The position numbers were made by a program, and so were the translations under genes. Source: Haliscomenobacteraceae bacterium (lineage in GTDB: Bacteria > Bacteroidota > Bacteroidia > Chitinophagales > Saprospiraceae). Taken from it: a stretch of DNA of 64,000 nucleotides. Below, in pieces: positions 1 through 64,000 of this stretch. Location: assembly GCA_947501115.1 (NCBI GenBank), contig CANMVX010000001.1:186001-250000 (forward strand), read 5' to 3'. Numbering within the stretch: position 1 is the stretch's first letter; the number at the start of each line of letters is the position of its first letter. The notes beneath the pieces are model-generated. The model was not told the origin of the DNA. It saw nothing but the letters and a program-made list of their open reading frames with translations, and searched no databases.

Positions 1-331
1 TATTTGGATGTACATAGATGAGGATAAACGCACTACTTCGCAATTTACAATCAAAGAGGTAACAAAAAACAAGGAGAAATACGAAGAGGTCTTTCCTTCT
101 CACCAAAATATTCATGTTTTTGACGATAATGGCTGGGCCTTGATTGAAATACCCTGGGTCCTTCATCGCAGCGGAAGTCAAATAACGATTATCGCGAATA
201 ATCCGGATCTTAAAAAAACAAATGTTTTTATAGACGAAATGTTAGTCAGACCTTTATCTTCTGTTTTAACTAAAACAGATAATGATTTTATCTGGGTAAA
301 TAATAGGCGATACCCTAAATTAGTTCAATAA
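1..331 (+). CDS. C-terminal end of an unidentified protein (partial)
   Basis: The frame is open to the left edge of the window (no stop before the first visible Met at base 8), so this is most likely the last ~110 residues of a longer protein. The residues contain alternating hydrophobic stretches such as WALIEIPWVLHRSG and VFIDEMLVRP. This is compatible with a beta-sandwich or carbohydrate-binding-like domain at the end of an exported protein, but no family is recognised with certainty. It ends 11 bases before the dihydroorotase-like gene and probably shares its transcript. Confidence 0.5.
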   Translation, partial: IWMYIDEDKRTTSQFTIKEVTKNKEKYEEVFPSHQNIHVFDDNGWALIEIPWVLHRSGSQITIIANNPDLKKTNVFIDEMLVRPLSSVLTKTDNDFIWVNNRRYPKLVQ

Positions 332-342
332 TTCTCTCGACA

Positions 343-1629
343 ATGACTTGGTTATTTAAAAACGTCACTCTGGTTGACCGAAGTTTTTCCTCAACATTGG
401 GTAAATTAGATGTATTAATCAGTGAAGGTATAATACGTAAAATAGGTGTTGATTTGATAGCACCTGACGCAAAGGTTATTGCGATAGATGACCTTCACGT
501 TTCTATTGGTTGGATGGATATTGGTGCAAGTCATGGTGATCCGGGAGAAGAACACCGCGAATCTTTATTGTCATTGAGAGCTACTGCAGCAGCAGGTGGC
601 TTCACCGCGTTAGCACCCTGGCCCGATACGCATCCACGGGTGGACAATAAAGCGGCTATACATTATTTAACTCAATTAAACCAACAGGAAGCCGTTGAAA
701 TTTTCCCTATTGCCTCATTAAGCGAAAAAGGAGAAGGAAAAGAAATGGCCGAACTCATGGATTTACATAAAGCGGGAGCCATTAGTTTTTCTGATGGCCT
801 GAAACCTATTGCAAATGCTGGATTGTTTTATCGTGCTTTGAAATATATGAACGGCTTCGCTGGTATCTGTATTCATTTTCCTATGGATTTTAATCTGGCC
901 GTTGAAGGACAAATACATGAAGGTAGAATAAGTGCCTTGTTGGGACTTCCGGGTATTCCTGACGTTGCCGAAGATTTAATGATTCAGCGAGATCTTTCTT
1001 TACTCGATTATGCCGATGGAAAACTATTGCTTTGGGGGTTGAGTTCAAAAATAGGGATTGATAGATTGCAAAAATCAGATAAGTTAAATAAATCGCTTTT
1101 TGCTGCCGTACCTATTTTCAATTTGGTTTTTTCAGAAGATGATCTGGAATCTTTTGACGTTAACTTTAAATTGATGCCCCCATTGAGAACGGAAAATGAT
1201 AAAATGGCTTTGAAGTCGGCTGTTTTAGATGGTACCATTCAGTTGATTAGTTCCAACCATTTGCCATGGGAATCAGAACATAAAAAATTAGAATTTCCTT
1301 ATGCTTCCTTCGGTTCAATTTCTTTGCAACACGTTTTTCAAATGCTTAGAACTCATTTTTCCGAACTTCCCTTAATTAACATGGTAGATATTTTAGCTTA
1401 TAATCCCCGGCGAATATTTAAGGTAGAAATTCCTGTCATTCAAGAAGGTGCTAAAGCTAATCTTACTTTCTTTTTGCCTAATGCTAAGGCTGTTATTCTT
1501 AAAGATGATAATACATCTCTTTCTGAAAATTCACCCCTTTGGAACGAAACTATGAATGGTAAGGTCGTAGGCGTGTTCAATAACGGAAAACTAGTTTTGA
1601 ACGATGAGGTTCTTTATACCGATTTTTAA
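343..1629 (+). CDS. Dihydroorotase-like amidohydrolase lacking metal ligands
   Basis: The 428 residues have the length and fold signature of type I dihydroorotases: an N-terminal small beta domain, a DPGEEHRE stretch after the first barrel strand, and AAAGGFTALAPWPDTHP, which matches the family's GGFT-MPNT region. The catalytic residues seen in active enzymes are missing. The HxH pair is replaced by G61-A62-S63, the HIAHVST histidine region reads LLLWGLSSKIG, and the usual DHAPH loop reads SSNHLPWESEHK. Similar emptied homologues are common in Bacteroidota and are often annotated as dihydroorotase. True pyrimidine synthesis by this protein is unlikely. A non-catalytic or altered role is inferred. 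Downstream lie two small membrane proteins and a glycosyltransferase on the same strand. Confidence 0.85.
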   Translation: MTWLFKNVTLVDRSFSSTLGKLDVLISEGIIRKIGVDLIAPDAKVIAIDDLHVSIGWMDIGASHGDPGEEHRESLLSLRATAAAGGFTALAPWPDTHPRVDNKAAIHYLTQLNQQEAVEIFPIASLSEKGEGKEMAELMDLHKAGAISFSDGLKPIANAGLFYRALKYMNGFAGICIHFPMDFNLAVEGQIHEGRISALLGLPGIPDVAEDLMIQRDLSLLDYADGKLLLWGLSSKIGIDRLQKSDKLNKSLFAAVPIFNLVFSEDDLESFDVNFKLMPPLRTENDKMALKSAVLDGTIQLISSNHLPWESEHKKLEFPYASFGSISLQHVFQMLRTHFSELPLINMVDILAYNPRRIFKVEIPVIQEGAKANLTFFLPNAKAVILKDDNTSLSENSPLWNETMNGKVVGVFNNGKLVLNDEVLYTDF

Positions 1630-1637
1630 TATATTTG
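1630..1637 (+). promoter_or_regulatory. Bacteroidota-type -7 promoter element
   Basis: TATATTTG matches the TAnnTTTG -7 consensus of Bacteroidota. It sits directly after the dihydroorotase-like stop codon and 18 bases before the ATG of the DUF4199 gene. No convincing -33 TTG is found at the proper distance. Confidence 0.45.
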
Positions 1638-1655
1638 ACCTAAATTTTAATAAAA

Positions 1656-2216
1656 ATGGAAAGTACTAAAGAAAATTCCTTATCATTTCTTGTTAAATGG
1701 TCTCATGCTGGTAGATTTGGATTATTGGCAGGATTGTTAACTGTTGGCGTTACATTAATGGGCTATCTGTTTGCTGGAGATTCCGTTTCTTTTCAACAAC
1801 AAGGGTTCTTTACCATGGGATCATTTATTTTGGTCATGATTCTCGCTGTCCAGGCAGTAAAATCTTACAGAAATGAAGAGTTAAATGGTTTTATTCATTT
1901 TAAAGATTCTTTTCAGGTAGCAGCCATGGTCGGCGCTGTTTGTGGCTTCTTAGCCTCTTTATTCAATCTTGTTTACCTGACTTATGTTGATGCAAGTTTC
2001 ATTGACGTCATGATGAGGCAGATGGAGGAAATGTATCTTAAAATGGGTATGAATGAGGGACAAGTAGAGCAAGCGTTGGTTAAACTTAAAGAGGGATTTT
2101 CATTGGCAAATCTTGCAAAAGGCTTAATTACTGGACCAATTATTTACGCTCTTTTCGTTGGCTTGATTGGTGGCTTGATTGGAAGAAAGAAAAATAATAT
2201 ACCTGATATTGGATAA
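1656..2216 (+). CDS. DUF4199 domain membrane protein
   Basis: This 186-residue protein has four predicted membrane segments: about 19-37 (FGLLAGLLTVGVTLMGYLF), 52-68, 89-107 and 158-176. The last ends in GLIGGLIGRKKNN. A charged amphipathic stretch rich in Met and Glu (MRQMEEMYLKMGMNEGQ) lies between the third and fourth segments. This layout and length are those of the DUF4199 family, which is found almost only in Bacteroidota and has no known function. The gene is followed after two bases by a second protein of the same architecture and then by a membrane glycosyltransferase, so a role in envelope glycolipid synthesis is possible but only inferred. Confidence 0.8.
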   Translation: MESTKENSLSFLVKWSHAGRFGLLAGLLTVGVTLMGYLFAGDSVSFQQQGFFTMGSFILVMILAVQAVKSYRNEELNGFIHFKDSFQVAAMVGAVCGFLASLFNLVYLTYVDASFIDVMMRQMEEMYLKMGMNEGQVEQALVKLKEGFSLANLAKGLITGPIIYALFVGLIGGLIGRKKNNIPDIG

Positions 2217-2218
2217 AT

Positions 2219-2731
2219 ATGAGTCTGACTTCTAAATTTTTTAAACCAGCCTATCTTGGATTCGCAGCTGGTATTTTTACTTGTATTTATTTTTTTCTTT
2301 TCTATTGGATTGATAAAAAGCAATTTTTTAATCCCAGTATTTATTGGGGAAGTTTTTCCATTTTGTTTCTGGCTTTTGCCCTTTTTATCCATTTTGAAAG
2401 GCGTAATTCTAGCTCATTCCCTTTTATTTCTGGTCTGAGAGGTCTTTTCTTTATTTTTTTTCTCAATTCCGCTTTTTATAATTTCTTTTATTATTTAATG
2501 ATTAACTACATTGATAGTCAATTAATTGATATACAATTTAACGTAATTCAAGAGGGTTTAAATTCAAATGCTGTTCTTTCCAATGAAGAGCAGCAGTCCG
2601 CATGGAAAATATCAAAAGAAGAACTTTATAGCCATGTGAAAGCTAAAACTATTCTATTCAGTTACGTGCAAGGATTACCTGCGGGATTTTTGTTATCTAT
2701 GCTTTTTGCCTACATTTTTAAAAAGGATTAA
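2219..2731 (+). CDS. Second DUF4199-like membrane protein
   Basis: The 170 residues repeat the plan of the preceding gene. There are two N-terminal membrane segments (YLGFAAGIFTCIYFFLFYWI and IYWGSFSILFLAFALFI), a third near residues 70-95, a soluble Gln/Glu-rich loop, and a last segment ending YIFKKD. It is more divergent and strongly phenylalanine-rich. It starts two bases after the previous stop and ends one base before the likely start of the glycosyltransferase, so the three genes are very probably cotranscribed. It looks like a duplicated, diverged DUF4199 paralogue. Its function is unknown. Confidence 0.65.
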   Translation: MSLTSKFFKPAYLGFAAGIFTCIYFFLFYWIDKKQFFNPSIYWGSFSILFLAFALFIHFERRNSSSFPFISGLRGLFFIFFLNSAFYNFFYYLMINYIDSQLIDIQFNVIQEGLNSNAVLSNEEQQSAWKISKEELYSHVKAKTILFSYVQGLPAGFLLSMLFAYIFKKD

Positions 2732-2732
2732 T

Positions 2733-3722
2733 ATGAACTATTTATTAGATATTTCTGTGGTTGTACCTCTTTATAATGAGGATGAATCATTGGTTGAGTT
2801 AGTACATTGGATCGATAAGGTGATGTTGGAGAACGCTTATTCTTATGAAATCATTTTAGTGGATGATGGAAGTACAGATAATTCATGGGCGGTTGTAGAG
2901 AATCTTAACAAGCAATTTCCATCAGTAAAAGGCATAAGATTTAGACGGAATTATGGCAAATCAGCTGCATTGCATTCTGCTTTCCAAAAAGTAGTAGGTA
3001 AGGTTGTTATCACCATGGATGCAGATTTGCAAGATAGCCCGGATGAAATTCCAGGATTATATAAAATGATTGTTGAAGATAAATTTGATCTTGTTTCCGG
3101 GTGGAAGAAAAAAAGACACGATCCTTTAGGAAAAACCATTCCGTCTAAATTTTTTAATAGTGTAACCCGACGAATTTCAAAAATTGAGCTGAACGATTTT
3201 AATTGTGGGTTAAAAGCTTATCGTTTGGAAGTAGTTAAGGCGATTGAAGTGTATGGAGAAATGCATAGATACATTCCTCTTTTAGCTAAATGGGCAGGCT
3301 TTTATAAAATTGGTGAAAAAGTAGTAGAGCATAGAGCAAGAAAATTTGGTGTGTCGAAGTTTGGTTTTGAGCGATTTTTAAATGGCTTTTTAGATCTGAT
3401 GTCCATTACTTTTATGGGCAAATTTTCAAAAAGCCCTATGCATTTTTTTGGTTCTCTGGGTACACTAATTTTTGGTATTGGGTTCGTTTCCGCAGCCTAT
3501 TTAGGTGTAAGGAAAATGATATTTATGTATCAAGGTTATTTATTGATGAAATTAACAGATAATCCATTCTTTTATCTTAGTCTCACCTGCATGATTTTAG
3601 GAACACAACTTTTTCTTGCTGGTTTTATATCCGAGTTAGTATCAAGAAGTTCAGGAAGGTCTAATGAATATGGAATATTAAAAATGGTCGGTTTAACCGA
3701 GGATGAAACCGAGGTTATATAA
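2733..3722 (+). CDS. Family 2 glycosyltransferase (polyprenyl-phosphate type)
   Basis: The protein has an N-terminal GT-A domain (VVVPLYNEDESL, LVDDGSTDNS, and the metal/nucleotide motif DADLQDSPDEI) and two C-terminal membrane helices around residues 230-265 and 280-305. This is the DPM1/GtrB-like architecture that transfers a sugar from a nucleotide donor to polyprenyl phosphate at the inner membrane. The start at 2733 is preferred over an in-frame upstream ATG at 2706, because the latter lies inside the previous gene and adds a non-homologous leader. The sugar cannot be read from sequence. The 3' end overlaps the convergent DUF2027-Smr gene by eight bases. Confidence 0.88.
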   Translation: MNYLLDISVVVPLYNEDESLVELVHWIDKVMLENAYSYEIILVDDGSTDNSWAVVENLNKQFPSVKGIRFRRNYGKSAALHSAFQKVVGKVVITMDADLQDSPDEIPGLYKMIVEDKFDLVSGWKKKRHDPLGKTIPSKFFNSVTRRISKIELNDFNCGLKAYRLEVVKAIEVYGEMHRYIPLLAKWAGFYKIGEKVVEHRARKFGVSKFGFERFLNGFLDLMSITFMGKFSKSPMHFFGSLGTLIFGIGFVSAAYLGVRKMIFMYQGYLLMKLTDNPFFYLSLTCMILGTQLFLAGFISELVSRSSGRSNEYGILKMVGLTEDETEVI

Positions 3723-4761
3723 ATATTACCTCAGTAGCTCCATGTCCATATCTCGGGTGAAATTCATTTTTAAAGGTGATAACATTAGGATTCCTTATTA
3801 AAGTGGCAGTTATTAAGTTTCTTAAATGTCCCTTTCCTATGCCGTGTATGATGAATACTCTTTCTACTCCCTGACGAACAGCCTCATCGATATATGCTTC
3901 AAATTTCTTCATCTGAAGTTGTAATATCTGAGAATTTGTAATCTTGTTATCCTCTGAAGATAGAACCTCAATGTGTAAGTCTAGTTCTATACTAAATTCA
4001 GATTTTGACTTTACAACGTGCTGAGGTGTATAGGTTTTATCTTTTTTCGATGTGAGTGGTTTAGCGTTTTCTAAAGTATAATCTTTTAAAGAATCTTTCT
4101 CCGATTTTTGAGAAACGTCAAATCCTGATGATTTCTCCAGTAACACAAATAAATGAGCGGGTTGATTTATAAGAGGTGCCGTTTGTTTATTATTAAAAAA
4201 GGTCTTCGCTTTTAATTTCATCTTTTTTTCAATATTCGGACCGGGTCCTTCGGTTGAGATTCTATTAAAGATGGCATTTAATTCTGGTGATTCGTTCAAA
4301 TAATCATTTTCAAATTCGGGTAATTTGAAAAAGGTCATGCTATCAAGTTTACCTTCGTGAATCCAGGCTTTAAAAAGTTTTAAATGCAGGCTAAGCGTAA
4401 AGCTATAATCATAAGGAGTATCGTTAATGAGGTAAGGCTGAAATTTGTCCGTCGGATCGTTCTTTTTATCCAGAATGGGGACAAAAGCAATTTGAATGCC
4501 CTGACTATGTAAAATGGTATAAGAAAGTGACTTAGGTTCATTTTGTTGAAAGATTTCTTTCTTAGCAACGGGCTTGTTTACTATAACTTTTTTAGGGGTA
4601 TCGGCCTCAAAGGGTTGTATATCTTCTGTAAATGCAGGAATTTCTAATTGATCTGCATCTAGTCTTATCAACACTAAATCGGTGTCTAAAATATTGACAA
4701 TAACACCAGTATCATTTGAATGTATAAATGATACTTTTACGCCTTTTTTACACCAATCCAT
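3715..4761 (-). CDS. DUF2027 protein with C-terminal Smr domain
   Basis: The protein is 348 residues long. The N-terminus (about 1-55, VKVSFIHSNDTGVIVNIL) resembles the small beta-barrel that opens DUF2027 proteins. The middle is a beta-rich DUF2027 region. The last ~90 residues form an Smr domain with the signature HGIGKGHLRN followed by HPRYGHGATEVIFI. Smr domains are MutS2-related nucleases that act on branched DNA or cleave RNA at stalled ribosomes. DUF2027-Smr proteins are typical of Bacteroidota. The actual substrate is unknown. It is followed on the opposite strand by the glycosyltransferase, with overlapping stop regions. Confidence 0.85.
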   Translation of the reverse strand: MDWCKKGVKVSFIHSNDTGVIVNILDTDLVLIRLDADQLEIPAFTEDIQPFEADTPKKVIVNKPVAKKEIFQQNEPKSLSYTILHSQGIQIAFVPILDKKNDPTDKFQPYLINDTPYDYSFTLSLHLKLFKAWIHEGKLDSMTFFKLPEFENDYLNESPELNAIFNRISTEGPGPNIEKKMKLKAKTFFNNKQTAPLINQPAHLFVLLEKSSGFDVSQKSEKDSLKDYTLENAKPLTSKKDKTYTPQHVVKSKSEFSIELDLHIEVLSSEDNKITNSQILQLQMKKFEAYIDEAVRQGVERVFIIHGIGKGHLRNLITATLIRNPNVITFKNEFHPRYGHGATEVIFI

Positions 4762-4772
4762 ATTTTTTTTTC

Positions 4773-4802
4773 CAAAAGTAACTTAAAAATGGGTAAAGAC
4801 AA
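4773..4802 (-). promoter_or_regulatory. Promoter of the DUF2027-Smr gene
   Basis: Read on the minus strand, TACTTTTG (4780-4773) matches TAnnTTTG, with TTG (4802-4800) 19 bases upstream. This is the expected -33/-7 pair of the Bacteroidota primary sigma factor. It lies in the 60-base gap between the TPR gene and the DUF2027 gene. Confidence 0.5.
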
Positions 4803-4821
4803 GCGCATTTGCCCTTAAATC

Positions 4822-5151
4822 TTACTGGAGAAGTTCACAATTATATTTAGCGGCACGAAGTTCTCTTTCTGCATGCCCGTCTTTTTGAAGAGAAGCAACC
4901 TCGATGCCCAAAGAATAAATTTCAATGGCTTTATCTGAGTCATTTATTTCTTCATGTATTTTTCCCCAATGGAAATATAAGCCGACATAATTTGGATCCA
5001 AGTGATATAATTTTTCATAATATTGAATAGCCTCATTTTGGTTGCCAATATTTTCATATTCCTTGGCAATGGCAAAAATAACAAATGAATCAGTGGGCGT
5101 TTCTTTTAAAATGCCAAGAAGAAGGTCTAGTCGTTGCGAAGTTGTCGTCAT
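4822..5151 (-). CDS. Small tetratricopeptide-repeat protein
   Basis: The 109 residues hold about two and a half TPR units. One is FVIFAIAKEYENIGNQNEAIQ and the next YVGLYFHWGKIHEEINDSDKA, each with the small and aromatic residues of helix A and helix B in register. There is no signal peptide or membrane segment, so it is probably a cytoplasmic protein-interaction module. It is divergent from etfB and upstream of the DUF2027-Smr gene on the same strand. No specific function can be assigned. Confidence 0.75.
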   Translation of the reverse strand: MTTTSQRLDLLLGILKETPTDSFVIFAIAKEYENIGNQNEAIQYYEKLYHLDPNYVGLYFHWGKIHEEINDSDKAIEIYSLGIEVASLQKDGHAERELRAAKYNCELLQ

Positions 5152-5164
5152 AAAAATTTCTATT

Positions 5165-5180
5165 TAGCGAAAATTCGCTA
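5165..5180. promoter_or_regulatory. Short inverted repeat in TPR/etfB divergent region
   Basis: TAGCGAA-AA-TTCGCTA forms a seven-base dyad in the 104-base region between the divergent TPR gene and etfB. A run of six T follows on the plus strand. It could be an operator or a weak hairpin. There is no independent support. Confidence 0.3.
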
Positions 5181-5210
5181 TTTTTTCAAGCAAAACAAAA
5201 ACAATTTAGG

Positions 5211-5218
5211 TATATTTG
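5211..5218 (+). promoter_or_regulatory. -7 promoter element of etfBA
   Basis: TATATTTG matches TAnnTTTG and lies 37 bases before the etfB start codon, giving a plausible short leader. No clear -33 TTG is visible at the expected spacing. Confidence 0.5.
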
Positions 5219-5255
5219 CAAATCAAATTCATTAGAAAAAGTAGAAAATTTCCCT

Positions 5256-5999
5256 ATGAAATTATTAGTCTGCATCAGTAAAACACCAGATACTACAGCA
5301 AAGATTGCTTTTAATGGTGATAATACAAAATTGGAAACGGCGGGTATTACCTTTATTATGAATCCTTATGATGAATGGTATGCCTTAGTCAAAGCTATTG
5401 AAATACAGGAAAAGTGGGGTGGAAGCGTTTCTGTTTTGCACGTTGGTCCATCGGAAAATGATTCTATTATTCGAAAAGCATTAGCTATAGGCGCTACCGA
5501 CGCCTACAGGATCGATACGGAAGCGGTTTCTGCGGATCAGGTGGCTTTTCAAATGGCTTCATTTATCCAACAACATGCCTTCGATATTATTTTTACGGGA
5601 AAAGAAACCATTGACTATAATGGAGCAGAGGTGGGTGGCAGGATGGCTGCACAACTCAATTTACCTTTTATTTCTTTTGCTTCTCATTTAGATATAGTAG
5701 CTGAAAATGAGGCTGTTGTAAAGAGAGATATGGAAGGGGGAACGGAGACCATTCAAGTGAATACTCCTTTTGTTATCAGTGCGGCAAAGGGTATGGCTGA
5801 ACAGCGTATTCCAAATATGAAGGGAATCATGACAGCAAAAAGTAAGCCTTTAAACGTAGTTACGCCTCAGAAATATTCACCAAAAATTAGCATTGTGTCT
5901 CATGAACTTCCTCCTGCTAAAAAGGCTGTTCAGTATATTGATCCCGAGAATATGGCAGAATTGGCAAGATTATTAAGGGAAGAGGCGAAAGTTATTTAA
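5256..5999 (+). CDS. etfB: Electron transfer flavoprotein beta subunit
   Basis: This is a 247-residue EtfB. It opens with MKLLVCISKTPDTTAKI and carries the family segment VKAIEIQEKWGGSVSVLHVGP, the nucleotide-binding stretch near residue 110 (FTGKETIDYNGAEVGGRMAA), and the C-terminal arm that wraps around EtfA. Together with EtfA it forms the soluble FAD/AMP carrier that takes electrons from acyl-CoA and other dehydrogenases to the quinone pool. The etfA gene follows after 22 bases, in the usual order for this phylum. Confidence 0.96.
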   Translation: MKLLVCISKTPDTTAKIAFNGDNTKLETAGITFIMNPYDEWYALVKAIEIQEKWGGSVSVLHVGPSENDSIIRKALAIGATDAYRIDTEAVSADQVAFQMASFIQQHAFDIIFTGKETIDYNGAEVGGRMAAQLNLPFISFASHLDIVAENEAVVKRDMEGGTETIQVNTPFVISAAKGMAEQRIPNMKGIMTAKSKPLNVVTPQKYSPKISIVSHELPPAKKAVQYIDPENMAELARLLREEAKVI

Positions 6000-6021
6000 T
6001 TCCATTTTAAATTGTATCATC

Positions 6022-6978
6022 ATGGTTTTAGTTTTTGTAGAAACAGAAAATGGTAAAGTTCGTAAAGCCGCCCTGGAAGCGGTTTATTACGGTTATCTGA
6101 CCGCCCAAAAGTTAGGGACTTCTTGTCAGGCGCTCCTTTTGGGAAATGCAGAGGATGCCACTTCACTTGGTTTATACGGTGCAACGCTTGTTCATCAAAA
6201 TGATTCAATAAGTTTTAATTTTTTTGATAATCAGGTTTATAGTGCTGCAATTGCTCAGGCGGCTAAAAAGTTAGAGGCCTCTGTTGTTATACTTAGTCAT
6301 TCCTCCAATGGAAAATCTTTAATTGGCAATGTTGCCTATCTTTTGGATGCTGGCTCGGTTAGTGCTGCCATAGATATTCCGGAAACGGATAAGGGTTTCT
6401 CTGTTCGAAAGGGGGTGTATTCAAGTAAAGCGCTTGTGAATATTGAAATTAATACGACAGTAAAGGTAGTATCAGTACTTGGTAATTCATTGCAAATTAG
6501 TGTGGTAGGTGCAAATGTAGAGGTTCAACCGATAACTTTAGACGTTCTTCAACCTGGCATTAAAGTTTTATCAGTTGATAAATTACAAAGTAATGTAACG
6601 CCACTTCCGGAAGCTGAGAGAGTCGTTTCAGGCGGAAGAGGATTAAAAGGTCCCGAAAATTGGGGGATTGTGGAAGAATTAGCTGATGTCCTTCATGCTA
6701 CCACGGCTTGTTCAAGGCCAGTCTCCGATGCAGATTGGCGGCCGCACCATGAGCATGTAGGTCAAACAGGAATCGCCATTCGTCCAAATTTGTATATCGC
6801 TATTGGTATATCGGGAGCAATACAGCATTTAGCCGGTGTGAATAACTCAAAAACAATTGTAGTTATTAATAAAGATCCGGAAGCGCCCTTTTTTAAATCG
6901 GCTAATTATGGCGTAGTGGGTGATCTTTTTGACATAGTGCCAAAACTTACTGCAGCAATAAAAAATTTGAACGCTTAA
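6022..6978 (+). CDS. etfA: Electron transfer flavoprotein alpha subunit
   Basis: The 318 residues match EtfA. The N-terminal domain is ETF-like alpha/beta. The C-terminal FAD-binding domain carries VVSGGRGLKGPENWGIVEEL, TTACSRPVSDADWRPHHEHV, VGQTGIAIRPNLYIAIGISG and the closing NYGVVGDLFDIVPKL. The conserved Arg and the Ser/Thr that contact the flavin are present in those motifs. It is cotranscribed with etfB. Downstream, a separate promoter drives rpsO. Confidence 0.96.
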   Translation: MVLVFVETENGKVRKAALEAVYYGYLTAQKLGTSCQALLLGNAEDATSLGLYGATLVHQNDSISFNFFDNQVYSAAIAQAAKKLEASVVILSHSSNGKSLIGNVAYLLDAGSVSAAIDIPETDKGFSVRKGVYSSKALVNIEINTTVKVVSVLGNSLQISVVGANVEVQPITLDVLQPGIKVLSVDKLQSNVTPLPEAERVVSGGRGLKGPENWGIVEELADVLHATTACSRPVSDADWRPHHEHVGQTGIAIRPNLYIAIGISGAIQHLAGVNNSKTIVVINKDPEAPFFKSANYGVVGDLFDIVPKLTAAIKNLNA

Positions 6979-6984
6979 AATTAA

Positions 6985-7016
6985 TTGGAATTATTAAGAA
7001 ATAATCCTTACTTTTG
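6985..7016 (+). promoter_or_regulatory. Promoter of rpsO
   Basis: TTG at 6985-6987 and TACTTTTG at 7009-7016 form a -33/-7 pair with a 21-base spacer, typical of Bacteroidota. The predicted start of transcription is near 7022, leaving a leader of about 42 bases before the rpsO ATG. Confidence 0.65.
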
Positions 7017-7063
7017 CCGCGCTGTAAATGATTTATATGATCACTAACGGTTAAAATAAGAAC

Positions 7064-7339
7064 ATGGGAATTTATTTAACAAAAGAAAAAAAAGCTGACA
7101 TCTTCCAAACACATGGCGGATCAGCTACAAACAGTGGTTCCATAGAGGGACAGGCAGCATTGTTCACTTTCAGAGTGCAGGAATTATCTAAGCACCTCCA
7201 AAAAAATCCAAAAGATCACTCTTGCAGAAGAACTCTTTTAGCGTTGGTTGGAAAAAGAAAGCAATTGCTTCATTATTTGGCACAAAAAGATATCACGAAG
7301 TATCGGGAACTTATTGAAAAACTCGGTATTCGTAAGTAA
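7064..7339 (+). CDS. rpsO: 30S ribosomal protein S15
   Basis: The 91 residues contain the S15 hallmarks: IFQTHGGSATNSGSIEGQAA near the start, then FRVQELSKHLQKNPKDHSCR and KRKQLLHYLAQKDITKYREL. S15 binds the central domain of 16S rRNA early in small-subunit assembly. The gene precedes pnp, the order widely conserved in bacteria, but here a 140-base gap with two hairpins separates them. Confidence 0.98.
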   Translation: MGIYLTKEKKADIFQTHGGSATNSGSIEGQAALFTFRVQELSKHLQKNPKDHSCRRTLLALVGKRKQLLHYLAQKDITKYRELIEKLGIRK

Positions 7340-7352
7340 TTTTTTTCGATGC

Positions 7353-7368
7353 GTGTTATTTATAACAC
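7353..7368 (+). promoter_or_regulatory. Hairpin 1 between rpsO and pnp
   Basis: GTGTTAT-TT-ATAACAC is a seven-base dyad just after the rpsO stop codon. As RNA it would form a stem of six pairs with a four-base loop. It may be an RNase processing or stabilising element for the rpsO message. Confidence 0.45.
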
Positions 7369-7390
7369 AAGTTGTCAAAGTTTTAAAATT

Positions 7391-7422
7391 GGCTCGAGTA
7401 TTCTAAATACTCAGCCTCTTTT
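7391..7422 (+). terminator. Terminator-like hairpin 2 between rpsO and pnp
   Basis: GGCT-C-GAGTATT pairs with AATACTC-AGCC around a CTA loop. This gives eleven pairs with one bulged C, followed by TCTTTTAGTTTT. It could end most rpsO transcripts or serve as the folded leader through which PNPase controls its own message, as a hairpin does in Escherichia coli. Confidence 0.5.
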
Positions 7423-7479
7423 AGTTTTAGTTGGACAGAGTGACTATAATTTTATAAAGCGTTTTAAACTAGTTAACAA

Positions 7480-9633
7480 ATGGGACAACAGATTCCAATC
7501 TCATCGTCCTTTAATTTACCGGATGGTCGACAAGTAACCCTAGAAACTGGAAAATTAGCTTCCTTAGCTGATGGTTCTGTTGTAGTTCGTATCGGTGATA
7601 CGATGTTATTTGCTACCGTTGTTTCCTCTAAGGAAGCTAAAGCTGGGCAAGATTTCTTTCCCTTATCGGTTGATTATCAGGAAAAATTTGCTTCCGCCGG
7701 TAGAATACCTGGGAACTTTTTTCGTCGTGAAACCAAAATTTCAGATTATGAAGTGCTCATTTCACGCTTAGTGGATAGAGCTATTCGTCCTCTCTTTCCA
7801 GACGGTTATATGAATGAAACACAAGTTATCATTCATCAGATTTCTGGAGATAAGGAAAATTTACCCGACGCTTATGCTGCATTGGCAGCTTCAGCAGCTT
7901 TAGCTGTCTCAGATATAAATTTCCCCGATTTGATTTCTGAAGTCCGTGTGGCCAGAATCAACGGTGTCTTTCATGTTAATCCTTTGCGCGATGCGCTAAA
8001 AGAGGCAGATATGGACTTTATCGTTGCCGCAACGATGGATAACGTAATGATGGTTGAAGGTGAAGCTAAGGAATGTTCTGAAGTAGATTTGATTAACGCA
8101 ATTAAATTAGCACACGAAGCTATTAAAGTTCAAATCCTTGCTCAACAAGAGCTGGCAAATAAGGTAGGGGAGAAAGCCCTGAATAAAAGAGTACTGGCGG
8201 ATATTCCTCAAAACGAGGAAGTAAAAAATCTTGTTGCTCAAAAGTGTACAGATAAAATAGCTGCTATCGCACGCGCTGCCTCTGATAAGGCAACACGTAA
8301 AGCTGCGTTGGATAGTGTTAAGAAGGAATTAAAGGAAAATTTACTCGCAGAAATGGGTGAGGAGTGGTTTACTCAAAATCAATCTTTCGTTTCTTCTTAC
8401 TATGATAAGGTCAAAAAAGAAACCATTAGAGGAATTGTTCTTAACGAAAAGGTTAGACTAGATGGTCGTGGCCTAAAGGATATTCGTTCAATTTGGTGTG
8501 AAGTTGATTATTTACCTTCTACCCATGGTTCTGCTATTTTTACCAGAGGTGAAACGCAGTCTCTGACTTCCCTTACGTTGGGTACTAAGTCCGATGAAAT
8601 GATGGTGGATATTGCCTACGCTCTTGGATTCGAAAAATTTATCCTTCATTATAATTTCCCTGGTTATTCAGTAGGTGAAGTAAAACCAAACAGAGGTCCG
8701 GGTAGAAGGGAAGTAGGTCATGCAAATTTGGCTCAACGCTCCCTTAGACAAGTGATGCCTGATGTTTTTCCCTATACCCTTCGCATTGTTTCTGATATTT
8801 TAGAGTCAAATGGTTCTTCTTCCATGGCCACTGTTTGCGCTGGTACTTTAGCGCTTATGGATGCAGGTGTTCAGATTAAGGCGCCAGTGTCAGGTATTGC
8901 GATGGGTCTGATTACAGATGGTTCGAATTATGCCATTTTATCAGATATTCTCGGTGATGAAGATGCTTTGGGTGATATGGACTTTAAAGTGACTGGTACC
9001 GATAAAGGTATTACTGCTTGTCAAATGGACATTAAGGTCGATGGTCTTCCTTATGAAGTCATGGAAAATGCACTAATTCAAGCAAAAGAAGGTCGCATTC
9101 ATATACTTGGGGAAATGCTTAAAACCATAGCTGCTCCAAGGGAAGATTATAAGCCTCATGCGCCTAGAATTGTTGAACTAACGATTGAAAAAGGTTTTAT
9201 TGGCGCCGTAATTGGACCTGGTGGTAAGATCATTCAGGAGATTCAAGAGCAAACGGGTACGCATATTTCTATTACCGAAGTAGGTGATAAAGGTATCGTA
9301 GCTGTGTCAAGTTCTGACAAAGCAGGTATTGAACTTGCCTTAGATAGAATACGCCGTATTACCTTTATGCCCGCAGAAGGTGATATTTTCGTCGGTGTAG
9401 TGAAAACTGTCATGCCTTATGGCGCTTTTGTTGACTTCCATGGTAAAAGTGGTCTTCTTCATGTATCTGAAATTTCGCATAGCCGTATTGAAAATGTCGA
9501 GGATGTGCTGAAAGAAGGGGATGAAATCAAAATTCAAATTGTTGAAATTGATAAGAAAACAGGCAAAATGAGATTATCAAGAAAATCTATTATGCCTCGT
9601 CCAAATAGAAATCAAGAGGGAGATTCTAATTAA
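7480..9633 (+). CDS. pnp: Polynucleotide phosphorylase
   Basis: The protein has 717 residues in the normal PNPase order. RNase PH domain 1 comes first (EKFASAGRIPGNFFRRE, RLVDRAIRPLFPDGY), then the helical linker, then RNase PH domain 2 (HYNFPGYSVGEVKPNRGPGR, SNGSSSMATVCAGTLAL, GDMDFKVTGTDKGITA). A KH domain (FIGAVIGPGGKIIQEI) and an S1 domain (GVVKTVMPYGAFVDFHGKSG) close the protein. It degrades RNA 3' to 5' using phosphate and takes part in the degradosome and small-RNA metabolism. It lies downstream of rpsO and is followed by a clear terminator. Confidence 0.98.
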   Translation: MGQQIPISSSFNLPDGRQVTLETGKLASLADGSVVVRIGDTMLFATVVSSKEAKAGQDFFPLSVDYQEKFASAGRIPGNFFRRETKISDYEVLISRLVDRAIRPLFPDGYMNETQVIIHQISGDKENLPDAYAALAASAALAVSDINFPDLISEVRVARINGVFHVNPLRDALKEADMDFIVAATMDNVMMVEGEAKECSEVDLINAIKLAHEAIKVQILAQQELANKVGEKALNKRVLADIPQNEEVKNLVAQKCTDKIAAIARAASDKATRKAALDSVKKELKENLLAEMGEEWFTQNQSFVSSYYDKVKKETIRGIVLNEKVRLDGRGLKDIRSIWCEVDYLPSTHGSAIFTRGETQSLTSLTLGTKSDEMMVDIAYALGFEKFILHYNFPGYSVGEVKPNRGPGRREVGHANLAQRSLRQVMPDVFPYTLRIVSDILESNGSSSMATVCAGTLALMDAGVQIKAPVSGIAMGLITDGSNYAILSDILGDEDALGDMDFKVTGTDKGITACQMDIKVDGLPYEVMENALIQAKEGRIHILGEMLKTIAAPREDYKPHAPRIVELTIEKGFIGAVIGPGGKIIQEIQEQTGTHISITEVGDKGIVAVSSSDKAGIELALDRIRRITFMPAEGDIFVGVVKTVMPYGAFVDFHGKSGLLHVSEISHSRIENVEDVLKEGDEIKIQIVEIDKKTGKMRLSRKSIMPRPNRNQEGDSN

Positions 9634-9660
9634 TTAAAATCTTCATTCTTATAAATTATA

Positions 9661-9692
9661 AAGGGAGTTACCATTCGGTAGCTCCTTTTTTT
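9661..9692 (+). terminator. Rho-independent terminator of pnp
   Basis: AAGGGAGTTACC pairs with GGTAGCTCCTTT around ATTC (twelve pairs including two G-U), followed by a T tract. It begins 27 bases after the pnp stop. Confidence 0.85.
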
Positions 9693-9741
9693 ATCACGGA
9701 TTAAAGGGATTTATGGATTTCACTGATTATTAATGATGGTT
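9693..9741. repeat. Interspersed GGATT-rich repeat, copy 1
   Basis: This 49-base unit contains GGATT-type words at roughly eight-base spacing (CACGGATTAAAGGGATTTAT and so on) and ends TTAATGATGGTT. It is 47/49 identical to copy 2 at 9824-9872. A palindromic GACGCGA-TGCC-TCGCGT element follows within about 20 bases. Similar repeats recur between genes in environmental Bacteroidota genomes. Confidence 0.75.
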
Positions 9742-9753
9742 TTGTTCGGTAGA

Positions 9754-9770
9754 GACGCGATGCCTCGCGT
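9754..9770. repeat. GC-rich palindromic element
   Basis: ACGCGA-TGCC-TCGCGT is a perfect six-base dyad, inside a GTAGAGACGCG... context that resembles small interspersed palindromes of this phylum. It stands out in an AT-rich spacer. A degenerate counterpart (TAGACGCTAAACGTCGCGTT) follows copy 2 of the repeat. Confidence 0.6.
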
Positions 9771-9823
9771 ATTTTCCTCCGAAGGTTCCAAATTTACTAT
9801 TTATTTATAAATCCCCCTTTTGA

Positions 9824-9872
9824 ATCACGGATTAAACGGATTTATGGATTTCACGGATTATTAATGATGGTT
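9824..9872. repeat. Interspersed GGATT-rich repeat, copy 2
   Basis: This copy differs from 9693-9741 at only two positions and starts 131 bases after it. Each copy is followed by a TAGA(GA)CGC...CGCGT element, so the whole ~130-base unit appears to be tandemly duplicated. Confidence 0.75.
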
Positions 9873-10181
9873 AACACCATATAATTTGAATAGACGCTAA
9901 ACGTCGCGTTTATCCGGTTCTAATTTTTATCATTTTCATCCTTTCTCTTTAATACATTGATTTTCAAGTTGTATAATTATAAGTAATTGATAATTAGTAA
10001 TATGTAAATACTTTTAATGTTGTTAAATAGCTGTTTTATGGTTTGGCAATTTAGATTACCAAACTTGCACCAAATTTGGAGGGTTAAAATTCAGTTTTTG
10101 GACAAATTTTATAAAACAAAAATGGGCTTGTTTTTCATATTTGTTGGTTATAAAATTTCTTTGAATTTAAACCTTCTAAAA

Positions 10182-11078
10182 ATGAAGTACAAAATTATTA
10201 TCATTATTTTCTTTGCCATTTTATTGCAAACAAATGCCGTTTATGTAAGCGCTCAAATATTAAATTCCACAGACAATAAGGAATTAGGTACAAAAAGAAA
10301 TGCGTCTTATAATCTTGAGGAAATCAAGGTAAGATGGAAAAAGGCAGCATTGTAAAATTGCACTGGTGTACCTTGTGTTACGACTACTCCTACAACACCT
10401 TCTTCTGGAGCATGTCCTACCAGTACAATCACAGATATAGATGGAAATATTTATAATACAGTAAGTATTGGTACCCATTGTTGGACAAAAGAAAATTTAA
10501 GGACAACAAAATATACAGATGGTACTGCTATTCCTTTAAATTCAACTGGAGGTGTTGCAGGTAATGTTTCCGGCGAAGATTGGTCTACACAAACAACGGG
10601 ACAAAGAACTATATATGCACAAAGTAGTGGGAACTTAACGGATTACGGATACCTATACAATTGGTTTGCTGTAAAGGGTATTTCAATATCGGGTAGTAAC
10701 AAAAATATTTGTCCCACAGGATGGCATGTGCCAACTGATGCTGAATGGACTGTTTTAACAACTCATTTAGACGGAGTTTCTGTCGCAGGAGGTAAAATGA
10801 AAGCTATATCAAGTCTTTGGGCTGCTGGTTCAAATGGAGGAGCAACAGATGAAAGTGGTTTTTCTGCCTTACCAGGCGGTAAAAGGTTAGATTTAAATGG
10901 ATTGTTTAATGAAGGAGTTCAATATGGCTATTTCTGGAGTTCCACAGAAAACCCATCTCAATCAACAAGGGGGTTTTACAGATATGTTTGGTATGATAAC
11001 ACAGCTGTAGATAGGAGTAGTGGTGATAAGAAATCTGGTTATGCCGTTCGTTGTATCAAAACTCAGTTTGTACCTTGA
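10182..11078 (+). pseudogene. FISUMP-domain secreted protein with one in-frame stop
   Basis: Translation from 10182 gives a signal peptide (KYKIIIIIFFAILLQTNAVY...VSAQ). The same frame runs to 11078 with a single TAA at 10353-10355. Upstream residues read EEIKVRWKKAAL, and downstream residues begin NCTGVPCVTTTPTTPSSGA. The second part has the motifs of the Fibrobacter succinogenes major paralogous (FISUMP) domain: TDIDGNIYNTVSIGT, CWTKENLRTTKYTDGTAIPL, YGYLYNWFAV, CPTGWHVPTDAEWTVL and GYAVRCIK at the end. One base change (for example GAA to TAA) explains the interruption. No frameshift is needed. It may be a recent nonsense mutation, a sequencing error or a readthrough. The intact protein would be a secreted surface or lipoprotein-like protein of unknown role. 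Confidence 0.8.
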
Positions 11079-11192
11079 CCAAATTGATGAATTTATTATT
11101 TTTTAATAATACAAACATAATTTTCAGATTAACAGAAGTGTTTGAAGTACTATTTGGAGTAATTAACTAAGTCGATGTTAACAGTAAGGATT

Positions 11193-11222
11193 GGGGTAAA
11201 TGTTTGTTTACCCCTTCTTTAT
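11193..11222 (+). terminator. Terminator after the FISUMP gene
   Basis: GGGGTAAA-TGTTTG-TTTACCCC is an eight-base stem followed by TTCTTTATTT, 115 bases after the FISUMP stop codon. Confidence 0.55.
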
Positions 11223-11290
11223 TTAAGTAATTACATTAAAATGGTTAAAAGCAAAAATTATTCTTTAGTAGCTTTCTGGATAAACATGGA

Positions 11291-11298
11291 TATATTTG
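11291..11298 (+). promoter_or_regulatory. -7 promoter element of the amine oxidase gene
   Basis: TATATTTG matches TAnnTTTG, 67 bases before the ATG at 11366. No -33 TTG is evident. Confidence 0.4.
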
Positions 11299-11365
11299 CA
11301 TGCACATTATGCCATCACATATCTTATACCGTTTTCCTCCATTTCCTCTCTTACATCGCTAAATT

Positions 11366-12448
11366 ATGCATTCAAATAAACGAATTTTTATCATCGGTGG
11401 TGGCCTAAGTGGTCTGACGCTGGCCTATTTGCTTTCGAAATCTAAGTATAATGTTACTATTTTAGAGGCTTCTCGTAGATTAGGTGGAAGAATTCAAACC
11501 AAAAAGGGTAAGTTGGAGACGCCTTTAGAATTAGGGGCAACCTGGTTTTCCGATATTCATCAAAATTTATCAGCCTTGCTGGATGAGTTGGGTGTAAATC
11601 GTTTTTTTCAATTTTCAAAAGGTATTTCCCTCTTCCAAACTAAATCTTTTGAGCCTGCCCAATCATTTTATGTTCCGGAATCTGAAAATCCTTCTTATAG
11701 AATAGCAGGTGGCACCCAAAATATTATTAAGACCTTATTAAAAAAATTGGATGATGTTGAGATTCATTTAAATACCAGCGGTTCTCAGGTCAAAGACCTT
11801 GGAGGTGAAATATTGATTGAAACCAAAGACGGTAAGAAATGGTCTGCTGATACAGTTGTTTTATGTATGCCTCCTCATTTGGTTGGCGTTAAAATATCGT
11901 TTTCGCCTGATTTACCTAACGATATTTACCAATTATTACCATCCGTTCATACCTGGATGGCTGGATCTGTCAAATTTGTATTGGAATATGAAAAGGCTTT
12001 TTGGCGTGAAAATGGTTATTCTGGAATGCTTTATAGTCACGTTGGCATAGTCACAGAAATGTATGATCACACAAATGTCGAGGAATCAAAATTTGGTTTT
12101 ACTGGTTTTCTCAATAGCGGTATTTCTTCCTATTCTCAGGAAGTAAGAAAGGAATTGGTTTTAAAGCAATTGGCTTCACTTTTAGGAAATCAAATCCTAA
12201 ACTTCATTGCATACGATGATAAAGTGTGGACAGATGAGTATATTTCAGGAGGTCCTCAAATTATTCAAAGGCCACACCAACATAATGGTCACACCCTCTT
12301 GCAAGAAAGCTATATGAATGGTAAATTATATTTTTCTGGCACTGAAACAGCCACTCAATTTGGTGGATATATGGAAGGGGCTATTATTTCTGCGATCAAT
12401 GTGGCAGAAAAAATTAAATCCCGTTTTAAAAGTCCCTTTTTACCTTAA
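11366..12448 (+). CDS. Flavin-containing amine oxidase family protein
   Basis: The 360 residues begin with the dinucleotide-binding fingerprint IIGGGLSGLTLAYLL. An ADP-binding acidic residue (VTILEASRRLGGRIQT) follows, as in monoamine oxidase and protoporphyrinogen oxidase-like flavoproteins. The C-terminal FAD contact appears as LYFSGTETATQFGGYMEGAI. There is no signal peptide, so it is cytoplasmic. The protein is shorter than classical monoamine oxidases (~450) and lacks the C-terminal membrane helix. The substrate is unknown. Its stop overlaps that of the convergent korB gene by nine bases. Confidence 0.85.
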   Translation: MHSNKRIFIIGGGLSGLTLAYLLSKSKYNVTILEASRRLGGRIQTKKGKLETPLELGATWFSDIHQNLSALLDELGVNRFFQFSKGISLFQTKSFEPAQSFYVPESENPSYRIAGGTQNIIKTLLKKLDDVEIHLNTSGSQVKDLGGEILIETKDGKKWSADTVVLCMPPHLVGVKISFSPDLPNDIYQLLPSVHTWMAGSVKFVLEYEKAFWRENGYSGMLYSHVGIVTEMYDHTNVEESKFGFTGFLNSGISSYSQEVRKELVLKQLASLLGNQILNFIAYDDKVWTDEYISGGPQIIQRPHQHNGHTLLQESYMNGKLYFSGTETATQFGGYMEGAIISAINVAEKIKSRFKSPFLP

Positions 12449-13492
12449 TCCTGCATTTATATTGGCCAAAGCACCATTACCAGGGCATAAATCTTCCTTT
12501 TTAAGCGTGTTCAATGGTCGGTCACAGGTGTTAACCAACTCATGTAAATCCATGGCACCTTGATTTAAATATAGCAATCCTGTTATGATTTCATTCTTTT
12601 CTCTTGCCTGATGTACTGCTTTCATAGCAGAAAAGCGATCTAATGGATCCCAATCATTATCAAGTTTGTTGAATTGTAATAACGATCCATCATGTAATTT
12701 TATGGCGTGTTTTTCACCAGATTCATAGTTGGTTGTGATTTCCTCCATTTCTGGAACAAAATCAAAAGTACCGGTGGCTTCTAAATGATCGCGCACAAAA
12801 TCGTAAGATTTAGTGGAGCCCTTATTATTGTTAAAGGTAACACAAGGGGAAATGACGTTAATGAAGGCAAATCCATTGTGCGCCATCGCCGCTTTTATTA
12901 AAGGTATGAGTTGCTTTTTATCGCCTGAAAAACTTTGTGCAACAAAAGTGGCACCTAATTCAATGGCTAATCCACATAAATCAATGGCCTGGAATTGATT
13001 GACAATGCCTGCTTTACTTATTGATCCATTATCAGCAGTGGCGGAATCTTGCCCTTTTGTTAATCCGTAACATCCATTATTCATTACAATGTAAATCATT
13101 TTTAGATTTCTACGGATAACATGGACAAATTGACCCATGCCAATAGATGCTGTATCACCATCACCGGAAACACCAAGATAAATCAAATCTTTATTGGCCA
13201 TATTTGCTCCAGTAGCGACAGAAGGCATTCTTCCATGTACACTATTGAAGCCATGTGAATTACCAAGAAAATAAGTTGGCGTTTTTGAGGAACATCCAAT
13301 ACCTGATAACTTGGCTAATTTATGAGGCTCAATATTCATTTCAAAGGCTGATTGTATGATGGCTGCACTGATAGAATCATGGCCGCAACCTGCACATAAG
13401 GTCGATAAGGCACCTTCGTAAAAGGAAAGTGTATAACCTAATTTATTCTTAGGTAAATCAGGATGTCTGAATTTTGGTTTGATGAATGTCAT
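12440..13492 (-). CDS. korB: 2-oxoacid:ferredoxin oxidoreductase, beta subunit
   Basis: The 350 residues form the thiamine-diphosphate-binding subunit. They include CAGCGHDSISAAI near the start, the ThDP/Mg motif GDGDTASIGMGQFVHVIRRN, and NNGCYGLTKGQDSAT. The protein pairs with the fused gamma-alpha subunit upstream, whose stop it overlaps by four bases (ATGA). Such enzymes oxidise 2-oxoglutarate or related 2-oxoacids to acyl-CoA and reduce ferredoxin. Sequence features favour the two-subunit KorAB form found in aerobic Bacteroidota. The exact 2-oxoacid is inferred. Confidence 0.93.
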   Translation of the reverse strand: MTFIKPKFRHPDLPKNKLGYTLSFYEGALSTLCAGCGHDSISAAIIQSAFEMNIEPHKLAKLSGIGCSSKTPTYFLGNSHGFNSVHGRMPSVATGANMANKDLIYLGVSGDGDTASIGMGQFVHVIRRNLKMIYIVMNNGCYGLTKGQDSATADNGSISKAGIVNQFQAIDLCGLAIELGATFVAQSFSGDKKQLIPLIKAAMAHNGFAFINVISPCVTFNNNKGSTKSYDFVRDHLEATGTFDFVPEMEEITTNYESGEKHAIKLHDGSLLQFNKLDNDWDPLDRFSAMKAVHQAREKNEIITGLLYLNQGAMDLHELVNTCDRPLNTLKKEDLCPGNGALANINAGLR

Positions 13493-15315
13493 ACAGTGGT
13501 ATATTTTTCAACTCTTTCTAATGAATGAGTAATCTGATGAACAATATTGGTGGCAGTTATCGGTAATCCATCGTAATTTAAAACGGAAATAAGTTTTTCA
13601 GCGGAAATACCCAGTTCAATCATAATAAGGCTTTTCATTTGGGCATCTCTATTTTGCTCTACTATGAAAATATATTTATGATTTTGAAGAAAATCAATAG
13701 CTATCTGGTCAAAGGGGAATGATTTTATACGAAGGCCATCCACTAAAATTTTATCCTCTTTTAACATATCCATGGCTTCTTCAGCAGCATATTGTGAGGT
13801 ACCAAAAAATAAGATACCATATTCTGAGGAATGCTGGTTTTGATAAAGTTGAGAAGACGGAACATATTCTCTGGCTGTAACCCATTTTTTGACCAATCGA
13901 TCCATATTTCTTTGATATGCAGGACTATTTTCCGTGTAAGCAGCATATTCATCTCTTGAAGTTCCCCTTGTGAAAAAGGAACCCTTGGTTGGATGAGTGC
14001 CTGGAATTGTTCTATAGGTGATTCCGTCATTATCAACATCCAAATACCTTCCAAATCGCTGAATTTCTTCTAAATCATCATAATCCAGGACTTTTCCTCT
14101 TTGGTATTCTTTAGAATCATCCCATGAGAATGGTTCAGAAATGTGATCATTCATCCCTAAATCTAAATCGGTCATGAGAATTACAGGAGTTTGCAACTGT
14201 TCTGACAAATCAAATGCGGTAGCGGTTAAATCAAAGCATTCTTTTGGTGTGGACGGGAATAATAAAATATGTCTTGTATCTCCATGTGAAGCATAAGCTG
14301 CTTCCAAAATATCGGACTGTTGGGTTCTCGTTGGCATTCCGGTGGATGGCCCCGTCCGTTGAACATCAATGAGAACTAAAGGTATTTCTGCAAAATACGC
14401 CAGACCTAAAAATTCATTCATTAAGGATAAACCAGGACCACTTGTTGCAGTAAAGGCTCTGGCACCATTCCAGTTGGCACCAATCACCATACCAATGGCA
14501 GCTAATTCATCTTCTGCCTGAATAATGGCCACTTTTCGTTTGCCCGTCTCTTTTTCTTCTCTAAATTCATCAGCATATTCCATAAAAGCCTCAACTACCG
14601 AGGTGGAAGGTGTTATCGGATACCAGGCTGCAAAAGTCGCACCTCCGTAAATAGCGCCCAATCCACAGGCACTATTTCCATCCGTCATAATGGCATCCTT
14701 GAGTAAATCTCTTCTTTCAACTTTTAAATCAAAAGTGCCCTTATAATTCGCTTTTATAAAATCTGAACCTAATTTCAGGGCATTTAAATTGGGGGCAATT
14801 AACTTTTCCTTGCCTTTGAATTGGTCTCCCAATAAAGATTCAAATACAGTAAAATCAAAATGCATCAATTCTGCCAAAGCCCCAACATAGATGATATTTT
14901 TAAATAATAATCTGAGTCTGGCATCGGTATAGGTTTCATTACAAATCTCCATAAGTGGAATGGGAATAAAATGTATATCATCCCTTTTGTAATGATCAGG
15001 TAATTTTTTGCTGCTATCATAGAGTAAATATCCCCCTGGATGAACACTTTTTATATCAGCCTCCATACTTTGTGCATTAACAGCAACCATTAGGTCAATA
15101 CCATCGCGTCGGCCTAAATAACCTTTTTCACTAACCCTCACTTCGTACCAGGTTGGTAAACCTTGAATATTAGAAGGAAAAATATTTTTTGGCGTAACGG
15201 GAATACCCATTCTAAAAATGGCCTTGCAAAAAAGTAAATTGGCACTGGCAGAGCCTGTTCCATTCACATTGGCGAATCTGACAACAAAGTCATTTATTTT
15301 TAATTTATCTGACAT
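13489..15315 (-). CDS. korA: 2-oxoacid:acceptor oxidoreductase, fused gamma-alpha subunit
   Basis: The 608 residues combine an N-terminal gamma domain (DFVVRFANVNGTGSASANLL, ~1-190) with an alpha domain. The alpha domain carries GNSACGLGAIYGGATFAAWYPITPSTS and the pyrophosphate-binding part ATSGPGLSLMNEFLGLAYFA. The C-terminal transketolase-like region contains VEQNRDAQMKSL. The fusion is normal for KorA. The gene starts nine bases after the stop of the flavin/iron-sulfur protein and overlaps korB by four bases, so the three genes form one operon. Confidence 0.93.
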   Translation of the reverse strand: MSDKLKINDFVVRFANVNGTGSASANLLFCKAIFRMGIPVTPKNIFPSNIQGLPTWYEVRVSEKGYLGRRDGIDLMVAVNAQSMEADIKSVHPGGYLLYDSSKKLPDHYKRDDIHFIPIPLMEICNETYTDARLRLLFKNIIYVGALAELMHFDFTVFESLLGDQFKGKEKLIAPNLNALKLGSDFIKANYKGTFDLKVERRDLLKDAIMTDGNSACGLGAIYGGATFAAWYPITPSTSVVEAFMEYADEFREEKETGKRKVAIIQAEDELAAIGMVIGANWNGARAFTATSGPGLSLMNEFLGLAYFAEIPLVLIDVQRTGPSTGMPTRTQQSDILEAAYASHGDTRHILLFPSTPKECFDLTATAFDLSEQLQTPVILMTDLDLGMNDHISEPFSWDDSKEYQRGKVLDYDDLEEIQRFGRYLDVDNDGITYRTIPGTHPTKGSFFTRGTSRDEYAAYTENSPAYQRNMDRLVKKWVTAREYVPSSQLYQNQHSSEYGILFFGTSQYAAEEAMDMLKEDKILVDGLRIKSFPFDQIAIDFLQNHKYIFIVEQNRDAQMKSLIMIELGISAEKLISVLNYDGLPITATNIVHQITHSLERVEKYTTV

Positions 15316-15324
15316 AATCTGAAA

Positions 15325-17094
15325 TTATCCTGCTTTAGTCACTTTATACAAAAATTTATGCATATCCCATGCTGAAGTAGGGCATCTTTCTGCACATAAA
15401 CCGCAATGAAGACAAACATCCTCGTCCTTTACCATGACTCTTTTAGTTTTAAGCGGGGCTGAAACATAAAGATCTTGTGAGGTATTTAAGGCGGGCATAT
15501 TCAACAATTGTCTCAATTCATCTTCTTCTGCATTGTCAATGAAGGTGATACAAGTGGTTGGACAAATATCAACACAGGCATCACATTCAATACATTTATC
15601 TTCAACAAAAACGGTTTGAATATCACAATTTAAGCATCTTTCGGCCTCCTTACACCCTTCATGTTTGGTAAATCCCAGCTCAACTTCTGTTTTTCTATTA
15701 CTTAAGGTGACTTTTTTATCAGCCTGAGCTACGGTGTACCTTACATCGTTAACTACATCACTCTCATAAGCCCATTCGTGAAGTCCCATTTTTTGGCTTA
15801 CTAAATTAACAAAAGGGGAGGGTCTTTGAGTTAATGGTAAACTTCTGCAAGCAAGATCGATAGAAATGGCAGCCTGATGTCCATGAGCTACTGCGGTTAT
15901 TACATTTTTGGGTCCCCATGCTGAATCACCACCGAAGAATACTTTTGGATGGGATGATGCGTGGGTTAAAGTATCCACAACAGGCATACCCCATTTGTCA
16001 AAGTCAATGCCAGCACTCCTTTCAATCCATGGAAAGCTATTTTCCTGGCCAATAGCAATTAAAACATCATCCGCTTCAATAAAGACAAGAGGTTCACCGG
16101 TAGGTACTAATTTTCTCTTACCGTTTTCTATAATGGGTGTTACTTTCTCAAAATTCATTCCTTTCAAGACGCCATTTTCCACGACAAATTCAATGGGAAC
16201 ATGATTATCTACAATGGGAATATCCTCATGCATGGCATCTTCCTTTTCCCAAGGCGATGCTTTCATTTCGCTATATGGGCTCCTTACCACTACTTTTACA
16301 GATTCTCCACCAAGTCTTCTTGACGTCCTGCAGCAATCCATGGCTGTATTTCCTCCACCGAGAACAATGACCTTTTTTCCAATGTTGGTGGTATGTTCAA
16401 AAGCAACATTTGCCAACCAGTTAATGCCAATATGAATATTTTTTGCCCCTTCATTTCGCCCGGGCAAATCGGGTAAATCTCTTCCTTTTGGAGCGCCTGT
16501 TCCCACAAATACTGCGTCATAATCTTGTGACAACAGTTCCTCCATACTATTCACAAAATGGTTAAAATGAGTATGAATGCCAAGGTCAAGGATATAATTT
16601 ACTTCTTCATCAAGAACCGATTCAGGTAATCGGAAAGAGGGAATTTGACTCCTCATGAATCCGCCACCTTTGATTTGCTCATCGAATAAATGGATTTCAT
16701 ATCCTAATGGGGCAAGATCTCTGGCTACGGTTAATGAGGCAGGTCCACCGCCAACTAAAGCGATTTTCTTACCATTGAAAGAAAAAGGTCCCTGAGGCAT
16801 AAAAGGTTTTACTTCTCCCTTGTTATCGGCTGCCACTCTTTTTAAACGACAAATGGCCACAGGTTCCTCTTCAATTCTACCTCTTCTGCAAGCTGGTTCG
16901 CAGGGTCTGTCGCAGGTCCTTCCTAAAACGCCGGGAAATACATTGGATTCCCAGTTTATCATGTAAGCCTCGGTGTATTTTTCTTGCGAAATAAGGCGAA
17001 TATATTCTGGAACTGGGGTATGCGCAGGACAGGCATACTGGCAATCTACTACTTTATGAAAGTATTCCGGGTTTTTAATGTCGGTTGGTTGCAT
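15325..17094 (-). CDS. GltD-like FAD/NAD(P) oxidoreductase with 4Fe-4S domains
   Basis: The 589-residue protein has three parts. First is an N-terminal cysteine domain (CQYACPAHTPVPEYIRL, GRTCDRPCEPACRR) of the glutamate synthase small subunit type. Next are two Rossmann folds (ALVGGGPASLTVARDLAPLG for FAD, VIVLGGGNTAMDCCRTSRRL for NAD(P)H). A C-terminal pair of 4Fe-4S clusters follows (CIECDACVDICP and CLHCGLCAERCP). No glutamate synthase large subunit lies nearby. It directly precedes korA and korB, so it probably carries electrons between ferredoxin and NAD(P)H for that enzyme. Which direction is used cannot be read from sequence. Confidence 0.88.
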   Translation of the reverse strand: MQPTDIKNPEYFHKVVDCQYACPAHTPVPEYIRLISQEKYTEAYMINWESNVFPGVLGRTCDRPCEPACRRGRIEEEPVAICRLKRVAADNKGEVKPFMPQGPFSFNGKKIALVGGGPASLTVARDLAPLGYEIHLFDEQIKGGGFMRSQIPSFRLPESVLDEEVNYILDLGIHTHFNHFVNSMEELLSQDYDAVFVGTGAPKGRDLPDLPGRNEGAKNIHIGINWLANVAFEHTTNIGKKVIVLGGGNTAMDCCRTSRRLGGESVKVVVRSPYSEMKASPWEKEDAMHEDIPIVDNHVPIEFVVENGVLKGMNFEKVTPIIENGKRKLVPTGEPLVFIEADDVLIAIGQENSFPWIERSAGIDFDKWGMPVVDTLTHASSHPKVFFGGDSAWGPKNVITAVAHGHQAAISIDLACRSLPLTQRPSPFVNLVSQKMGLHEWAYESDVVNDVRYTVAQADKKVTLSNRKTEVELGFTKHEGCKEAERCLNCDIQTVFVEDKCIECDACVDICPTTCITFIDNAEEDELRQLLNMPALNTSQDLYVSAPLKTKRVMVKDEDVCLHCGLCAERCPTSAWDMHKFLYKVTKAG

Positions 17095-17209
17095 GAATCT
17101 ATTTTAACAGGTGTTTATGTAAATGTAAGTTTTTTTACAATTTTTGCAATAAAAATCTTACAAAACTGCCTATTTTAAAATTAGATTCTTTAAAAATAAG
17201 AAAAAACCA

Positions 17210-18367
17210 TTAGTAATTACCTGATTTTACACAGCGAAATCCAGTATGTTCTGAACCAGTATCCGGACTTGATTTCATTCTGGCTGCTACTCTGTAACCT
17301 GCGCAGTAAGAATCATTGCAAAGAAAGGAACCGCCGCGCATTGTTTTTTGTGCTGTATTTGGAAAAGAAGGATCAAAACTATTAGACGGACCACTTGGGT
17401 TTTCCAATAATTCACTTTGGGAATCACAAGTATAGGCATACCAATGATACCAATCGTTACACCATTCCCAGACATTTCCGCTCATATCATATAATTCATA
17501 TTCATTGGGTTTGAATGTTCCAACTGGACTTGTTTTCAGGTACCCGTCTTCCCCTGTATTTTTATTGGGGAAGACCCCCTGCCAATAATTTCCCTGTGAT
17601 TTCTCCTGACCTGGGGTACTATTTCCCCAAGCATAGAGCGCAGACTCACTTCCGCCTCTTCCTGCATATTCCCATTCAGACTCAGTAGGTAACCTTTTAC
17701 CCGACCATTTACAATAGGCCATGGCGTCATACCAACTCACATGAACTACAGGATGATCTGCTTTGTACATGCTACCAGGCCCTTGCGGATGTTTCCAGTT
17801 GGCTCCTGCCGTAAATGTCCACCATTCTGAAAAATGATTTTCTTCGGGAGAGACTTCCTTAAAAACCAATGATCCTGGTTTTAATGTTTCAGGATCGGGA
17901 AGGGGAGTGCCAGGTGGCATTTGTTTAGCTATTTCATTGATATCAATGGGTCTTTCTGCAATGGTTACCCATCCAGTGGCCTTGACAAATTTTTCAAACT
18001 CTCTGTTTGTGACCTCATGAGCGTCCATATAAAATGAAGGTATTTTAATATTATTGAGAGGATACTCATCCTTTCTGGGCAAACTTCCTTCGGTTTGATT
18101 TCTTTCATCAGGATATTCAGTAGCGCCTCTGGTATAGGTTCCTTCGGGAATGAACACCATCCCGTTGGTTTCCTTCGCCATTTTTGCATCAGGTTTTATC
18201 TCATTAATTTCTTCCATCCATTTTTTTTGAATGGCTTCTTCCCCTGGAATGCCTTGATGGCACATGGGTAATGCTGTCGATATAGTATCCTTCCCAATAG
18301 GTTCTTTCTTTTCATTTTTACATTGAAATAAAACCAAACAAAGAAGTAAAAGCGTAATATTTTTCAT
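17210..18367 (-). CDS. Formylglycine-generating enzyme, exported
   Basis: The 385 residues open with a lipoprotein-like signal (LLLLCLVLFQC, Cys16). The SUMF1/FGE fold follows (GMVFIPEGTYTRGATEYPDE, HPVVHVSWYDAMAYCKWSGK, RLPTESEWEYAGRGG, DMSGNVWEWCNDWY, then GGSFLCNDSYCAGYRVAARM). The two copper-binding active-site cysteines of true FGE, with CxxxxC spacing, are Cys350 and Cys355. This distinguishes it from inactive homologues. FGE oxidises the Cys of the sulfatase CxPxR motif to formylglycine using oxygen. The adjacent sulfatase upstream, 14 bases away on the same strand, is the obvious client. Export of both suggests maturation outside the cytoplasm. Confidence 0.9.
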   Translation of the reverse strand: MKNITLLLLCLVLFQCKNEKKEPIGKDTISTALPMCHQGIPGEEAIQKKWMEEINEIKPDAKMAKETNGMVFIPEGTYTRGATEYPDERNQTEGSLPRKDEYPLNNIKIPSFYMDAHEVTNREFEKFVKATGWVTIAERPIDINEIAKQMPPGTPLPDPETLKPGSLVFKEVSPEENHFSEWWTFTAGANWKHPQGPGSMYKADHPVVHVSWYDAMAYCKWSGKRLPTESEWEYAGRGGSESALYAWGNSTPGQEKSQGNYWQGVFPNKNTGEDGYLKTSPVGTFKPNEYELYDMSGNVWEWCNDWYHWYAYTCDSQSELLENPSGPSNSFDPSFPNTAQKTMRGGSFLCNDSYCAGYRVAARMKSSPDTGSEHTGFRCVKSGNY

Positions 18368-18381
18368 GGATGTCTTAATAA

Positions 18382-19911
18382 TTATGGATTAATAGTATCT
18401 CCCAATCGTCCAATCCTGAATTTTTTATTTTCAGATTCTACGTGCTGAGAAATAATAATTTTATTCAATTCCGACACTTTTTCCGGAAATTGTTTGCTTA
18501 AATCAATGGCTTCTTTTGGATCATTTGCCAGATTATAAAGAGCTGGTTTACCATCTTCCTTGTGTAATTTAAGTCGAATCATCTTCCAATCTCCCTGACG
18601 TATGGCCTGTTGTCCTCCATACTCGGGAAATTCCCAATATAGCCAGGGATGCGCTCTTTGTTTGCCCTTATTCGTTAAGGTTGGTAAAATGGAGATACCA
18701 TCTGTATTGGCTGGGGTTTTTGTACCTACCAGTTCAGAAAATGTTGGAAAAATATCTGGAAAATATCCAATATGTTCGGAAATTCCGCCTGCTTTTATTT
18801 TTGCCGGCCAATGAGCGATGAATGGTACACGAATACCTCCCTCAAAAACAGATCCTTTTATGCGATCTGGATGTTCTGGAAACGGTCCTGCTGAATTAAA
18901 ATAGGCGGCATCAACTCCTCCGGCGTAGGTTGGTCCATTGTCGCTGGTGAAGATGATTAATGTATTTTCATATAATCCCAATGCTTTTAAGGTGGATACC
19001 AAAGTACCCACTTGTTCGTCCAGATAGGAAATCATGGCAGCATAGGTGGCTTTAGGAGCGTAGGCTGGAACGTAACCCTTGTCACCTGAATAGGGTGCCT
19101 CTTTTCCCAGTTTTTTCTGGTAATAATCAATCCATCGCTTTGGTGCCTGTAACCCTGCATGAGGTATAGGTGAAGCATAATAAAGGAAAAATGGATTATT
19201 TTTGTTTGTCTCTATATATTGAACAGCCTCCTTTAACATTGATTCAGGAGCATATTCCAGGCCAACATAAGGTTCATAATTTTCTTCTCTTGATGAATCA
19301 ACGCCAACTTTCCATTTTTGTGCTGCCAGCATTAATGGATTACCAAGGGAAACTCTTTTTTCGTTTTTCCACAAAAAAGGAGGATAATAAGTATGTGCCC
19401 ATCGTTGACAGTTGTATCCATAGAAAAAATCGAAACCTTGTCTGGTTGGTAAACCTTCCGTTTCCGGCGCACCTAAGCCCCATTTCCCAACAGCAGCAGA
19501 GGTATATCCCTTACTTTTTAGCATTTCAGGTATAGTAAAAGTACTATCTGGTATAGGATATTGACCCTCAAGCCTTGGATTTTCCAACATGGAGGCAAAA
19601 CTCCATACATCTCCTCTTGAACCCCATTCATCATTCCCCCTTATAAAAGAATGGCCGGTATGTTTTCCTGTCAATAGGGTGTATCTCGCAGGTGCACAAA
19701 CTGGGGCACCAGAATAAAACTGATTAAATTTTAAGCCTCCTTTAGCCAGCGCGTCTATATGAGGGGTCTCAATTAATTCTTGTCCATACACACCCAAATC
19801 ACCATAACCTAAATCATCTACTAAAATGAATATGATATTTGGATGTTTTTGCTTTTGAGCAGAAAGGTCATTAAAAATGAACGATAAAATAATAAGTACA
19901 ATATATCTCAT
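18382..19911 (-). CDS. Sulfatase (arylsulfatase family), exported
   Basis: The start at 19911 is chosen because it opens a clear signal peptide (RYIVLIILSFIFNDLSAQ). An in-frame ATG 12 codons upstream (19947) adds a leader that breaks it. Metal-site residues appear in IIFILVDDLGYGDLG. The maturation motif is CAPARYTLLTGKHTG, with its Cys at residue 72. Later come TSDNGPTYAGGV and the C-terminal subdomain ending RIGRLGDTINP. The substrate sulfate ester is unknown. The gene is followed by the FGE gene, and its start codon is covered by a long inverted repeat. Confidence 0.93.
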   Translation of the reverse strand: MRYIVLIILSFIFNDLSAQKQKHPNIIFILVDDLGYGDLGVYGQELIETPHIDALAKGGLKFNQFYSGAPVCAPARYTLLTGKHTGHSFIRGNDEWGSRGDVWSFASMLENPRLEGQYPIPDSTFTIPEMLKSKGYTSAAVGKWGLGAPETEGLPTRQGFDFFYGYNCQRWAHTYYPPFLWKNEKRVSLGNPLMLAAQKWKVGVDSSREENYEPYVGLEYAPESMLKEAVQYIETNKNNPFFLYYASPIPHAGLQAPKRWIDYYQKKLGKEAPYSGDKGYVPAYAPKATYAAMISYLDEQVGTLVSTLKALGLYENTLIIFTSDNGPTYAGGVDAAYFNSAGPFPEHPDRIKGSVFEGGIRVPFIAHWPAKIKAGGISEHIGYFPDIFPTFSELVGTKTPANTDGISILPTLTNKGKQRAHPWLYWEFPEYGGQQAIRQGDWKMIRLKLHKEDGKPALYNLANDPKEAIDLSKQFPEKVSELNKIIISQHVESENKKFRIGRLGDTINP

Positions 19912-19962
19912 TCCTATTTCCGTTTGGGTTACTTTAAATATAAACAAAACGAAAATAGGAAT
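19910..19962 (-). promoter_or_regulatory. Long hairpin over the sulfatase start codon
   Basis: On the minus strand the 16-base arm ATTCCTATTTTCGTTT (19962-19947) pairs with AAACGGAAATAGGAAT (19925-19910) with one mismatch, around a 21-base loop. The AT of the start codon at 19911-19909 lies at the end of the second arm. The mRNA could fold so that the initiation region is sequestered. At the DNA level it could also be an operator. Confidence 0.55.
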
Positions 19963-19977
19963 TTAATATATCTTATT

Positions 19978-20340
19978 TTAATTATTTGGAGAACCTGCAT
20001 TTATCCAACAAGTAAATTTTTCCAATTGTGCTGCCGTTAGACTGGTCTGTCCATTTGAATTTCTAGGTGGCATGGATTTATTCGTTAATACTTCCTTCTT
20101 AAATTTACCACTGATTGCATCATTTTTAAGTCCGGCATAAGTAGTGTAATCACCTTCACCTGTCCCTGAAACATGACACGATTTTATTGCGCATGTTTGG
20201 TTGATGATGGGCGTTATGTCTGTTTTATAGGTAACAGTGGAACATGGGTTAGTTGGAGTCACTATCGGATCGTCTATTACTTTTGTGCATGAAAAAATAA
20301 TAGTAATTAGTAGTGAAAATAAAAACAAATGACTTTTCAT
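19978..20340 (-). CDS. Small cytochrome-like lipoprotein
   Basis: The 120-residue protein has a lipoprotein signal ending SLLITIIFSC (Cys18). A possible haem-attachment motif of the CX4CH type (CAIKSCH) lies in the mature part, followed by YTTYAGLKNDAISGKF and the Met-containing segment NKSMPPRNSNGQTSL. This pattern resembles the planctomycete-type cytochrome c domain that occurs in many short Bacteroidota lipoproteins. The spacing is not the canonical CXXCH, so haem binding is uncertain. It stands alone, between the sulfatase gene and tRNA-Arg. Confidence 0.65.
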   Translation of the reverse strand: MKSHLFLFSLLITIIFSCTKVIDDPIVTPTNPCSTVTYKTDITPIINQTCAIKSCHVSGTGEGDYTTYAGLKNDAISGKFKKEVLTNKSMPPRNSNGQTSLTAAQLEKFTCWINAGSPNN

Positions 20341-20426
20341 GGTTTAATTTTTATGGATTAACGGAGGATTTTTAATGTAGGTTGCCTGCGATTAATTAAG
20401 TTTACTTTAATATTTTCAAAAAAATA

Positions 20427-20457
20427 TTTTGAAAATTGTAAAATTAATGTATTTTTG
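20427..20457 (+). promoter_or_regulatory. Promoter of tRNA-Arg
   Basis: TTTTG (20427-20431) and TATTTTTG (20450-20457) match the -33/-7 consensus with an 18-base spacer. The tRNA begins 11 bases after the -7 element. Confidence 0.6.
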
Positions 20458-20467
20458 CAGCCTAATT

Positions 20468-20541
20468 GGTTCCGTAGCTCAGCTGGATAGAGCAACTGAC
20501 TTCTAATCCGTAGGTCACAGGTTCGAATCCTGTCGGAATCA
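20468..20541 (+). tRNA. tRNA-Arg (anticodon TCT)
   Basis: All arms can be drawn. The acceptor GGTTCCG pairs with CGGAATC (one G-U). The D arm is GCTC/GAGC. The anticodon loop is CTTCTAA with anticodon TCT. The T arm is ACAGG-TTCGAAT-CCTGT, and the discriminator is A at 20541. The anticodon stem ACTGA/TCCGT has one T-C mismatch in the middle. CCA is not encoded. A perfect terminator hairpin follows within ten bases. Confidence 0.93.
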
Positions 20542-20549
20542 CAACTTTC

Positions 20550-20601
20550 AACACCAAACAAGTTAAAATCATATCAGATTACTTGTTTGGTGTTTTTTTT
20601 T
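20550..20601 (+). terminator. Terminator of tRNA-Arg
   Basis: AACACCAAACAAGT (20550-20563) and ACTTGTTTGGTGTT (20581-20594) form a perfect fourteen-base stem ending in a run of T. Confidence 0.85.
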
Positions 20602-20889
20602 AAGGAGTTATGAAAAAACGAAACTCAAATTCACATATTTAAACTCAAGTAATTTGCAACCATAATGCAGCTAAGGGATTATTTTTTGGGGCTATAAATG
20701 ATTAGTTCAAATGGTTTTATCGCTAATCTACAATTTGAGGTCATCTAATTAAGAAAATATTAGTCAAAGGGGAGAGATCGATTCGTCCCATAACTGGATA
20801 AAAAAGTAATATCCCTGAAGCAATGCGTCGTCGGGAAGTGTTTATTCCAGTTTTTACAAATCAAATTAGAAAAGAGTTCTTTACAAGGA

Positions 20890-22221
20890 TTATCTAATTG
20901 GTTTGATACTACTATAACCATTTTCCCCATGAAACCAATTGCCAGCTTTTCCGGTAAGCCATAAATAATAATCAGTGGCAAGATTACTTTCTATACCAAC
21001 AAATTTTTTGTCGCCATTCAGCGGTAGCTCACCTTCCCGCAGGCATTTGTAAATAGAGGTACCTTCATCAATTTCGTCAAACATGGCAACGTACAAAGAT
21101 TGTGCCCCAGAAACCTTAGCCCCGGCGACCTGTTGCCATAAAAAATCTCCTCCGTTCCTGGGAATAGAATTGTAACTTGCGGTACTATTTTTAAGATTAC
21201 CCCAGCTAAATCCAGGAAAAACTAGTGGTACATAATCTATCTTATTGGTATTGCACCATTGAATGTCGCCGGGTAATACTGGCCCAGCCACATTAATATA
21301 GCTACCCGAATTATACCTTCCAACCGCCCAGGGCATTATAATGTCTGATTTTTTTATAAGACTATGTAACATAGGTGAATTTTCCGTATCCTTATCTAAG
21401 GTTCTCCAGTAGTAAGGCACTCCCAACATTACTGAAACCTTTTTAGAGGGACCCTTAATTTTGTCAATTAAGTTGTCAACGTCAGTTATTGTATACTTTC
21501 GACCATCATTAAACCCTACACCCCATATTGCTATGAGTGGTTTTTTATTGTGCCTCAAATAATTTGGTTGCTGGGTATTACTAAAAAGAGAGAATAATGA
21601 TTGCAACTCATTCCAATCCTGTTCTAGATAGGCCACATCAGCACTGGTACTACCGCTTAAGTCGTACATAATGCAGATTGCTTTTTTATATTTATTAGCA
21701 GCCTTTAATGCATTTTGTAACACCTTGTTAAAATGAGCTTTTCCTTTTGGATTGGATTGTTTTATTTCAGCGACAAATCTTTGCAAAAAAACGCCGTCAA
21801 TACCATAATCCTTCATCCATTTGAAATGAAGGTCCACCGATTCTTCATCATTGGGACTATATAAGTTAGCATTTTCGCCGTTGGCAAAACTAAACGGAGA
21901 AGGGTACCTTTTTGTATACTCTTTCATATCTGGCCAAAAATCTACCGAAGTGCATCCTGGAAAAAAACCACCGCAGCTATTGTTTTTATAATGATGCCAG
22001 CCCCTGCCAGCAGCATCGCCTTCTGCTGAAAACCATCCCTGGTAACCGGCCATTACAAGGTTTTTATAGGATGTATAATTGCATCCTGTTTCGTCATAAG
22101 TAACTTCCTGAGTAACTGGCAAAACAGGTACAATAGCCCCGCCATTGTAACTGCTTTCTTTTGAACAATTTACCGATACTACAAAAAAAGATACTCCCAG
22201 AAATATTTTAATAATATTCAT
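20890..22221 (-). CDS. GH99/GH71-like glycoside hydrolase lipoprotein
   Basis: The 443-residue protein has a lipoprotein signal (FFVVSVNC, Cys19). The rest fits the GH71/GH99-like (beta/alpha)8 fold: VMAGYQGWFSAEGDAAGRGW, MKDYGIDGVFLQRFVAEI, PLIAIWGVGFNDGR, VSVMLGVPYYWRTL. The segment VAMFDEIDEGTSIYK matches the FNEWxEG catalytic region of GH99, with two Glu three residues apart (Glu383 and Glu386), as in endo-alpha-mannanases. The protein is probably anchored at the outer membrane. It belongs to the SusCD locus that follows on the same strand. The true linkage is unknown and could be an alpha-mannan or an alpha-glucan. GH71 is the alternative label. Confidence 0.82.
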   Translation of the reverse strand: MNIIKIFLGVSFFVVSVNCSKESSYNGGAIVPVLPVTQEVTYDETGCNYTSYKNLVMAGYQGWFSAEGDAAGRGWHHYKNNSCGGFFPGCTSVDFWPDMKEYTKRYPSPFSFANGENANLYSPNDEESVDLHFKWMKDYGIDGVFLQRFVAEIKQSNPKGKAHFNKVLQNALKAANKYKKAICIMYDLSGSTSADVAYLEQDWNELQSLFSLFSNTQQPNYLRHNKKPLIAIWGVGFNDGRKYTITDVDNLIDKIKGPSKKVSVMLGVPYYWRTLDKDTENSPMLHSLIKKSDIIMPWAVGRYNSGSYINVAGPVLPGDIQWCNTNKIDYVPLVFPGFSWGNLKNSTASYNSIPRNGGDFLWQQVAGAKVSGAQSLYVAMFDEIDEGTSIYKCLREGELPLNGDKKFVGIESNLATDYYLWLTGKAGNWFHGENGYSSIKPIR

Positions 22222-22377
22222 CCTATTCTATTATCTAATCATTAATAAAAAAATCATTGTTCAAGTTTCGCTACATGTAGAAAGTATTTTAAAACCAATT
22301 TAAGACATTTAATATTCTACTACTTACTTTCTTATAAAAATAAGAATCCATTGAGCCTTAACAATTTGTTAAAGTCA

Positions 22378-22422
22378 GGTACTAAAATTTAATGGATAGG
22401 AAATTCATTTAATTTTAGTACC
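22378..22422. promoter_or_regulatory. Inverted repeat between DUF3823 and GH genes
   Basis: GGTACTAAAATT and AATTTTAGTACC form a perfect twelve-base stem with a 21-base loop, in the 245-base gap of the locus. No T tract follows on the minus strand. It might therefore be a processing or 3'-stabilising hairpin that separates susCD transcripts from the enzyme gene rather than a standard terminator. Confidence 0.45.
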
Positions 22423-22466
22423 GCTTATTTTTTGTAACTCAATAGGTTTTAACCTAAATGTTTACA

Positions 22467-23150
22467 TCAAATAACCAGCTTTACGGCAGGTGCATAGTTT
22501 GGTTTTGCTTCCGGCACATTTATTAATGCACCCACTCTAAAATAATAACCAAGACCTGGTTTTAACGTTGAGCTGTTGGATGGTAAATCCATTTCTATGG
22601 TATAAATAGTATTTGGAACGGAAGCCACATTGATGATTTTTTCTGATACTACGAGTCTCATTCCTTCGCCTAATCTTGAATCGCTATGAGCATATAAACT
22701 GATTTTTCTAATGGGAGTCAGTACATTTTGTTCGAGTTTAAAGGTGGCAATTACCTTCGTACCGACTTTACTGATGTTTGCTTCTTTTACTCTAATATAG
22801 GGTGTTACAACAAAGTCAAGTATGGTTTGCCCTTTAATGACTACCTCCTGAGCTGGAATATCTATGAAATTGCCTCTTACTGGTCTTACTGTATAGGTGT
22901 TAGCAAAGAGCTGGCTGTTTTCATAAGAGCCATTATTTTTTACTATAAGGTATTGCGGTGTTACCGGATTATAGCCCTTTTCAAGTAATTCGATGGTAGT
23001 GCCATTGATAATATCCTGCTCAATGGGCTGCTTGGTTAGCGCATCAATAAAAGTCCCTGATAATCCAGCTGTTGGCCCATCATAATTATCCTTCTCACAG
23101 GAGGGTAATACAAAAGAAATTATGAATAACCCCAATAATAATTTATTCAT
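22467..23150 (-). CDS. DUF3823 outer-surface lipoprotein of the SusCD locus
   Basis: Start at 23150 (MNKLLLGLFIISFVLPSC, lipid-bearing Cys18). This gives 227 residues. The N-terminal domain after YDGPTAGLSGTFIDA resembles a carboxypeptidase-regulatory-like beta sandwich. The C-terminal part has SLYAHSDSRLGEGMRLV and GYYFRVGALINV, as in DUF3823 proteins. These are encoded beside SusC/SusD pairs in Bacteroidota and are thought to be surface glycan-binding proteins in the place of SusE/SusF. The stop of susD lies about 50 bases upstream, so it is part of the same operon. Confidence 0.85.
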   Translation of the reverse strand: MNKLLLGLFIISFVLPSCEKDNYDGPTAGLSGTFIDALTKQPIEQDIINGTTIELLEKGYNPVTPQYLIVKNNGSYENSQLFANTYTVRPVRGNFIDIPAQEVVIKGQTILDFVVTPYIRVKEANISKVGTKVIATFKLEQNVLTPIRKISLYAHSDSRLGEGMRLVVSEKIINVASVPNTIYTIEMDLPSNSSTLKPGLGYYFRVGALINVPEAKPNYAPAVKLVI

Positions 23151-23201
23151 GATTAAAATTTTTAAAGGCATTTGATGTTATTTATTCAGTTTATAGTAAA
23201 A

Positions 23202-25097
23202 TCAATACTCTGGATTTTGCACAAGTCCATTTGAACCTATACCTGGAATAGCACGATAATAGGATCTGGTAATAAAAGTTCTTGGATTAATATTTGGAGC
23301 GTTCACTCTTACAAAAATATATTTTGTGTCAGGAAGTGCCCTCAAATCAAGTAAAGGCATGAGTGAATGCATAGAGCTGCTGTTAAAGAGGGTATGAAAT
23401 TCTCTTCTGCGAATGAGGTCCCAAAATCTCTTATTTTCAAAAGCCAGTTCAACTTTTCTTTCCCTTTGAACATTTTCAACAGTTAAAGGAATGTCTACTT
23501 TGTGCGCAGCCCTTCTTCTAATGTCGTTAATTGCTTTGGCTGCTGCAATTGCATCGCCTGTACCACTTTCTACAACTGCTTCTGCAAAATTCAACAATAT
23601 TTCTGCATACCTGAATTCAATAAAATCTGTAGTACTTTGGTTCCATCCCGGGACAATTGGACTTAACTGGTTCATAAACTTTTTAAAGCCAAATCCAGTT
23701 TTTGTATTATTACCTCCAAACCCATCAAAACCAGAATATAGGCTTGTGTTTGGAGCACCATATGTATAGTAAGTAGTTCCGCTAATGTTAATATTGGCTG
23801 AAGTACGTATAACTGCTACACCGTCAGGTTTTACATAACCCGCCTGAATAATAATGGTTTTGTCTTTCCAGATTGTACCTGGCAAAATACTCGTTGCCCA
23901 TAGACGCGCATCTTTATCTTTAAAAATTTCATTAGGGGTATTATACCTGATATAATTTTGACTTGGTTTGTATCCGTTATAATCGTTAGTGTTATTATCC
24001 ATTGTAGTTACAATGGGTGCACTTTTTCCTGGATTTGTATAACTTTCGTAACTATCTGCCAAATCAAGCGTTGGGTTCATTCTTCCTGGATGTGGCCAAC
24101 CATTTGCAGTCTGTGCCGGCTGAAACCATATATCATAATTGTGTCCCTGGAAATTACCTACGATGGCATGACCTTTGATAAAAATTGCTTCTACGGATGC
24201 TCCATTTGCATTGGGATCCTGGAAAAGTAGTCTATAATTCTCTGCGGCTTCCTGTGGATTTGCCGGCGTTGGCTTGAACAATTGAAATTTGCCGGACTTC
24301 ATAATGGCTTCAGATGCGCTAATAGCTGCTTTGTAATAATTATTTGCTAAAAAAGCGTCTAAACCAACAAGTTTTTGCGTAACTGCAATTCCTGACTGCG
24401 GTGCCAGATTACCAAACTTTGCCAAGGAGGCCGCGTGTAATGCTGCTCTTGATTTCAATGCATAGGCTGCCCATTTAGTTGCCCGTCTTCCCGTTGCATC
24501 ACCTAAGTTTAAAATGGCAGTATCACAAAGTGATAAAACATAATCCCATGTTTCCTGCTCAGTATTTCTTGGCACTTTTAAACTTTCCGCATCGCCTGAG
24601 TACACTTGTGAATTTTTAATAAGTGGAACACCCCCATATCTTTTAGCAAGACCAAAATAAGCGAATGCTTTTATAAACGAACTTTCCCCAATCAGGCTCC
24701 TTCTTTCCTGATCACTAATTTTTAGTGTGGGTATTACATCTACCAGAATATTGACATCACGTATTAATTTATATCCGTCAGCCCACCATTGAAAATCACC
24801 ATCACCCACGCCTGATCCACTTTCGCTATGTGTAGCCTCATCTGTTACCATTGATGCACATTGACCGCCATTATTAGGACCGCTCTGGTTGTAATTAAAG
24901 CCTTGTTTCATATAGGTAAAATCTTCTATAGGTAACTGACTGTAAAGGTTTGCCATATATATTTCAACTCCTTTAGGATCTCCAAAAATAGCATTTGCCG
25001 AAAGACGGTCGGTTGGTTCCAAATCCAACACTTTATCACAACCAAGCAGAAACACACTTGCTAGTAATATGCAAATTTTTATGTTATTCGTATTCAT
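23202..25097 (-). CDS. susD: SusD/RagB family glycan-binding lipoprotein
   Basis: The 631 residues open with a lipoprotein signal (CILLASVFLLGC). SusD landmarks follow: DKVLDLEPTDRLSANAIFGD, GESSFIKAFAYFGLAKRYGG, WAAYALKSRAALHAASLAK, FIEFRYAEILLNFAEAVVE and NDIRRRAA, with the closing RERKVELAFENKRFWDLIRR. It forms the lid over the adjacent SusC transporter and binds the oligosaccharide. The gene starts 11 bases after the SusC stop, the invariable order. Its substrate follows that of the locus, here probably an alpha-linked glycan. Confidence 0.95.
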   Translation of the reverse strand: MNTNNIKICILLASVFLLGCDKVLDLEPTDRLSANAIFGDPKGVEIYMANLYSQLPIEDFTYMKQGFNYNQSGPNNGGQCASMVTDEATHSESGSGVGDGDFQWWADGYKLIRDVNILVDVIPTLKISDQERRSLIGESSFIKAFAYFGLAKRYGGVPLIKNSQVYSGDAESLKVPRNTEQETWDYVLSLCDTAILNLGDATGRRATKWAAYALKSRAALHAASLAKFGNLAPQSGIAVTQKLVGLDAFLANNYYKAAISASEAIMKSGKFQLFKPTPANPQEAAENYRLLFQDPNANGASVEAIFIKGHAIVGNFQGHNYDIWFQPAQTANGWPHPGRMNPTLDLADSYESYTNPGKSAPIVTTMDNNTNDYNGYKPSQNYIRYNTPNEIFKDKDARLWATSILPGTIWKDKTIIIQAGYVKPDGVAVIRTSANINISGTTYYTYGAPNTSLYSGFDGFGGNNTKTGFGFKKFMNQLSPIVPGWNQSTTDFIEFRYAEILLNFAEAVVESGTGDAIAAAKAINDIRRRAAHKVDIPLTVENVQRERKVELAFENKRFWDLIRRREFHTLFNSSSMHSLMPLLDLRALPDTKYIFVRVNAPNINPRTFITRSYYRAIPGIGSNGLVQNPEY

Positions 25098-25108
25098 GAT
25101 TAAGAAAT

Positions 25109-28100
25109 TTAAAAATTAATATTTAAACCAAAATTGAAATTTTTGGTAAGGGGATAATTGAAACCAGAATTAAAAAGACCTTCAAGTTTTTCAGGATCAA
25201 AAGGTTTTACAAATGGATCTGTCCATGTTACCAAGTTAAACCCATTGGCATAGATCCTTATACTTTTAATTCCAGTAGCTTTGTAATTTTTAGAACTAAT
25301 TGTATATCCTACCTCCAGACTTTTTAATCTTACATAAGAAGCGTCTTTCCTCCATACAGAACTTTCTTTATACATACTGCCTACATCACCAACAAACCGG
25401 GACACCGGCCATTTACCGGGAACCCATGCACTTTCTGAATTGTAAGGATCTGTTTTATGCCACCTGTCAAAGAAATAGGCGGGCGTATTTCCTCTAAAGG
25501 CCAATACTTGTGCATACACTTCACTAAAACGAACAGTGTAAATCCCGGCGCCCTGAAATAACATATTTATATCAAACCCTTTGTAAGAAGCATTAAATGA
25601 TAATCCGAAATTTATTCTGGGATTTTTTCTTCCACCAGCATTCTGATCATCATTAGTTCCATTAGCACCAATAAATAACGGCAATTCATCCAAACTATTT
25701 ATTACTCCATCACCATTAATATCCGCATACTTGAAGTCACCGGGTAATTCACGAATATTTGCCTGATTTCCATTTTGAATAGGGTAATTTGAGATTTCAT
25801 TTTGGTCTTTAAACTGACCAATATAGGTATATCCCCAGACAACATCGTTGTACCTGTTGCCTCTTCCATTTCTCCACCGATCATAACTATTGGTAAATGC
25901 TCCCTGCTCAACATACCTATTCTGTGTGCGGGCATAATTGAAGTTTCCGGAAACACCATAGGTAAAAGCGGCTGCCTTATCATTAAAACTGACTGTAAAG
26001 TCTGTGCCATCTGTGCGGTTACTGTTTAAATTTTCCTGAGGCAGACTCGCACCAAATGTATTCGGCAGTGAGAGAGCCCTTGTGGCTGGAAGTCCTTCCT
26101 GGTTTCTCCTGTATATATCAAATTCAATGGTTAATTTATTCTTCCAAAGGCCAATGTCAATGCCAATGTCGGAAGTTTTTGCAACAGCCCATGTAAGCGT
26201 GGGGTTTACAATTGCAGGTGATTGTGCACCTGCAACAAGACTGCCATTGTTGAACTCATAAGAACCACCTCCAGATAAACTAAATCCAGGTATCCACTGA
26301 AACGCAGTAAATCCTTGATTGGATGCCACTTCCCCATAAGACCCCCTAAGTTTTAAATTTGAGATTATAGGTAAATGTTGCTTCATGAAACTTTCTTCTG
26401 AAATCCTCCAGCCTGCAGAAGCAATAGGGAAAAAGCCCCACCTGCTTTCAGAAGGATAAGCATGAGTTCCCATATACCTGAAAGCCACTTCAACAAGGTA
26501 TTTATTCTTGAAACCATAGTTAAGGCGGCCTAATAGTGATTGATTGGCCGTTTGTGACTCACTTCCGTCATTTGTTTGCAAGTTGGTACTCGCTCTGTTT
26601 ATTTGATCAATGGTATAAAAATCATATATCCTTTTTAAAGATGAGGTTCTTGCCCACTCCTGCCTTTGTTCAAATACCGCTGTGGCTCCAATACTATGTT
26701 TTGTTGCAAATACCATATTGTAATTGGCTTGAGCCTGAACAGTTAGCCTGTTAAAGTTTGTGAAACTATTAGAAATGAATGCCGTACCTACCCTCTGTTG
26801 TGAGGAAACATAATCATTATTTATATAAGTATATTCTTTAAATGGCTTATATAAGTCCTTAGCCTGGTAACTATTCCTATCAAAGGCCGCTAAACCTTTT
26901 ATGGAGAGCCCTTTTATAAAAGGTATATCATAGGTCAATGCCATCGTCGTTTGAAGATTATTATTGTCATCGTCGCTATAACCTGTAATATCCCTGTTTG
27001 ACAGCGTCAAAGGATTTTGGTTGCTAGGGGCTGCCACTGCAGGGTAATCAGGGTTATTGTTTGCAAAAGGCCCTTGGTTTGGCAGAGTAACGCGGGTTCC
27101 TTTAAATATATTATGGAAATTTTCCCCTGGAGTGGTTCTGTTGTCATAAAGACCACTTATTAATAATTCTCCTTTTAGGTTTTTTGCTAACTCGGTGGTT
27201 ATATTAGATCTCAAATTAAAACGTTTATACTCAATGTCATCACTTTTCAACAATCCCTTTTCGTTAAAATAGCCGAGTCCGAAATAATATTGTGTTTTTT
27301 CATTTCCTCCAGTAGCTGAAATATTATGCTGTTCCTGCATAGCGGCGTTTTTCATGGTTACGTCATACCAGTCGGTACTTTCATATCCAGGAGTTCCATC
27401 GATATATTTTTGCATTTCTTCCTTTGTTAAAAAGGGAGCTCCTGTTCCAAATATGGCTGCGTCGTTCCGCATCTGAATCCACTCGCTGGCCGTAGCCATT
27501 CTTGGTATATCTGTAGGTTTCATAAAGCCAACAACACTGCTAAAATTAAATGACGTTTTTTCGTTACTGCCTTTTTTAGTTGTAACAATAATTACACCAT
27601 TAGCCGCACCAAAACCATAAATAGCTGCTGATGCATCTTTTAAAAAAGATATACTCTCAATGTCATCCGGGTTAAGACGTTGAAATTCTGATGAGCCACC
27701 TCGAATTACACCATCAATTACGTATAATGGTGTTCCAAAGCCCCTGATATTGATCATGTTATTGAAAGTACCAGGTTCACCACCTAATTGACGTATTTGT
27801 AGGCCAGCAACTTTTCCCTGTAATTTTTGTGCAATACTGACATTCGTAGTTGTTTGAATTTCTCTATTGGATATGCTAGTAACCGAACCGGTTAAGGTTT
27901 CTTTACGTTTTGAACCATAACCAATTACTACCACTTCTTCAATGGTCTCACTATCTACAACTAATAATACGTTAATTAACAATTTATTACCAACTACTAT
28001 TTCTTGAGATATGTATCCTATATAACTAAATATTAAAACAGCATTGGCATCTGGCAATTCGATTGAATACTCTCCATTAATATCTGTTGCAACTCCATTA

Positions 28101-28573
28101 GTTGTTCCTTTGATTAATACATTTACGCCAGGTAATGTTTCTCCTTTTTCATCGGTAACTTTTCCTTTTATGGTAATACCAATGTTAGGTTCGTCTAATT
28201 TTTTCTCTATTATGGGCTCTTTCAACTTATTTTCTACCTTACCCAAATTTTCATTTTTTGTAAGGACAATCTGGTTATTTCGCATTACTTGAAAGGAAAT
28301 ATTGTATGGTGTCAATACCGTTTCCAAAATTTCAATTACTGTTTCATTGTTTAGCTCAATATTGATTTTTTCAGTCGTATTAAGAACCTCTTTTTTGTAT
28401 GAAAAATCAATATCAATCTGTTTTTCAATTGCTTGAAGTACAGATTTTAAGCTACCATTTTTAATAGAAATGGTAGCTCGCTCATTTAATTTTTCTTGCC
28501 CATAAATGCTATTTGCATAACTTATACTTACCATAAGGGTAATTATGATAAGTTGAATTAGAGAAATTTTCAT
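25109..28573 (-). CDS. susC: SusC/RagA TonB-dependent transporter with STN domain
   Basis: Start at 28573 is preferred because the signal peptide (KISLIQLIIITLMVSISYANS) begins there. The in-frame codons before it are leader. This gives 1154 residues. Order: an STN domain (ATISIKNGSLKSVLQAIEKQ, ~35-110), a carboxypeptidase-like repeat (GKVTDEKGETLPGVNVLIKG), the TonB-dependent plug (VVIGYGSKRKETLTGSVTS, DGVIRGGSSEFQRLNPDDIE), and the large barrel ending NFGLNINF. The STN domain is the part that signals to a FecR protein, which lies next upstream. The protein imports oligosaccharides across the outer membrane and also reports on their presence. Confidence 0.95.
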   Translation of the reverse strand: MKISLIQLIIITLMVSISYANSIYGQEKLNERATISIKNGSLKSVLQAIEKQIDIDFSYKKEVLNTTEKINIELNNETVIEILETVLTPYNISFQVMRNNQIVLTKNENLGKVENKLKEPIIEKKLDEPNIGITIKGKVTDEKGETLPGVNVLIKGTTNGVATDINGEYSIELPDANAVLIFSYIGYISQEIVVGNKLLINVLLVVDSETIEEVVVIGYGSKRKETLTGSVTSISNREIQTTTNVSIAQKLQGKVAGLQIRQLGGEPGTFNNMINIRGFGTPLYVIDGVIRGGSSEFQRLNPDDIESISFLKDASAAIYGFGAANGVIIVTTKKGSNEKTSFNFSSVVGFMKPTDIPRMATASEWIQMRNDAAIFGTGAPFLTKEEMQKYIDGTPGYESTDWYDVTMKNAAMQEQHNISATGGNEKTQYYFGLGYFNEKGLLKSDDIEYKRFNLRSNITTELAKNLKGELLISGLYDNRTTPGENFHNIFKGTRVTLPNQGPFANNNPDYPAVAAPSNQNPLTLSNRDITGYSDDDNNNLQTTMALTYDIPFIKGLSIKGLAAFDRNSYQAKDLYKPFKEYTYINNDYVSSQQRVGTAFISNSFTNFNRLTVQAQANYNMVFATKHSIGATAVFEQRQEWARTSSLKRIYDFYTIDQINRASTNLQTNDGSESQTANQSLLGRLNYGFKNKYLVEVAFRYMGTHAYPSESRWGFFPIASAGWRISEESFMKQHLPIISNLKLRGSYGEVASNQGFTAFQWIPGFSLSGGGSYEFNNGSLVAGAQSPAIVNPTLTWAVAKTSDIGIDIGLWKNKLTIEFDIYRRNQEGLPATRALSLPNTFGASLPQENLNSNRTDGTDFTVSFNDKAAAFTYGVSGNFNYARTQNRYVEQGAFTNSYDRWRNGRGNRYNDVVWGYTYIGQFKDQNEISNYPIQNGNQANIRELPGDFKYADINGDGVINSLDELPLFIGANGTNDDQNAGGRKNPRINFGLSFNASYKGFDINMLFQGAGIYTVRFSEVYAQVLAFRGNTPAYFFDRWHKTDPYNSESAWVPGKWPVSRFVGDVGSMYKESSVWRKDASYVRLKSLEVGYTISSKNYKATGIKSIRIYANGFNLVTWTDPFVKPFDPEKLEGLFNSGFNYPLTKNFNFGLNINF

Positions 28574-28767
28574 AATTCTGAAAATCATTTGTTTTAATAG
28601 AAAATTTGCCATTTTTTTTTTGTTAGTTACTGCTAAATCAATCTTTTGTTGAAAAGCAGAGATTTAAAACTATCGTAGGTTAATGAAGCCGCATCATTTT
28701 TTTTTATTGGGTTGTGCTGTGTATTTAATTTTTCATGATTGTGTGGCTTTAAGTTTTGAAAAATTTG

Positions 28768-29856
28768 TTAATTACAGCCTTTTGATTCCAGGATAATTTG
28801 AGCATCTACTTTTTTATAAGTTCCGCCTATGATTCTGCAAATCAAGTCTAATTGGTGGTATATTGATTCATTTCTAAGTTTGGTAGTGATAAAGCAGTTT
28901 GATAAAAGCTCGATGTTGAAAATTATTTTAACACCATACCGTTTTTCAAGCACTTCTAAAATTTGACTAATCGCTACTTCATCAAATTCAGTTGGCAACT
29001 TTTCATTATATTTATCGATAATTGGCATGGGCACTTCCACTAAATGTTTACTCAAGTCTTCAGTTGGGCGATTATAAATTGCTTGTTGGTTTGGCAACAA
29101 GATAACTGCCTCAGTTTCTGGGTCGTTAATATTTATTTCGTTTTGGTTGTATACCGAAACTCTGCCTGTTTTTACTTTTACAATTACTCTTTTACCATTG
29201 TCAGATGCTTGAATGCTGAAACTTGTACCCAAAACTTTTGTGACAACTTCATTGGCATAGACATAAAAAGGTTTAATTGGATTTGTGGCAATTTCAAAAA
29301 ACGCATTTCCACTCAATATTACCATGCGTTTATTGCTTTCGAAATGGTTTGGATAACTGAGTTTACTATCTTTTTCTAAGGTAACGGTGCTGCCATCTTC
29401 TAATTTAACTTGCAGCGGGGTTTTACCATTGTTTACCTGCTCAATTAAGGGATGTTTGTCTTCGGTTGCTACAACTAAGGCTTTATAAGAAAGAGTTCCA
29501 TTCGAATGGGTACTCCAAAAAAGCCAAGTAATGCCTATCAAAAAGATTATACCGGCAGTCAACTGAAATACAGGTTGTTGCCAAAGTTTTAACTCAGTTT
29601 TTCTGGCATTTTCATTTTCACCAATACTTGTCATCAGTTTAGCCCAAACGTTTTTTTGGCTTAGTTCTTCGGTTCTTTTTTCCTCAATGGTATTGACTTC
29701 TTTTATTAATAGTCTGGCTTCATTTACTAAAGATTGTTTGTTGGGATTTGCGAGTAAAAAATTTTTCCACTCCTTTTCATCTTCATCAAAAAGTACCCAT
29801 TGGACAAATGAATCGTCATTTAGAAAATCAAGTATTTCACTATAAGTATGTTTCAT
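28768..29856 (-). CDS. FecR-type anti-sigma factor
   Basis: The 362 residues have the standard FecR plan. The N-terminal cytoplasmic ~95 residues are rich in charged residues and include VQWVLFDEDEKEW. One membrane helix spans about 97-115 (VFQLTAGIIFLIGITWLFW). A periplasmic FecR domain follows (VKLEDGSTVTLEKDSKLSYP, GNAFFEIATNPIKPFYVYAN, GTSFSIQASDNGKRVIVKVK). The C-terminal part resembles an STN-interacting region. It should hold the adjacent ECF sigma factor inactive until the SusC STN domain signals. The order sigma - FecR - SusC on one strand is the classic trans-envelope regulatory unit. Confidence 0.93.
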   Translation of the reverse strand: MKHTYSEILDFLNDDSFVQWVLFDEDEKEWKNFLLANPNKQSLVNEARLLIKEVNTIEEKRTEELSQKNVWAKLMTSIGENENARKTELKLWQQPVFQLTAGIIFLIGITWLFWSTHSNGTLSYKALVVATEDKHPLIEQVNNGKTPLQVKLEDGSTVTLEKDSKLSYPNHFESNKRMVILSGNAFFEIATNPIKPFYVYANEVVTKVLGTSFSIQASDNGKRVIVKVKTGRVSVYNQNEININDPETEAVILLPNQQAIYNRPTEDLSKHLVEVPMPIIDKYNEKLPTEFDEVAISQILEVLEKRYGVKIIFNIELLSNCFITTKLRNESIYHQLDLICRIIGGTYKKVDAQIILESKGCN

Positions 29857-29992
29857 TTTGCTGAACGATTAATTGCCTCTTTATTATAGAGGGAATGATT
29901 TGAATAAAAAGTAACTATTAATTTGTAATTATTTTTCAAAAAAATGTCTAAAACATTTTTTTGAACTTTTAGCCAATAGAAAAGAATGATTC

Positions 29993-30595
29993 TTAACAAT
30001 TAAAAAGGCAAAAGATTAAAACAGAAATATGGTTTTTGAGAGAAATCCTTAATATTGCGTAAGCCTTGGATAGTAGGTTTTTAATTACTTGCTTGGGTAA
30101 CTGCATGATTTGAGAAGTTTCATCAAGACTCAATCCCTGATAGAAACGAAAATGAACAGCCTCACCTTGGCGATTACTTAAATTCTTCATCGCTTTATGA
30201 ATTAATAAATTTCGGCGATGGACAGTTTCATTATCTATGTATTCTTGTTCGGAAGATAAAGTGGATAGAAAATCTAAAAATGTATTAATATCTTCTGTCT
30301 CTTCAAAAATATCCTTTTTATGATTTCTTATATTTTGATTGCGTACGGCAGAAAATAGGTAAAACTTTACATTTTCTATATCTCCCAAAAACTCTTTTCT
30401 TCTCCACAGTTCAATAAATACATCGTGGATTACATCTTCAACTAAATTTTTATCACTATTTAGCCGAAGTCCGTAAGCTCCTAAAATTCTAAAATATTTT
30501 TTATAAAGCAACTCAAAGGCTTCTATGTCGCCTCTTTTAAAAGCTTGCCAAAGATGAAAATCATCAAAATCTTTCATATTTACTTTTCTCTTCAT
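29993..30595 (-). CDS. ECF RNA polymerase sigma factor (FecI-like)
   Basis: Start at 30595 (MKRKVNMKDFDDFHLWQAFK) is preferred. The upstream in-frame ATG at 30670 adds a non-homologous leader. This leaves 200 residues. Sigma region 2 is LYKKYFRILGAYGLRL...VEDVIHDVFIELWRR, with FYLFSAVRNQNIR following. Region 4 is LSNRQGEAVHFRFYQGLSL...IMQLPKQVIKNLLSKAYAIL. It is the partner of the FecR gene downstream and probably drives susC, susD and the GH gene. Its DNA target is not recognised. Confidence 0.93.
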   Translation of the reverse strand: MKRKVNMKDFDDFHLWQAFKRGDIEAFELLYKKYFRILGAYGLRLNSDKNLVEDVIHDVFIELWRRKEFLGDIENVKFYLFSAVRNQNIRNHKKDIFEETEDINTFLDFLSTLSSEQEYIDNETVHRRNLLIHKAMKNLSNRQGEAVHFRFYQGLSLDETSQIMQLPKQVIKNLLSKAYAILRISLKNHISVLIFCLFNC

Positions 30596-30934
30596 CCCAA
30601 AACTATAAATATTTTCTGCTATTAAATCAAATATAGTATTATGTTTTAAAGAAATTTGATAATATATCAAAAAGTTTAGAAAATCAATATAATTAAATAT
30701 TTACTGTTTAAAAGAATTAAATAACGCCATAACGTTGATTAACCAATTTTCGTTTCATTTTAGGATAAATAACCTTCAATGATAAGTGATTTTTATCATT
30801 TAAAAGATACAGCTTTTTATTTTCTCACTGTCCTAAATTAGCTTTCCTTTCTCTCTTCATTTTTACCCTTTTTGTTTCTAAATATTTTAGGATAATTGAA
30901 CTTGAATATAATTTTTAGTTAAAATTCGAACTTT
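30596..30934. other. Intergenic region upstream of the sigma factor, no gene seen
   Basis: These 339 bases hold the leader of the sigma-factor gene and AT-rich sequence. One short dyad, AATGATAA-GTGATTT-TTATCATT, lies at 30778-30800, and the word TTTTAGGATAA occurs twice. No promoter with a good -33/-7 pair is recognised. Confidence 0.5.
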
Positions 30935-33559
30935 TTATTCTTTTATGAGATAAGGTGAAATACCTTCAATTACTTTCACCAACTGGTCTGCAATCGTTTC
31001 ACCAAAATAAGCACGTAGTGTGTAATTCCCCGATTCAATAAATTTGTCGTAGTGAACAAAATAAGGTGCATCACTTTTTCGTTTCTCTAGGATAAGATCC
31101 CAACGAAATTGATTGAATCCTTTTTTACCGTTTATATTAATTTGCCAAATTTCATTGTTCATTTTATTAAATAAGGCAAGTTTAATTGTTTTTGCTTCTT
31201 TTAACCAGAATGAAAAATCAGCTTTTTCAAAACTTCTATAATCAGCTTCTCCTCCATTTGAATTGAACCACGGTCTTTGAATGGTTCCTGGTCCAAATAA
31301 ATGATCTTCTTTATTTTCTAATGTATTAGTTGTTAAGGTATGAATTGGTTTTAAGTTGAGTTTAAATATTCCCCTTCCATGAGTAGCCACTACAAGGTCC
31401 ATGGTCACTTCATTAATTTTTATATCGGCTACCGCTGTTTGGGGCAGCTCACTACCCAGATAGGACCAATTTTGACCTCTATCGATGGAAATATATACGC
31501 CACGAATACTTCCAGCATATAGGATGTTTTCATTCTTAGGATCTTCTTTTATGACATTTACAGGTTCATCAGGTAGTCCGTTTGAAATATTTTTCCAGGT
31601 TAAGCCATAATTTTCTGAAACATACAGGAATTTATGAAGGTCATCGTTATTAATGCCTGTCATTGCAATATAAACCCTTGATTCTTTAAACCTGGAGGGA
31701 CAAATACTTCTGATATAATGATTAGGTAAATTTTTATCATGTTCTTCCCAGGAAGCTCCATCGTTGTTAGTTACCCAAAATGCCCCTTTGTCTGTTCCCA
31801 CATAAAGAAGTCCCTTTTTAATTTGTGATTCCACCAGTGCACCAGAAGCAAATGATTTCTTCTCCTTAATGGCCGAATTAGTTAGATTTGGACTAATTAC
31901 TTTCCATGTATCACCTCTATCCATGGATTTAAAAATATAATTTCCCCCTTGATATAATGTTTGATGTTGAAATGTAGATATAAAATAAGGAGTTACATAA
32001 TTAAAGTGAAGTGTATCTTTTATTGAAGCAGGTAATTTAGGAATAATAGAGGTTGTCTCATCCTTACTTTTATCCAATCTTACTACTTCTCCATGTTGCT
32101 GACTATAATAAATAATATTTTTATCCAAAGGATCAATTTGTGAAACACAACCATCACCACCATCCCATGGATCGATCCAAACATATTTCCAGGGATCATT
32201 AAATTGGGTATTTAATTCTCTTGCCGGACCAAATACGGTGGCGTTATCTTGTGTTCCACCATAAATGGTGTTAGTGCTTTCATCTATGGTAATATCGTAA
32301 AATTCTCCAACAGGAATATTATTGTAATGCAACCAGGAATCACCTTTATCGTAACTGACATAAAATCCACCATCGTTTCCAAGAGCAAGGTGGTTTGGAT
32401 TATTAGAATTAATCCATAATTCACATTGATCGAGATGTAATCCCTGAGCAATACTTGGGGTCATCCGTTGTACTTGACCGCCAATAAATGTAAAAGTTTT
32501 TCCACCATCAATACTGTGAGCAAGTCGAATTCCAAGGCAAAATATTTCTTCATCATTTAAAGGATTGACGTTAATATTAGTAAAATACCAACCGTATGCA
32601 GAAAAAATTCTGAATGGATTCCCATGTGTTTTTGCCCAGGTATTTCCCCCATCCTCTGTTTTATAAACATCTGCAGTAAATTCCTTTGGATTATTAAGAT
32701 TATCAATCAGTGCATAAGCTTTATTTGGATTTGTAAAAGAAACGGTAATACCTATTCTCCCTACATTTGGACCTGTTGGTAATCCTGTTTTACAAGTTGA
32801 CCATGTTTTACCTCCATCTTTACTTTTATAAATGCCACTGTTTGGACCACTTACGCCAGGATTTACTTCCCACATAGTCGTGTACATGATATTTGGATCA
32901 GACGCAGATATTATAATATCATTTCCCCCTGTTTTTTCATCTACAAATAACACTTTATCCCATGTTTTACCTCCATTTTCAGTTCTAAAAAGGCCCCTAT
33001 GCTCATTTTTTGTCCATAAATGCCCTAATACTGAGACCAAAACAATATCTGGATTACGAGGATGTATAGCTATTTCGGCAATGGACCAAGAATCATCCAA
33101 GCCAATTTGTTGCCATGTTTCTCCTGCATCAACTGATTTATACATACCTGTCCCAGGAAGAGTGAAGTTTCTTGGCTTCTTTAAATGTTCGCCAGTTCCT
33201 AAATAAATAATGTTAGCATTTGAAGGTGCTACGGCAAAATCACCAATACTAAAAATGGCTTCATTCTCAAAGATAGATTTCCAGCTTAAACCGTTATTAA
33301 CAGTTTTCCAAAGTCCCCCAGATCCAAATCCAACATACATCGTTCCAGGATTATCCTTGTCCACATGCACCACATCGGCTCGGGCACTATTAAGTGTTGG
33401 ACCTAAAGGAACCCAACTTAACTTGAAAGTACTATTTTCCCTCATTTCTTTGAAAGCCTGAAACGAATGAACTAATGGAGATACGGGTTGCTGAGCGATG
33501 GCGAAAGCAAGGCAACTAAAAATAAAAATGATTATAGATAAATGAGTTTTGAGTTTCAT
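30935..33559 (-). CDS. Exported BNR/sortilin-type beta-propeller protein
   Basis: Start at 33559 (MKLKTHLSIIIFIFSCLAFAIAQ) gives a clean signal peptide and 874 residues. Many BNR-type turns with the S/G-x-D-x-G-x-T-W signature occur: GGLWKTVNNGLSWKS, MYKSVDAGETWQQI, GLFRTENGGKTWDKV, IYKSKDGGKTWST, VYKTEDGGNTWAKT, FKSMDRGDTWKVIS, VYISIDRGQNWSYL. These form one or two beta-propellers of the sortilin/VPS10 kind. A C-terminal beta domain follows. Such proteins in Bacteroidota are labelled glycosyl hydrolase, but no sialidase catalytic residues (Arg triad, Tyr/Glu) are apparent. Binding or structural roles are as likely. It is divergent from the S10 peptidase. Confidence 0.8.
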   Translation of the reverse strand: MKLKTHLSIIIFIFSCLAFAIAQQPVSPLVHSFQAFKEMRENSTFKLSWVPLGPTLNSARADVVHVDKDNPGTMYVGFGSGGLWKTVNNGLSWKSIFENEAIFSIGDFAVAPSNANIIYLGTGEHLKKPRNFTLPGTGMYKSVDAGETWQQIGLDDSWSIAEIAIHPRNPDIVLVSVLGHLWTKNEHRGLFRTENGGKTWDKVLFVDEKTGGNDIIISASDPNIMYTTMWEVNPGVSGPNSGIYKSKDGGKTWSTCKTGLPTGPNVGRIGITVSFTNPNKAYALIDNLNNPKEFTADVYKTEDGGNTWAKTHGNPFRIFSAYGWYFTNINVNPLNDEEIFCLGIRLAHSIDGGKTFTFIGGQVQRMTPSIAQGLHLDQCELWINSNNPNHLALGNDGGFYVSYDKGDSWLHYNNIPVGEFYDITIDESTNTIYGGTQDNATVFGPARELNTQFNDPWKYVWIDPWDGGDGCVSQIDPLDKNIIYYSQQHGEVVRLDKSKDETTSIIPKLPASIKDTLHFNYVTPYFISTFQHQTLYQGGNYIFKSMDRGDTWKVISPNLTNSAIKEKKSFASGALVESQIKKGLLYVGTDKGAFWVTNNDGASWEEHDKNLPNHYIRSICPSRFKESRVYIAMTGINNDDLHKFLYVSENYGLTWKNISNGLPDEPVNVIKEDPKNENILYAGSIRGVYISIDRGQNWSYLGSELPQTAVADIKINEVTMDLVVATHGRGIFKLNLKPIHTLTTNTLENKEDHLFGPGTIQRPWFNSNGGEADYRSFEKADFSFWLKEAKTIKLALFNKMNNEIWQININGKKGFNQFRWDLILEKRKSDAPYFVHYDKFIESGNYTLRAYFGETIADQLVKVIEGISPYLIKE

Positions 33560-33571
33560 ATTAATGACTAA

Positions 33572-33649
33572 TAATTTTACCAAAGTTTAAATAGGTTCCT
33601 AAAATACTTTTAATTTTTATAAAAATAAGACAGGAATTTTGTAAAATTA
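33572..33649. promoter_or_regulatory. Inverted repeat in the BNR/S10 divergent region
   Basis: TAATTTTAC (33572-33580) and GTAAAATTA (33641-33649) are perfect nine-base dyad arms 60 bases apart in the 110-base region between the two divergent genes. This is a possible paired operator. Support is weak. Confidence 0.25.
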
Positions 33650-33669
33650 CCAATCATAATTTAAAGAAC

Positions 33670-35196
33670 ATGAAAAATTTTATTTCTATTTCCATTTTAT
33701 TTCTATCTCTTTTATGCGTGAATAATGTTTTATTTGCTCAGATTAGCATCAAAGACACTATATCGATACCAAAGGAGTTAAAATCTATCACGCATCATAA
33801 AGTTATTATTGGAGGTAAAACCATTCAATATACAGCTACAGCGGGAGCACTCATTTTAAGAAATACGCAAGATGAACCTATAGCATTTTTTGGATATACG
33901 GCTTATACCAAAGATGAGGAATCTGAATTAGGTAAAAGACCCATCACGTTTGCTTACAATGGAGGGCCAGGTTCTTCCTCGATGTGGTTGCACATGGGTG
34001 CGTTAGGTCCGAAAAGAGTAGTGGTTAATGATCCATATAATAATAAACCAGCGCCCTACAAAGTAGAGGATAATCAATTTTCAATTCTTGAAAAAAGTGA
34101 TGTTGTTTTCATAGATCCTATTGGAACAGGTATAAGTAAGGCTGTTGGTAAGGCGAATAATAAGGATTTTTGGGGAGTGGATGAGGATATAAAATCAGTG
34201 AGTGGTTTTATCAAACAATATATAAATGAAAATAACAGATGGCCGTCGCCAAAATTTGTTTTGGGTGAAAGTTATGGTACCATGCGAAGTGCAGGAGTCG
34301 CTAATTATTTACAAGAAGAACTAGGTATAGCCCTCAATGGTATTATTTTGGTTTCCACTGTTTTAGATATTAAAACACTTACTTTTCAACAGGGTGATGA
34401 CCTTTCCTATATTTTACACTTGCCTGCTTATGCAGTGTCGGCCTGGTACCATGATAAGATAGTTGATAAACCTAAAGATATTGCTCAATTTGCTGAAAAG
34501 GCAAGAAGTTTTGCCTCCGGAGAATATGCTTCAGCTTTAATGAAGGGATCAGATTTAACTGATGAGGAATTTGATAAAATTGCTACCCAATATGCCGCAT
34601 TGACAGGTTTAAGTAAAGAATATGTCAGAAGGGCAAACTTACGTGTGAAAGAACCACAATTTTCACAGGAATTACTTAGAACCGAGCGTATGACCGTTGG
34701 TAGATTGGATGCAAGATATAAAGGTATCAATGAGAATTTATTAAGTGAGGGAACCTCCTATGACCCTCAAAGTAGTAGCATAAGCCCTCCTTATATTTCC
34801 GCTTTTTTAGATTATTATTATAATGAGCTAAAGGTCAATAAAATGTTAACTTATAAGACATCGGCATACAGTACGTCAGGTTTTAAATGGGATTGGAAAC
34901 ATAAGAAAAATCATGTGAACTGGGATCCCGTTACGCCTAATACAGCCGTTGATTTAGCAGAGGTTATGAGTCGTAATCCATACTTAAAAGTTTTAGCCAT
35001 TAATGGGTATTATGATTTGGCAACCCCTTTTTATGCCGCCGAATATACTCTTAAACACATGGGGTTAGACAAGCGCATTCAAAGTAATATTATTTTAAAA
35101 TATTATGAATCTGGTCACATGATGTATATAGATCCAGCATCAGGAAAACAGTTTAAGGACGATATTATTGAATTTATTAACCTTGCCTTAAAGTAA
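33670..35196 (+). CDS. Serine carboxypeptidase, family S10
   Basis: The 508-residue exported protein has a signal peptide ending near FAQ (residue 24). Family S10 signatures: AYNGGPGSSSMWLHMGALGP (oxyanion region), LGESYGTMRSAG with the nucleophile Ser201, INGYYDLATPFYAAEYT with the Asp, and YYESGHMMYIDP with the His. The enzyme releases C-terminal amino acids from peptides, with an optimum usually at low pH. Bacterial S10 enzymes are periplasmic or secreted. It stands alone between the BNR gene and the convergent araA. Confidence 0.92.
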   Translation: MKNFISISILFLSLLCVNNVLFAQISIKDTISIPKELKSITHHKVIIGGKTIQYTATAGALILRNTQDEPIAFFGYTAYTKDEESELGKRPITFAYNGGPGSSSMWLHMGALGPKRVVVNDPYNNKPAPYKVEDNQFSILEKSDVVFIDPIGTGISKAVGKANNKDFWGVDEDIKSVSGFIKQYINENNRWPSPKFVLGESYGTMRSAGVANYLQEELGIALNGIILVSTVLDIKTLTFQQGDDLSYILHLPAYAVSAWYHDKIVDKPKDIAQFAEKARSFASGEYASALMKGSDLTDEEFDKIATQYAALTGLSKEYVRRANLRVKEPQFSQELLRTERMTVGRLDARYKGINENLLSEGTSYDPQSSSISPPYISAFLDYYYNELKVNKMLTYKTSAYSTSGFKWDWKHKKNHVNWDPVTPNTAVDLAEVMSRNPYLKVLAINGYYDLATPFYAAEYTLKHMGLDKRIQSNIILKYYESGHMMYIDPASGKQFKDDIIEFINLALK

Positions 35197-35299
35197 TTTT
35201 GTTCCATTTTGACCATATTCTTCATAAATTAATCATCGAAAATGGTCGTGATTTGATTTTAAAGGCAGAATATTTTTATGAATGGTTGAAATCAATCTC

Positions 35300-36787
35300 T
35301 TACTTAAAACTAGCTTCATTTTGCCTTAACTCATTTTTAAAGTGACTTAGGTTCCCCATTTCTTTATGAATTAAAGCGAGTTCTATGCCAGCTACTTCTG
35401 CAAAATCCTGTAATGTCTCCGTGCTTATATTTTGACTGTACACCGTATGGTGAGCTCCACCTGCCAGTAACCAGGCAGCACAAGCAGTTTCCATATCAGG
35501 TTGAGGTTTCCATAAAACCCTGGCAACAGGAAGTTTAGGTAAAGTATGAAGGGGCGTTACGGCTTCTACTTCATTAACTAAAAGACGGAATCTATGACCA
35601 AGATCTATCAAAGAGGCATTCAGCGCTTTTCCTCCCTCGACATTGAAAACCAGTCTGACTGGATCAGATTTTCCACCAATACCTAAGGGATGAATTTCAC
35701 AGGAAGGTTTTTCGTGTGCAATGCTGGGACAAATTTCCAACATGTGTGCCCCTAATACCATTTCATTGTTGGGCTCAAAATGATAAGTATAATCTTCCAT
35801 GAAGGAATTCCCACCTGCTAATCCAATACTCATGGTTTTCATTGCTCTTAACAAGGCTGCCGTTTTCCAATCTCCTTCAGCACCAAATCCAAATCCTTTT
35901 TGCATTAAACGCTGAACGGAAATGCCCGGCAATTGCGTCAATCCATGTAAATCCTCAAAAGTGGTGGTAAATCCCTTATATTGTCCCTTTGTTAAAAAAT
36001 TTGTTAATCCCAACTCTATTTTTGCAGCCTCTCTTAATGAATTATAGTGAGTGCCGTTTATTGATAATGAGGATGTTAAATGATATTCTTGATTATAAAC
36101 CTCACATAAATCATCTATCTCCGATGCTTTAACCTGGTCGATTTCTGAAACCAAATCACCAATTCCATGGGTGTTTACTTGAAAACCAAATGTTATCTGA
36201 GCCTCCACTTTGTCTCCTTCAGTAACAGCCACTTGCCTCATATTATCACCAAAACGGACAAATTTGGCGTTCTGAAGGTCATGCCAACCTAATATTGCTC
36301 TGGTCCAATCATTTATTTGACTGGATACGCGTTCATTCTGCCAATGTCCAACAATTACCTTTCGGGGAATTTTCATTCGTGACAGGATATATCCAAATTC
36401 ACGGTCACCATGGGCAGATTGATTCAGATTCATAAAATCCATGTCAATGTCATTCCATGGGATATCGCGATTGAATTGCGTATGAAGGTGACATAAAGGC
36501 TTTTGTAAAATCTTCAAGCCGTTAATCCACATTTTTGAAGGCGAAAACGTATGCATCCAGGTGATAATGCCAATACAATCAGTGTTATAATTGGCATCGA
36601 GGATGAGTTGGTAGATTTCTTCAGATGACTTTAATACAGGTTTGAAAACCAGCTGAATGGGTAGGTTGTTTTTAAGAAGATGCACAATGTGCTGTGCATT
36701 ATCTGCTACTTTATTAAGTGTTTCCTGCCCATATAAATGTTGGCTTCCCGTTAGGAACCAAATTTCAAGTTTTTTAAAAGAATCCAT
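35300..36787 (-). CDS. araA: L-arabinose isomerase
   Basis: Start at 36787 ([20 protein letters not shown]) is ten bases after the araD stop. An in-frame start at 36841 would overlap araD and is rejected. The 495 residues contain the AraA motifs [51 protein letters not shown] and the metal-ligand region [19 protein letters not shown], plus [13 protein letters not shown]. It converts L-arabinose to L-ribulose. It is the last gene of the operon araB-araD-araA. Confidence 0.97.
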
Positions 36788-36797
36788 TATCAATGAT

Positions 36798-37499
36798 TTA
36801 TTGTTGTCCATAATAGGCATCAGGACCATGCTTCCTTTCAAAATGCTTTTTAATCAAAGCATCTTTAAGCAATGGCGCTTGCGGATTTATCTGTTCTGTT
36901 AACCAGGCCATTCGGGCAATCTCTTCCAAAACGGCAGCATTATAAAGGGCTTTTTGGCTATTTTTTCCCCAGGTGAATGGAGCATGATTTCCAAGGAGGA
37001 TCATTTCAATTTCTTGATAATCTAATTTTTTTTCAAGGAAATGTTGAATAATCTGTTGTCCTGTTTCCATTTCATAATCGCCTTGTATCATTTCATCGTT
37101 CATAGGGGGAGCGCAAGGCACTGCCTCTGTTAAATGATCGGCATGGGTTGTTCCATAAATAGGAATTTCTCGTTGGGCTTGTGCCCAGGCCGTTGCGTAC
37201 GTTGAATGAGTATGGACAATACTGTTTATCTGGCCCCAGTTTTTATAAAGGAAGGCGTGGGTTTTTGTATCTGAAGATGGTCTGAGTTTTCCATCTATAA
37301 CGCGACCATCAAAATCGACAATAATCATCTTTTGTGGGGTGAGTTCACTATACGGAACACCGCTTGGTTTTATGGCAAAAACGTTGTTTTTATGGTCTGC
37401 CACGCTTACATTTCCAAAGGTAAACAGAACCAAACCTAAAGCAGGTAATTGCATGTTGGCGTGATAACATTCCTTTTTTAAAGATTTAAAATGTTTCAT
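36798..37499 (-). CDS. araD: L-ribulose-5-phosphate 4-epimerase
   Basis: The 233 residues carry AraD signatures: [16 protein letters not shown], the zinc-binding [21 protein letters not shown] with its two His, then GTTHADHL, and a third His in NHAPFTWG. It interconverts L-ribulose 5-phosphate and D-xylulose 5-phosphate, feeding the pentose phosphate pathway. It starts three bases after the araB stop and is followed by araA after ten bases. Confidence 0.97.
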
Positions 37500-37502
37500 T
37501 GG

Positions 37503-39170
37503 CTACATTAGATTTTTTTCAAGGTAGTTACCCAGCGATAGGTATTTTTGGTACCTCCTCTGATACAAATCTACTTTTTCCTGATTGGGATAATATGTTT
37601 TTTCAAATCCAGCACCCATAGCTTGCATAGCCTGTTCAACCTGAGAATAGATTCCAGCGGCTGTTGCAGCGAACATGGCAGCGCCAAGGGCACAAGTTTG
37701 TTCACTTTTATGTACTTTGACTGGCATATTTAACACGTCAGCTAACATTTGCATAATAAATGGCGATTTTTTTGCCACGCCACCTAATCCTATGATTCCT
37801 TTCACTGGAATTCCTTCCTGAATAAATCGTTCCACTATCGCTTTTGATCCAAAACAAGTGGCTTCTACTAAGGCTCTAAATACGTGGGGTGCTTCAGTTC
37901 CTAAATTCAAATGGGAAATGGCACCTTCTAGTCGTTGTTCTGCATCTGGTGTTCTTCGACCATTTAGCCAGTCCACAGCTAAGGTTGATGTTATTTCAAG
38001 GGGTAATTCGTCGGCTTGTTGAGAAAGTTTATACAATAAATTTGAATCTAAGGAATGTATTAATTCTTTCTTTTGATCTTCAGATAGCATCGCAGATTCT
38101 TCAATAATTTGCATGGTCGGCTTAAGTAGCAGGTTTTTAAACCAGGCGTAAACATCACCAAAGGCCGATTGGCCTGCTTCTAAACCATATAAGCCGGGTA
38201 AAATAGATCCTTTTACCTGTCCACATATTCCTTTAACGCATTTATTATTCAAGTCTTTAGCTGAAACCACCATCATATCGCAGGTGGATGTGCCCATTAC
38301 TTTACTTAGATAAAAAGGTTCAATTTGACCGCCAACGGCACCAACATGTGCATCAAAAGCGCCAATGCCAATGGTCACATCAAGAGGTAATCCTAATTTT
38401 TCGGACCATTCAGGCGCTATTTTTCCTGCAACACTATCTGTGGAATATATATTTTGATGCAATTTTTCTGTAAAGCCATCCAGCAAAGCATCAATAGCAG
38501 CAAAATAATCATTGGAAGGATACCCATCAAAAGATTCTGACCATAATGCTTTATGACCAGCTGCACAAATACCTCGTTTTAAATCTTTAAGGCTTTTTCC
38601 ACCTGTTAAAACAAAGGGTATCCAGTCACAATGTTCCACAAAGCTGGCGACGTTAGACCTTATTTTTTCATCTGTTTTTAAAATATGAAGCAATTTCGCC
38701 CAAAACCATTCGGAGGAATATATCCCTCCAACATATTGCAAATAATCGGTATTACTTTGTCGATTATAATTATTGATTGCCTCCGCTTCCTCAATACTGG
38801 TATGATCTTTCCATAAAATAAACATGGCGTTTGGATTATCAGCAAACTCGGGAAGCAAGGAAAGGGGAGTGCCAGATTCATCAACGGCAACAGGCGTTGA
38901 ACCTGTTGTATCTATTGAAATGCCTTTTATATTTTGAATTATTTCCTCACTAAGTCCTTGAAGACAAGCTTTTATGGTGTAGGTTAAACCTTCCAGATAA
39001 TCCAGCGGATGTTGTCGAAACTGATTCAAACCAGGATGACAAAAAAGTTGATTTTTCCAACGCGGGTAATAAAAAACGGAGGTGGCTATTTCCTCTCCAT
39101 TCAGCGCATTTACCAGTAGTGAACGAACTGAATCAGTCCCAAAATCTACACCGAAAACATATTTATTCAT
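37503..39170 (-). CDS. araB: Ribulokinase
   Basis: The 555 residues belong to the FGGY kinases: FGVDFGTDSVRSLLVNALNG (phosphate 1 motif), GISIDTTGSTPVAVDE, TIGIGAFDAHVGAVGGQ, LEAGQSAFGDVYAWF and GIIGLGGVAKKSPFIMQMLAD (FGGY C-domain), then EQTCALGAAMFAATAAGIY. The length and this pattern fit ribulokinase rather than xylulokinase. It phosphorylates L-ribulose and is the first gene of araB-araD-araA. A long inverted repeat lies 95-140 bases upstream of its start. Confidence 0.95.
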   Translation of the reverse strand: MNKYVFGVDFGTDSVRSLLVNALNGEEIATSVFYYPRWKNQLFCHPGLNQFRQHPLDYLEGLTYTIKACLQGLSEEIIQNIKGISIDTTGSTPVAVDESGTPLSLLPEFADNPNAMFILWKDHTSIEEAEAINNYNRQSNTDYLQYVGGIYSSEWFWAKLLHILKTDEKIRSNVASFVEHCDWIPFVLTGGKSLKDLKRGICAAGHKALWSESFDGYPSNDYFAAIDALLDGFTEKLHQNIYSTDSVAGKIAPEWSEKLGLPLDVTIGIGAFDAHVGAVGGQIEPFYLSKVMGTSTCDMMVVSAKDLNNKCVKGICGQVKGSILPGLYGLEAGQSAFGDVYAWFKNLLLKPTMQIIEESAMLSEDQKKELIHSLDSNLLYKLSQQADELPLEITSTLAVDWLNGRRTPDAEQRLEGAISHLNLGTEAPHVFRALVEATCFGSKAIVERFIQEGIPVKGIIGLGGVAKKSPFIMQMLADVLNMPVKVHKSEQTCALGAAMFAATAAGIYSQVEQAMQAMGAGFEKTYYPNQEKVDLYQRRYQKYLSLGNYLEKNLM

Positions 39171-39264
39171 AAAAATTTACCTGAAAATGAATACCATTAA
39201 ACAAAGCTAAAATAACAAAATTAAAGAAGGATTTTCATTTTAACCCATTTAATATTTGCTGCTT

Positions 39265-39310
39265 ATAATCAGCCATAACTAGTATAAAAAATATACTTAT
39301 GGCTGATTAT
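39265..39310. promoter_or_regulatory. Long inverted repeat between araB and sulfatase
   Basis: ATAATCAGCCATAA (39265-39278) and TTATGGCTGATTAT (39297-39310) are perfect 14-base arms. Inside, AGTATA and TATACT give a second, nested dyad around AAAAA. It lies within the 171-base region between the divergent araB and sulfatase genes, close to the sulfatase start. It is a good candidate operator for a regulator of arabinose or sulfated-glycan use. Confidence 0.6.
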
Positions 39311-39341
39311 AATGTATATTTAAGAATAAAATCTACCCTAT

Positions 39342-40703
39342 ATGAGATATTTTTTACTTGTTTGCCTAAGTGCAATCTTATTTTCTTCCCTTCATCCATT
39401 ACAAAAGAGGACGATTGATAAAAAATCGTTACCAAATATTCTCTTGATTTTAACAGATGATCAAGGGTTATATGATGTTTCTTATCAGGGAACAAAAGAT
39501 ATAAAGACGCCCAATATTGACGGTATTGCAGCTAATGGTATCAGATTTAATCAGTTTTATGCCAATTGTACGGTATGTTCACCTACCAGAGCCGCTATTT
39601 TATCAGGTACTTATCCCGATTATGTTGGAGTGCCCGGAGTTATAAGAACCAAAGAAGAAGATAATTGGGGGTATTTAGATCCAAAGGTAAAATTACTACC
39701 AACCTATCTTAAAAGTACTGGATATAACACCGCAATCATTGGGAAATGGCATCTGGGATTAACTTCGCCAAATTTGCCAAATGAAAAAGGGTTTGACTAT
39801 TTTCATGGATGGTTGGGCGATATGATGGATGATTATTGGTCGCATAGACGCCATGACATTAATTATATGAGACTAAATGAAAAGGTTATTGATCCGTCGG
39901 GGCATGCAACAGATTTATTTTCTGATTGGTCCATCGATTATATTAAAAGAACATCCCAAAATAAGAAACCATTCTTTCTTTACCTTGCTTATAATGCACC
40001 ACATTTTCCAGTTCAACCTCCTGCTGAATGGTTGGAAAAAGTAAAGATGCGCGAACCTCAATTACCTGAAAAAAGAGCGAACCTCGTCGCATTTATTGAA
40101 CATTTGGATTATAGGATCGGTACGGTTATTCAATCTTTAAAAGATCAGGGGATATATGATAATACATTGATTATTTTCACCAGTGATAATGGAGGACATT
40201 TGCCTGATCTTGCAAATAATGGTCCTTACCGCGATGGCAAACAGAGTATGTATGAAGGTGGTTTGAGAGTTCCAACCTGTATTTCATGGCCTTCAATGAT
40301 TGAAAATGGACGTATTTCAGAATCTAATTGGTTGTCTATGGACCTTTTTCATACCATTTTGGATATAACTGGCGTTCAGCAAAATGCGCCATCCGTAGGA
40401 AAAAGTATGCTTAATGAATTAAAGAATTCATCACCTGATACGATGGAAATTCGGGAAATGTACTTTACCAGAAGAGAAGGAGGGGCAAATTACAATGCTG
40501 ATTGTAGTTATGCATTGAGATTTGGTGATTGGAAATTGATTAGAAATTACCCAGGATTACCTATGGAATTGTATAATTTGAAAGTTGATCCTTTTGAAAA
40601 AATGAATGTGATAAAAGAAAATCCAAAGATTTTTGCAGATTTAAACAAAAGATTAATGAGGCATATTCAACAGGCGGGTAAAACACCTTGGCAAAAACCT
40701 TAA
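39342..40703 (+). CDS. Sulfatase, exported
   Basis: The 453-residue protein begins with a signal peptide (RYFLLVCLSAILFSSLH). The sulfatase pattern follows: NILLILTDDQGLYDVSYQG (metal Asp pair), the maturation motif CSPTRAAILSGTYP with Cys79, GKWHLGLTSPNLPNEKGFDY and TSDNGGHLPDLANNGPYRDG. It should need FGE or anSME maturation. The FGE gene at 17.2 kb is a candidate maturase. It stands divergent from the araBDA operon. The substrate is unknown. Confidence 0.93.
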   Translation: MRYFLLVCLSAILFSSLHPLQKRTIDKKSLPNILLILTDDQGLYDVSYQGTKDIKTPNIDGIAANGIRFNQFYANCTVCSPTRAAILSGTYPDYVGVPGVIRTKEEDNWGYLDPKVKLLPTYLKSTGYNTAIIGKWHLGLTSPNLPNEKGFDYFHGWLGDMMDDYWSHRRHDINYMRLNEKVIDPSGHATDLFSDWSIDYIKRTSQNKKPFFLYLAYNAPHFPVQPPAEWLEKVKMREPQLPEKRANLVAFIEHLDYRIGTVIQSLKDQGIYDNTLIIFTSDNGGHLPDLANNGPYRDGKQSMYEGGLRVPTCISWPSMIENGRISESNWLSMDLFHTILDITGVQQNAPSVGKSMLNELKNSSPDTMEIREMYFTRREGGANYNADCSYALRFGDWKLIRNYPGLPMELYNLKVDPFEKMNVIKENPKIFADLNKRLMRHIQQAGKTPWQKP

Positions 40704-40704
40704 T

Positions 40705-40744
40705 AAAAAAAGGCCAGTAAGAAATAATCTACTGGCCTTTTTTT
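40705..40744. terminator. Bidirectional terminator between sulfatase and ThuA fusion gene
   Basis: AAAAAAAGGCCAGTA and TACTGGCCTTTTTTT form a perfect 15-base stem with a ten-base loop. It has A and T tracts on both sides, so it can serve the two convergent genes. Confidence 0.85.
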
Positions 40745-40760
40745 ATGGATAAAATCTTAT

Positions 40761-43700
40761 TTATTCAGTTTTAAATTCAATATTGACCATTGCAGCAGCA
40801 GGTTCACCCTCTTTAATGGGTTTAGTAACAAAATACAAGGTATGTTTTTTCTTGTCTGTTACTGGAGTGAGCTTGATTTCGCAACCACCAAAATATGGCG
40901 GTTTTGGACCTGTAGCTGTTAATTTAAAAACAGAACTTCCAAGAACCTTGCCAGTTGGGCTGTCTAAACGTGCTTCTATAGTATAGCCATCCTTACCAGC
41001 TTCTTGTCCGGCAGCAGCAATCTGAAGCTTAATGATTTGAGTTAAATCAATATCGTTCAAAGAAAATGAAGCCTGGGTGGAAGGGAACAACATTAAAGTT
41101 TGTCCTCCATATTTCATGATTGAAAATCCATTTAGATTTTTAGCCTGATCCATGCCAATTTTTGGACTCTTTAGGACCACAGAACCATTTCCACTTAAAG
41201 GCTTAGATTCTTTACCACCCCGGTCAGTGAAACTTGCATTTAAAACAAACATACCGCTTTCGCTGAAAGTTTTTCCTAAGAGTGGATCTGCTACAATTCC
41301 TTTGGCTGGTAAAGATGGTTTTGGTGCCTCTTTTTGCCCCAAAGACATGATATAGGAAATAATTTTAGTAGCATCGTCATTTTTTAATTCAGTATTTGCT
41401 GGCATGACGGTTTCTCCCCAAACACCTGAACCACCTTTTTGTATCTTATTTAACAGATAGGTAGTGACATTTGGCTGTCTTCTGTATTTTTTTGCCACAT
41501 CGGTGAAAGAAGGACCTATAGAAGGTTCGTCTGCTTTATGACAAGTGATACAAGTAGTTGAATTGACGATACTTTTTCCAATAATCGCATCGGCAACAAT
41601 TAAATGACCTTTTGAAGCCTCGGCTTGATCCAAACCAGAGATATAATCAGCGGAAACATACAAAGAAGCAATATTTTTAATGGCTTTTTTGTCGTCTGCA
41701 TCATTTATCGATACTGAGTAATCTACAGGCTTTTTCGGAAAATAAAAAGTCTTATTACTGATAATGTCTATGCTCACTTCTGGCGCAATATTACCAGCAT
41801 ACACAGAAACTAATCCACTTTTTGCAGACAAGTTACTTGGGTCACTTACCTTCACGTTTACGTCGAAATCGCCTATTTCTTTAAATGTATAAGAAAGTTC
41901 AGGCACCATGGTATTTATAGTCTGACCATTGCCTAGGTCCCAGGTATAAGTTAGCTTATCATTTTCAGGGTCACTCGCTGACACAGAAAATTTAGCTGAA
42001 AAAGGTATGGCTCCGGATGTCTTATCCACCTTAATATTTTTAACGACGGGTGATCTGTTCCCAGCATTGTAATCAATTCTTGAAAGGGCAGCATCTATGT
42101 TTTTTGAAAACCAACCGTTTCCATATTCTAATGCGTAAAATCTACCATCTGGCCCTATTTCAAGGTCAATCAGAGCATTAAATTTGTTGGATCCCATGAA
42201 TGGTTCCATTTTATCGAAATCACCATTTGGAAGCATAGTAACTGCTTTTATCCATCCTCTAATCCATTCATAAGCAAAAAATTTGCCATCGTAATAAGAA
42301 GGATATCTGGTGGCTTCCGGATAAAGGTCGCTATAGTAAACAGGTCCTGCCATGGCATTTCGGCCTCCTGTACCTACAGATGGAAAATCTGGTGAAGTAT
42401 CATAAGGGTACCAAATGAAGGCTGGTTGTGCTGGAGGCAATTGAGTAATCCCTGTGTTATTTCTGGAATTATTCACAGGATTCTTTGGGTCAAATGTGAT
42501 ACCAGTTTCACCTGAATCAAAATTATATTCTGAATAGGCATAATTATTTCCAACAAAATAAGGCCATCCAAAATTACCCGCTTTGCGTGCTTGATTTACC
42601 TCGTCGTAACCTCTTGGACCTCTCGTTTTTAAACTATCCACATTGGAATCCGGACCAACCTCACCCCAATATAAATAACCATTTTTTTGATCTACGGTAA
42701 TTCTATAAGGATTTCTATTTCCTTGAACATAAATTTCAGGTCTTGTTTTTGGGGTACCTACAGCATATAAATTACCTTCTGGAATATCATAAGTGCCGTC
42801 AGCATTTACCTTAATCCTTAATATTTTACCTCTTAAATCATTACTATTTCCTGAACTTCTTCTTGCATCGTATTGCTCAAGTCCTGGTCTGTCATCTAAT
42901 GGAGCAAAACCACGTAAAACTAATCCACCTTTAGGTTGATTAAATGGTGTAGCATTATCTCCTGTAGATAGATACAATAAACCATTTTTATCAAAGGCTA
43001 TAGAACCACCCGTATGACAACAAATATTCCGTTGAGAATTCACCTCTAAAATTATTTTTTCAGAGCTCAAATCCCATTGGTCATTTTTGAAAGTAAATCT
43101 GGAAAGTCTGTTTACCGCCTTATCTCCGGAAGGAGCATAATATACATATACAAAACCATTGGTAGCAAAATTAGGATCTTTCTGAATACCCATTAATCCT
43201 TCTTCGGCATTTACACCCGGTGTTTCTGTTTTCCAATAAACATCTAATTTTACTATTTCCTTAGCCTCATCGCTTCCATTCTTATACAATAAAACTTCAC
43301 CCCTTCTTTGAGCAATAAGGATGTCAAAATTAGGAAGAATTGTCATTTCAGTGGGTTCAGTGAATCCACCTTGAACCAAGTTTTTCTTTTCAAATCTATT
43401 TTCTTCAGGAACTCTTTTTGTTTTAGCCTTGCTATAATCTAAGGTCTTGTTTTCACCCATAGCATATTGAATGCCTGCAAGTACATGTTTTAAAAATAAA
43501 TCTTCAGTGTAGGACTCTTTAGTATGTCCGCCAGCTGTATAGAAAGCCCTTCCGCCATCAAATTCATGATACCAGGCGAGGGGATGTTTCCCCATTTTAT
43601 ACCCACCTAAATAGCTTGATTCATCAAGGTTCATCAAAACATTTACCTTAGGGTTCATTTTTTTATAGCTATACCATTCATCTGTTCTTTCCCAGGTTTC

Positions 43701-44222
43701 AGGAAGGAATTTAGTGGATGCGTGTGCTTTATCAGCTATATTAATTTTACCTTTCTGTACATTTGGATGAGGGTCATTTATACCTGGATGATCTAAAAAT
43801 TGACCTCCAGCCAGTCGGTTATACCAACCCCACTCATATTCTGTATCGGCAGCTGCGTGTATCCCTACATAACCACCACCTGCCTGAATATATCTTTCAA
43901 AATCAGCTTCCTGATAGTGGTTTAAAACATCTCCGGTAGTGCTTAACCAAATCACAGCTGCATATTTTGATAAGTTTTCTTCGGAAATTAAGGTTGCATC
44001 ATTTGTGACATCAACGGTAAATCCATTTGCCAATCCTAATTTTTTAACAGCCGCTATTCCATCAGGGATAGATTCGTGCACAAACCCAGCGGTCTTATAA
44101 AAAACCAATACTTTGGGTGGCTCATTGTTAAAAAAAAAGGATAATTGACCAAAAAGTAGCATACTTAATACTACGAATGGTATTTTGAAAAGGTAAAATA
44201 GGTTCATCATCTGAAAATTCAA
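40761..44222 (-). CDS. ThuA / PQQ-type sugar dehydrogenase / PKD / cytochrome c fusion protein
   Basis: The 1153-residue exported protein has four parts after a signal (PFVVLSMLLFGQLS). A ThuA-like domain spans ~35-255 (VLVFYKTAGFVHESIPDG, GGGYVGIHAAADTEYEWGWY). A soluble glucose/aldose dehydrogenase six-bladed propeller spans ~275-715 (GLMGIQKDPNFATNGFVYVY, CCHTGGSIAFDKNGLLYLST, GNRNPYRITVDQKNGYLYWG). A PKD domain follows at ~730-810, and a cytochrome c domain at ~870-960 with the haem motif CITCH at 891-895 and MPANTEL as a possible Met ligand. The last ~150 residues are a CBM-like beta domain. Substrate oxidation and electron transfer within one polypeptide are inferred. Confidence 0.88.
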   Translation of the reverse strand: MNFQMMNLFYLFKIPFVVLSMLLFGQLSFFFNNEPPKVLVFYKTAGFVHESIPDGIAAVKKLGLANGFTVDVTNDATLISEENLSKYAAVIWLSTTGDVLNHYQEADFERYIQAGGGYVGIHAAADTEYEWGWYNRLAGGQFLDHPGINDPHPNVQKGKINIADKAHASTKFLPETWERTDEWYSYKKMNPKVNVLMNLDESSYLGGYKMGKHPLAWYHEFDGGRAFYTAGGHTKESYTEDLFLKHVLAGIQYAMGENKTLDYSKAKTKRVPEENRFEKKNLVQGGFTEPTEMTILPNFDILIAQRRGEVLLYKNGSDEAKEIVKLDVYWKTETPGVNAEEGLMGIQKDPNFATNGFVYVYYAPSGDKAVNRLSRFTFKNDQWDLSSEKIILEVNSQRNICCHTGGSIAFDKNGLLYLSTGDNATPFNQPKGGLVLRGFAPLDDRPGLEQYDARRSSGNSNDLRGKILRIKVNADGTYDIPEGNLYAVGTPKTRPEIYVQGNRNPYRITVDQKNGYLYWGEVGPDSNVDSLKTRGPRGYDEVNQARKAGNFGWPYFVGNNYAYSEYNFDSGETGITFDPKNPVNNSRNNTGITQLPPAQPAFIWYPYDTSPDFPSVGTGGRNAMAGPVYYSDLYPEATRYPSYYDGKFFAYEWIRGWIKAVTMLPNGDFDKMEPFMGSNKFNALIDLEIGPDGRFYALEYGNGWFSKNIDAALSRIDYNAGNRSPVVKNIKVDKTSGAIPFSAKFSVSASDPENDKLTYTWDLGNGQTINTMVPELSYTFKEIGDFDVNVKVSDPSNLSAKSGLVSVYAGNIAPEVSIDIISNKTFYFPKKPVDYSVSINDADDKKAIKNIASLYVSADYISGLDQAEASKGHLIVADAIIGKSIVNSTTCITCHKADEPSIGPSFTDVAKKYRRQPNVTTYLLNKIQKGGSGVWGETVMPANTELKNDDATKIISYIMSLGQKEAPKPSLPAKGIVADPLLGKTFSESGMFVLNASFTDRGGKESKPLSGNGSVVLKSPKIGMDQAKNLNGFSIMKYGGQTLMLFPSTQASFSLNDIDLTQIIKLQIAAAGQEAGKDGYTIEARLDSPTGKVLGSSVFKLTATGPKPPYFGGCEIKLTPVTDKKKHTLYFVTKPIKEGEPAAAMVNIEFKTE

Positions 44223-44298
44223 TATTTTATAGGGTTAACGCGTGTAATTTAAGGATATTTCAATAATATCGTTTAAAAAGTCCTAATGAATTTATTTT

Positions 44299-44330
44299 AT
44301 ATACATTATTTTAAAAGACAAAATGTATAT
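44299..44330. promoter_or_regulatory. Inverted repeat between ThuA fusion and DUF1611 genes
   Basis: ATATACATT (44299-44307) and AATGTATAT (44322-44330) form a perfect nine-base dyad with a 14-base spacer, in the 156-base divergent region. The half-site AATGTATAT also occurs at 39310-39318, beside the araB/sulfatase palindrome. Confidence 0.35.
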
Positions 44331-44378
44331 GCAACTTAAATAATTACTAATTTAGCCAACTATAATTTAGTTTAAAAA

Positions 44379-45428
44379 ATGATACATAAGGAAAAGGCCA
44401 TTTTATTAACATTGGATGCTTATGATAAGCTGGATGCCAAAACGGCCCATGGGCTAATTCGTGGAACCCAACGGTTTGAAATTCTGGCAGTGGTGGATAG
44501 TATAAATTATGGTTACGATGCTGGGGAAAAATTAGATGGTACCTATCGACATATTCCCATTATCGCTTCAGTTAAAGAGGCTATCCAATTATTTCCAGAG
44601 GCAACGGTAGCTATCATAGGAATAGCCACTCACGGCGGTGTTATTCCTAAAGACTTAGAGGTTATCCTACAGGATTGTTTAGAAAATGGATTATCCTTAG
44701 TAAATGGTTTACATGAGTTTTTATCGGATAAACCGCATTTTGTAGAGCTGGCAATGCAAAATAAGGCCTATTTAAAAGATGTTAGAAAACCTAAAACAAA
44801 AGATAATCTTCATTTTTGGACTGGACGAATCCATCAGGTAAAATGTCCTGTAATTGCCGTTATTGGAACTGATTGCGCCGTTGGTAAAAGAACCTCAGCA
44901 CGATTTTTTACGGAACTAATGAATAAAAATAATAAAAAGGCAGAAATGATTTATACCGGTCAAACCGGTTGGCTGCAAGGGGGAGAATATGGATTTATTT
45001 TTGATTCTACCTTAAATGATTTTGTTTCCGGTGAATTGGAAAATGCTATTGTTGAATGTTATTTAAAGGAAAATCCTGATTTTATTTTCCTGGAAGGACA
45101 ATCTGCCTTACGAAATCCAAGCGGGCCATGTGGTTCTGAATTTTTTGTTTCCGGAAAGGCAAAATATGCCGTTTTAGTCCATCCCCCAAAAAGAGTTTAT
45201 TACGATGATGATGCTCATTGGGGAGAAATTCCCTCGGTTGCATCAGAAATAGCTTTGATCAATGCTTACGGGGCAGAGGTAATTGCTTTAGTATTAAACA
45301 CGCAAGGTTGTTCGCCTGAGGAAGCAAAAGCTTTTCAGGAAGATTACTATGATAAACTAAAAATTCCTGTACTTTTACCCATTGAGGAAGGAGTTAACGC
45401 TATCTTGCCTGTTTTTTTAGCCCTTTAA
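44379..45428 (+). CDS. DUF1611 family P-loop protein
   Basis: The 349 residues match DUF1611. The N-terminal domain has RGTQRFEILAVVDSINYGYDAG, IGIATHGGVIP and LSLVNGLHEFLSD. The C-terminal domain has a P-loop-like motif GTDCAVGKRTSARFF, followed by AEMIYTGQTGWLQGGEYG and LEGQSALRNPSGPCGSEF. Related proteins include DgcN, which acylates D-amino acids. The activity here is not known. There is no signal peptide. The EVE-domain gene follows after ten bases on the same strand. Confidence 0.85.
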   Translation: MIHKEKAILLTLDAYDKLDAKTAHGLIRGTQRFEILAVVDSINYGYDAGEKLDGTYRHIPIIASVKEAIQLFPEATVAIIGIATHGGVIPKDLEVILQDCLENGLSLVNGLHEFLSDKPHFVELAMQNKAYLKDVRKPKTKDNLHFWTGRIHQVKCPVIAVIGTDCAVGKRTSARFFTELMNKNNKKAEMIYTGQTGWLQGGEYGFIFDSTLNDFVSGELENAIVECYLKENPDFIFLEGQSALRNPSGPCGSEFFVSGKAKYAVLVHPPKRVYYDDDAHWGEIPSVASEIALINAYGAEVIALVLNTQGCSPEEAKAFQEDYYDKLKIPVLLPIEEGVNAILPVFLAL

Positions 45429-45438
45429 TTTAAAATAA

Positions 45439-45855
45439 ATGTCTTTTTGGTTAATAAAATCTGAACCCTTTGTTTTTAGCTTTTCCAATTTAATGGAAGA
45501 TGGAATATCAATGTGGGATGGAGTTAGAAACTATGGTGCGAGGAACTTTCTCCGTGCTATGGAAATAGATGATATTCTTCTTTTTTATCATAGTAACGAA
45601 GGATTGGAAATTGTAGGTATTGCCAAAGTTTTACACACGGCTTACCCTGATCCGACGGCAGAAAAGGGAGATTGGTCAGCTATTGATATCGTTCCTGTTA
45701 AAAAATTAAATAGAGCAGTAAGTTTAAAAGAAATTAAACAACATCCTGAATTACAAGATATTGGGTTAATAAAACAAAGTCGTTTGAGTGTTATGCCAGT
45801 GACTGATGCTCAGTTTGACATTATTATGCAATTAGCCGAAACTAAACTACACTAA
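45439..45855 (+). CDS. EVE domain protein
   Basis: The 138 residues are a full EVE domain: SFWLIKSEPFVFSFSNLMED, the motif WDGVRNYGARNFLRAMEIDD, LLFYHSNEGLEIVGIAKVL and GDWSAIDIVPVKKLN. EVE domains resemble PUA and YTH domains and bind modified bases in DNA or RNA. This stand-alone form is widespread and its biological role in bacteria is unclear. Its stop overlaps that of the convergent ilvA gene by nine bases. Confidence 0.93.
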   Translation: MSFWLIKSEPFVFSFSNLMEDGISMWDGVRNYGARNFLRAMEIDDILLFYHSNEGLEIVGIAKVLHTAYPDPTAEKGDWSAIDIVPVKKLNRAVSLKEIKQHPELQDIGLIKQSRLSVMPVTDAQFDIIMQLAETKLH

Positions 45856-47103
45856 TAATTCATACAACATTTTACTTTCATTCATAGATTGGAACTGCAA
45901 GCCGTTTTCATTCATCCTTTGCAATAAAAGATCGTAATCTTCTTTACACTTCACTTGAATGCCAACTAAAGCGGGACCTAGCTCCCTATTATTTTTTTTG
46001 GTATATTCAAAATGGGTGATATCATCATTAGGCCCTAAAACATGGTTAAGAAATTCCCTCAAGGCGCCGGCCCGTTGTGGAAATCTAATAATAAAATAGT
46101 GTTTTAAGCCATTGTAAAGAAGGGCTCGTTCCCTAATTTCCTCCGTTCTGGTTATATCGTTATTACTACCACTTACAATACAAACAACGGTTTTTCCTTT
46201 AATTTCCTCCTTGATTTCATCTAATGCTGCAATGGAAAGCGTACCTGCTGGTTCAACCACAAATCCTTCATCATTATATAATTGAAGTAAGGTATGACAA
46301 ACTTTACCTTCATCTACTAATATCACCTTAGAAATGGTGCTTTTGACAATGGGAAAATTTATATCACCTACCTTTTTTACAGCAGCTCCATCCACAAAAT
46401 TGTCAATATGAGATAAGGTAACCACCTTATCTTGTTTAATTGATTCGTACATTGCAGGTGCACCAGCTGGTTCCACCCCGATTATTTTTGTTTTTGGACT
46501 CAGGGTTTTAAAGACAATGCCACATCCAGCCAATAAGCCTCCTCCACCAATGGGAGCGATAAGATAATCTATTTCATGTGGATATTGATTTAATATCTCA
46601 AGTGCCACAGTTCCTTGACCTTCAATGATTTTTGAATCGTTGAAAGGATGTATAAATGCTTTTCCTGTGGCTTCAGAATAGGCTATAGCTTCTTGAAAAG
46701 CGTCATCAAAAGTATCGCCAATTAAAACGATTTCAACCCAATCCTTCCCAAATTTTTTAACCTTGGTTACTTTTTGCTGGGGGGTAACAGCAGGCATATA
46801 AATTTTTCCTTTTACCCCCAGCTTTTGGCAAGCAAAAGCAAAACCCTGAGCATGATTACCCGCACTCGCACATACAACACCCTGGTCTAAAATATCTTTT
46901 GAAAGACTAGACATTTTATTATATGCTCCTCTTATTTTATAAGATCTCACCACCTGAAGATCTTCACGTTTCAATAAAATATTACATTGATATTGTTCAG
47001 ATAAATTAGCATTTAGCTGTAATGGGGTCAAATCAGCAATTCCTTCTAACCTCTTAGCAGCCTCATATATTCCTTCAAGGGTATTTTGCGATGTTACAAC
47101 CAT
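45847..47103 (-). CDS. ilvA: Threonine ammonia-lyase (threonine dehydratase)
   Basis: The 418 residues include the PLP-lysine motif SYKIRGAYNKM, CASAGNHAQGFAFA, the phosphate-binding loop APIGGGGLLAGCG, the PLP-ring Ser in SGSNNDITRTEEI, and a C-terminal ACT-like regulatory domain (ALREFLNHVLGPNDDI...VGIQVKCKEDYDLLLQ). It turns L-threonine into 2-oxobutanoate, the first step of isoleucine synthesis. ilvC lies upstream on the same strand but is separated by a terminator, so the two are likely transcribed separately. Confidence 0.95.
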   Translation of the reverse strand: MVVTSQNTLEGIYEAAKRLEGIADLTPLQLNANLSEQYQCNILLKREDLQVVRSYKIRGAYNKMSSLSKDILDQGVVCASAGNHAQGFAFACQKLGVKGKIYMPAVTPQQKVTKVKKFGKDWVEIVLIGDTFDDAFQEAIAYSEATGKAFIHPFNDSKIIEGQGTVALEILNQYPHEIDYLIAPIGGGGLLAGCGIVFKTLSPKTKIIGVEPAGAPAMYESIKQDKVVTLSHIDNFVDGAAVKKVGDINFPIVKSTISKVILVDEGKVCHTLLQLYNDEGFVVEPAGTLSIAALDEIKEEIKGKTVVCIVSGSNNDITRTEEIRERALLYNGLKHYFIIRFPQRAGALREFLNHVLGPNDDITHFEYTKKNNRELGPALVGIQVKCKEDYDLLLQRMNENGLQFQSMNESKMLYELLV

Positions 47104-47118
47104 AATAGCTTGGTATAA

Positions 47119-47157
47119 AAAAAGAGGTATAGTCGAAAACCGAAAATACCTCTTTTT
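47119..47157 (-). terminator. Terminator of ilvC
   Basis: AAAAAGAGGTAT and ATACCTCTTTTT form a perfect 12-base stem with A and T tracts, between the ilvC stop and the ilvA start, in the transcript direction of both. Confidence 0.8.
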
Positions 47158-47175
47158 ATTATTATTTAGATATAA

Positions 47176-48228
47176 TTATTCTTTTACTGCTTCCGGGCGA
47201 AGGCTTCTAACTGTTTTACCAGCTTGCCACATTTCGCTATCTCTCAACTCTTTTAGTTCAACCTCCAATTTAGCTCTATAATCAGGTAGGCTATTTGAAT
47301 CAATAGATAATTGGGCTTCATTTCCTGAAGAAACACTGGCATAAAGGTCTTCAAATACCGGTTTAACGGCATCACGAAATTTTTTCCACCAATCTAAAGC
47401 ACCTCTTTGAGCGGTGGTACTACAATTGGCATACATCCAATCCATGCCATTTTCAGCTACTAATGGCATCAATGATTGAGTTAATTCCTCAACGGTTTCA
47501 TTGAAAGCTTCTGATGGACTATGTCCATTACTTCGCAACACTTCATATTGTGCAGCAAAAATACCTTGAATGCAACCCATTAAAGTACCTCTTTCGCCAG
47601 TTAAATCACTATAAACTTCCTTTTGAAAGGTAGTTTCAAATAGATAACCTGAACCGATGCCAATACCAAGTGCTACTACTCTTTCGAAAGCTTTACCTGT
47701 TGCATCCTGGAAAATGGCGTAGCTGGAATTTAATCCACGACCCGCTATAAACATTCGTCTTAAAGAAGTTCCACTTCCCTTTGGGGCAACCAGAATTACA
47801 TCTACATCAGCAGGAGGAATAATTCCAGTCCTCTCTTTGTAGGTAATACCAAATCCATGTGAAAAATATAGCGCTTTTCCAGGAGTTAATTTGGCTTTTA
47901 ACTGTGGCCATGCTGCAATTTGGGCAGCATCAGATAGAAGATATTGAATAATAGTTCCTCTTTCAGCTGCTTCGTCAATGGAAAATAAGGTTTCTCCTGG
48001 TACCCATCCATCAGCAATAGCTTTGTCCCATGTAGGAGATGGATATCTTTGACCAACGATTACATTAAAACCGTTGTCTCTTAAGTTCAATGCTTGTCCA
48101 GGACCCTGAACCCCATATCCTATTATCGCAATAACGTCATCTTGAAGGATATCCTGAGCTTTTTCTAAAGAGAATTCTTCCCGTGTAACCACGTTTTCTA
48201 AGGATCCCCCAAAATTTAATTGTGCCAT
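47176..48228 (-). CDS. ilvC: Ketol-acid reductoisomerase
   Basis: Start at 48228 (MAQLNFGGSLENVVTREEF) is the family start. The in-frame ATG at 48255 adds nine unrelated residues. This gives 350 residues. The NAD(P)H-binding segment is IIGYGVQGPGQALNLRDNGF, then VILVAPKGSGTSLRRMF, and the catalytic helical domain has FQKEVYSDLTGERGTLMG with the metal-binding Asp and Glu. It makes the dihydroxy-acid precursors of valine and isoleucine. No ilvD or ilvB is nearby. Confidence 0.97.
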   Translation of the reverse strand: MAQLNFGGSLENVVTREEFSLEKAQDILQDDVIAIIGYGVQGPGQALNLRDNGFNVIVGQRYPSPTWDKAIADGWVPGETLFSIDEAAERGTIIQYLLSDAAQIAAWPQLKAKLTPGKALYFSHGFGITYKERTGIIPPADVDVILVAPKGSGTSLRRMFIAGRGLNSSYAIFQDATGKAFERVVALGIGIGSGYLFETTFQKEVYSDLTGERGTLMGCIQGIFAAQYEVLRSNGHSPSEAFNETVEELTQSLMPLVAENGMDWMYANCSTTAQRGALDWWKKFRDAVKPVFEDLYASVSSGNEAQLSIDSNSLPDYRAKLEVELKELRDSEMWQAGKTVRSLRPEAVKE

Positions 48229-48252
48229 CTTATTAATTGTTTTAAGTGCCTG

Positions 48253-48260
48253 CAAATATA
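48253..48260 (-). promoter_or_regulatory. -7 promoter element of ilvC
   Basis: On the minus strand TATATTTG matches TAnnTTTG, 24 bases before the chosen ilvC start. This supports that start rather than the upstream ATG at 48255. Confidence 0.55.
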
Positions 48261-48355
48261 AGCATACTTCAGGTATAAGTTTTTAATTTTTGTGATAGTT
48301 TATACATCATTTTCACCTTTTTTACAAATTCTAACCATATAATCACTCATTTTAT

Positions 48356-49207
48356 CTAAAAGGTGGGGCATGGCAATCCTCGTGAACCACCAAATCTGGA
48401 AGAACTACCTGATTTAATGCTATAACTTAGGCTAAACTGTACTAAATAATACCAATCGACGGCTGGCCCTCCCCTGGAATAAGGCGTTTGTGAGGGATTG
48501 GGATACAAGGTAGGATTGCTGATATACGCATTTAATGCCAAACTTGATCCTTTGGGATTGGCTAATAAATCATTAAATACAACGGGTGCTGAAGAAACAT
48601 CATCTATGTAGTCACCAAAAACTCTGTTACCTATAATCTCTGCTGTCAATTTCACTTTCTCATTTAAGGAAACAGATAGTCCTGCACCAACGGGTAAACT
48701 GAATTGGTATGGCTTGTAATAATTGGGATATCCTGGAATGCCTTGTCCTTCAGTGCCTAATAATCTAAGAGGTACATTGCCATAAGTAAGGTCCCGGAAA
48801 TAAGGATCCGATAGTTGAACCGTTCCTCCAGCTGCAAAAAATGGGGAAATAATTACCTTATCATTAGCTAAAGATATATTTATGACACTCCATTCTCCCA
48901 TTATTTGGGCTTGCTTTAAATTATTGAAAAAATTTAGGGCTCGTGGAATGGGAACGCTTCTATGTAGTTCATCAGCTGTGATATGCGAAAATTGTAAGCC
49001 AAATCTGATGCCAACATGTCGGTTGAAATTATTTCTAACAAAAATTCCACCTGTATATCCTAAATCTTTAAAAGAAAAATCTGAAATGCTACTTGATAAA
49101 TCTCCAATATAAAACGTTGTGCCACCTAATATTCCTATTTCTAATGACGACTCCTGCCCTTTAGATACAAAAGGTAAAAAGGATAAAATCAAAAAAATAT
49201 ATTTCAT
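48356..49207 (-). CDS. DUF6089-type outer-membrane beta-barrel protein
   Basis: Start at 49207 opens a signal peptide (KYIFLILSFLPFVSKGQ). The 283 residues alternate short aromatic-ending strands: SSLEIGILGGTTFYIGDLSS, HVGIRFGLQFSHITADELHR, VGAGLSVSLNEKVKLTAEII. They close with a strand DWYYLVQFSLSYSIK. This matches DUF6089, a family of small outer-membrane barrels in Bacteroidota of unknown function. It is preceded by a -7 promoter element. Confidence 0.82.
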   Translation of the reverse strand: MKYIFLILSFLPFVSKGQESSLEIGILGGTTFYIGDLSSSISDFSFKDLGYTGGIFVRNNFNRHVGIRFGLQFSHITADELHRSVPIPRALNFFNNLKQAQIMGEWSVINISLANDKVIISPFFAAGGTVQLSDPYFRDLTYGNVPLRLLGTEGQGIPGYPNYYKPYQFSLPVGAGLSVSLNEKVKLTAEIIGNRVFGDYIDDVSSAPVVFNDLLANPKGSSLALNAYISNPTLYPNPSQTPYSRGGPAVDWYYLVQFSLSYSIKSGSSSRFGGSRGLPCPTF

Positions 49208-49269
49208 TCTCAAAGGTTTTAATTCATTTATAAACGCTGATAATCAAATAATTGATATATTTCAAGATT

Positions 49270-49277
49270 CAAATATA
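49270..49277 (-). promoter_or_regulatory. -7 promoter element of the DUF6089 gene
   Basis: On the minus strand TATATTTG matches TAnnTTTG, about 62 bases before the start at 49207. Confidence 0.4.
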
Positions 49278-49354
49278 GTAGGATAAATTTATTTTTTTTA
49301 ATCTAAAAGGTAGCTTAAGTTGTTTAGGTTGCTTTAGGTAAGTAAAAATTAATT

Positions 49355-51148
49355 ATGTCGGCTAATAAAAGCGAGGGCAAAACCAATGAAAAGCCCAAAT
49401 TTTCTAAAGAAAAATTATATAAAAACGGATTTATATTTCGTTATTTAATTCCCTACCGGGTTCAATTTATATTGGGTTTATTGGTTTTAAGTGCTGGAAG
49501 TATCCTCTTTTTGGTTATTATGAAACTTCCTGGTGAAGTTTTTAATATACTCGATAAGAATCCTACTTATCCAATGAATTTAAATCAATTGTTTTTAACC
49601 ATACTTCTGTTATTAGCCTTTCAAAGCATTCTTTCTTACTTTAGAATTAGATTATTTGCTATTGTTAGTGAGAAAAGTATGGCCTCGTTGAGAAAAGATT
49701 TATTTAAAAACATGGTTTCCCTTCCTATTCCATGGATTGAAGATCAGCGGGTTGGTGAATTAACCAGCAGAATTACCAATGATGTAACGCAGATTCAAGG
49801 GGCATTAGCCACTACTGTTGCCGAGTTTTTAAGACAAATTATTATTCTTGTAGGAGGTATTATCTTTATTGTTTTCGCTATGCCCCGCCTTGCATTAATT
49901 ATGTTGGGTACGTTTCCTTTAGTGGTTTTTGCCGCTATGTATTTTGGTAAACATATAAGGAAGTTTACTAAGGAAAGGCAGGATGAATTGGCACAAACCA
50001 ATGTTGTGGTAGAAGAAACCATGCAGAATATTCGTACCGTTAAGGCTTTTACAAATGAATGGTTCGAACTGGGACGATACGCTTCGCATTTAAATAAAGT
50101 GGTTACTATGGCTTTAAAGGCGGCTACAATGAGGGGACTTTTTGCTTCTTTTATAGTATTTGTTATGTTTGGAGCCTTGTTTTTTATCATGTGGCAAGCT
50201 GCTTTAATGGTGGAGAATGGCTCGATGGTTAAGGGTGATTTAGTCAATTTTATCATTTTTACAGGTATTATTGGAGGTGCTATCGCCAGCCTTGGAACTT
50301 TTTATACAGAATTAATTACGGCGTTAGGTGCTGGAGAGAGAATTGTAGATATTCTTCAAATGCCTGGGGAGAGAAATATAGATTCTCCCAAGCCTATCAG
50401 TAAAAGGTTTCTTGGAAAAATTGATTTTAATCAAGTATTTTTTGCTTATCCAAGTCGTCCTGAAAAAATAGTGTTAAAAGGAATAGATATCAGCGTCAGT
50501 TCCGGAGAAAGAATAGCTTTGGTTGGTATGAGTGGTGCTGGAAAATCAACCTTAACTCAACTTCTCATGCAATTTTATAAGGCAGACAAAGGCGAAATTT
50601 TTATTGATGACCTTCCAATAAATAAATATGATCTTTCCGATGTACGTGGCAATATGGCCATCGTACCTCAAGATGTTATGTTATTTGGTGGATCAATTAA
50701 AGATAATATCGCCTACGGAAATCCATCAGCTTCAGATTCAGATATTATGGAAGCCGCTAAAAAGGCAAATGCCTGGGAATTCATAGAAGGTTTTCCTTCA
50801 AAAATGGAAACGATTGTTGGAGAAAGGGGAGTGAAATTGTCCGGAGGCCAAAAACAAAGGGTAGCCATAGCCAGAGCTATTTTAAAGGATCCCGCTATTC
50901 TGATCCTTGATGAAGCCACATCATCGCTCGATGCAGAATCAGAAAGACTCGTTCAGGAAGCTTTACAAGTATTAATGGTTGGTAGAACCTCTATTATTAT
51001 AGCTCATCGTTTAGCTACTATAAAAGATGTAAACCAAATTTATGTATTGGAGAACGGAACCATTGCTGAGAAAGGAACGCATCAGGAATTACTTCAAAAC
51101 GAAAAAGGATTATATACCAGTTTGGCAAAACTCCAGTTTGAGTATTAA
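49355..51148 (+). CDS. ABC exporter, fused permease and ATPase (MsbA-like)
   Basis: The 597 residues have six membrane helices in the first ~330 (for example FILGLLVLSAGSILFLVIMK, LALIMLGTFPLVVFAAMYFG, SFIVFVMFGALFFIMWQAAL). The ATPase follows, with Walker A (GMSGAGKSTL), the signature LSGGQKQRVAIARAIL, Walker B (ILILDEATSSLDAES) and the His loop IIAHRLATI. This is the type I exporter form that transports lipids or drugs. Its position upstream of MlaD, amidase and LptD genes suggests an envelope lipid role, but its cargo cannot be named. The stop overlaps that of the convergent MlaD gene by four bases. Confidence 0.93.
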   Translation: MSANKSEGKTNEKPKFSKEKLYKNGFIFRYLIPYRVQFILGLLVLSAGSILFLVIMKLPGEVFNILDKNPTYPMNLNQLFLTILLLLAFQSILSYFRIRLFAIVSEKSMASLRKDLFKNMVSLPIPWIEDQRVGELTSRITNDVTQIQGALATTVAEFLRQIIILVGGIIFIVFAMPRLALIMLGTFPLVVFAAMYFGKHIRKFTKERQDELAQTNVVVEETMQNIRTVKAFTNEWFELGRYASHLNKVVTMALKAATMRGLFASFIVFVMFGALFFIMWQAALMVENGSMVKGDLVNFIIFTGIIGGAIASLGTFYTELITALGAGERIVDILQMPGERNIDSPKPISKRFLGKIDFNQVFFAYPSRPEKIVLKGIDISVSSGERIALVGMSGAGKSTLTQLLMQFYKADKGEIFIDDLPINKYDLSDVRGNMAIVPQDVMLFGGSIKDNIAYGNPSASDSDIMEAAKKANAWEFIEGFPSKMETIVGERGVKLSGGQKQRVAIARAILKDPAILILDEATSSLDAESERLVQEALQVLMVGRTSIIIAHRLATIKDVNQIYVLENGTIAEKGTHQELLQNEKGLYTSLAKLQFEY

Positions 51149-52167
51149 TTCGATTCTTTCTGACGATCTATTTTCTCTGTCTTTTTCTGACTCTTTAGGG
51201 GGATGTAACGATATGGCCTTTCTTTTAAATCTAAAAGTAAAGAGTCTAAATGTTTACTCAAATCCTGAATATCAGTTACTAATCCATCATCTTTTACTAA
51301 TTTACCCAAACTGCCATTTCCTGCATTTACATTAGCTATTATACTATTTAGTCCGGAAAATGTGGTATCCGCAGACTTTAAAGTCATTTGTAGCCCTGTT
51401 AAGGTAGAATTTATAGATTCCATTGATTTTTTAGCATCGCCATCTTTTATTTGCTTTGAAATGTCAGAAACATTGGATAAAAGACTTGTAATCTCTTCAT
51501 TATTAGTTTCTATATTTTTTAATATGGCAGATAGACTAGACATACTTTGATTGATACTTTTTCCTGAAGCCCCCATAATGCCATTCATCTGGCGAGTTAG
51601 CAGTTCTAAATTATCAATCGTTTTAGAGAGATTTTCAATGCTTTTCCCCATTTTACTTTCAGAATCACCTGAAGCCATTTGTTTACTTAAAGAATCTACT
51701 AAAACTGAAATACCTTCCTGAAATACTTGAATATAGGTCTTTAAATCATCCTTATCGACCATGGAACCTAAGATGCCAAGATTTTTTCCACCAATCACAG
51801 ATCCACTAGGCAAACAATCACCAGAACATCCTCCCGGAATATTTAAAATAATGGAAGCTCCACCCATAAATGTTTCAGTCAAAATATTGGCCATACTTCC
51901 TTTTGGTAAAGCCATGTTTTCGTCTAAATCAAGGGTTAATCTTATCAGTCCTTTATCTAAATCAGGGGTTACTTCAGAAACAAAGCCTACTTGGTATCCT
52001 AAATATTTTACCGGTGTAGATATAGTGATTCTATTTACATTACTGTAATCAACATAATACAGGTTAGACTTTTTCAATAGATTTTTACCTATTATGTATT
52101 TGTAGCCCCAAATAGAAACTAAGAGTGAGGTTATAACTAAAAGGGCAATTCTAATCTCTTTTGACAT
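51145..52167 (-). CDS. MlaD/MCE-domain protein
   Basis: Start at 52167 (MSKEIRIALLVITSLLVSIW) makes a signal-anchor helix. The 340 residues contain one MCE domain at ~40-120 (YYVDYSNVNRITISTPVKYLG, GSMANILTETFMGGASIILN), followed by a long, Ser/Lys-rich helical region with coiled-coil character (MGKSIENLSKTIDNLELLTR). MCE proteins shuttle lipids between the two membranes. In Bacteroidota they are often encoded with the amidase and LptD, as here. Confidence 0.9.
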   Translation of the reverse strand: MSKEIRIALLVITSLLVSIWGYKYIIGKNLLKKSNLYYVDYSNVNRITISTPVKYLGYQVGFVSEVTPDLDKGLIRLTLDLDENMALPKGSMANILTETFMGGASIILNIPGGCSGDCLPSGSVIGGKNLGILGSMVDKDDLKTYIQVFQEGISVLVDSLSKQMASGDSESKMGKSIENLSKTIDNLELLTRQMNGIMGASGKSINQSMSSLSAILKNIETNNEEITSLLSNVSDISKQIKDGDAKKSMESINSTLTGLQMTLKSADTTFSGLNSIIANVNAGNGSLGKLVKDDGLVTDIQDLSKHLDSLLLDLKERPYRYIPLKSQKKTEKIDRQKESN

Positions 52168-52197
52168 TCTTTTTGTTTTTTCGGCAAATAATTCGCG

Positions 52198-52205
52198 CAA
52201 ATATA
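52198..52205 (-). promoter_or_regulatory. -7 promoter element of the MlaD gene
   Basis: On the minus strand TATATTTG matches TAnnTTTG, 30 bases before the start at 52167. It supports that start over the in-frame ATG at 52200, which lies inside the element. Confidence 0.5.
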
Positions 52206-52233
52206 CAAATATCCTACTTCATAAACAGTAACA

Positions 52234-53427
52234 TTAGGGGATACCCAATTCTTTTTTAGCCTGATGAAGACTTATTCGTTCTCCATTTTTATCTACAATA
52301 ATAAATGCATCTTTAAATCCTGCAGCAAACATTTTGTCCCGTGCTTTTAAAACTTCTTTTATTTGGCTAAATGTGTATGTTCTGTATTTATATAGGCCAT
52401 TTTCCTTTAATTGTTCGATGTTGAAAGGTGAATTTTTCCACAACGAATCTGTTTTAGAAATAGGATTTGGTGTTGCAGCAATTTGAATCCAAAATTGGTA
52501 AATTGGTTCTTTAGGATTAGATGTTGGTTTATTGGTTACTTCTGCCACTGTCTCCGGAAGTTGTTCTATTTTCTTTTTGTATTCTGTAAATCCATTGAAA
52601 ATACTTTCAGCAATTTTTTGCTTCCCATTATCGGTTTTCAGATAATTTTCTTCTTCTCTATTACTTAAAAATCCAATTTCTAATAATACACTAGGCATAG
52701 AAGTAGCTTTCAAAACGACAAAGCCAGCTTGTTTTACCCCTCTACTTTTTCTATTTGCATGACTTGCGTACTGATTTTCAACAAATTGCCCAAATTGTAT
52801 GCTTTGATCCAAATAGGCATTCTGGTACATAGAAAATAAAATATGACCTTCAGGTGAATTGGGATCGTAATCATAATTATTTTTATAATTCTCCTCAAGT
52901 AAGATGGCTGCATTTTCTCGTTTAGCAACGTCTAAATTATATTCAGCTGTGTGTAAACCCATTACATACGTTTCTGTACCTAGCGTAACCGATGATTTAG
53001 GCATAAAATTAGCATGTATGGAAATAAATAAATCAGCATTTGCGTCATTGGCAATTTTTGCGCGTTGATATAAAGGAATAAAAACGTCTTTATCTCTGGT
53101 CATTATGACCTTTATTTGAGGATATTTCTCAGCTAATAAGTCTCTTAACTTTTTTCCTACAGACAGCACCAAATCTTTTTCTAACGTAGAAACACCATGG
53201 GTTCCAGGGTCGAAACCACCATGACCTGGGTCAATAATTACCGTTTTTATACGATATGGGGGTTTGCCTTGTAACTTATCTTTAGTACCTTCGCCAAATA
53301 ATGAAAAATTATGCGCATTGATAGTGTACAAATAACGGTTTTGAATCGTTATTAGTGGGGTTATTAAAAAAAATAACAGTAAACAATATCCCGGTGCGCG
53401 CATTTTTTCGTTGGAAAAGTAATTCAT
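52234..53427 (-). CDS. N-acetylmuramoyl-L-alanine amidase with SPOR-like C-terminus
   Basis: The 397-residue protein has a signal-anchor near the start (YCLLLFFLITPLITI). The Amidase_3 domain spans ~50-275: VIIDPGHGGFDPGTHGVSTL (zinc His and Glu), DLFISIHANFMP (second zinc His) and SMPSVLLEIGFLSNREEEN (catalytic Glu). The C-terminus (~310-397) has FWIQIAATPNP and YRTYTFSQIKEVLKARDK, like a SPOR domain that binds bare peptidoglycan glycans. It cleaves the amide bond between stem peptide and MurNAc. It is divergent from lptD, and its stop is ~65 bases before the MlaD gene start. Confidence 0.93.
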   Translation of the reverse strand: MNYFSNEKMRAPGYCLLLFFLITPLITIQNRYLYTINAHNFSLFGEGTKDKLQGKPPYRIKTVIIDPGHGGFDPGTHGVSTLEKDLVLSVGKKLRDLLAEKYPQIKVIMTRDKDVFIPLYQRAKIANDANADLFISIHANFMPKSSVTLGTETYVMGLHTAEYNLDVAKRENAAILLEENYKNNYDYDPNSPEGHILFSMYQNAYLDQSIQFGQFVENQYASHANRKSRGVKQAGFVVLKATSMPSVLLEIGFLSNREEENYLKTDNGKQKIAESIFNGFTEYKKKIEQLPETVAEVTNKPTSNPKEPIYQFWIQIAATPNPISKTDSLWKNSPFNIEQLKENGLYKYRTYTFSQIKEVLKARDKMFAAGFKDAFIIVDKNGERISLHQAKKELGIP

Positions 53428-53469
53428 TAAAGTGTTTCGGGGAATTTGGTCGTTGACCTGTTAATTATA

Positions 53470-56205
53470 ATGCAAAGTAAACAAAAATATTACTTTTATC
53501 TAACTGCCATATTAGGAATTTTGTTTTTCCTGATAGGGTCAGCTCCTTTGTTAAGTCAAAAAATAGCCTTAGATTCTTTCCCTGGCGAAGGTTCTATGCA
53601 GGATACCTCCGTAGTCCAAAGGCAATATGTGCGTTTTTCTAAAGATTCATTGAGTGCGCCTATTGATGCGTCCTGCAAAGATTCAATGATCTTAGATAAC
53701 AAAAATAAAAAGCTCTATCTATATGGTGAGGCAGTAGTAAATTATGAAAAAGTTGAATTGAAGGCAGGTTTTATAGAACTTGACTGGGATAATAACATCA
53801 TTTTAGCAAAGGGCACAGGGACGAAAGAAAGTAATCCTGCCTTCAAGGAAGGGGAGCAAGAAATATCAGCTTTTGAACTTCGGTATAATTTTAAAACTCA
53901 AAAAGGTAAAGTTTTTCAAAGTACTTCCCAACAAAATGATATTGTAATTCATTCGGAACAAGCGAAATTTATCCGTACTGCTGGAACAGATTCAACTCAA
54001 AACGATGTCCTTTATAGTACGAATTCCATTTTTACCACTTGTACAGCCGATCATCCGCATTTTGGCATCAGAAGTACTAAACAAAAAATAATTCCTAATA
54101 AATTAATTATTGTGGGTCCTTCCCGATTAGAAATAATGGATATTCCAACTCCCATTTGGCTTCCTTTTGGTTTTTTTCCTATCAATCCGCAAAATAAATC
54201 TTCTACTGGTTTACTTTTTCCAAGAGATTATGAATATTCACCTGAGTGGGGTTATGGTTTAAGAGACATAGGATGGTTTTTCCCTATCAATGATTATTTA
54301 AATCTGGCGCTTAGGGGAAATATTTATTTTAGAGGTACCTGGGGGGTTAGTGCATCTTCTGATTACAGAAAAAGATATAAATATTCGGGTTCGCTGAATC
54401 TTGGTTTTGATTCCAGAAAAACTGAAAATCTTCAAACAGGTATATTTTCTCCTCAAAATTCAGTGCAAATCAGATGGTCACACAGACAAGAGAGTGGTGC
54501 GCACCCAACGAATCGTTTTGGCGGTAGTGTGAATATTCAAACCAATGGATTTCAAAACAGGGTTTTCAACGATGCTGCATCTGTTTTGCAGACGCAGTTA
54601 AATTCTAATATGTCATTTGATAAAAACTATACAGATAAACCTTACAATTGGTCTGTTTCTTTTAATCACTCTCAGAATCTGTTAAACAAGGAAATAACTA
54701 TTAATTTTCCTGATCTTAGATTTCAAACGCAATCCATAAATCCCTTTAAAAGGAAAATTGCATCAGGTGCTGAAAAATGGTACGAAGCTATCGTTATGAG
54801 GTATCGAAATGAGGTTAGAAATAGTTTTGCCGCTACAGATACTACTTTGTTTTCCACAAAAACCCTTAGCGATGCAAAATTTGGTGTAAATCAAGCTGTG
54901 GAGGCAAGTACCTCATTTAAAATTTTACGGTTTTTTAATCTTAATCCATCAGCTAACTATCGGGAAGTTTGGCAAATGCAACAATTAAGGAAAGATTTTG
55001 ATCCAACGCCCACCATACGAAGAGATACGATTTATAATGAGGCCAAAACTTCTTTTCAAGTTATTTCAGATACCACTCAATATGGTCGTGTAAATACAGA
55101 TACAATACCAGGGTTTGCTTCTTATCGTACATTTGATATGGGGTTTGGTCTTAATACAAGACTTTTTAGCACATTGCAATTTAAAAGTGGTTTTTTAAGA
55201 GGTCTGAGACACGAAGTGAGACCAACGATATCCTTTAATTATTCTCCCGACTATATTAAGCCTTTTTACGACACCATAAATACTGATACACGATATGCCG
55301 ACAGATATCAGGTATATACTCCGTTTGAACAATCTATTTACGGTTCGCCTCCACAATCGGGTAAGCAAATGGCTATAGGATACTCCTTGAATAATATTTT
55401 ACTAGCTAAAATTGCACCCAAAAAGGATTCTACACTTAAAACGGTGAACCTTATTGATAATCTCGTGATAACGGGGAATTATAATTTTGCTGCTGATTCC
55501 CTTCGTTGGAGTCCTGTTTTTGTTAGTACCACAGCACGTTTTTTCAAGGGTGCTACCACGGCATCTTTTTCCATGATTTATGATCCTTACATGAAAAATG
55601 CCAGGAATGAGAGAATTAATACCTTTTGGTGGAAGGAAACGGGAAGACCTTTGCGTTTAGATCAGGCTAATTTGCGTATTTCGTCTAATCTTACGGTAGC
55701 AAAAATACGTGCTCTTTTTCAAGGGAAACCGGAGGAGGTAGTCACAGATGTCAGAAATTCAAGACCGGATCAAAATAGCCCTTCACTTATTGGGAATCAA
55801 ACGAATAGAAGTAATAAACAGACTATTGACAATGCTACGGAAGAAGATTTTTTAAGTTTATTTGAAAATTTTTCAATCTCCCATAATATTGATTTTACCT
55901 GGAGGGAGGAAAATGGAGCCATTCGATTTTTAGTGGAGACCAATTCTATAAATTGTAGGGGAGATATTAAATTAACCCCCAACTGGGCGATTAGTGTGGG
56001 TAATTTTGGTTATGATTTTGTTCGCGAAGGTTTGTCTTACCCATCTTTTGGATTTATACGCGAATTACATTGTTGGGATATGTCTTTTAACTGGCAGCCA
56101 CAAAGAGGTACCTACAGCTTTATGCTAAGGGTTAAACCAGGTACCCTCGATTTCATAAAAATACCTTACCAGCGAAATAACGGAGATACGCTTAGAGCCT
56201 TTTAG
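53470..56205 (+). CDS. LPS assembly outer-membrane protein LptD (Bacteroidota type)
   Basis: Start at 53470 (MQSKQKYYFYLTAILGILFF) begins a signal peptide. Eight codons upstream have no homology. The 911 residues comprise an N-terminal beta-jellyroll (OstA/LptA-like, SMILDNKNKKLYLYGEAVVN ... LKAGFIELDWDNNIILAKG) and a large barrel (LFPRDYEYSPEWGYGLRDIG, ...) ending in MLRVKPGTLDFIKIPYQRNN. It threads lipopolysaccharide into the outer leaflet. The amidase gene is divergent, 42 bases away. The stop TAG overlaps the stop of the helicase gene by four bases. Confidence 0.9.
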   Translation: MQSKQKYYFYLTAILGILFFLIGSAPLLSQKIALDSFPGEGSMQDTSVVQRQYVRFSKDSLSAPIDASCKDSMILDNKNKKLYLYGEAVVNYEKVELKAGFIELDWDNNIILAKGTGTKESNPAFKEGEQEISAFELRYNFKTQKGKVFQSTSQQNDIVIHSEQAKFIRTAGTDSTQNDVLYSTNSIFTTCTADHPHFGIRSTKQKIIPNKLIIVGPSRLEIMDIPTPIWLPFGFFPINPQNKSSTGLLFPRDYEYSPEWGYGLRDIGWFFPINDYLNLALRGNIYFRGTWGVSASSDYRKRYKYSGSLNLGFDSRKTENLQTGIFSPQNSVQIRWSHRQESGAHPTNRFGGSVNIQTNGFQNRVFNDAASVLQTQLNSNMSFDKNYTDKPYNWSVSFNHSQNLLNKEITINFPDLRFQTQSINPFKRKIASGAEKWYEAIVMRYRNEVRNSFAATDTTLFSTKTLSDAKFGVNQAVEASTSFKILRFFNLNPSANYREVWQMQQLRKDFDPTPTIRRDTIYNEAKTSFQVISDTTQYGRVNTDTIPGFASYRTFDMGFGLNTRLFSTLQFKSGFLRGLRHEVRPTISFNYSPDYIKPFYDTINTDTRYADRYQVYTPFEQSIYGSPPQSGKQMAIGYSLNNILLAKIAPKKDSTLKTVNLIDNLVITGNYNFAADSLRWSPVFVSTTARFFKGATTASFSMIYDPYMKNARNERINTFWWKETGRPLRLDQANLRISSNLTVAKIRALFQGKPEEVVTDVRNSRPDQNSPSLIGNQTNRSNKQTIDNATEEDFLSLFENFSISHNIDFTWREENGAIRFLVETNSINCRGDIKLTPNWAISVGNFGYDFVREGLSYPSFGFIRELHCWDMSFNWQPQRGTYSFMLRVKPGTLDFIKIPYQRNNGDTLRAF

Positions 56206-58343
56206 TCAATTAATTTATAAGGATATGTTTTTTGTAAAATACTTGATTTAGATCCATTGCCAGAGATGTAGAGAAGCATTTTAGCACGCGTCATTGCAAC
56301 ATATAATAGCGCTTTATCTCTTTTTTCAGCTTCTTTTTTTTCTTCATCTGATGGATATAGACGAGGTTTCAGAAAAGTGTTAGCATTTAATCCAACTAAA
56401 AAGATAACTTTAAATTCAAGACCTTTGAGACTATGGAAAGTGGAGGTACTCAAATGTTCGGGTAAACTTAGCTCATTATTCTTCTCTATCTTTCTGACTT
56501 TATAACCACCATTATGAAAGTGACTATGAAATTCTTGAATATCTCCATTTCTTTTGGCTGCAATGCAAATATCTTCCGGCAAGTATAATCCTGTATCTAT
56601 CAATTCCTTTATTTTATTTTCTACAAATTGTATTTCATCTATCAAGTTATTAAAGTGTATGTAACTAGGTTCAGGTCCATAACTTAAAGAGGTATAACCT
56701 TGTATTTTCTCAATGGAGTTACTAAAATCAGAAAAAGTTTCTTCACCGAGCGCTTTTACAGCATCCTTCCTGATCTCCTCCGTTGTTCTATAATTTCGCA
56801 ATAATCTTCTTGATTTTTTTCCTCTGGTTTCAATTCTAAGCGCTAAAAAGTTTATATTTCTGTCATATACTTTTTGCAGTGGGTCACCAACCATAAATAA
56901 ATCATTTATACCTGGTTTAACAATACTTCTTAAAAAACGAACTTCAATATTTGATAAATCTTGTAATTCATCCAGAATAATATGTGCATAAGGTTTAGTT
57001 GATTTGTCTTTGTAATGGGTAATTAACTCATAAAAAAGTTCATCCCCCTCGAGTTTAAAAGTTTTTTTCTTCTCTTCTCTGTATTCCAAATGCTTATGCC
57101 AGAATAGCTCTTTCATTTCTTTTGAAATTCTGGTCTCTCTTCCTGTTCTTTGTATGACAAGATAATCGGCCAAGGATTCTATTTGATGGAAAAGGATCAC
57201 TTTTTGGTATTCATCTTCAGCAAATTCTGGAGTAATCTGGGTGCCTTTCAATATTTTCTCCCAAATTTTCAGTTGTCTTGTTTTTTTATTAGCATAGCTG
57301 TTTTCTTCTTCCTTTTTGAAACCCTCTTCGATTTGATTTTTCAGGTGATTTATTTTTGAAGCCAGATGGTGAGCAACATAGTGAATGGTCATAATATCGT
57401 AAATACCTTTATTACTTAAATTTAATTGATTTACTTGTGCGCTTAAATTACTAGCCAGAGCATTAGTGTAGGTGCAAAAAAGTAATCTTTTTCCCTCTGG
57501 AAGTCCATTCTTTATTAGGTAGGAGAATCGGTGTAAAGCGGCCACTGTTTTTCCTGTTCCAGCCCCTCCGGTAATTTTAACAGGTCCGTTAAAATTAGCT
57601 TCCACCAATTTTGTTTGTTCAGGGTGAAGGAAAAACTGCCAGTTATTTTCACCAAGTAGAAATTGAATGAGTAGAGGATCCTCTGTATTTTGGATAAAAT
57701 TTTGTTTGTTATTAGGAGATTTTAATTGAATTTCTGTATCCTCAGAAATTGATTTACCTTCCTTCACTTGCTCTAGTAACTCTCTTTTGTCAGAACCATT
57801 GAAAATGAGACTAATTTTTTCATAAGCCTCATCGGGTAGGTTGTTCTTAACTTCCAAAAGCTTGTCCAGGCTTATTATGCTAATTACTTTTTCTACTTCT
57901 GATTCAGGCACACCTAAATTTAATAAGTCATCAATAGTTAAATTGTATGGATGATGAAAAGGAATTATTTTATACGATGAAGGTTCAGTGGTTGGTTCAT
58001 TTATCTCAATGGGCTCATAGAGTTGCATGCTATGAATGAAGGCATTCCAAATCAATTTTTTATTCTTCGCCCAGGCATGTGCATCGTCATGTTTATCAAC
58101 CCATAGCATAAAATAATTATTGCCAGTGGGAGGAAACCCAACGATGGCTCTATAATCATCATCAATTCTAACGGTTCTTAAATTTCTATCTTTAAATGAA
58201 ATTATTTTTTCAAAATCTATGGCATGACTTTTAGGATTTTCCTTGAACTTTGGAAAAAATGCAGTAACCTTTTTCTTGATTTCATTTGGTAGTCTTTCTG
58301 TTGCCTTATGAAAATCTTTTCCTACATAAATGATTGGATTCAT
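56202..58343 (-). CDS. UvrD-type helicase with RelE-like N-terminal domain
   Basis: The protein has 713 residues. Residues 1-~95 look like a RelE/ParE toxin fold: NPIIYVGKDFHKATERLPNE, a helix pair, then NLRTVRIDDDYRAIVGFPPT and FMLWVDKHDDAHAWAK. After a linker (~100-240) comes a superfamily 1 helicase. Its motifs are Walker A GGAGTGKT (259-266), IILDELQDLSNIEV (Walker B), FMVGDPLQKVYDR (motif III), NYRTTEEIR (motif IV), STFHSLKGLEFKVIFLVGL (motif V) and LLYVAMTRAKMLLYISG (motif VI). The fusion is rarely described. It may recruit the helicase to ribosome- or DNA-bound targets, or the toxin part may be a regulatory module. No antitoxin gene is next to it. The convergent lptD stop overlaps it by four bases. 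Confidence 0.88.
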   Translation of the reverse strand: MNPIIYVGKDFHKATERLPNEIKKKVTAFFPKFKENPKSHAIDFEKIISFKDRNLRTVRIDDDYRAIVGFPPTGNNYFMLWVDKHDDAHAWAKNKKLIWNAFIHSMQLYEPIEINEPTTEPSSYKIIPFHHPYNLTIDDLLNLGVPESEVEKVISIISLDKLLEVKNNLPDEAYEKISLIFNGSDKRELLEQVKEGKSISEDTEIQLKSPNNKQNFIQNTEDPLLIQFLLGENNWQFFLHPEQTKLVEANFNGPVKITGGAGTGKTVAALHRFSYLIKNGLPEGKRLLFCTYTNALASNLSAQVNQLNLSNKGIYDIMTIHYVAHHLASKINHLKNQIEEGFKKEEENSYANKKTRQLKIWEKILKGTQITPEFAEDEYQKVILFHQIESLADYLVIQRTGRETRISKEMKELFWHKHLEYREEKKKTFKLEGDELFYELITHYKDKSTKPYAHIILDELQDLSNIEVRFLRSIVKPGINDLFMVGDPLQKVYDRNINFLALRIETRGKKSRRLLRNYRTTEEIRKDAVKALGEETFSDFSNSIEKIQGYTSLSYGPEPSYIHFNNLIDEIQFVENKIKELIDTGLYLPEDICIAAKRNGDIQEFHSHFHNGGYKVRKIEKNNELSLPEHLSTSTFHSLKGLEFKVIFLVGLNANTFLKPRLYPSDEEKKEAEKRDKALLYVAMTRAKMLLYISGNGSKSSILQKTYPYKLID

Positions 58344-58444
58344 CTTTTTTGCCTTAAATTAATATGATTTTATTTGATTGGTATAATAAATTAGGGGAAA
58401 TAATAGGGGAATTAGGGGAACACCTATTTTATCGTTTTATTTCC

Positions 58445-58452
58445 TACCTTTG
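58445..58452 (+). promoter_or_regulatory. -7 promoter element of rnpB
   Basis: TACCTTTG matches TAnnTTTG and ends four bases before the first base of RNase P RNA, the expected distance to a transcription start. Confidence 0.6.
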
Positions 58453-58455
58453 CAT

Positions 58456-58821
58456 TGGAAATTGCCCTGTCGCGGCTCTTTATTGAGATGAGGAAAGTCC
58501 GGACAACGCAGTGCGCCACACCATCTAACGGATGGGCATGTTTTAACATGACAGATAGGGTCGCAGAAAATTACCGCCGGCTTGCCGGTAAGGGTGAAAA
58601 CGGGAGGTAAGAGCTCCCGCATCGGTTGGGTAACCAGTCAGTGGGATAAACCTTGTGGGTTGAAATGCCATGTATATCCTGGGTTCCTTCGGGAGGTGGA
58701 GTTGCACGCTCTACTGGAAACGGTCAGGAGGGGTAGGCAGATTGAGCTTTGGTGTGAACCTAAGCCTAGATAAATGACAGGGAACCTTTCGGGGTTACAG
58801 AATCCGGCTTATAGATTTCCA
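58456..58821 (+). ncRNA. rnpB: RNase P RNA (bacterial type A)
   Basis: The ~366-base RNA shows the conserved core: GAGGAAAGTCCGGACAAC early (58489-58508) and ACAGAATCCGGCTTATAGAT at the 3' end. The P1 stem pairs TGGAAAT at the start with ATTTCCA at the end. It removes the 5' leader of tRNA precursors. Protein ORFs in this stretch are artefacts of the RNA gene. Confidence 0.96.
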
Positions 58822-58826
58822 TTTTT

Positions 58827-58866
58827 TCCGGTATTGTTTTTGACCAAAACAATACCGGATTTTTTT
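58827..58866 (+). terminator. Terminator of rnpB
   Basis: TCCGGTATTGTTTT and AAAACAATACCGGA form a 14-base stem around TGACC, followed by TTTTTT. It starts six bases after the RNase P RNA. Confidence 0.85.
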
Positions 58867-58965
58867 GTCTATATAGACGCTTACTTCCTCTAATTATTAA
58901 AGAAAAACAAAGCTTTCTCATGGGAAAGACTTATTTTTATATATTTTAATATTAAGACTTTTTCA

Positions 58966-59466
58966 ATGGATTATATTTGGCTGATTTTATCTCTCATTTG
59001 CATCATTACAGGTGTTTTAGGTAGTTTACTTCCTGTTCTTCCCGGATTACCTATCAGTTGGGTTGGTTTAGTCTTGCTTATGCTTACCAAGCCGATTGAA
59101 ACTGATGTTATGCTTCTTTCAGTGACAGGTGTAATTGCTATCGGCGTAGGTATATTAGATTATTGGATTCCCGCAAAAGGTACTAAGGCCTTTGGTGGTT
59201 CTAAATATGGCGTGTGGGGCACAAATATTGGTCTGGTCGTTGGATTGATAGTGCCCGTTCCTTTCGGATTTATTTGGGGTCCCTTTTTAGGTGCTTTTAT
59301 TGGTGAATGGTGGTTTGCCTCCCGGAAAGGTAATGAAGCGATGTGGGCTGCAACAGGTTCGTTTGTTGGTTTTCTTACTTCAACTTTTTTAAAACTCGTG
59401 GTATCTATGGTATTTTTAGGCATCTTTGTTACGCTCGTTTGGAATCATTTTTCCCTATTTTTTTAG
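58966..59466 (+). CDS. DUF456 membrane protein
   Basis: The 166-residue protein has four membrane helices, with the DUF456 signatures GVLGSLLPVLPGLPISWVGL at the start, DYWIPAKGTKAFGGSKYGVW in the centre and GPFLGAFIGEWWF in the second half. The family is widespread, glycine-rich and of unknown function. It stands between rnpB and the convergent alcohol dehydrogenase gene, with which it overlaps by 12 bases. Confidence 0.9.
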   Translation: MDYIWLILSLICIITGVLGSLLPVLPGLPISWVGLVLLMLTKPIETDVMLLSVTGVIAIGVGILDYWIPAKGTKAFGGSKYGVWGTNIGLVVGLIVPVPFGFIWGPFLGAFIGEWWFASRKGNEAMWAATGSFVGFLTSTFLKLVVSMVFLGIFVTLVWNHFSLFF

Positions 59467-60483
59467 TTCATCGACCTTAATAATGCCTTTTATTAGGGTT
59501 TGATCCCCTATGAATGTGGTGAAGCTATTTACTACTTCTTTAAAATCTAAAGTATGTGTAATAAGTAAGGCAGGGTCTATTTCTTTCTTATCGATCTTGT
59601 TCATAACTTGTTCGAAATCATGTTTTGTGGCATTTCTACTGCTCATTAAGGTGGCTTCCCTTTTGTGAAATTCCGGATGATTTATATGCAGATCTTCCCG
59701 TTGCAACCCTATAAGGATCCATTTTCCGCCATGACCTAAAAACGTTAATTGTTGCTGTATTGACTTTTTGTTTCCTGTAGCATCGATGACAATATCTGCA
59801 AAATGTCCATTTGTTAACTCTTTTATTTGATCAAACAGGGTTTCATCATTGCCATTAAATGAATGTTCAATGCCCAAAATGGATTTACAATAAGCTATTC
59901 TGTTTTGATTAATATCAATGAGGATAATTTTATCGGTTTTTGATTTTGCAAACATTAGCGCACCAATGCCTATCGGACCGGCGCCAAATATAATAACCCA
60001 GTCATTTTCCAAAATATCAGCTCTCATGATCCCATGATATGAAATAGAAAGGGGTTCAACCATAGATAAATGTTCAAGATCTGTTTCCACCCGACCTACC
60101 ATAATATTATCCTCTGGAACAGATACATATTCTCCAAATCCTCCATCCACATGTACCCCCATAACTTTTAAATGGGCACAACAATTTGTTTTTCCTCTAA
60201 CACAACTGTTACATTTTCCACAGGATAAATAGGGTAGCACACTGACAGGTTTCCCTAATAATGATTTATTATCGATTTTTGCATCCACTATAATACCAGA
60301 TAGCTCATGCCCTAATACGCGTGGATAGGAAAAATAGGGTTGATTACCATGAAAAGCATGTATATCAGTTCCACAAATGCCAATATTTTTTATTTGAACC
60401 AATAATTCTCCTTTTTTTAAAATGGGTATTTCAACGTCTCTTTCTTCAAATTCATAAGGTTTTATTAGGGTGATTTGCTTCAT
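59455..60483 (-). CDS. Zinc-dependent alcohol dehydrogenase family protein
   Basis: The 342 residues are of the medium-chain zinc dehydrogenase class. The catalytic zinc region is IGICGTDIHAFHGNQ with GHELSGIIV. The structural zinc site is LSCGKCNSCVRGKTNCC. The NAD-binding motif is IFGAGPIGIGALMFA. It is closest in pattern to polyol, threonine or L-galactonate type dehydrogenases, but the substrate cannot be set. It lies 13 bases downstream of the GH5 gene on the same strand and may handle a sugar released by that enzyme. Confidence 0.88.
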   Translation of the reverse strand: MKQITLIKPYEFEERDVEIPILKKGELLVQIKNIGICGTDIHAFHGNQPYFSYPRVLGHELSGIIVDAKIDNKSLLGKPVSVLPYLSCGKCNSCVRGKTNCCAHLKVMGVHVDGGFGEYVSVPEDNIMVGRVETDLEHLSMVEPLSISYHGIMRADILENDWVIIFGAGPIGIGALMFAKSKTDKIILIDINQNRIAYCKSILGIEHSFNGNDETLFDQIKELTNGHFADIVIDATGNKKSIQQQLTFLGHGGKWILIGLQREDLHINHPEFHKREATLMSSRNATKHDFEQVMNKIDKKEIDPALLITHTLDFKEVVNSFTTFIGDQTLIKGIIKVDELKK

Positions 60484-60496
60484 TTTTTAAGTTGTT

Positions 60497-62443
60497 TTAA
60501 TGTAAGATGATAAACGGTTGGCTTCCTTGATTTCCATTTTTTGAAGTAATTCTAATAAAATAGTTTCCATTGGTTATATCGTGGATAGGTATGTTTACTT
60601 GATTTTCTATTTGTCCAGATTTCTTTTCAATGCCTTGCAAATCAAATATTTGATAATGAAAAGTATGTTCTACACTGGAAATATTAACCCTTAATTCATT
60701 TGAGACTGGATTTGGATAAAGATCAAATTTTAGGAGATTAGATATTTGCGAAGTAAAAGATGGGGAACTTGGTTTAAGTCTTATTTCATCAAAAAACAAA
60801 ATTCCGGATGATAAATCACTGGACTCAGCTACAAATTCAATTCGATCAACTGATTTCCAATCGAATTTTCCTTCAGGATTATGCCATTTATTTTCATCCC
60901 AAGCCCCCTGCTCCTTAAATTTAGATAGAGGAATTTCAATTAATTGCCAGGAATCGTCCCATTTAACCATTTTTTCGTCAATTCTAAATGTGATTCTCCA
61001 TGGTCGGTCTCCGGCACCCGTTTTTGAATCCAAAAAGCGAACATCTATATTTTTCCCTATAATATTTCCTTTTACATAAAAAGAAAGGACAAAATTTTGC
61101 TGAACCATTTTACTTAGATCAGCTTCAGGGTGAAATTCCCAACCAATAATGTCGTATTGCTTTGGATTTTTCCAAGATAGGGCATATTTGCCCTCAAATG
61201 GTTTATCCTGTGAATAATAATTGATTTTTCCTGCGCCATAACTACTCTCCCGGAGGGAAGTTGAAAGTCTTTCTTTATATAACCATTGCTCATTTTCCAA
61301 TGGTTTTTTTTCATAATTAGCTTGTTGTGGTACATTAAAACCCAGTGCTTTTACCAACGGAATATTCAAATCAAAGTCAAATAAACCGTTACTTCCATCA
61401 TTAAATAGTCCAAATCCACCGTGATAATCCCACATTGTCCATGGAATCTTCTGAGATTCGAGTTCATTCCTGATATATTCATACCAAAAGGATCTGTCTA
61501 TTTCAGGAGATGCGGCTGCAAAAACGCCAAATTCGCCACAATAAATGGGAACATTTCTATCTTTTGCAAATTTAACGGCTATGGAAAGTTGTTCCTTTAC
61601 GTAATCAATATGCCCAATTCTTCCATAGTCATTAAATGCACTCTCAACCCAAGTGCCTTTAAGTTGAGCGGGAAAAACAGGCATTTTTGCTTTTTGATAT
61701 GGAAAGGGTACATCTTTTAATGGACTCATGGAAGGTGTTGTCCAACTGGCTCCCTGATGAGTAAACAGAAAGGGCTCGTAAAAATGGAAGGTATATATTA
61801 AATTCTTGTCCTCATAAACAGGCATTGATTTTAAATTTTGATAATTATTCCAATTCGCAGGGCCTACAATAATGGTATGTTCTTTATTGACTTGTCTAAT
61901 GGCAGTTACTACTTTTCCCTGGATTTGATTCCACGCAGCATCCGTTATGCCATTTGGTTCATTCAAAATTTCAAAATAAATATGTTTGTATTTTCCATTG
62001 AAATGGCTGGCTATTTGAGGCCAAATTTTTAAAAGCGGTAAGTCAATATTTAACGGTGTAAAACCTGAGGGGTCAAACGTATGATTATCCAGAATGAGAT
62101 GCATATTCAAATCTTCTGCCCAAGCTACTATTTCATCAAGAAATTCAAACAGTAGAGGATTCACCTCGAAATTTGGCTGACCTGAAGTATGGGAATGTAG
62201 ATGAATGGGTAATCTGATGACATCACAACCCAATGATTTCACTTGTTCAAAATCTTTTTTAGTGTATTTATTGATTTGAATTTGTCCAACCTCGTTCACT
62301 TGAAACCAATTGGTTAAATTAACTCCTTTGTTAAAGGGCATCGTGGGTTGAGCAGATAAATAATTTGGGTTCATTTGCCAGTGCAAAAAGAAGATTAAAA
62401 ATGAAATTTGTATTTTCATTTGTTGGGTTAATTTCATAATCAT
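60497..62443 (-). CDS. Secreted GH5 glycoside hydrolase with T9SS sorting domain
   Basis: The 648-residue protein has a signal-like N-terminus and a GH5 domain at ~35-380. The acid/base Glu162 lies in YFEILNEPNG and the nucleophile Glu304 in YCGEFGVF, with HLHSHTSGQPNF and HFYEPFLFTHQ also present. Next comes a carbohydrate-binding-like domain (~385-560, with RITFRIDEKMVKWDDSWQLI). The end is a type IX secretion sorting domain (FDLYPNPVSNELRVNIS ... DITNGNYFIRI). The enzyme is thus exported by the T9SS to the cell surface. The target beta-glycan (cellulose, mannan or other) cannot be told from sequence. A start at 62437 is equally possible. Confidence 0.92.
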   Translation of the reverse strand: MIMKLTQQMKIQISFLIFFLHWQMNPNYLSAQPTMPFNKGVNLTNWFQVNEVGQIQINKYTKKDFEQVKSLGCDVIRLPIHLHSHTSGQPNFEVNPLLFEFLDEIVAWAEDLNMHLILDNHTFDPSGFTPLNIDLPLLKIWPQIASHFNGKYKHIYFEILNEPNGITDAAWNQIQGKVVTAIRQVNKEHTIIVGPANWNNYQNLKSMPVYEDKNLIYTFHFYEPFLFTHQGASWTTPSMSPLKDVPFPYQKAKMPVFPAQLKGTWVESAFNDYGRIGHIDYVKEQLSIAVKFAKDRNVPIYCGEFGVFAAASPEIDRSFWYEYIRNELESQKIPWTMWDYHGGFGLFNDGSNGLFDFDLNIPLVKALGFNVPQQANYEKKPLENEQWLYKERLSTSLRESSYGAGKINYYSQDKPFEGKYALSWKNPKQYDIIGWEFHPEADLSKMVQQNFVLSFYVKGNIIGKNIDVRFLDSKTGAGDRPWRITFRIDEKMVKWDDSWQLIEIPLSKFKEQGAWDENKWHNPEGKFDWKSVDRIEFVAESSDLSSGILFFDEIRLKPSSPSFTSQISNLLKFDLYPNPVSNELRVNISSVEHTFHYQIFDLQGIEKKSGQIENQVNIPIHDITNGNYFIRITSKNGNQGSQPFIILH

Positions 62444-62494
62444 GAATAATTTTTCTAAATTAGATTGTTTCTTTTAAACTACGCCATATTCATC

Positions 62495-64000
62495 ATGAGA
62501 ATCTTGACTTTTTTTGTTTTTATACTGTTTCTTCCTTTTAATGCATCCGCGCAACTTAGGTTGGCCTCCATATTTGGAGATAACATGGTGCTTCAGCGAA
62601 ATAAACCTATTCTTTTTTGGGGCTTTAACGCTCCTGATACTATGGTTAAAATAAAGTTCGCCGACCAGGAAATGGAGGTTAAAACGAACACATCGGGTCG
62701 TTGGGATGCATCTTTTCCAGCCAGAAATATTGGTTCTCCGTTATCTTTATCTATTTCAGATAAAGATGAAGTCATTCAAGTTTCCGATATCTTGATGGGG
62801 GAGGTTTGGTTATGCTCAGGTCAGTCAAATATGGAATGGAAGTTAAGGCAATCTTTAGGTGGTGAAGAGGATATTAAGGTTGCCAATAACCCTTTAATCA
62901 GACATATTGAAGTACCTAAAACACTATCCTTTACTCCAAATACCGATTTTGAATCGAAAGGTTGGAAAATGGCACATCCTGAAAATGCAGGTAATTTTAC
63001 AGCGGTGGGTTATTATTTTGCCAGAAAATTACAGCAAGACTTACTGGTTCCCATTGGGTTAATTCATTCCTCATGGGGTGGTACGCATGTGGAAACCTGG
63101 ATAAGTCACTCAGGTTTACTTGAATCTGCTATTTTTAAGAAATACGCAGAAGAAATGCCTAAAAGTTGGGCAGAGGATTCAGTTTTTTGGGAGAAAAAAA
63201 CGCTGGCCATTTTTCATGGCAATGAAAATTATGATATCAATCAAATTGACTATAAATCCTTTTATTCTCCTGAATTTAATGCAGAAAACTGGATGTCGAA
63301 GGATCCGACAGGACAATGGGATTGGAAAGGAATTTCTTCTTTCCGGGGAAATGCTTTTATTTATAGAAAAATAAATGTGGATAAAGCGCTCATTAGCCAG
63401 TTAGCAACTTTTAGATTTGGTAAAAATAGAAGTGTTTTCAAATTATATGTGAATGGTAAATTAGTACATCATGGTTTTTATGGAGATCAAATTCAATTTT
63501 CAATTCCCGCAAATACTTTCAAGGAAGGAGAAAATTCACTGCTAATTCATTTCGGTGAAAATAATCGGGTAACTTATGGCTATATGGGGTTTGATGGTCC
63601 TAAACAGGATTTTAGTCTGGATTTTCCAGCCGCTAAAATAGCGCTAATGGATAAAGAATGGAAGATTCATCCTGATTGGTCGGCAAAAAGAAGATACGAA
63701 AAATGGATGAATAATCAGGGTACTTTGTGTTTTAATGGGATGATTGCACCCATTCAGGGATTTCCAATGGCTGGGGTTATTTGGTATCAGGGTGAATCAA
63801 ACGCTGGTCGGGCTAAAGAATATGAAATATCTTTCCCATTAATGATTCAGGATTGGCGGTCCAAATGGAAAGATGAATTTCCTTTTATTTTTGCCCAATT
63901 ATCTAGTTATGGCCCTTTTAATGACAGTAATACCGGATCTCCTTGGGCTGAATTGAGAGAAGCCCAATTGAAAACCCTAACTTTACCAAAAACAGGAATG
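62495..64000 (+). CDS. Sialate O-acetylesterase family protein (partial, runs off the window)
   Basis: A single open frame from 62495 reaches the window end with no stop (502 residues so far). It starts with a signal peptide (RILTFFVFILFLPFNASAQ). SGNH/sialate O-acetylesterase blocks follow: MGEVWLCSGQSNMEWKLRQS with the catalytic Ser, IGLIHSSWGGTHVETWIS, and GVIWYQGESNAGRAKEYEIS. The His-containing C-terminal block probably lies beyond the edge. It removes O-acetyl groups from sialic acids or, in many Bacteroidota, from plant-type glycans. It is divergent from the GH5 gene with 51 bases between, so both could be used on one acetylated substrate. Confidence 0.93.
   Translation, partial: MRILTFFVFILFLPFNASAQLRLASIFGDNMVLQRNKPILFWGFNAPDTMVKIKFADQEMEVKTNTSGRWDASFPARNIGSPLSLSISDKDEVIQVSDILMGEVWLCSGQSNMEWKLRQSLGGEEDIKVANNPLIRHIEVPKTLSFTPNTDFESKGWKMAHPENAGNFTAVGYYFARKLQQDLLVPIGLIHSSWGGTHVETWISHSGLLESAIFKKYAEEMPKSWAEDSVFWEKKTLAIFHGNENYDINQIDYKSFYSPEFNAENWMSKDPTGQWDWKGISSFRGNAFIYRKINVDKALISQLATFRFGKNRSVFKLYVNGKLVHHGFYGDQIQFSIPANTFKEGENSLLIHFGENNRVTYGYMGFDGPKQDFSLDFPAAKIALMDKEWKIHPDWSAKRRYEKWMNNQGTLCFNGMIAPIQGFPMAGVIWYQGESNAGRAKEYEISFPLMIQDWRSKWKDEFPFIFAQLSSYGPFNDSNTGSPWAELREAQLKTLTLPKTGM

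Follow-up and report, generated by a model that had tools for sequence, protein, structure and literature searches.

The closest described relative of the gene analysed here is ArmD, a component of the four-gene phage-defence system ARMADA Type II, in which armD follows armABC and depends on them (Bell et al. 2025, PMC12458937). Anti-phage activity of ARMADA has been published for E. coli NCTC 12900, where deletion of any of the four genes abolishes protection and protected cells survive infection. Exchange of the Walker A lysine of ArmD (K266A) likewise abolishes protection, and the Walker B exchange D454N costs part of it; the available text of that paper names Walker mutants only and none in the RelE domain, and a word search of it returned no mention of solitary, orphan or stand-alone forms or of Bacteroidota (PMC12458937). 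Among the literature matches listed, it is the sole description of a RelE-UvrD fusion.

Each half of such a fusion also has studied counterparts. In the toxin YoeB, catalysis depends on Glu46 as general base together with Arg59, Arg65, and His83, Tyr84 is required as well, and His50 of YafQ has been proposed to be able to stand in for Glu46 (PMC3814384). A YoeB has been reported to cut RNA and nick DNA without ribosomes (PMC7878887). On the helicase side, GajB of the Gabija system is described in the available text of PMC10681800 as neither unwinding nor binding DNA. A possible further relative is PA1372 of P. aeruginosa PAO1, likewise a UvrD-like helicase, whose inactivation offsets the burden that plasmid pNUK73 puts on its host (PMC4410645, PMC4208098).

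The fusion gene and its surroundings

The window, that is, the whole stretch of DNA analysed, comprises 64,000 nucleotides from a Haliscomenobacteraceae bacterium (GCA_947501115.1, contig CANMVX010000001.1, positions 186,001 to 250,000). It carries a RelE-UvrD fusion gene whose parts and neighbours are as follows.

53446..56205, plus strand: lptD-like gene (a candidate name, given by eye), the convergent neighbour, overlapping the fusion stop by 4 bases
56202..58343, minus strand: RelE-UvrD fusion gene (ArmD-like), 713 aa, from the reading frame and full-length homologues
56205..57638, minus strand: SF1 (UvrD/GajB-like) helicase, residues 236-713, from Pfam, PADLOC, and conserved motifs
56958..56972, minus strand: helicase motif II, DELQD (458-462), from sequence and alignments
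57546..57569, minus strand: Walker A, GGAGTGKT (259-266), from sequence and alignments
57639..58013, minus strand: connector (residues 111-235), helical and conserved at about 135-195, from conserved columns and helices in the full model
58014..58343, minus strand: predicted RelE/YoeB/YafQ-fold domain, residues 1-110 (fold matches cover 1-96), from AF2, Foldseek, VIA, profile, and Pfam
58454..58827, plus strand: rnpB (RNase P RNA), the divergent neighbour (Rfam RF00010, 218.7 bits)

An earlier note, made from the letters of this DNA, had pointed to the open reading frame at 56202-58343. The frame is real, but it lies on the minus strand, running for 713 codons from an ATG at 58343 to a stop at 56202-56204; the plus strand of the same interval has stops throughout and no reading frame. 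Since the full-length form recurs in five phyla (Bacteroidota, Cyanobacteria, Pseudomonadota, Actinomycetota, and Deinococcota), the fusion is not a chance reading frame. Nor is it unprecedented, for the same architecture has been published as ArmD (PMC12458937). The window protein aligns along its length with an E. coli plasmid copy (L025) at about 30% identity; its K265 aligns there with K266, its D458 with D454, its E45 with E48, and its H85 with H88. As K266 and D454 are the numbers that Bell et al. use for ArmD, the numbering also identifies L025 as ArmD. Judged by sequence, the window protein is thus a member of the ArmD family, with an N-terminal RelE-like domain, a GajB-like helicase, and homology from end to end. 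It does not belong to an ARMADA Type II operon, there being no armA, armB, and armC upstream.

The note had further stated that no antitoxin adjoins the gene, and this is borne out. The start codon is a mere 110 bases away from rnpB and the other end of the frame runs into the convergent gene, so the operon has no space for one, and the pairing that defines type II toxin-antitoxin systems is absent from the window locus. Beside the relatives, no recurrent antitoxin candidate was found among same-strand frames of 60-230 aa compared among loci; small neighbours are present at several of them and are mutually unrelated, except for one close pair (L046/L047). The GC content of the fusion gene (0.328) is slightly below that of the window and of the lptD-like gene (both 0.362), a difference that is not decisive. 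Elsewhere in the window, positions 35300-39170 hold what by eye is an ordinary sugar operon with arabinose isomerase-, ribulose-phosphate epimerase-, and ribulokinase-like genes.

RelE-fold domain, connector, and helicase

The N-terminal ~95 residues had been read as RelE-like. Pfam gives no meaningful RelE-family match for the window N-terminus by itself; among 27 N-termini of the family (L028 left out), HigB-like_toxin is matched by 10 (best 3e-6), ParE_like by 7 (best 0.00086), and YoeB_toxin by 3 (best 0.062), all at E<=1. Searched against the PDB, a profile of the family N-terminus has YoeB as its best match (E=0.0063), followed weakly by a Thermus RelE-type toxin (0.096) and an archaeal RelE (0.1). 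An AF2 model of residues 1-112, built from 21 eligible rows, reached pLDDT 87.4 and pTM 0.80. Its best Foldseek match is 1wmi (E 2.6e-5), and the 19 matches at E<=0.001 are toxins or toxin-antitoxin complexes (RelE, YoeB, YafQ, and others) except 2otr, a conserved hypothetical protein; VIA superposes the model on YafQ with Z 11.0 over 86-87 residues at 2.2-2.4 A. Residues 1-96 are accordingly assigned a predicted RelE/YoeB/YafQ fold of the RelE/ParE superfamily, whose beta-alpha-alpha-beta3 order is followed by a C-terminal element, and the note's reading of this part survives the comparison of structures.

Four positions of the domain align with catalytic residues of YoeB (counts among 39 members, window included):

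58209..58211, minus strand: E45, position of YoeB Glu46, by profile alignment; E 29/39, H 8/39, K 2/39
58167..58169, minus strand: R59, position of YoeB Arg59, by profile alignment; R 38/39
58149..58151, minus strand: R65, position of YoeB Arg65, by profile alignment; R 39/39
58089..58091, minus strand: H85, position of YoeB His83 and, by aligned ranges, of YafQ His87; motif HDxAYxWA; 39/39

Histidine at position 45 occurs in the six rows with restriction-modification (R-M) neighbours, in L046, and in L116, lysine in L028 and L033; the sole exception at R59 is the serine of L116. In a second set, 21 rows drawn from the window, the genus, and viral contigs, position 45 is E in 7 rows and H in 14, and R59 is replaced by Q in one row (L126). 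Over its 112 query columns, the N-terminal alignment has four that are invariant, and three of these fall on the catalytic quartet; with columns taken as independent, and in a test picked post hoc, chance would give this at about 7e-5. By alignment, the base, acid, and arginine positions of the YoeB/YafQ type are kept in the window domain, so that the toxin's catalytic residues, on which the note's reading also depended, have their counterparts here.

Several features count against a nuclease. The residue after H85 is Asp in 36/39 members, the window included, where YoeB has Tyr84, and position 89 is Tyr in 26/39 and His in the window; R59 is lost in L116 and L126, and K stands at position 45 in L028 and L033. 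H85 may moreover be structural, since in the model it starts a helix, and the fold runs on from there as a helix and two strands. It could therefore be argued that the RelE-fold domain is a catalytically silent docking module, binding nucleic acid or protein and aiming the helicase at the ribosome, RNA polymerase, an R-loop, or a partner, with the motor doing all the work. Some RelE/ParE-fold toxins do work by binding, as ParE does on gyrase, and a silent module would fit the poor conservation in the family of the tyrosine that YoeB requires, the extension of the fold past H85, and the want of a recurrent antitoxin candidate among the relatives' small neighbours. The survival of ARMADA-protected cells also speaks for it (PMC12458937). 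We nevertheless hold silent docking, the main rival to a nuclease, to be somewhat unlikely: the retention of R65 and H85 in all 39 members and of R59 in 38, across highly diverged sequences, and a base position that varies between E and H just as YoeB and YafQ differ, would be surprising in a surface that serves for docking only.

Between the two domains, the note had placed a linker of ~150 residues. A connector is indeed present at 111-235, but it is not featureless: in a 28-sequence alignment (L005, L006, and L008 omitted as near copies) G144 is invariant and L140, P146, P170, and G183 are nearly so. Compared with Pfam, the connectors of five members (90-91 aa) gave one chance-level match and no real family. 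A full-length AlphaFold model from 9 eligible sequences was poor (pLDDT 51, with connector helices at about 60-80) and was for that reason discarded as a fold-search query.

Residues 240-694 match UvrD-helicase (E=3.6e-28) and UvrD_C (2.6e-16) in Pfam, and the best PADLOC model for the helicase part is GajB (2.6e-31). K265, D458, E459, Q461, R519, and R686 are each kept in 39/39 members. With Walker A, motif II, and the motif IV/VI arginines in place, the sequence is that of an SF1A UvrD/GajB-like helicase; the "complete" UvrD-type helicase of the note is complete in its motifs, but in size it is a GajB.

Relatives and the solitary genus gene

Matches to the fusion are found in 80 plasmid records, and in 41 of these a single locus spans 80% or more of the query. 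Escherichia accounts for 21 of the 80 records, many of them near copies, and the N-terminal 201 residues by themselves match 28 records. In a sample of the phylum, 12/296 genomes match at E<=1e-30, counting the window's own and one helicase-only match (L021/L048), and in a sample of the family 17/348 match at E<=1e-40, namely 7 of the genus and 10/341 others. Three phage records matched, all of them helicase-only, and a scan of viral contigs with the E. coli query matched one stretch, which is no relative.

The labels given to neighbourhoods come from the annotation of the records and from BLAST against reference neighbours, with no system caller, and cover the 39 rows of a tree that, like the alignments, leaves out L010 (5' end masked) and L048 (RelE part absent). 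Twenty rows adjoin an ArmC-like helicase of ~2,100 aa, which in some of them is split or incomplete; six adjoin a type III-like methyltransferase and a BPTD_3080-type restriction enzyme; one lies in a DISARM-like cluster with DpdE/DrmD- and DrmMI-like genes, and one adjoins BrxL. The remainder are six solitary genus copies, one copy at a contig edge, one without assigned context, L050 and L116 with no recognised defence neighbours, and L046, which has only small upstream genes in common with one type III R-M-like row. Recognised defence-type neighbours are thus present in 28/39 rows, so the defence neighbourhoods in which the note proposed to look for the family do contain it. Its suggestion of a phage-responsive factor fits the family, with many relatives in defence operons and ArmD essential for ARMADA defence, but the window copy itself sits in no defence island.

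Some individual loci are of note in their own right. A 572-aa helicase relative from the same phylum (L048:10466-12184) lacks the RelE domain. The RelE-UvrD gene of L041 is closely preceded by a 69-aa frame (8647-8856) that matches the N-terminal half of the RelE domain encoded there, at 40% over a 50-residue stretch; this truncated duplicate hints at turnover of RelE domains. A Tsukamurella plasmid has a second UvrD-like helicase gene directly after the RelE-UvrD gene (L033:10115-11908). On a Thermus plasmid (L028:27-15149) the gene lies between brxL and a gene for a 1,716-aa DinG/DpdF-like helicase. This BrxL-bearing cluster, which includes vWA and tubulin-like genes farther upstream, is an unusual one. 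In L046 (1154-2753) and L047 (10652-12251) two genes, possibly an accessory pair, precede the RelE-UvrD gene; one encodes 387 aa and looks by eye like an ATPase, and the other, of 148 aa, is 59% identical from one locus to the other.

In the genus, the gene is present in 7/7 genomes and is flanked by rnpB and the lptD-like gene in 6/6 other loci, which by contig coordinates are those of the 6 other genomes. In one of these (L010) rnpB scores low (119 bits) and the 5' end of the fusion is masked; the six genomes with a readable 5' end, the window's included, all have full-length open frames. An attempt to show an ancestral empty site by way of the lptD-like gene failed, as none of 20 other family genomes, from 29 lptD-like loci fetched, has an RNase P RNA within the fetched flanks. 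In the midpoint-rooted tree all six solitary rows fall together (support 100/100) on a long stem, and their sister group (95/85) is made up of 8 Bacteroidota rows, of which 7 are ARMADA.

This kinship, together with the failure to find armABC in the genome, would suit a functionless leftover of a decayed ARMADA operon. Such a leftover is very improbable, given the full-length frames in six genomes and dN/dS values far below 1, by which the selection test disfavours it: the RelE domain has 0.07-0.11 in the 10 genus pairs without L007 and 0.10-0.25 in the 5 pairs with it, where dS is near saturation, and the helicase 0.07-0.26 among genus pairs. Both domains of the solitary gene are under purifying selection. 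A further possibility is that the protein serves in defence together with a set of partners encoded at an unlinked site of the genome, as a split ARMADA-like system, which would agree with the finding that ArmD by itself is not sufficient (PMC12458937). Searches with one query each speak against it: Bacteroidota ArmA and E. coli ArmC gave only 77-119-residue matches and ArmB, run with no positive control, gave nothing, in a genome that is 96.7% complete, so that armABC could have been missed. We judge a split system to be distinctly unlikely.

Presence in every genome of the genus at one site, set against a scattered occurrence elsewhere in the family, and the low dN/dS would also be expected of a housekeeping helicase that maintains the genome, for instance by clearing R-loops or transcription-replication conflicts, its defence role gone. 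We consider this doubtful, though well worth entertaining, in view of the defence-type neighbours of most tree rows and of an exchange in one species that is more like a conflict gene. Compared with the window, the L007 gene has 92 differences in its first 330 bases and 89 in the remaining 1,809 (Fisher 3e-32); the same test, from which L009 was omitted for its different length, gave p 0.002 for L005 (a 2.0-fold excess), 0.22 for L006, and 0.75 for L008. In pairs with L007, dS is 1.0-2.3 in the RelE part versus 0.17-0.36 in the helicase, whose protein is 97% identical to the window's, and dS is 0.39 for the neighbouring lptD-like gene of L007 and the window. The divergent tract runs from ~58430 to ~58000-58060 (in 60-base steps), taking in the RelE domain along with the region upstream of it; a dip at 58000-58060 is seen in other rows as well, and most of rnpB in L007 is 97-99% identical. 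Sequence divergence of this kind is best read as a recombination event in which an unsampled relative supplied L007 with a replacement RelE domain, and the incoming domain (L007:8001-8330) keeps E45, R59, R65, and H85.

Proposed mechanism and comparison with described systems

The fold, the retained residues, the selection on both domains, and the missing antitoxin fit a nuclease under the control in cis of a motor. We give about an even chance to the reading that the window gene is a solitary ArmD relative, a core gene of its genus without armABC, in which a nucleic-acid-sensing motor governs a RelE/YoeB-type nuclease. The helicase would bind and travel along single-stranded or stalled nucleic acid, candidate substrates being replication intermediates of invaders, R-loops, and stalled transcription complexes; an ATP-driven rearrangement would then expose or position the nuclease, which would cut the engaged RNA, or nick DNA, locally. 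The motor would replace the antitoxin as control element, and if it does so in cis, we infer, an antitoxin is not needed. A comparable arrangement is Cami1, where a RelE-fold domain is controlled by a fused CARF domain. Local cutting is favoured over free poisoning of ribosomes because ARMADA-protected cells survive, which by analogy argues against a simple ribosome-poisoning toxin. The inactivity of GajB in DNA binding and unwinding, as given in the available text of PMC10681800, counts against gating by a motor. In the genus, the gated nuclease might act without armABC, as a minimal defence factor or a genome-maintenance enzyme.

The occurrence of the same module beside several types of defence system suggests a general part, and it is enticing to speculate further. 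The gene might then represent a one-gene, antitoxin-free enzyme of immunity or surveillance, with the motor as switch and reader and the RelE/YoeB domain as an exchangeable warhead: a plug-in module for ARMADA, DISARM-like, type III R-M-like, and BrxL-bearing systems that was domesticated in this genus as a core gene beside the RNase P RNA gene and had its RelE domain swapped by recombination in one species. We regard this extended proposal as rather unlikely.

Among described proteins, the toxins YoeB, YafQ, and RelE share with the window domain the predicted fold and the catalytic positions E45, R59, R65, and H85, whereas the window domain has no adjacent antitoxin, is fused to a helicase, does not keep the equivalent of YoeB Tyr84, and carries an extra C-terminal helix and strands. 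Cami1 (CARF-RelE; PDB 8phj, 8phb) resembles it in having a RelE-fold domain within a larger protein, one that matches the window domain in fold; in Cami1, however, the fused partner is a sensor that binds cA4, according to the PDB entry title, and here it is a helicase. GajB, which to our knowledge has no RelE part, is the best PADLOC match of the helicase. It acts with GajA (PMC10681800), in contrast to a gene whose neighbours are rnpB and an lptD-like gene. ArmD has the same join of an N-terminal RelE-like domain to a GajB-like UvrD helicase, and it differs in setting: ArmD sits after armABC, and the window gene stands alone between rnpB and the lptD-like gene, a place that is fixed in the genus. 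Being solitary and conserved and keeping the catalytic positions, the window gene offers a way to study, with one gene instead of the four of ARMADA, how control of a RelE-type nuclease can do without an antitoxin.
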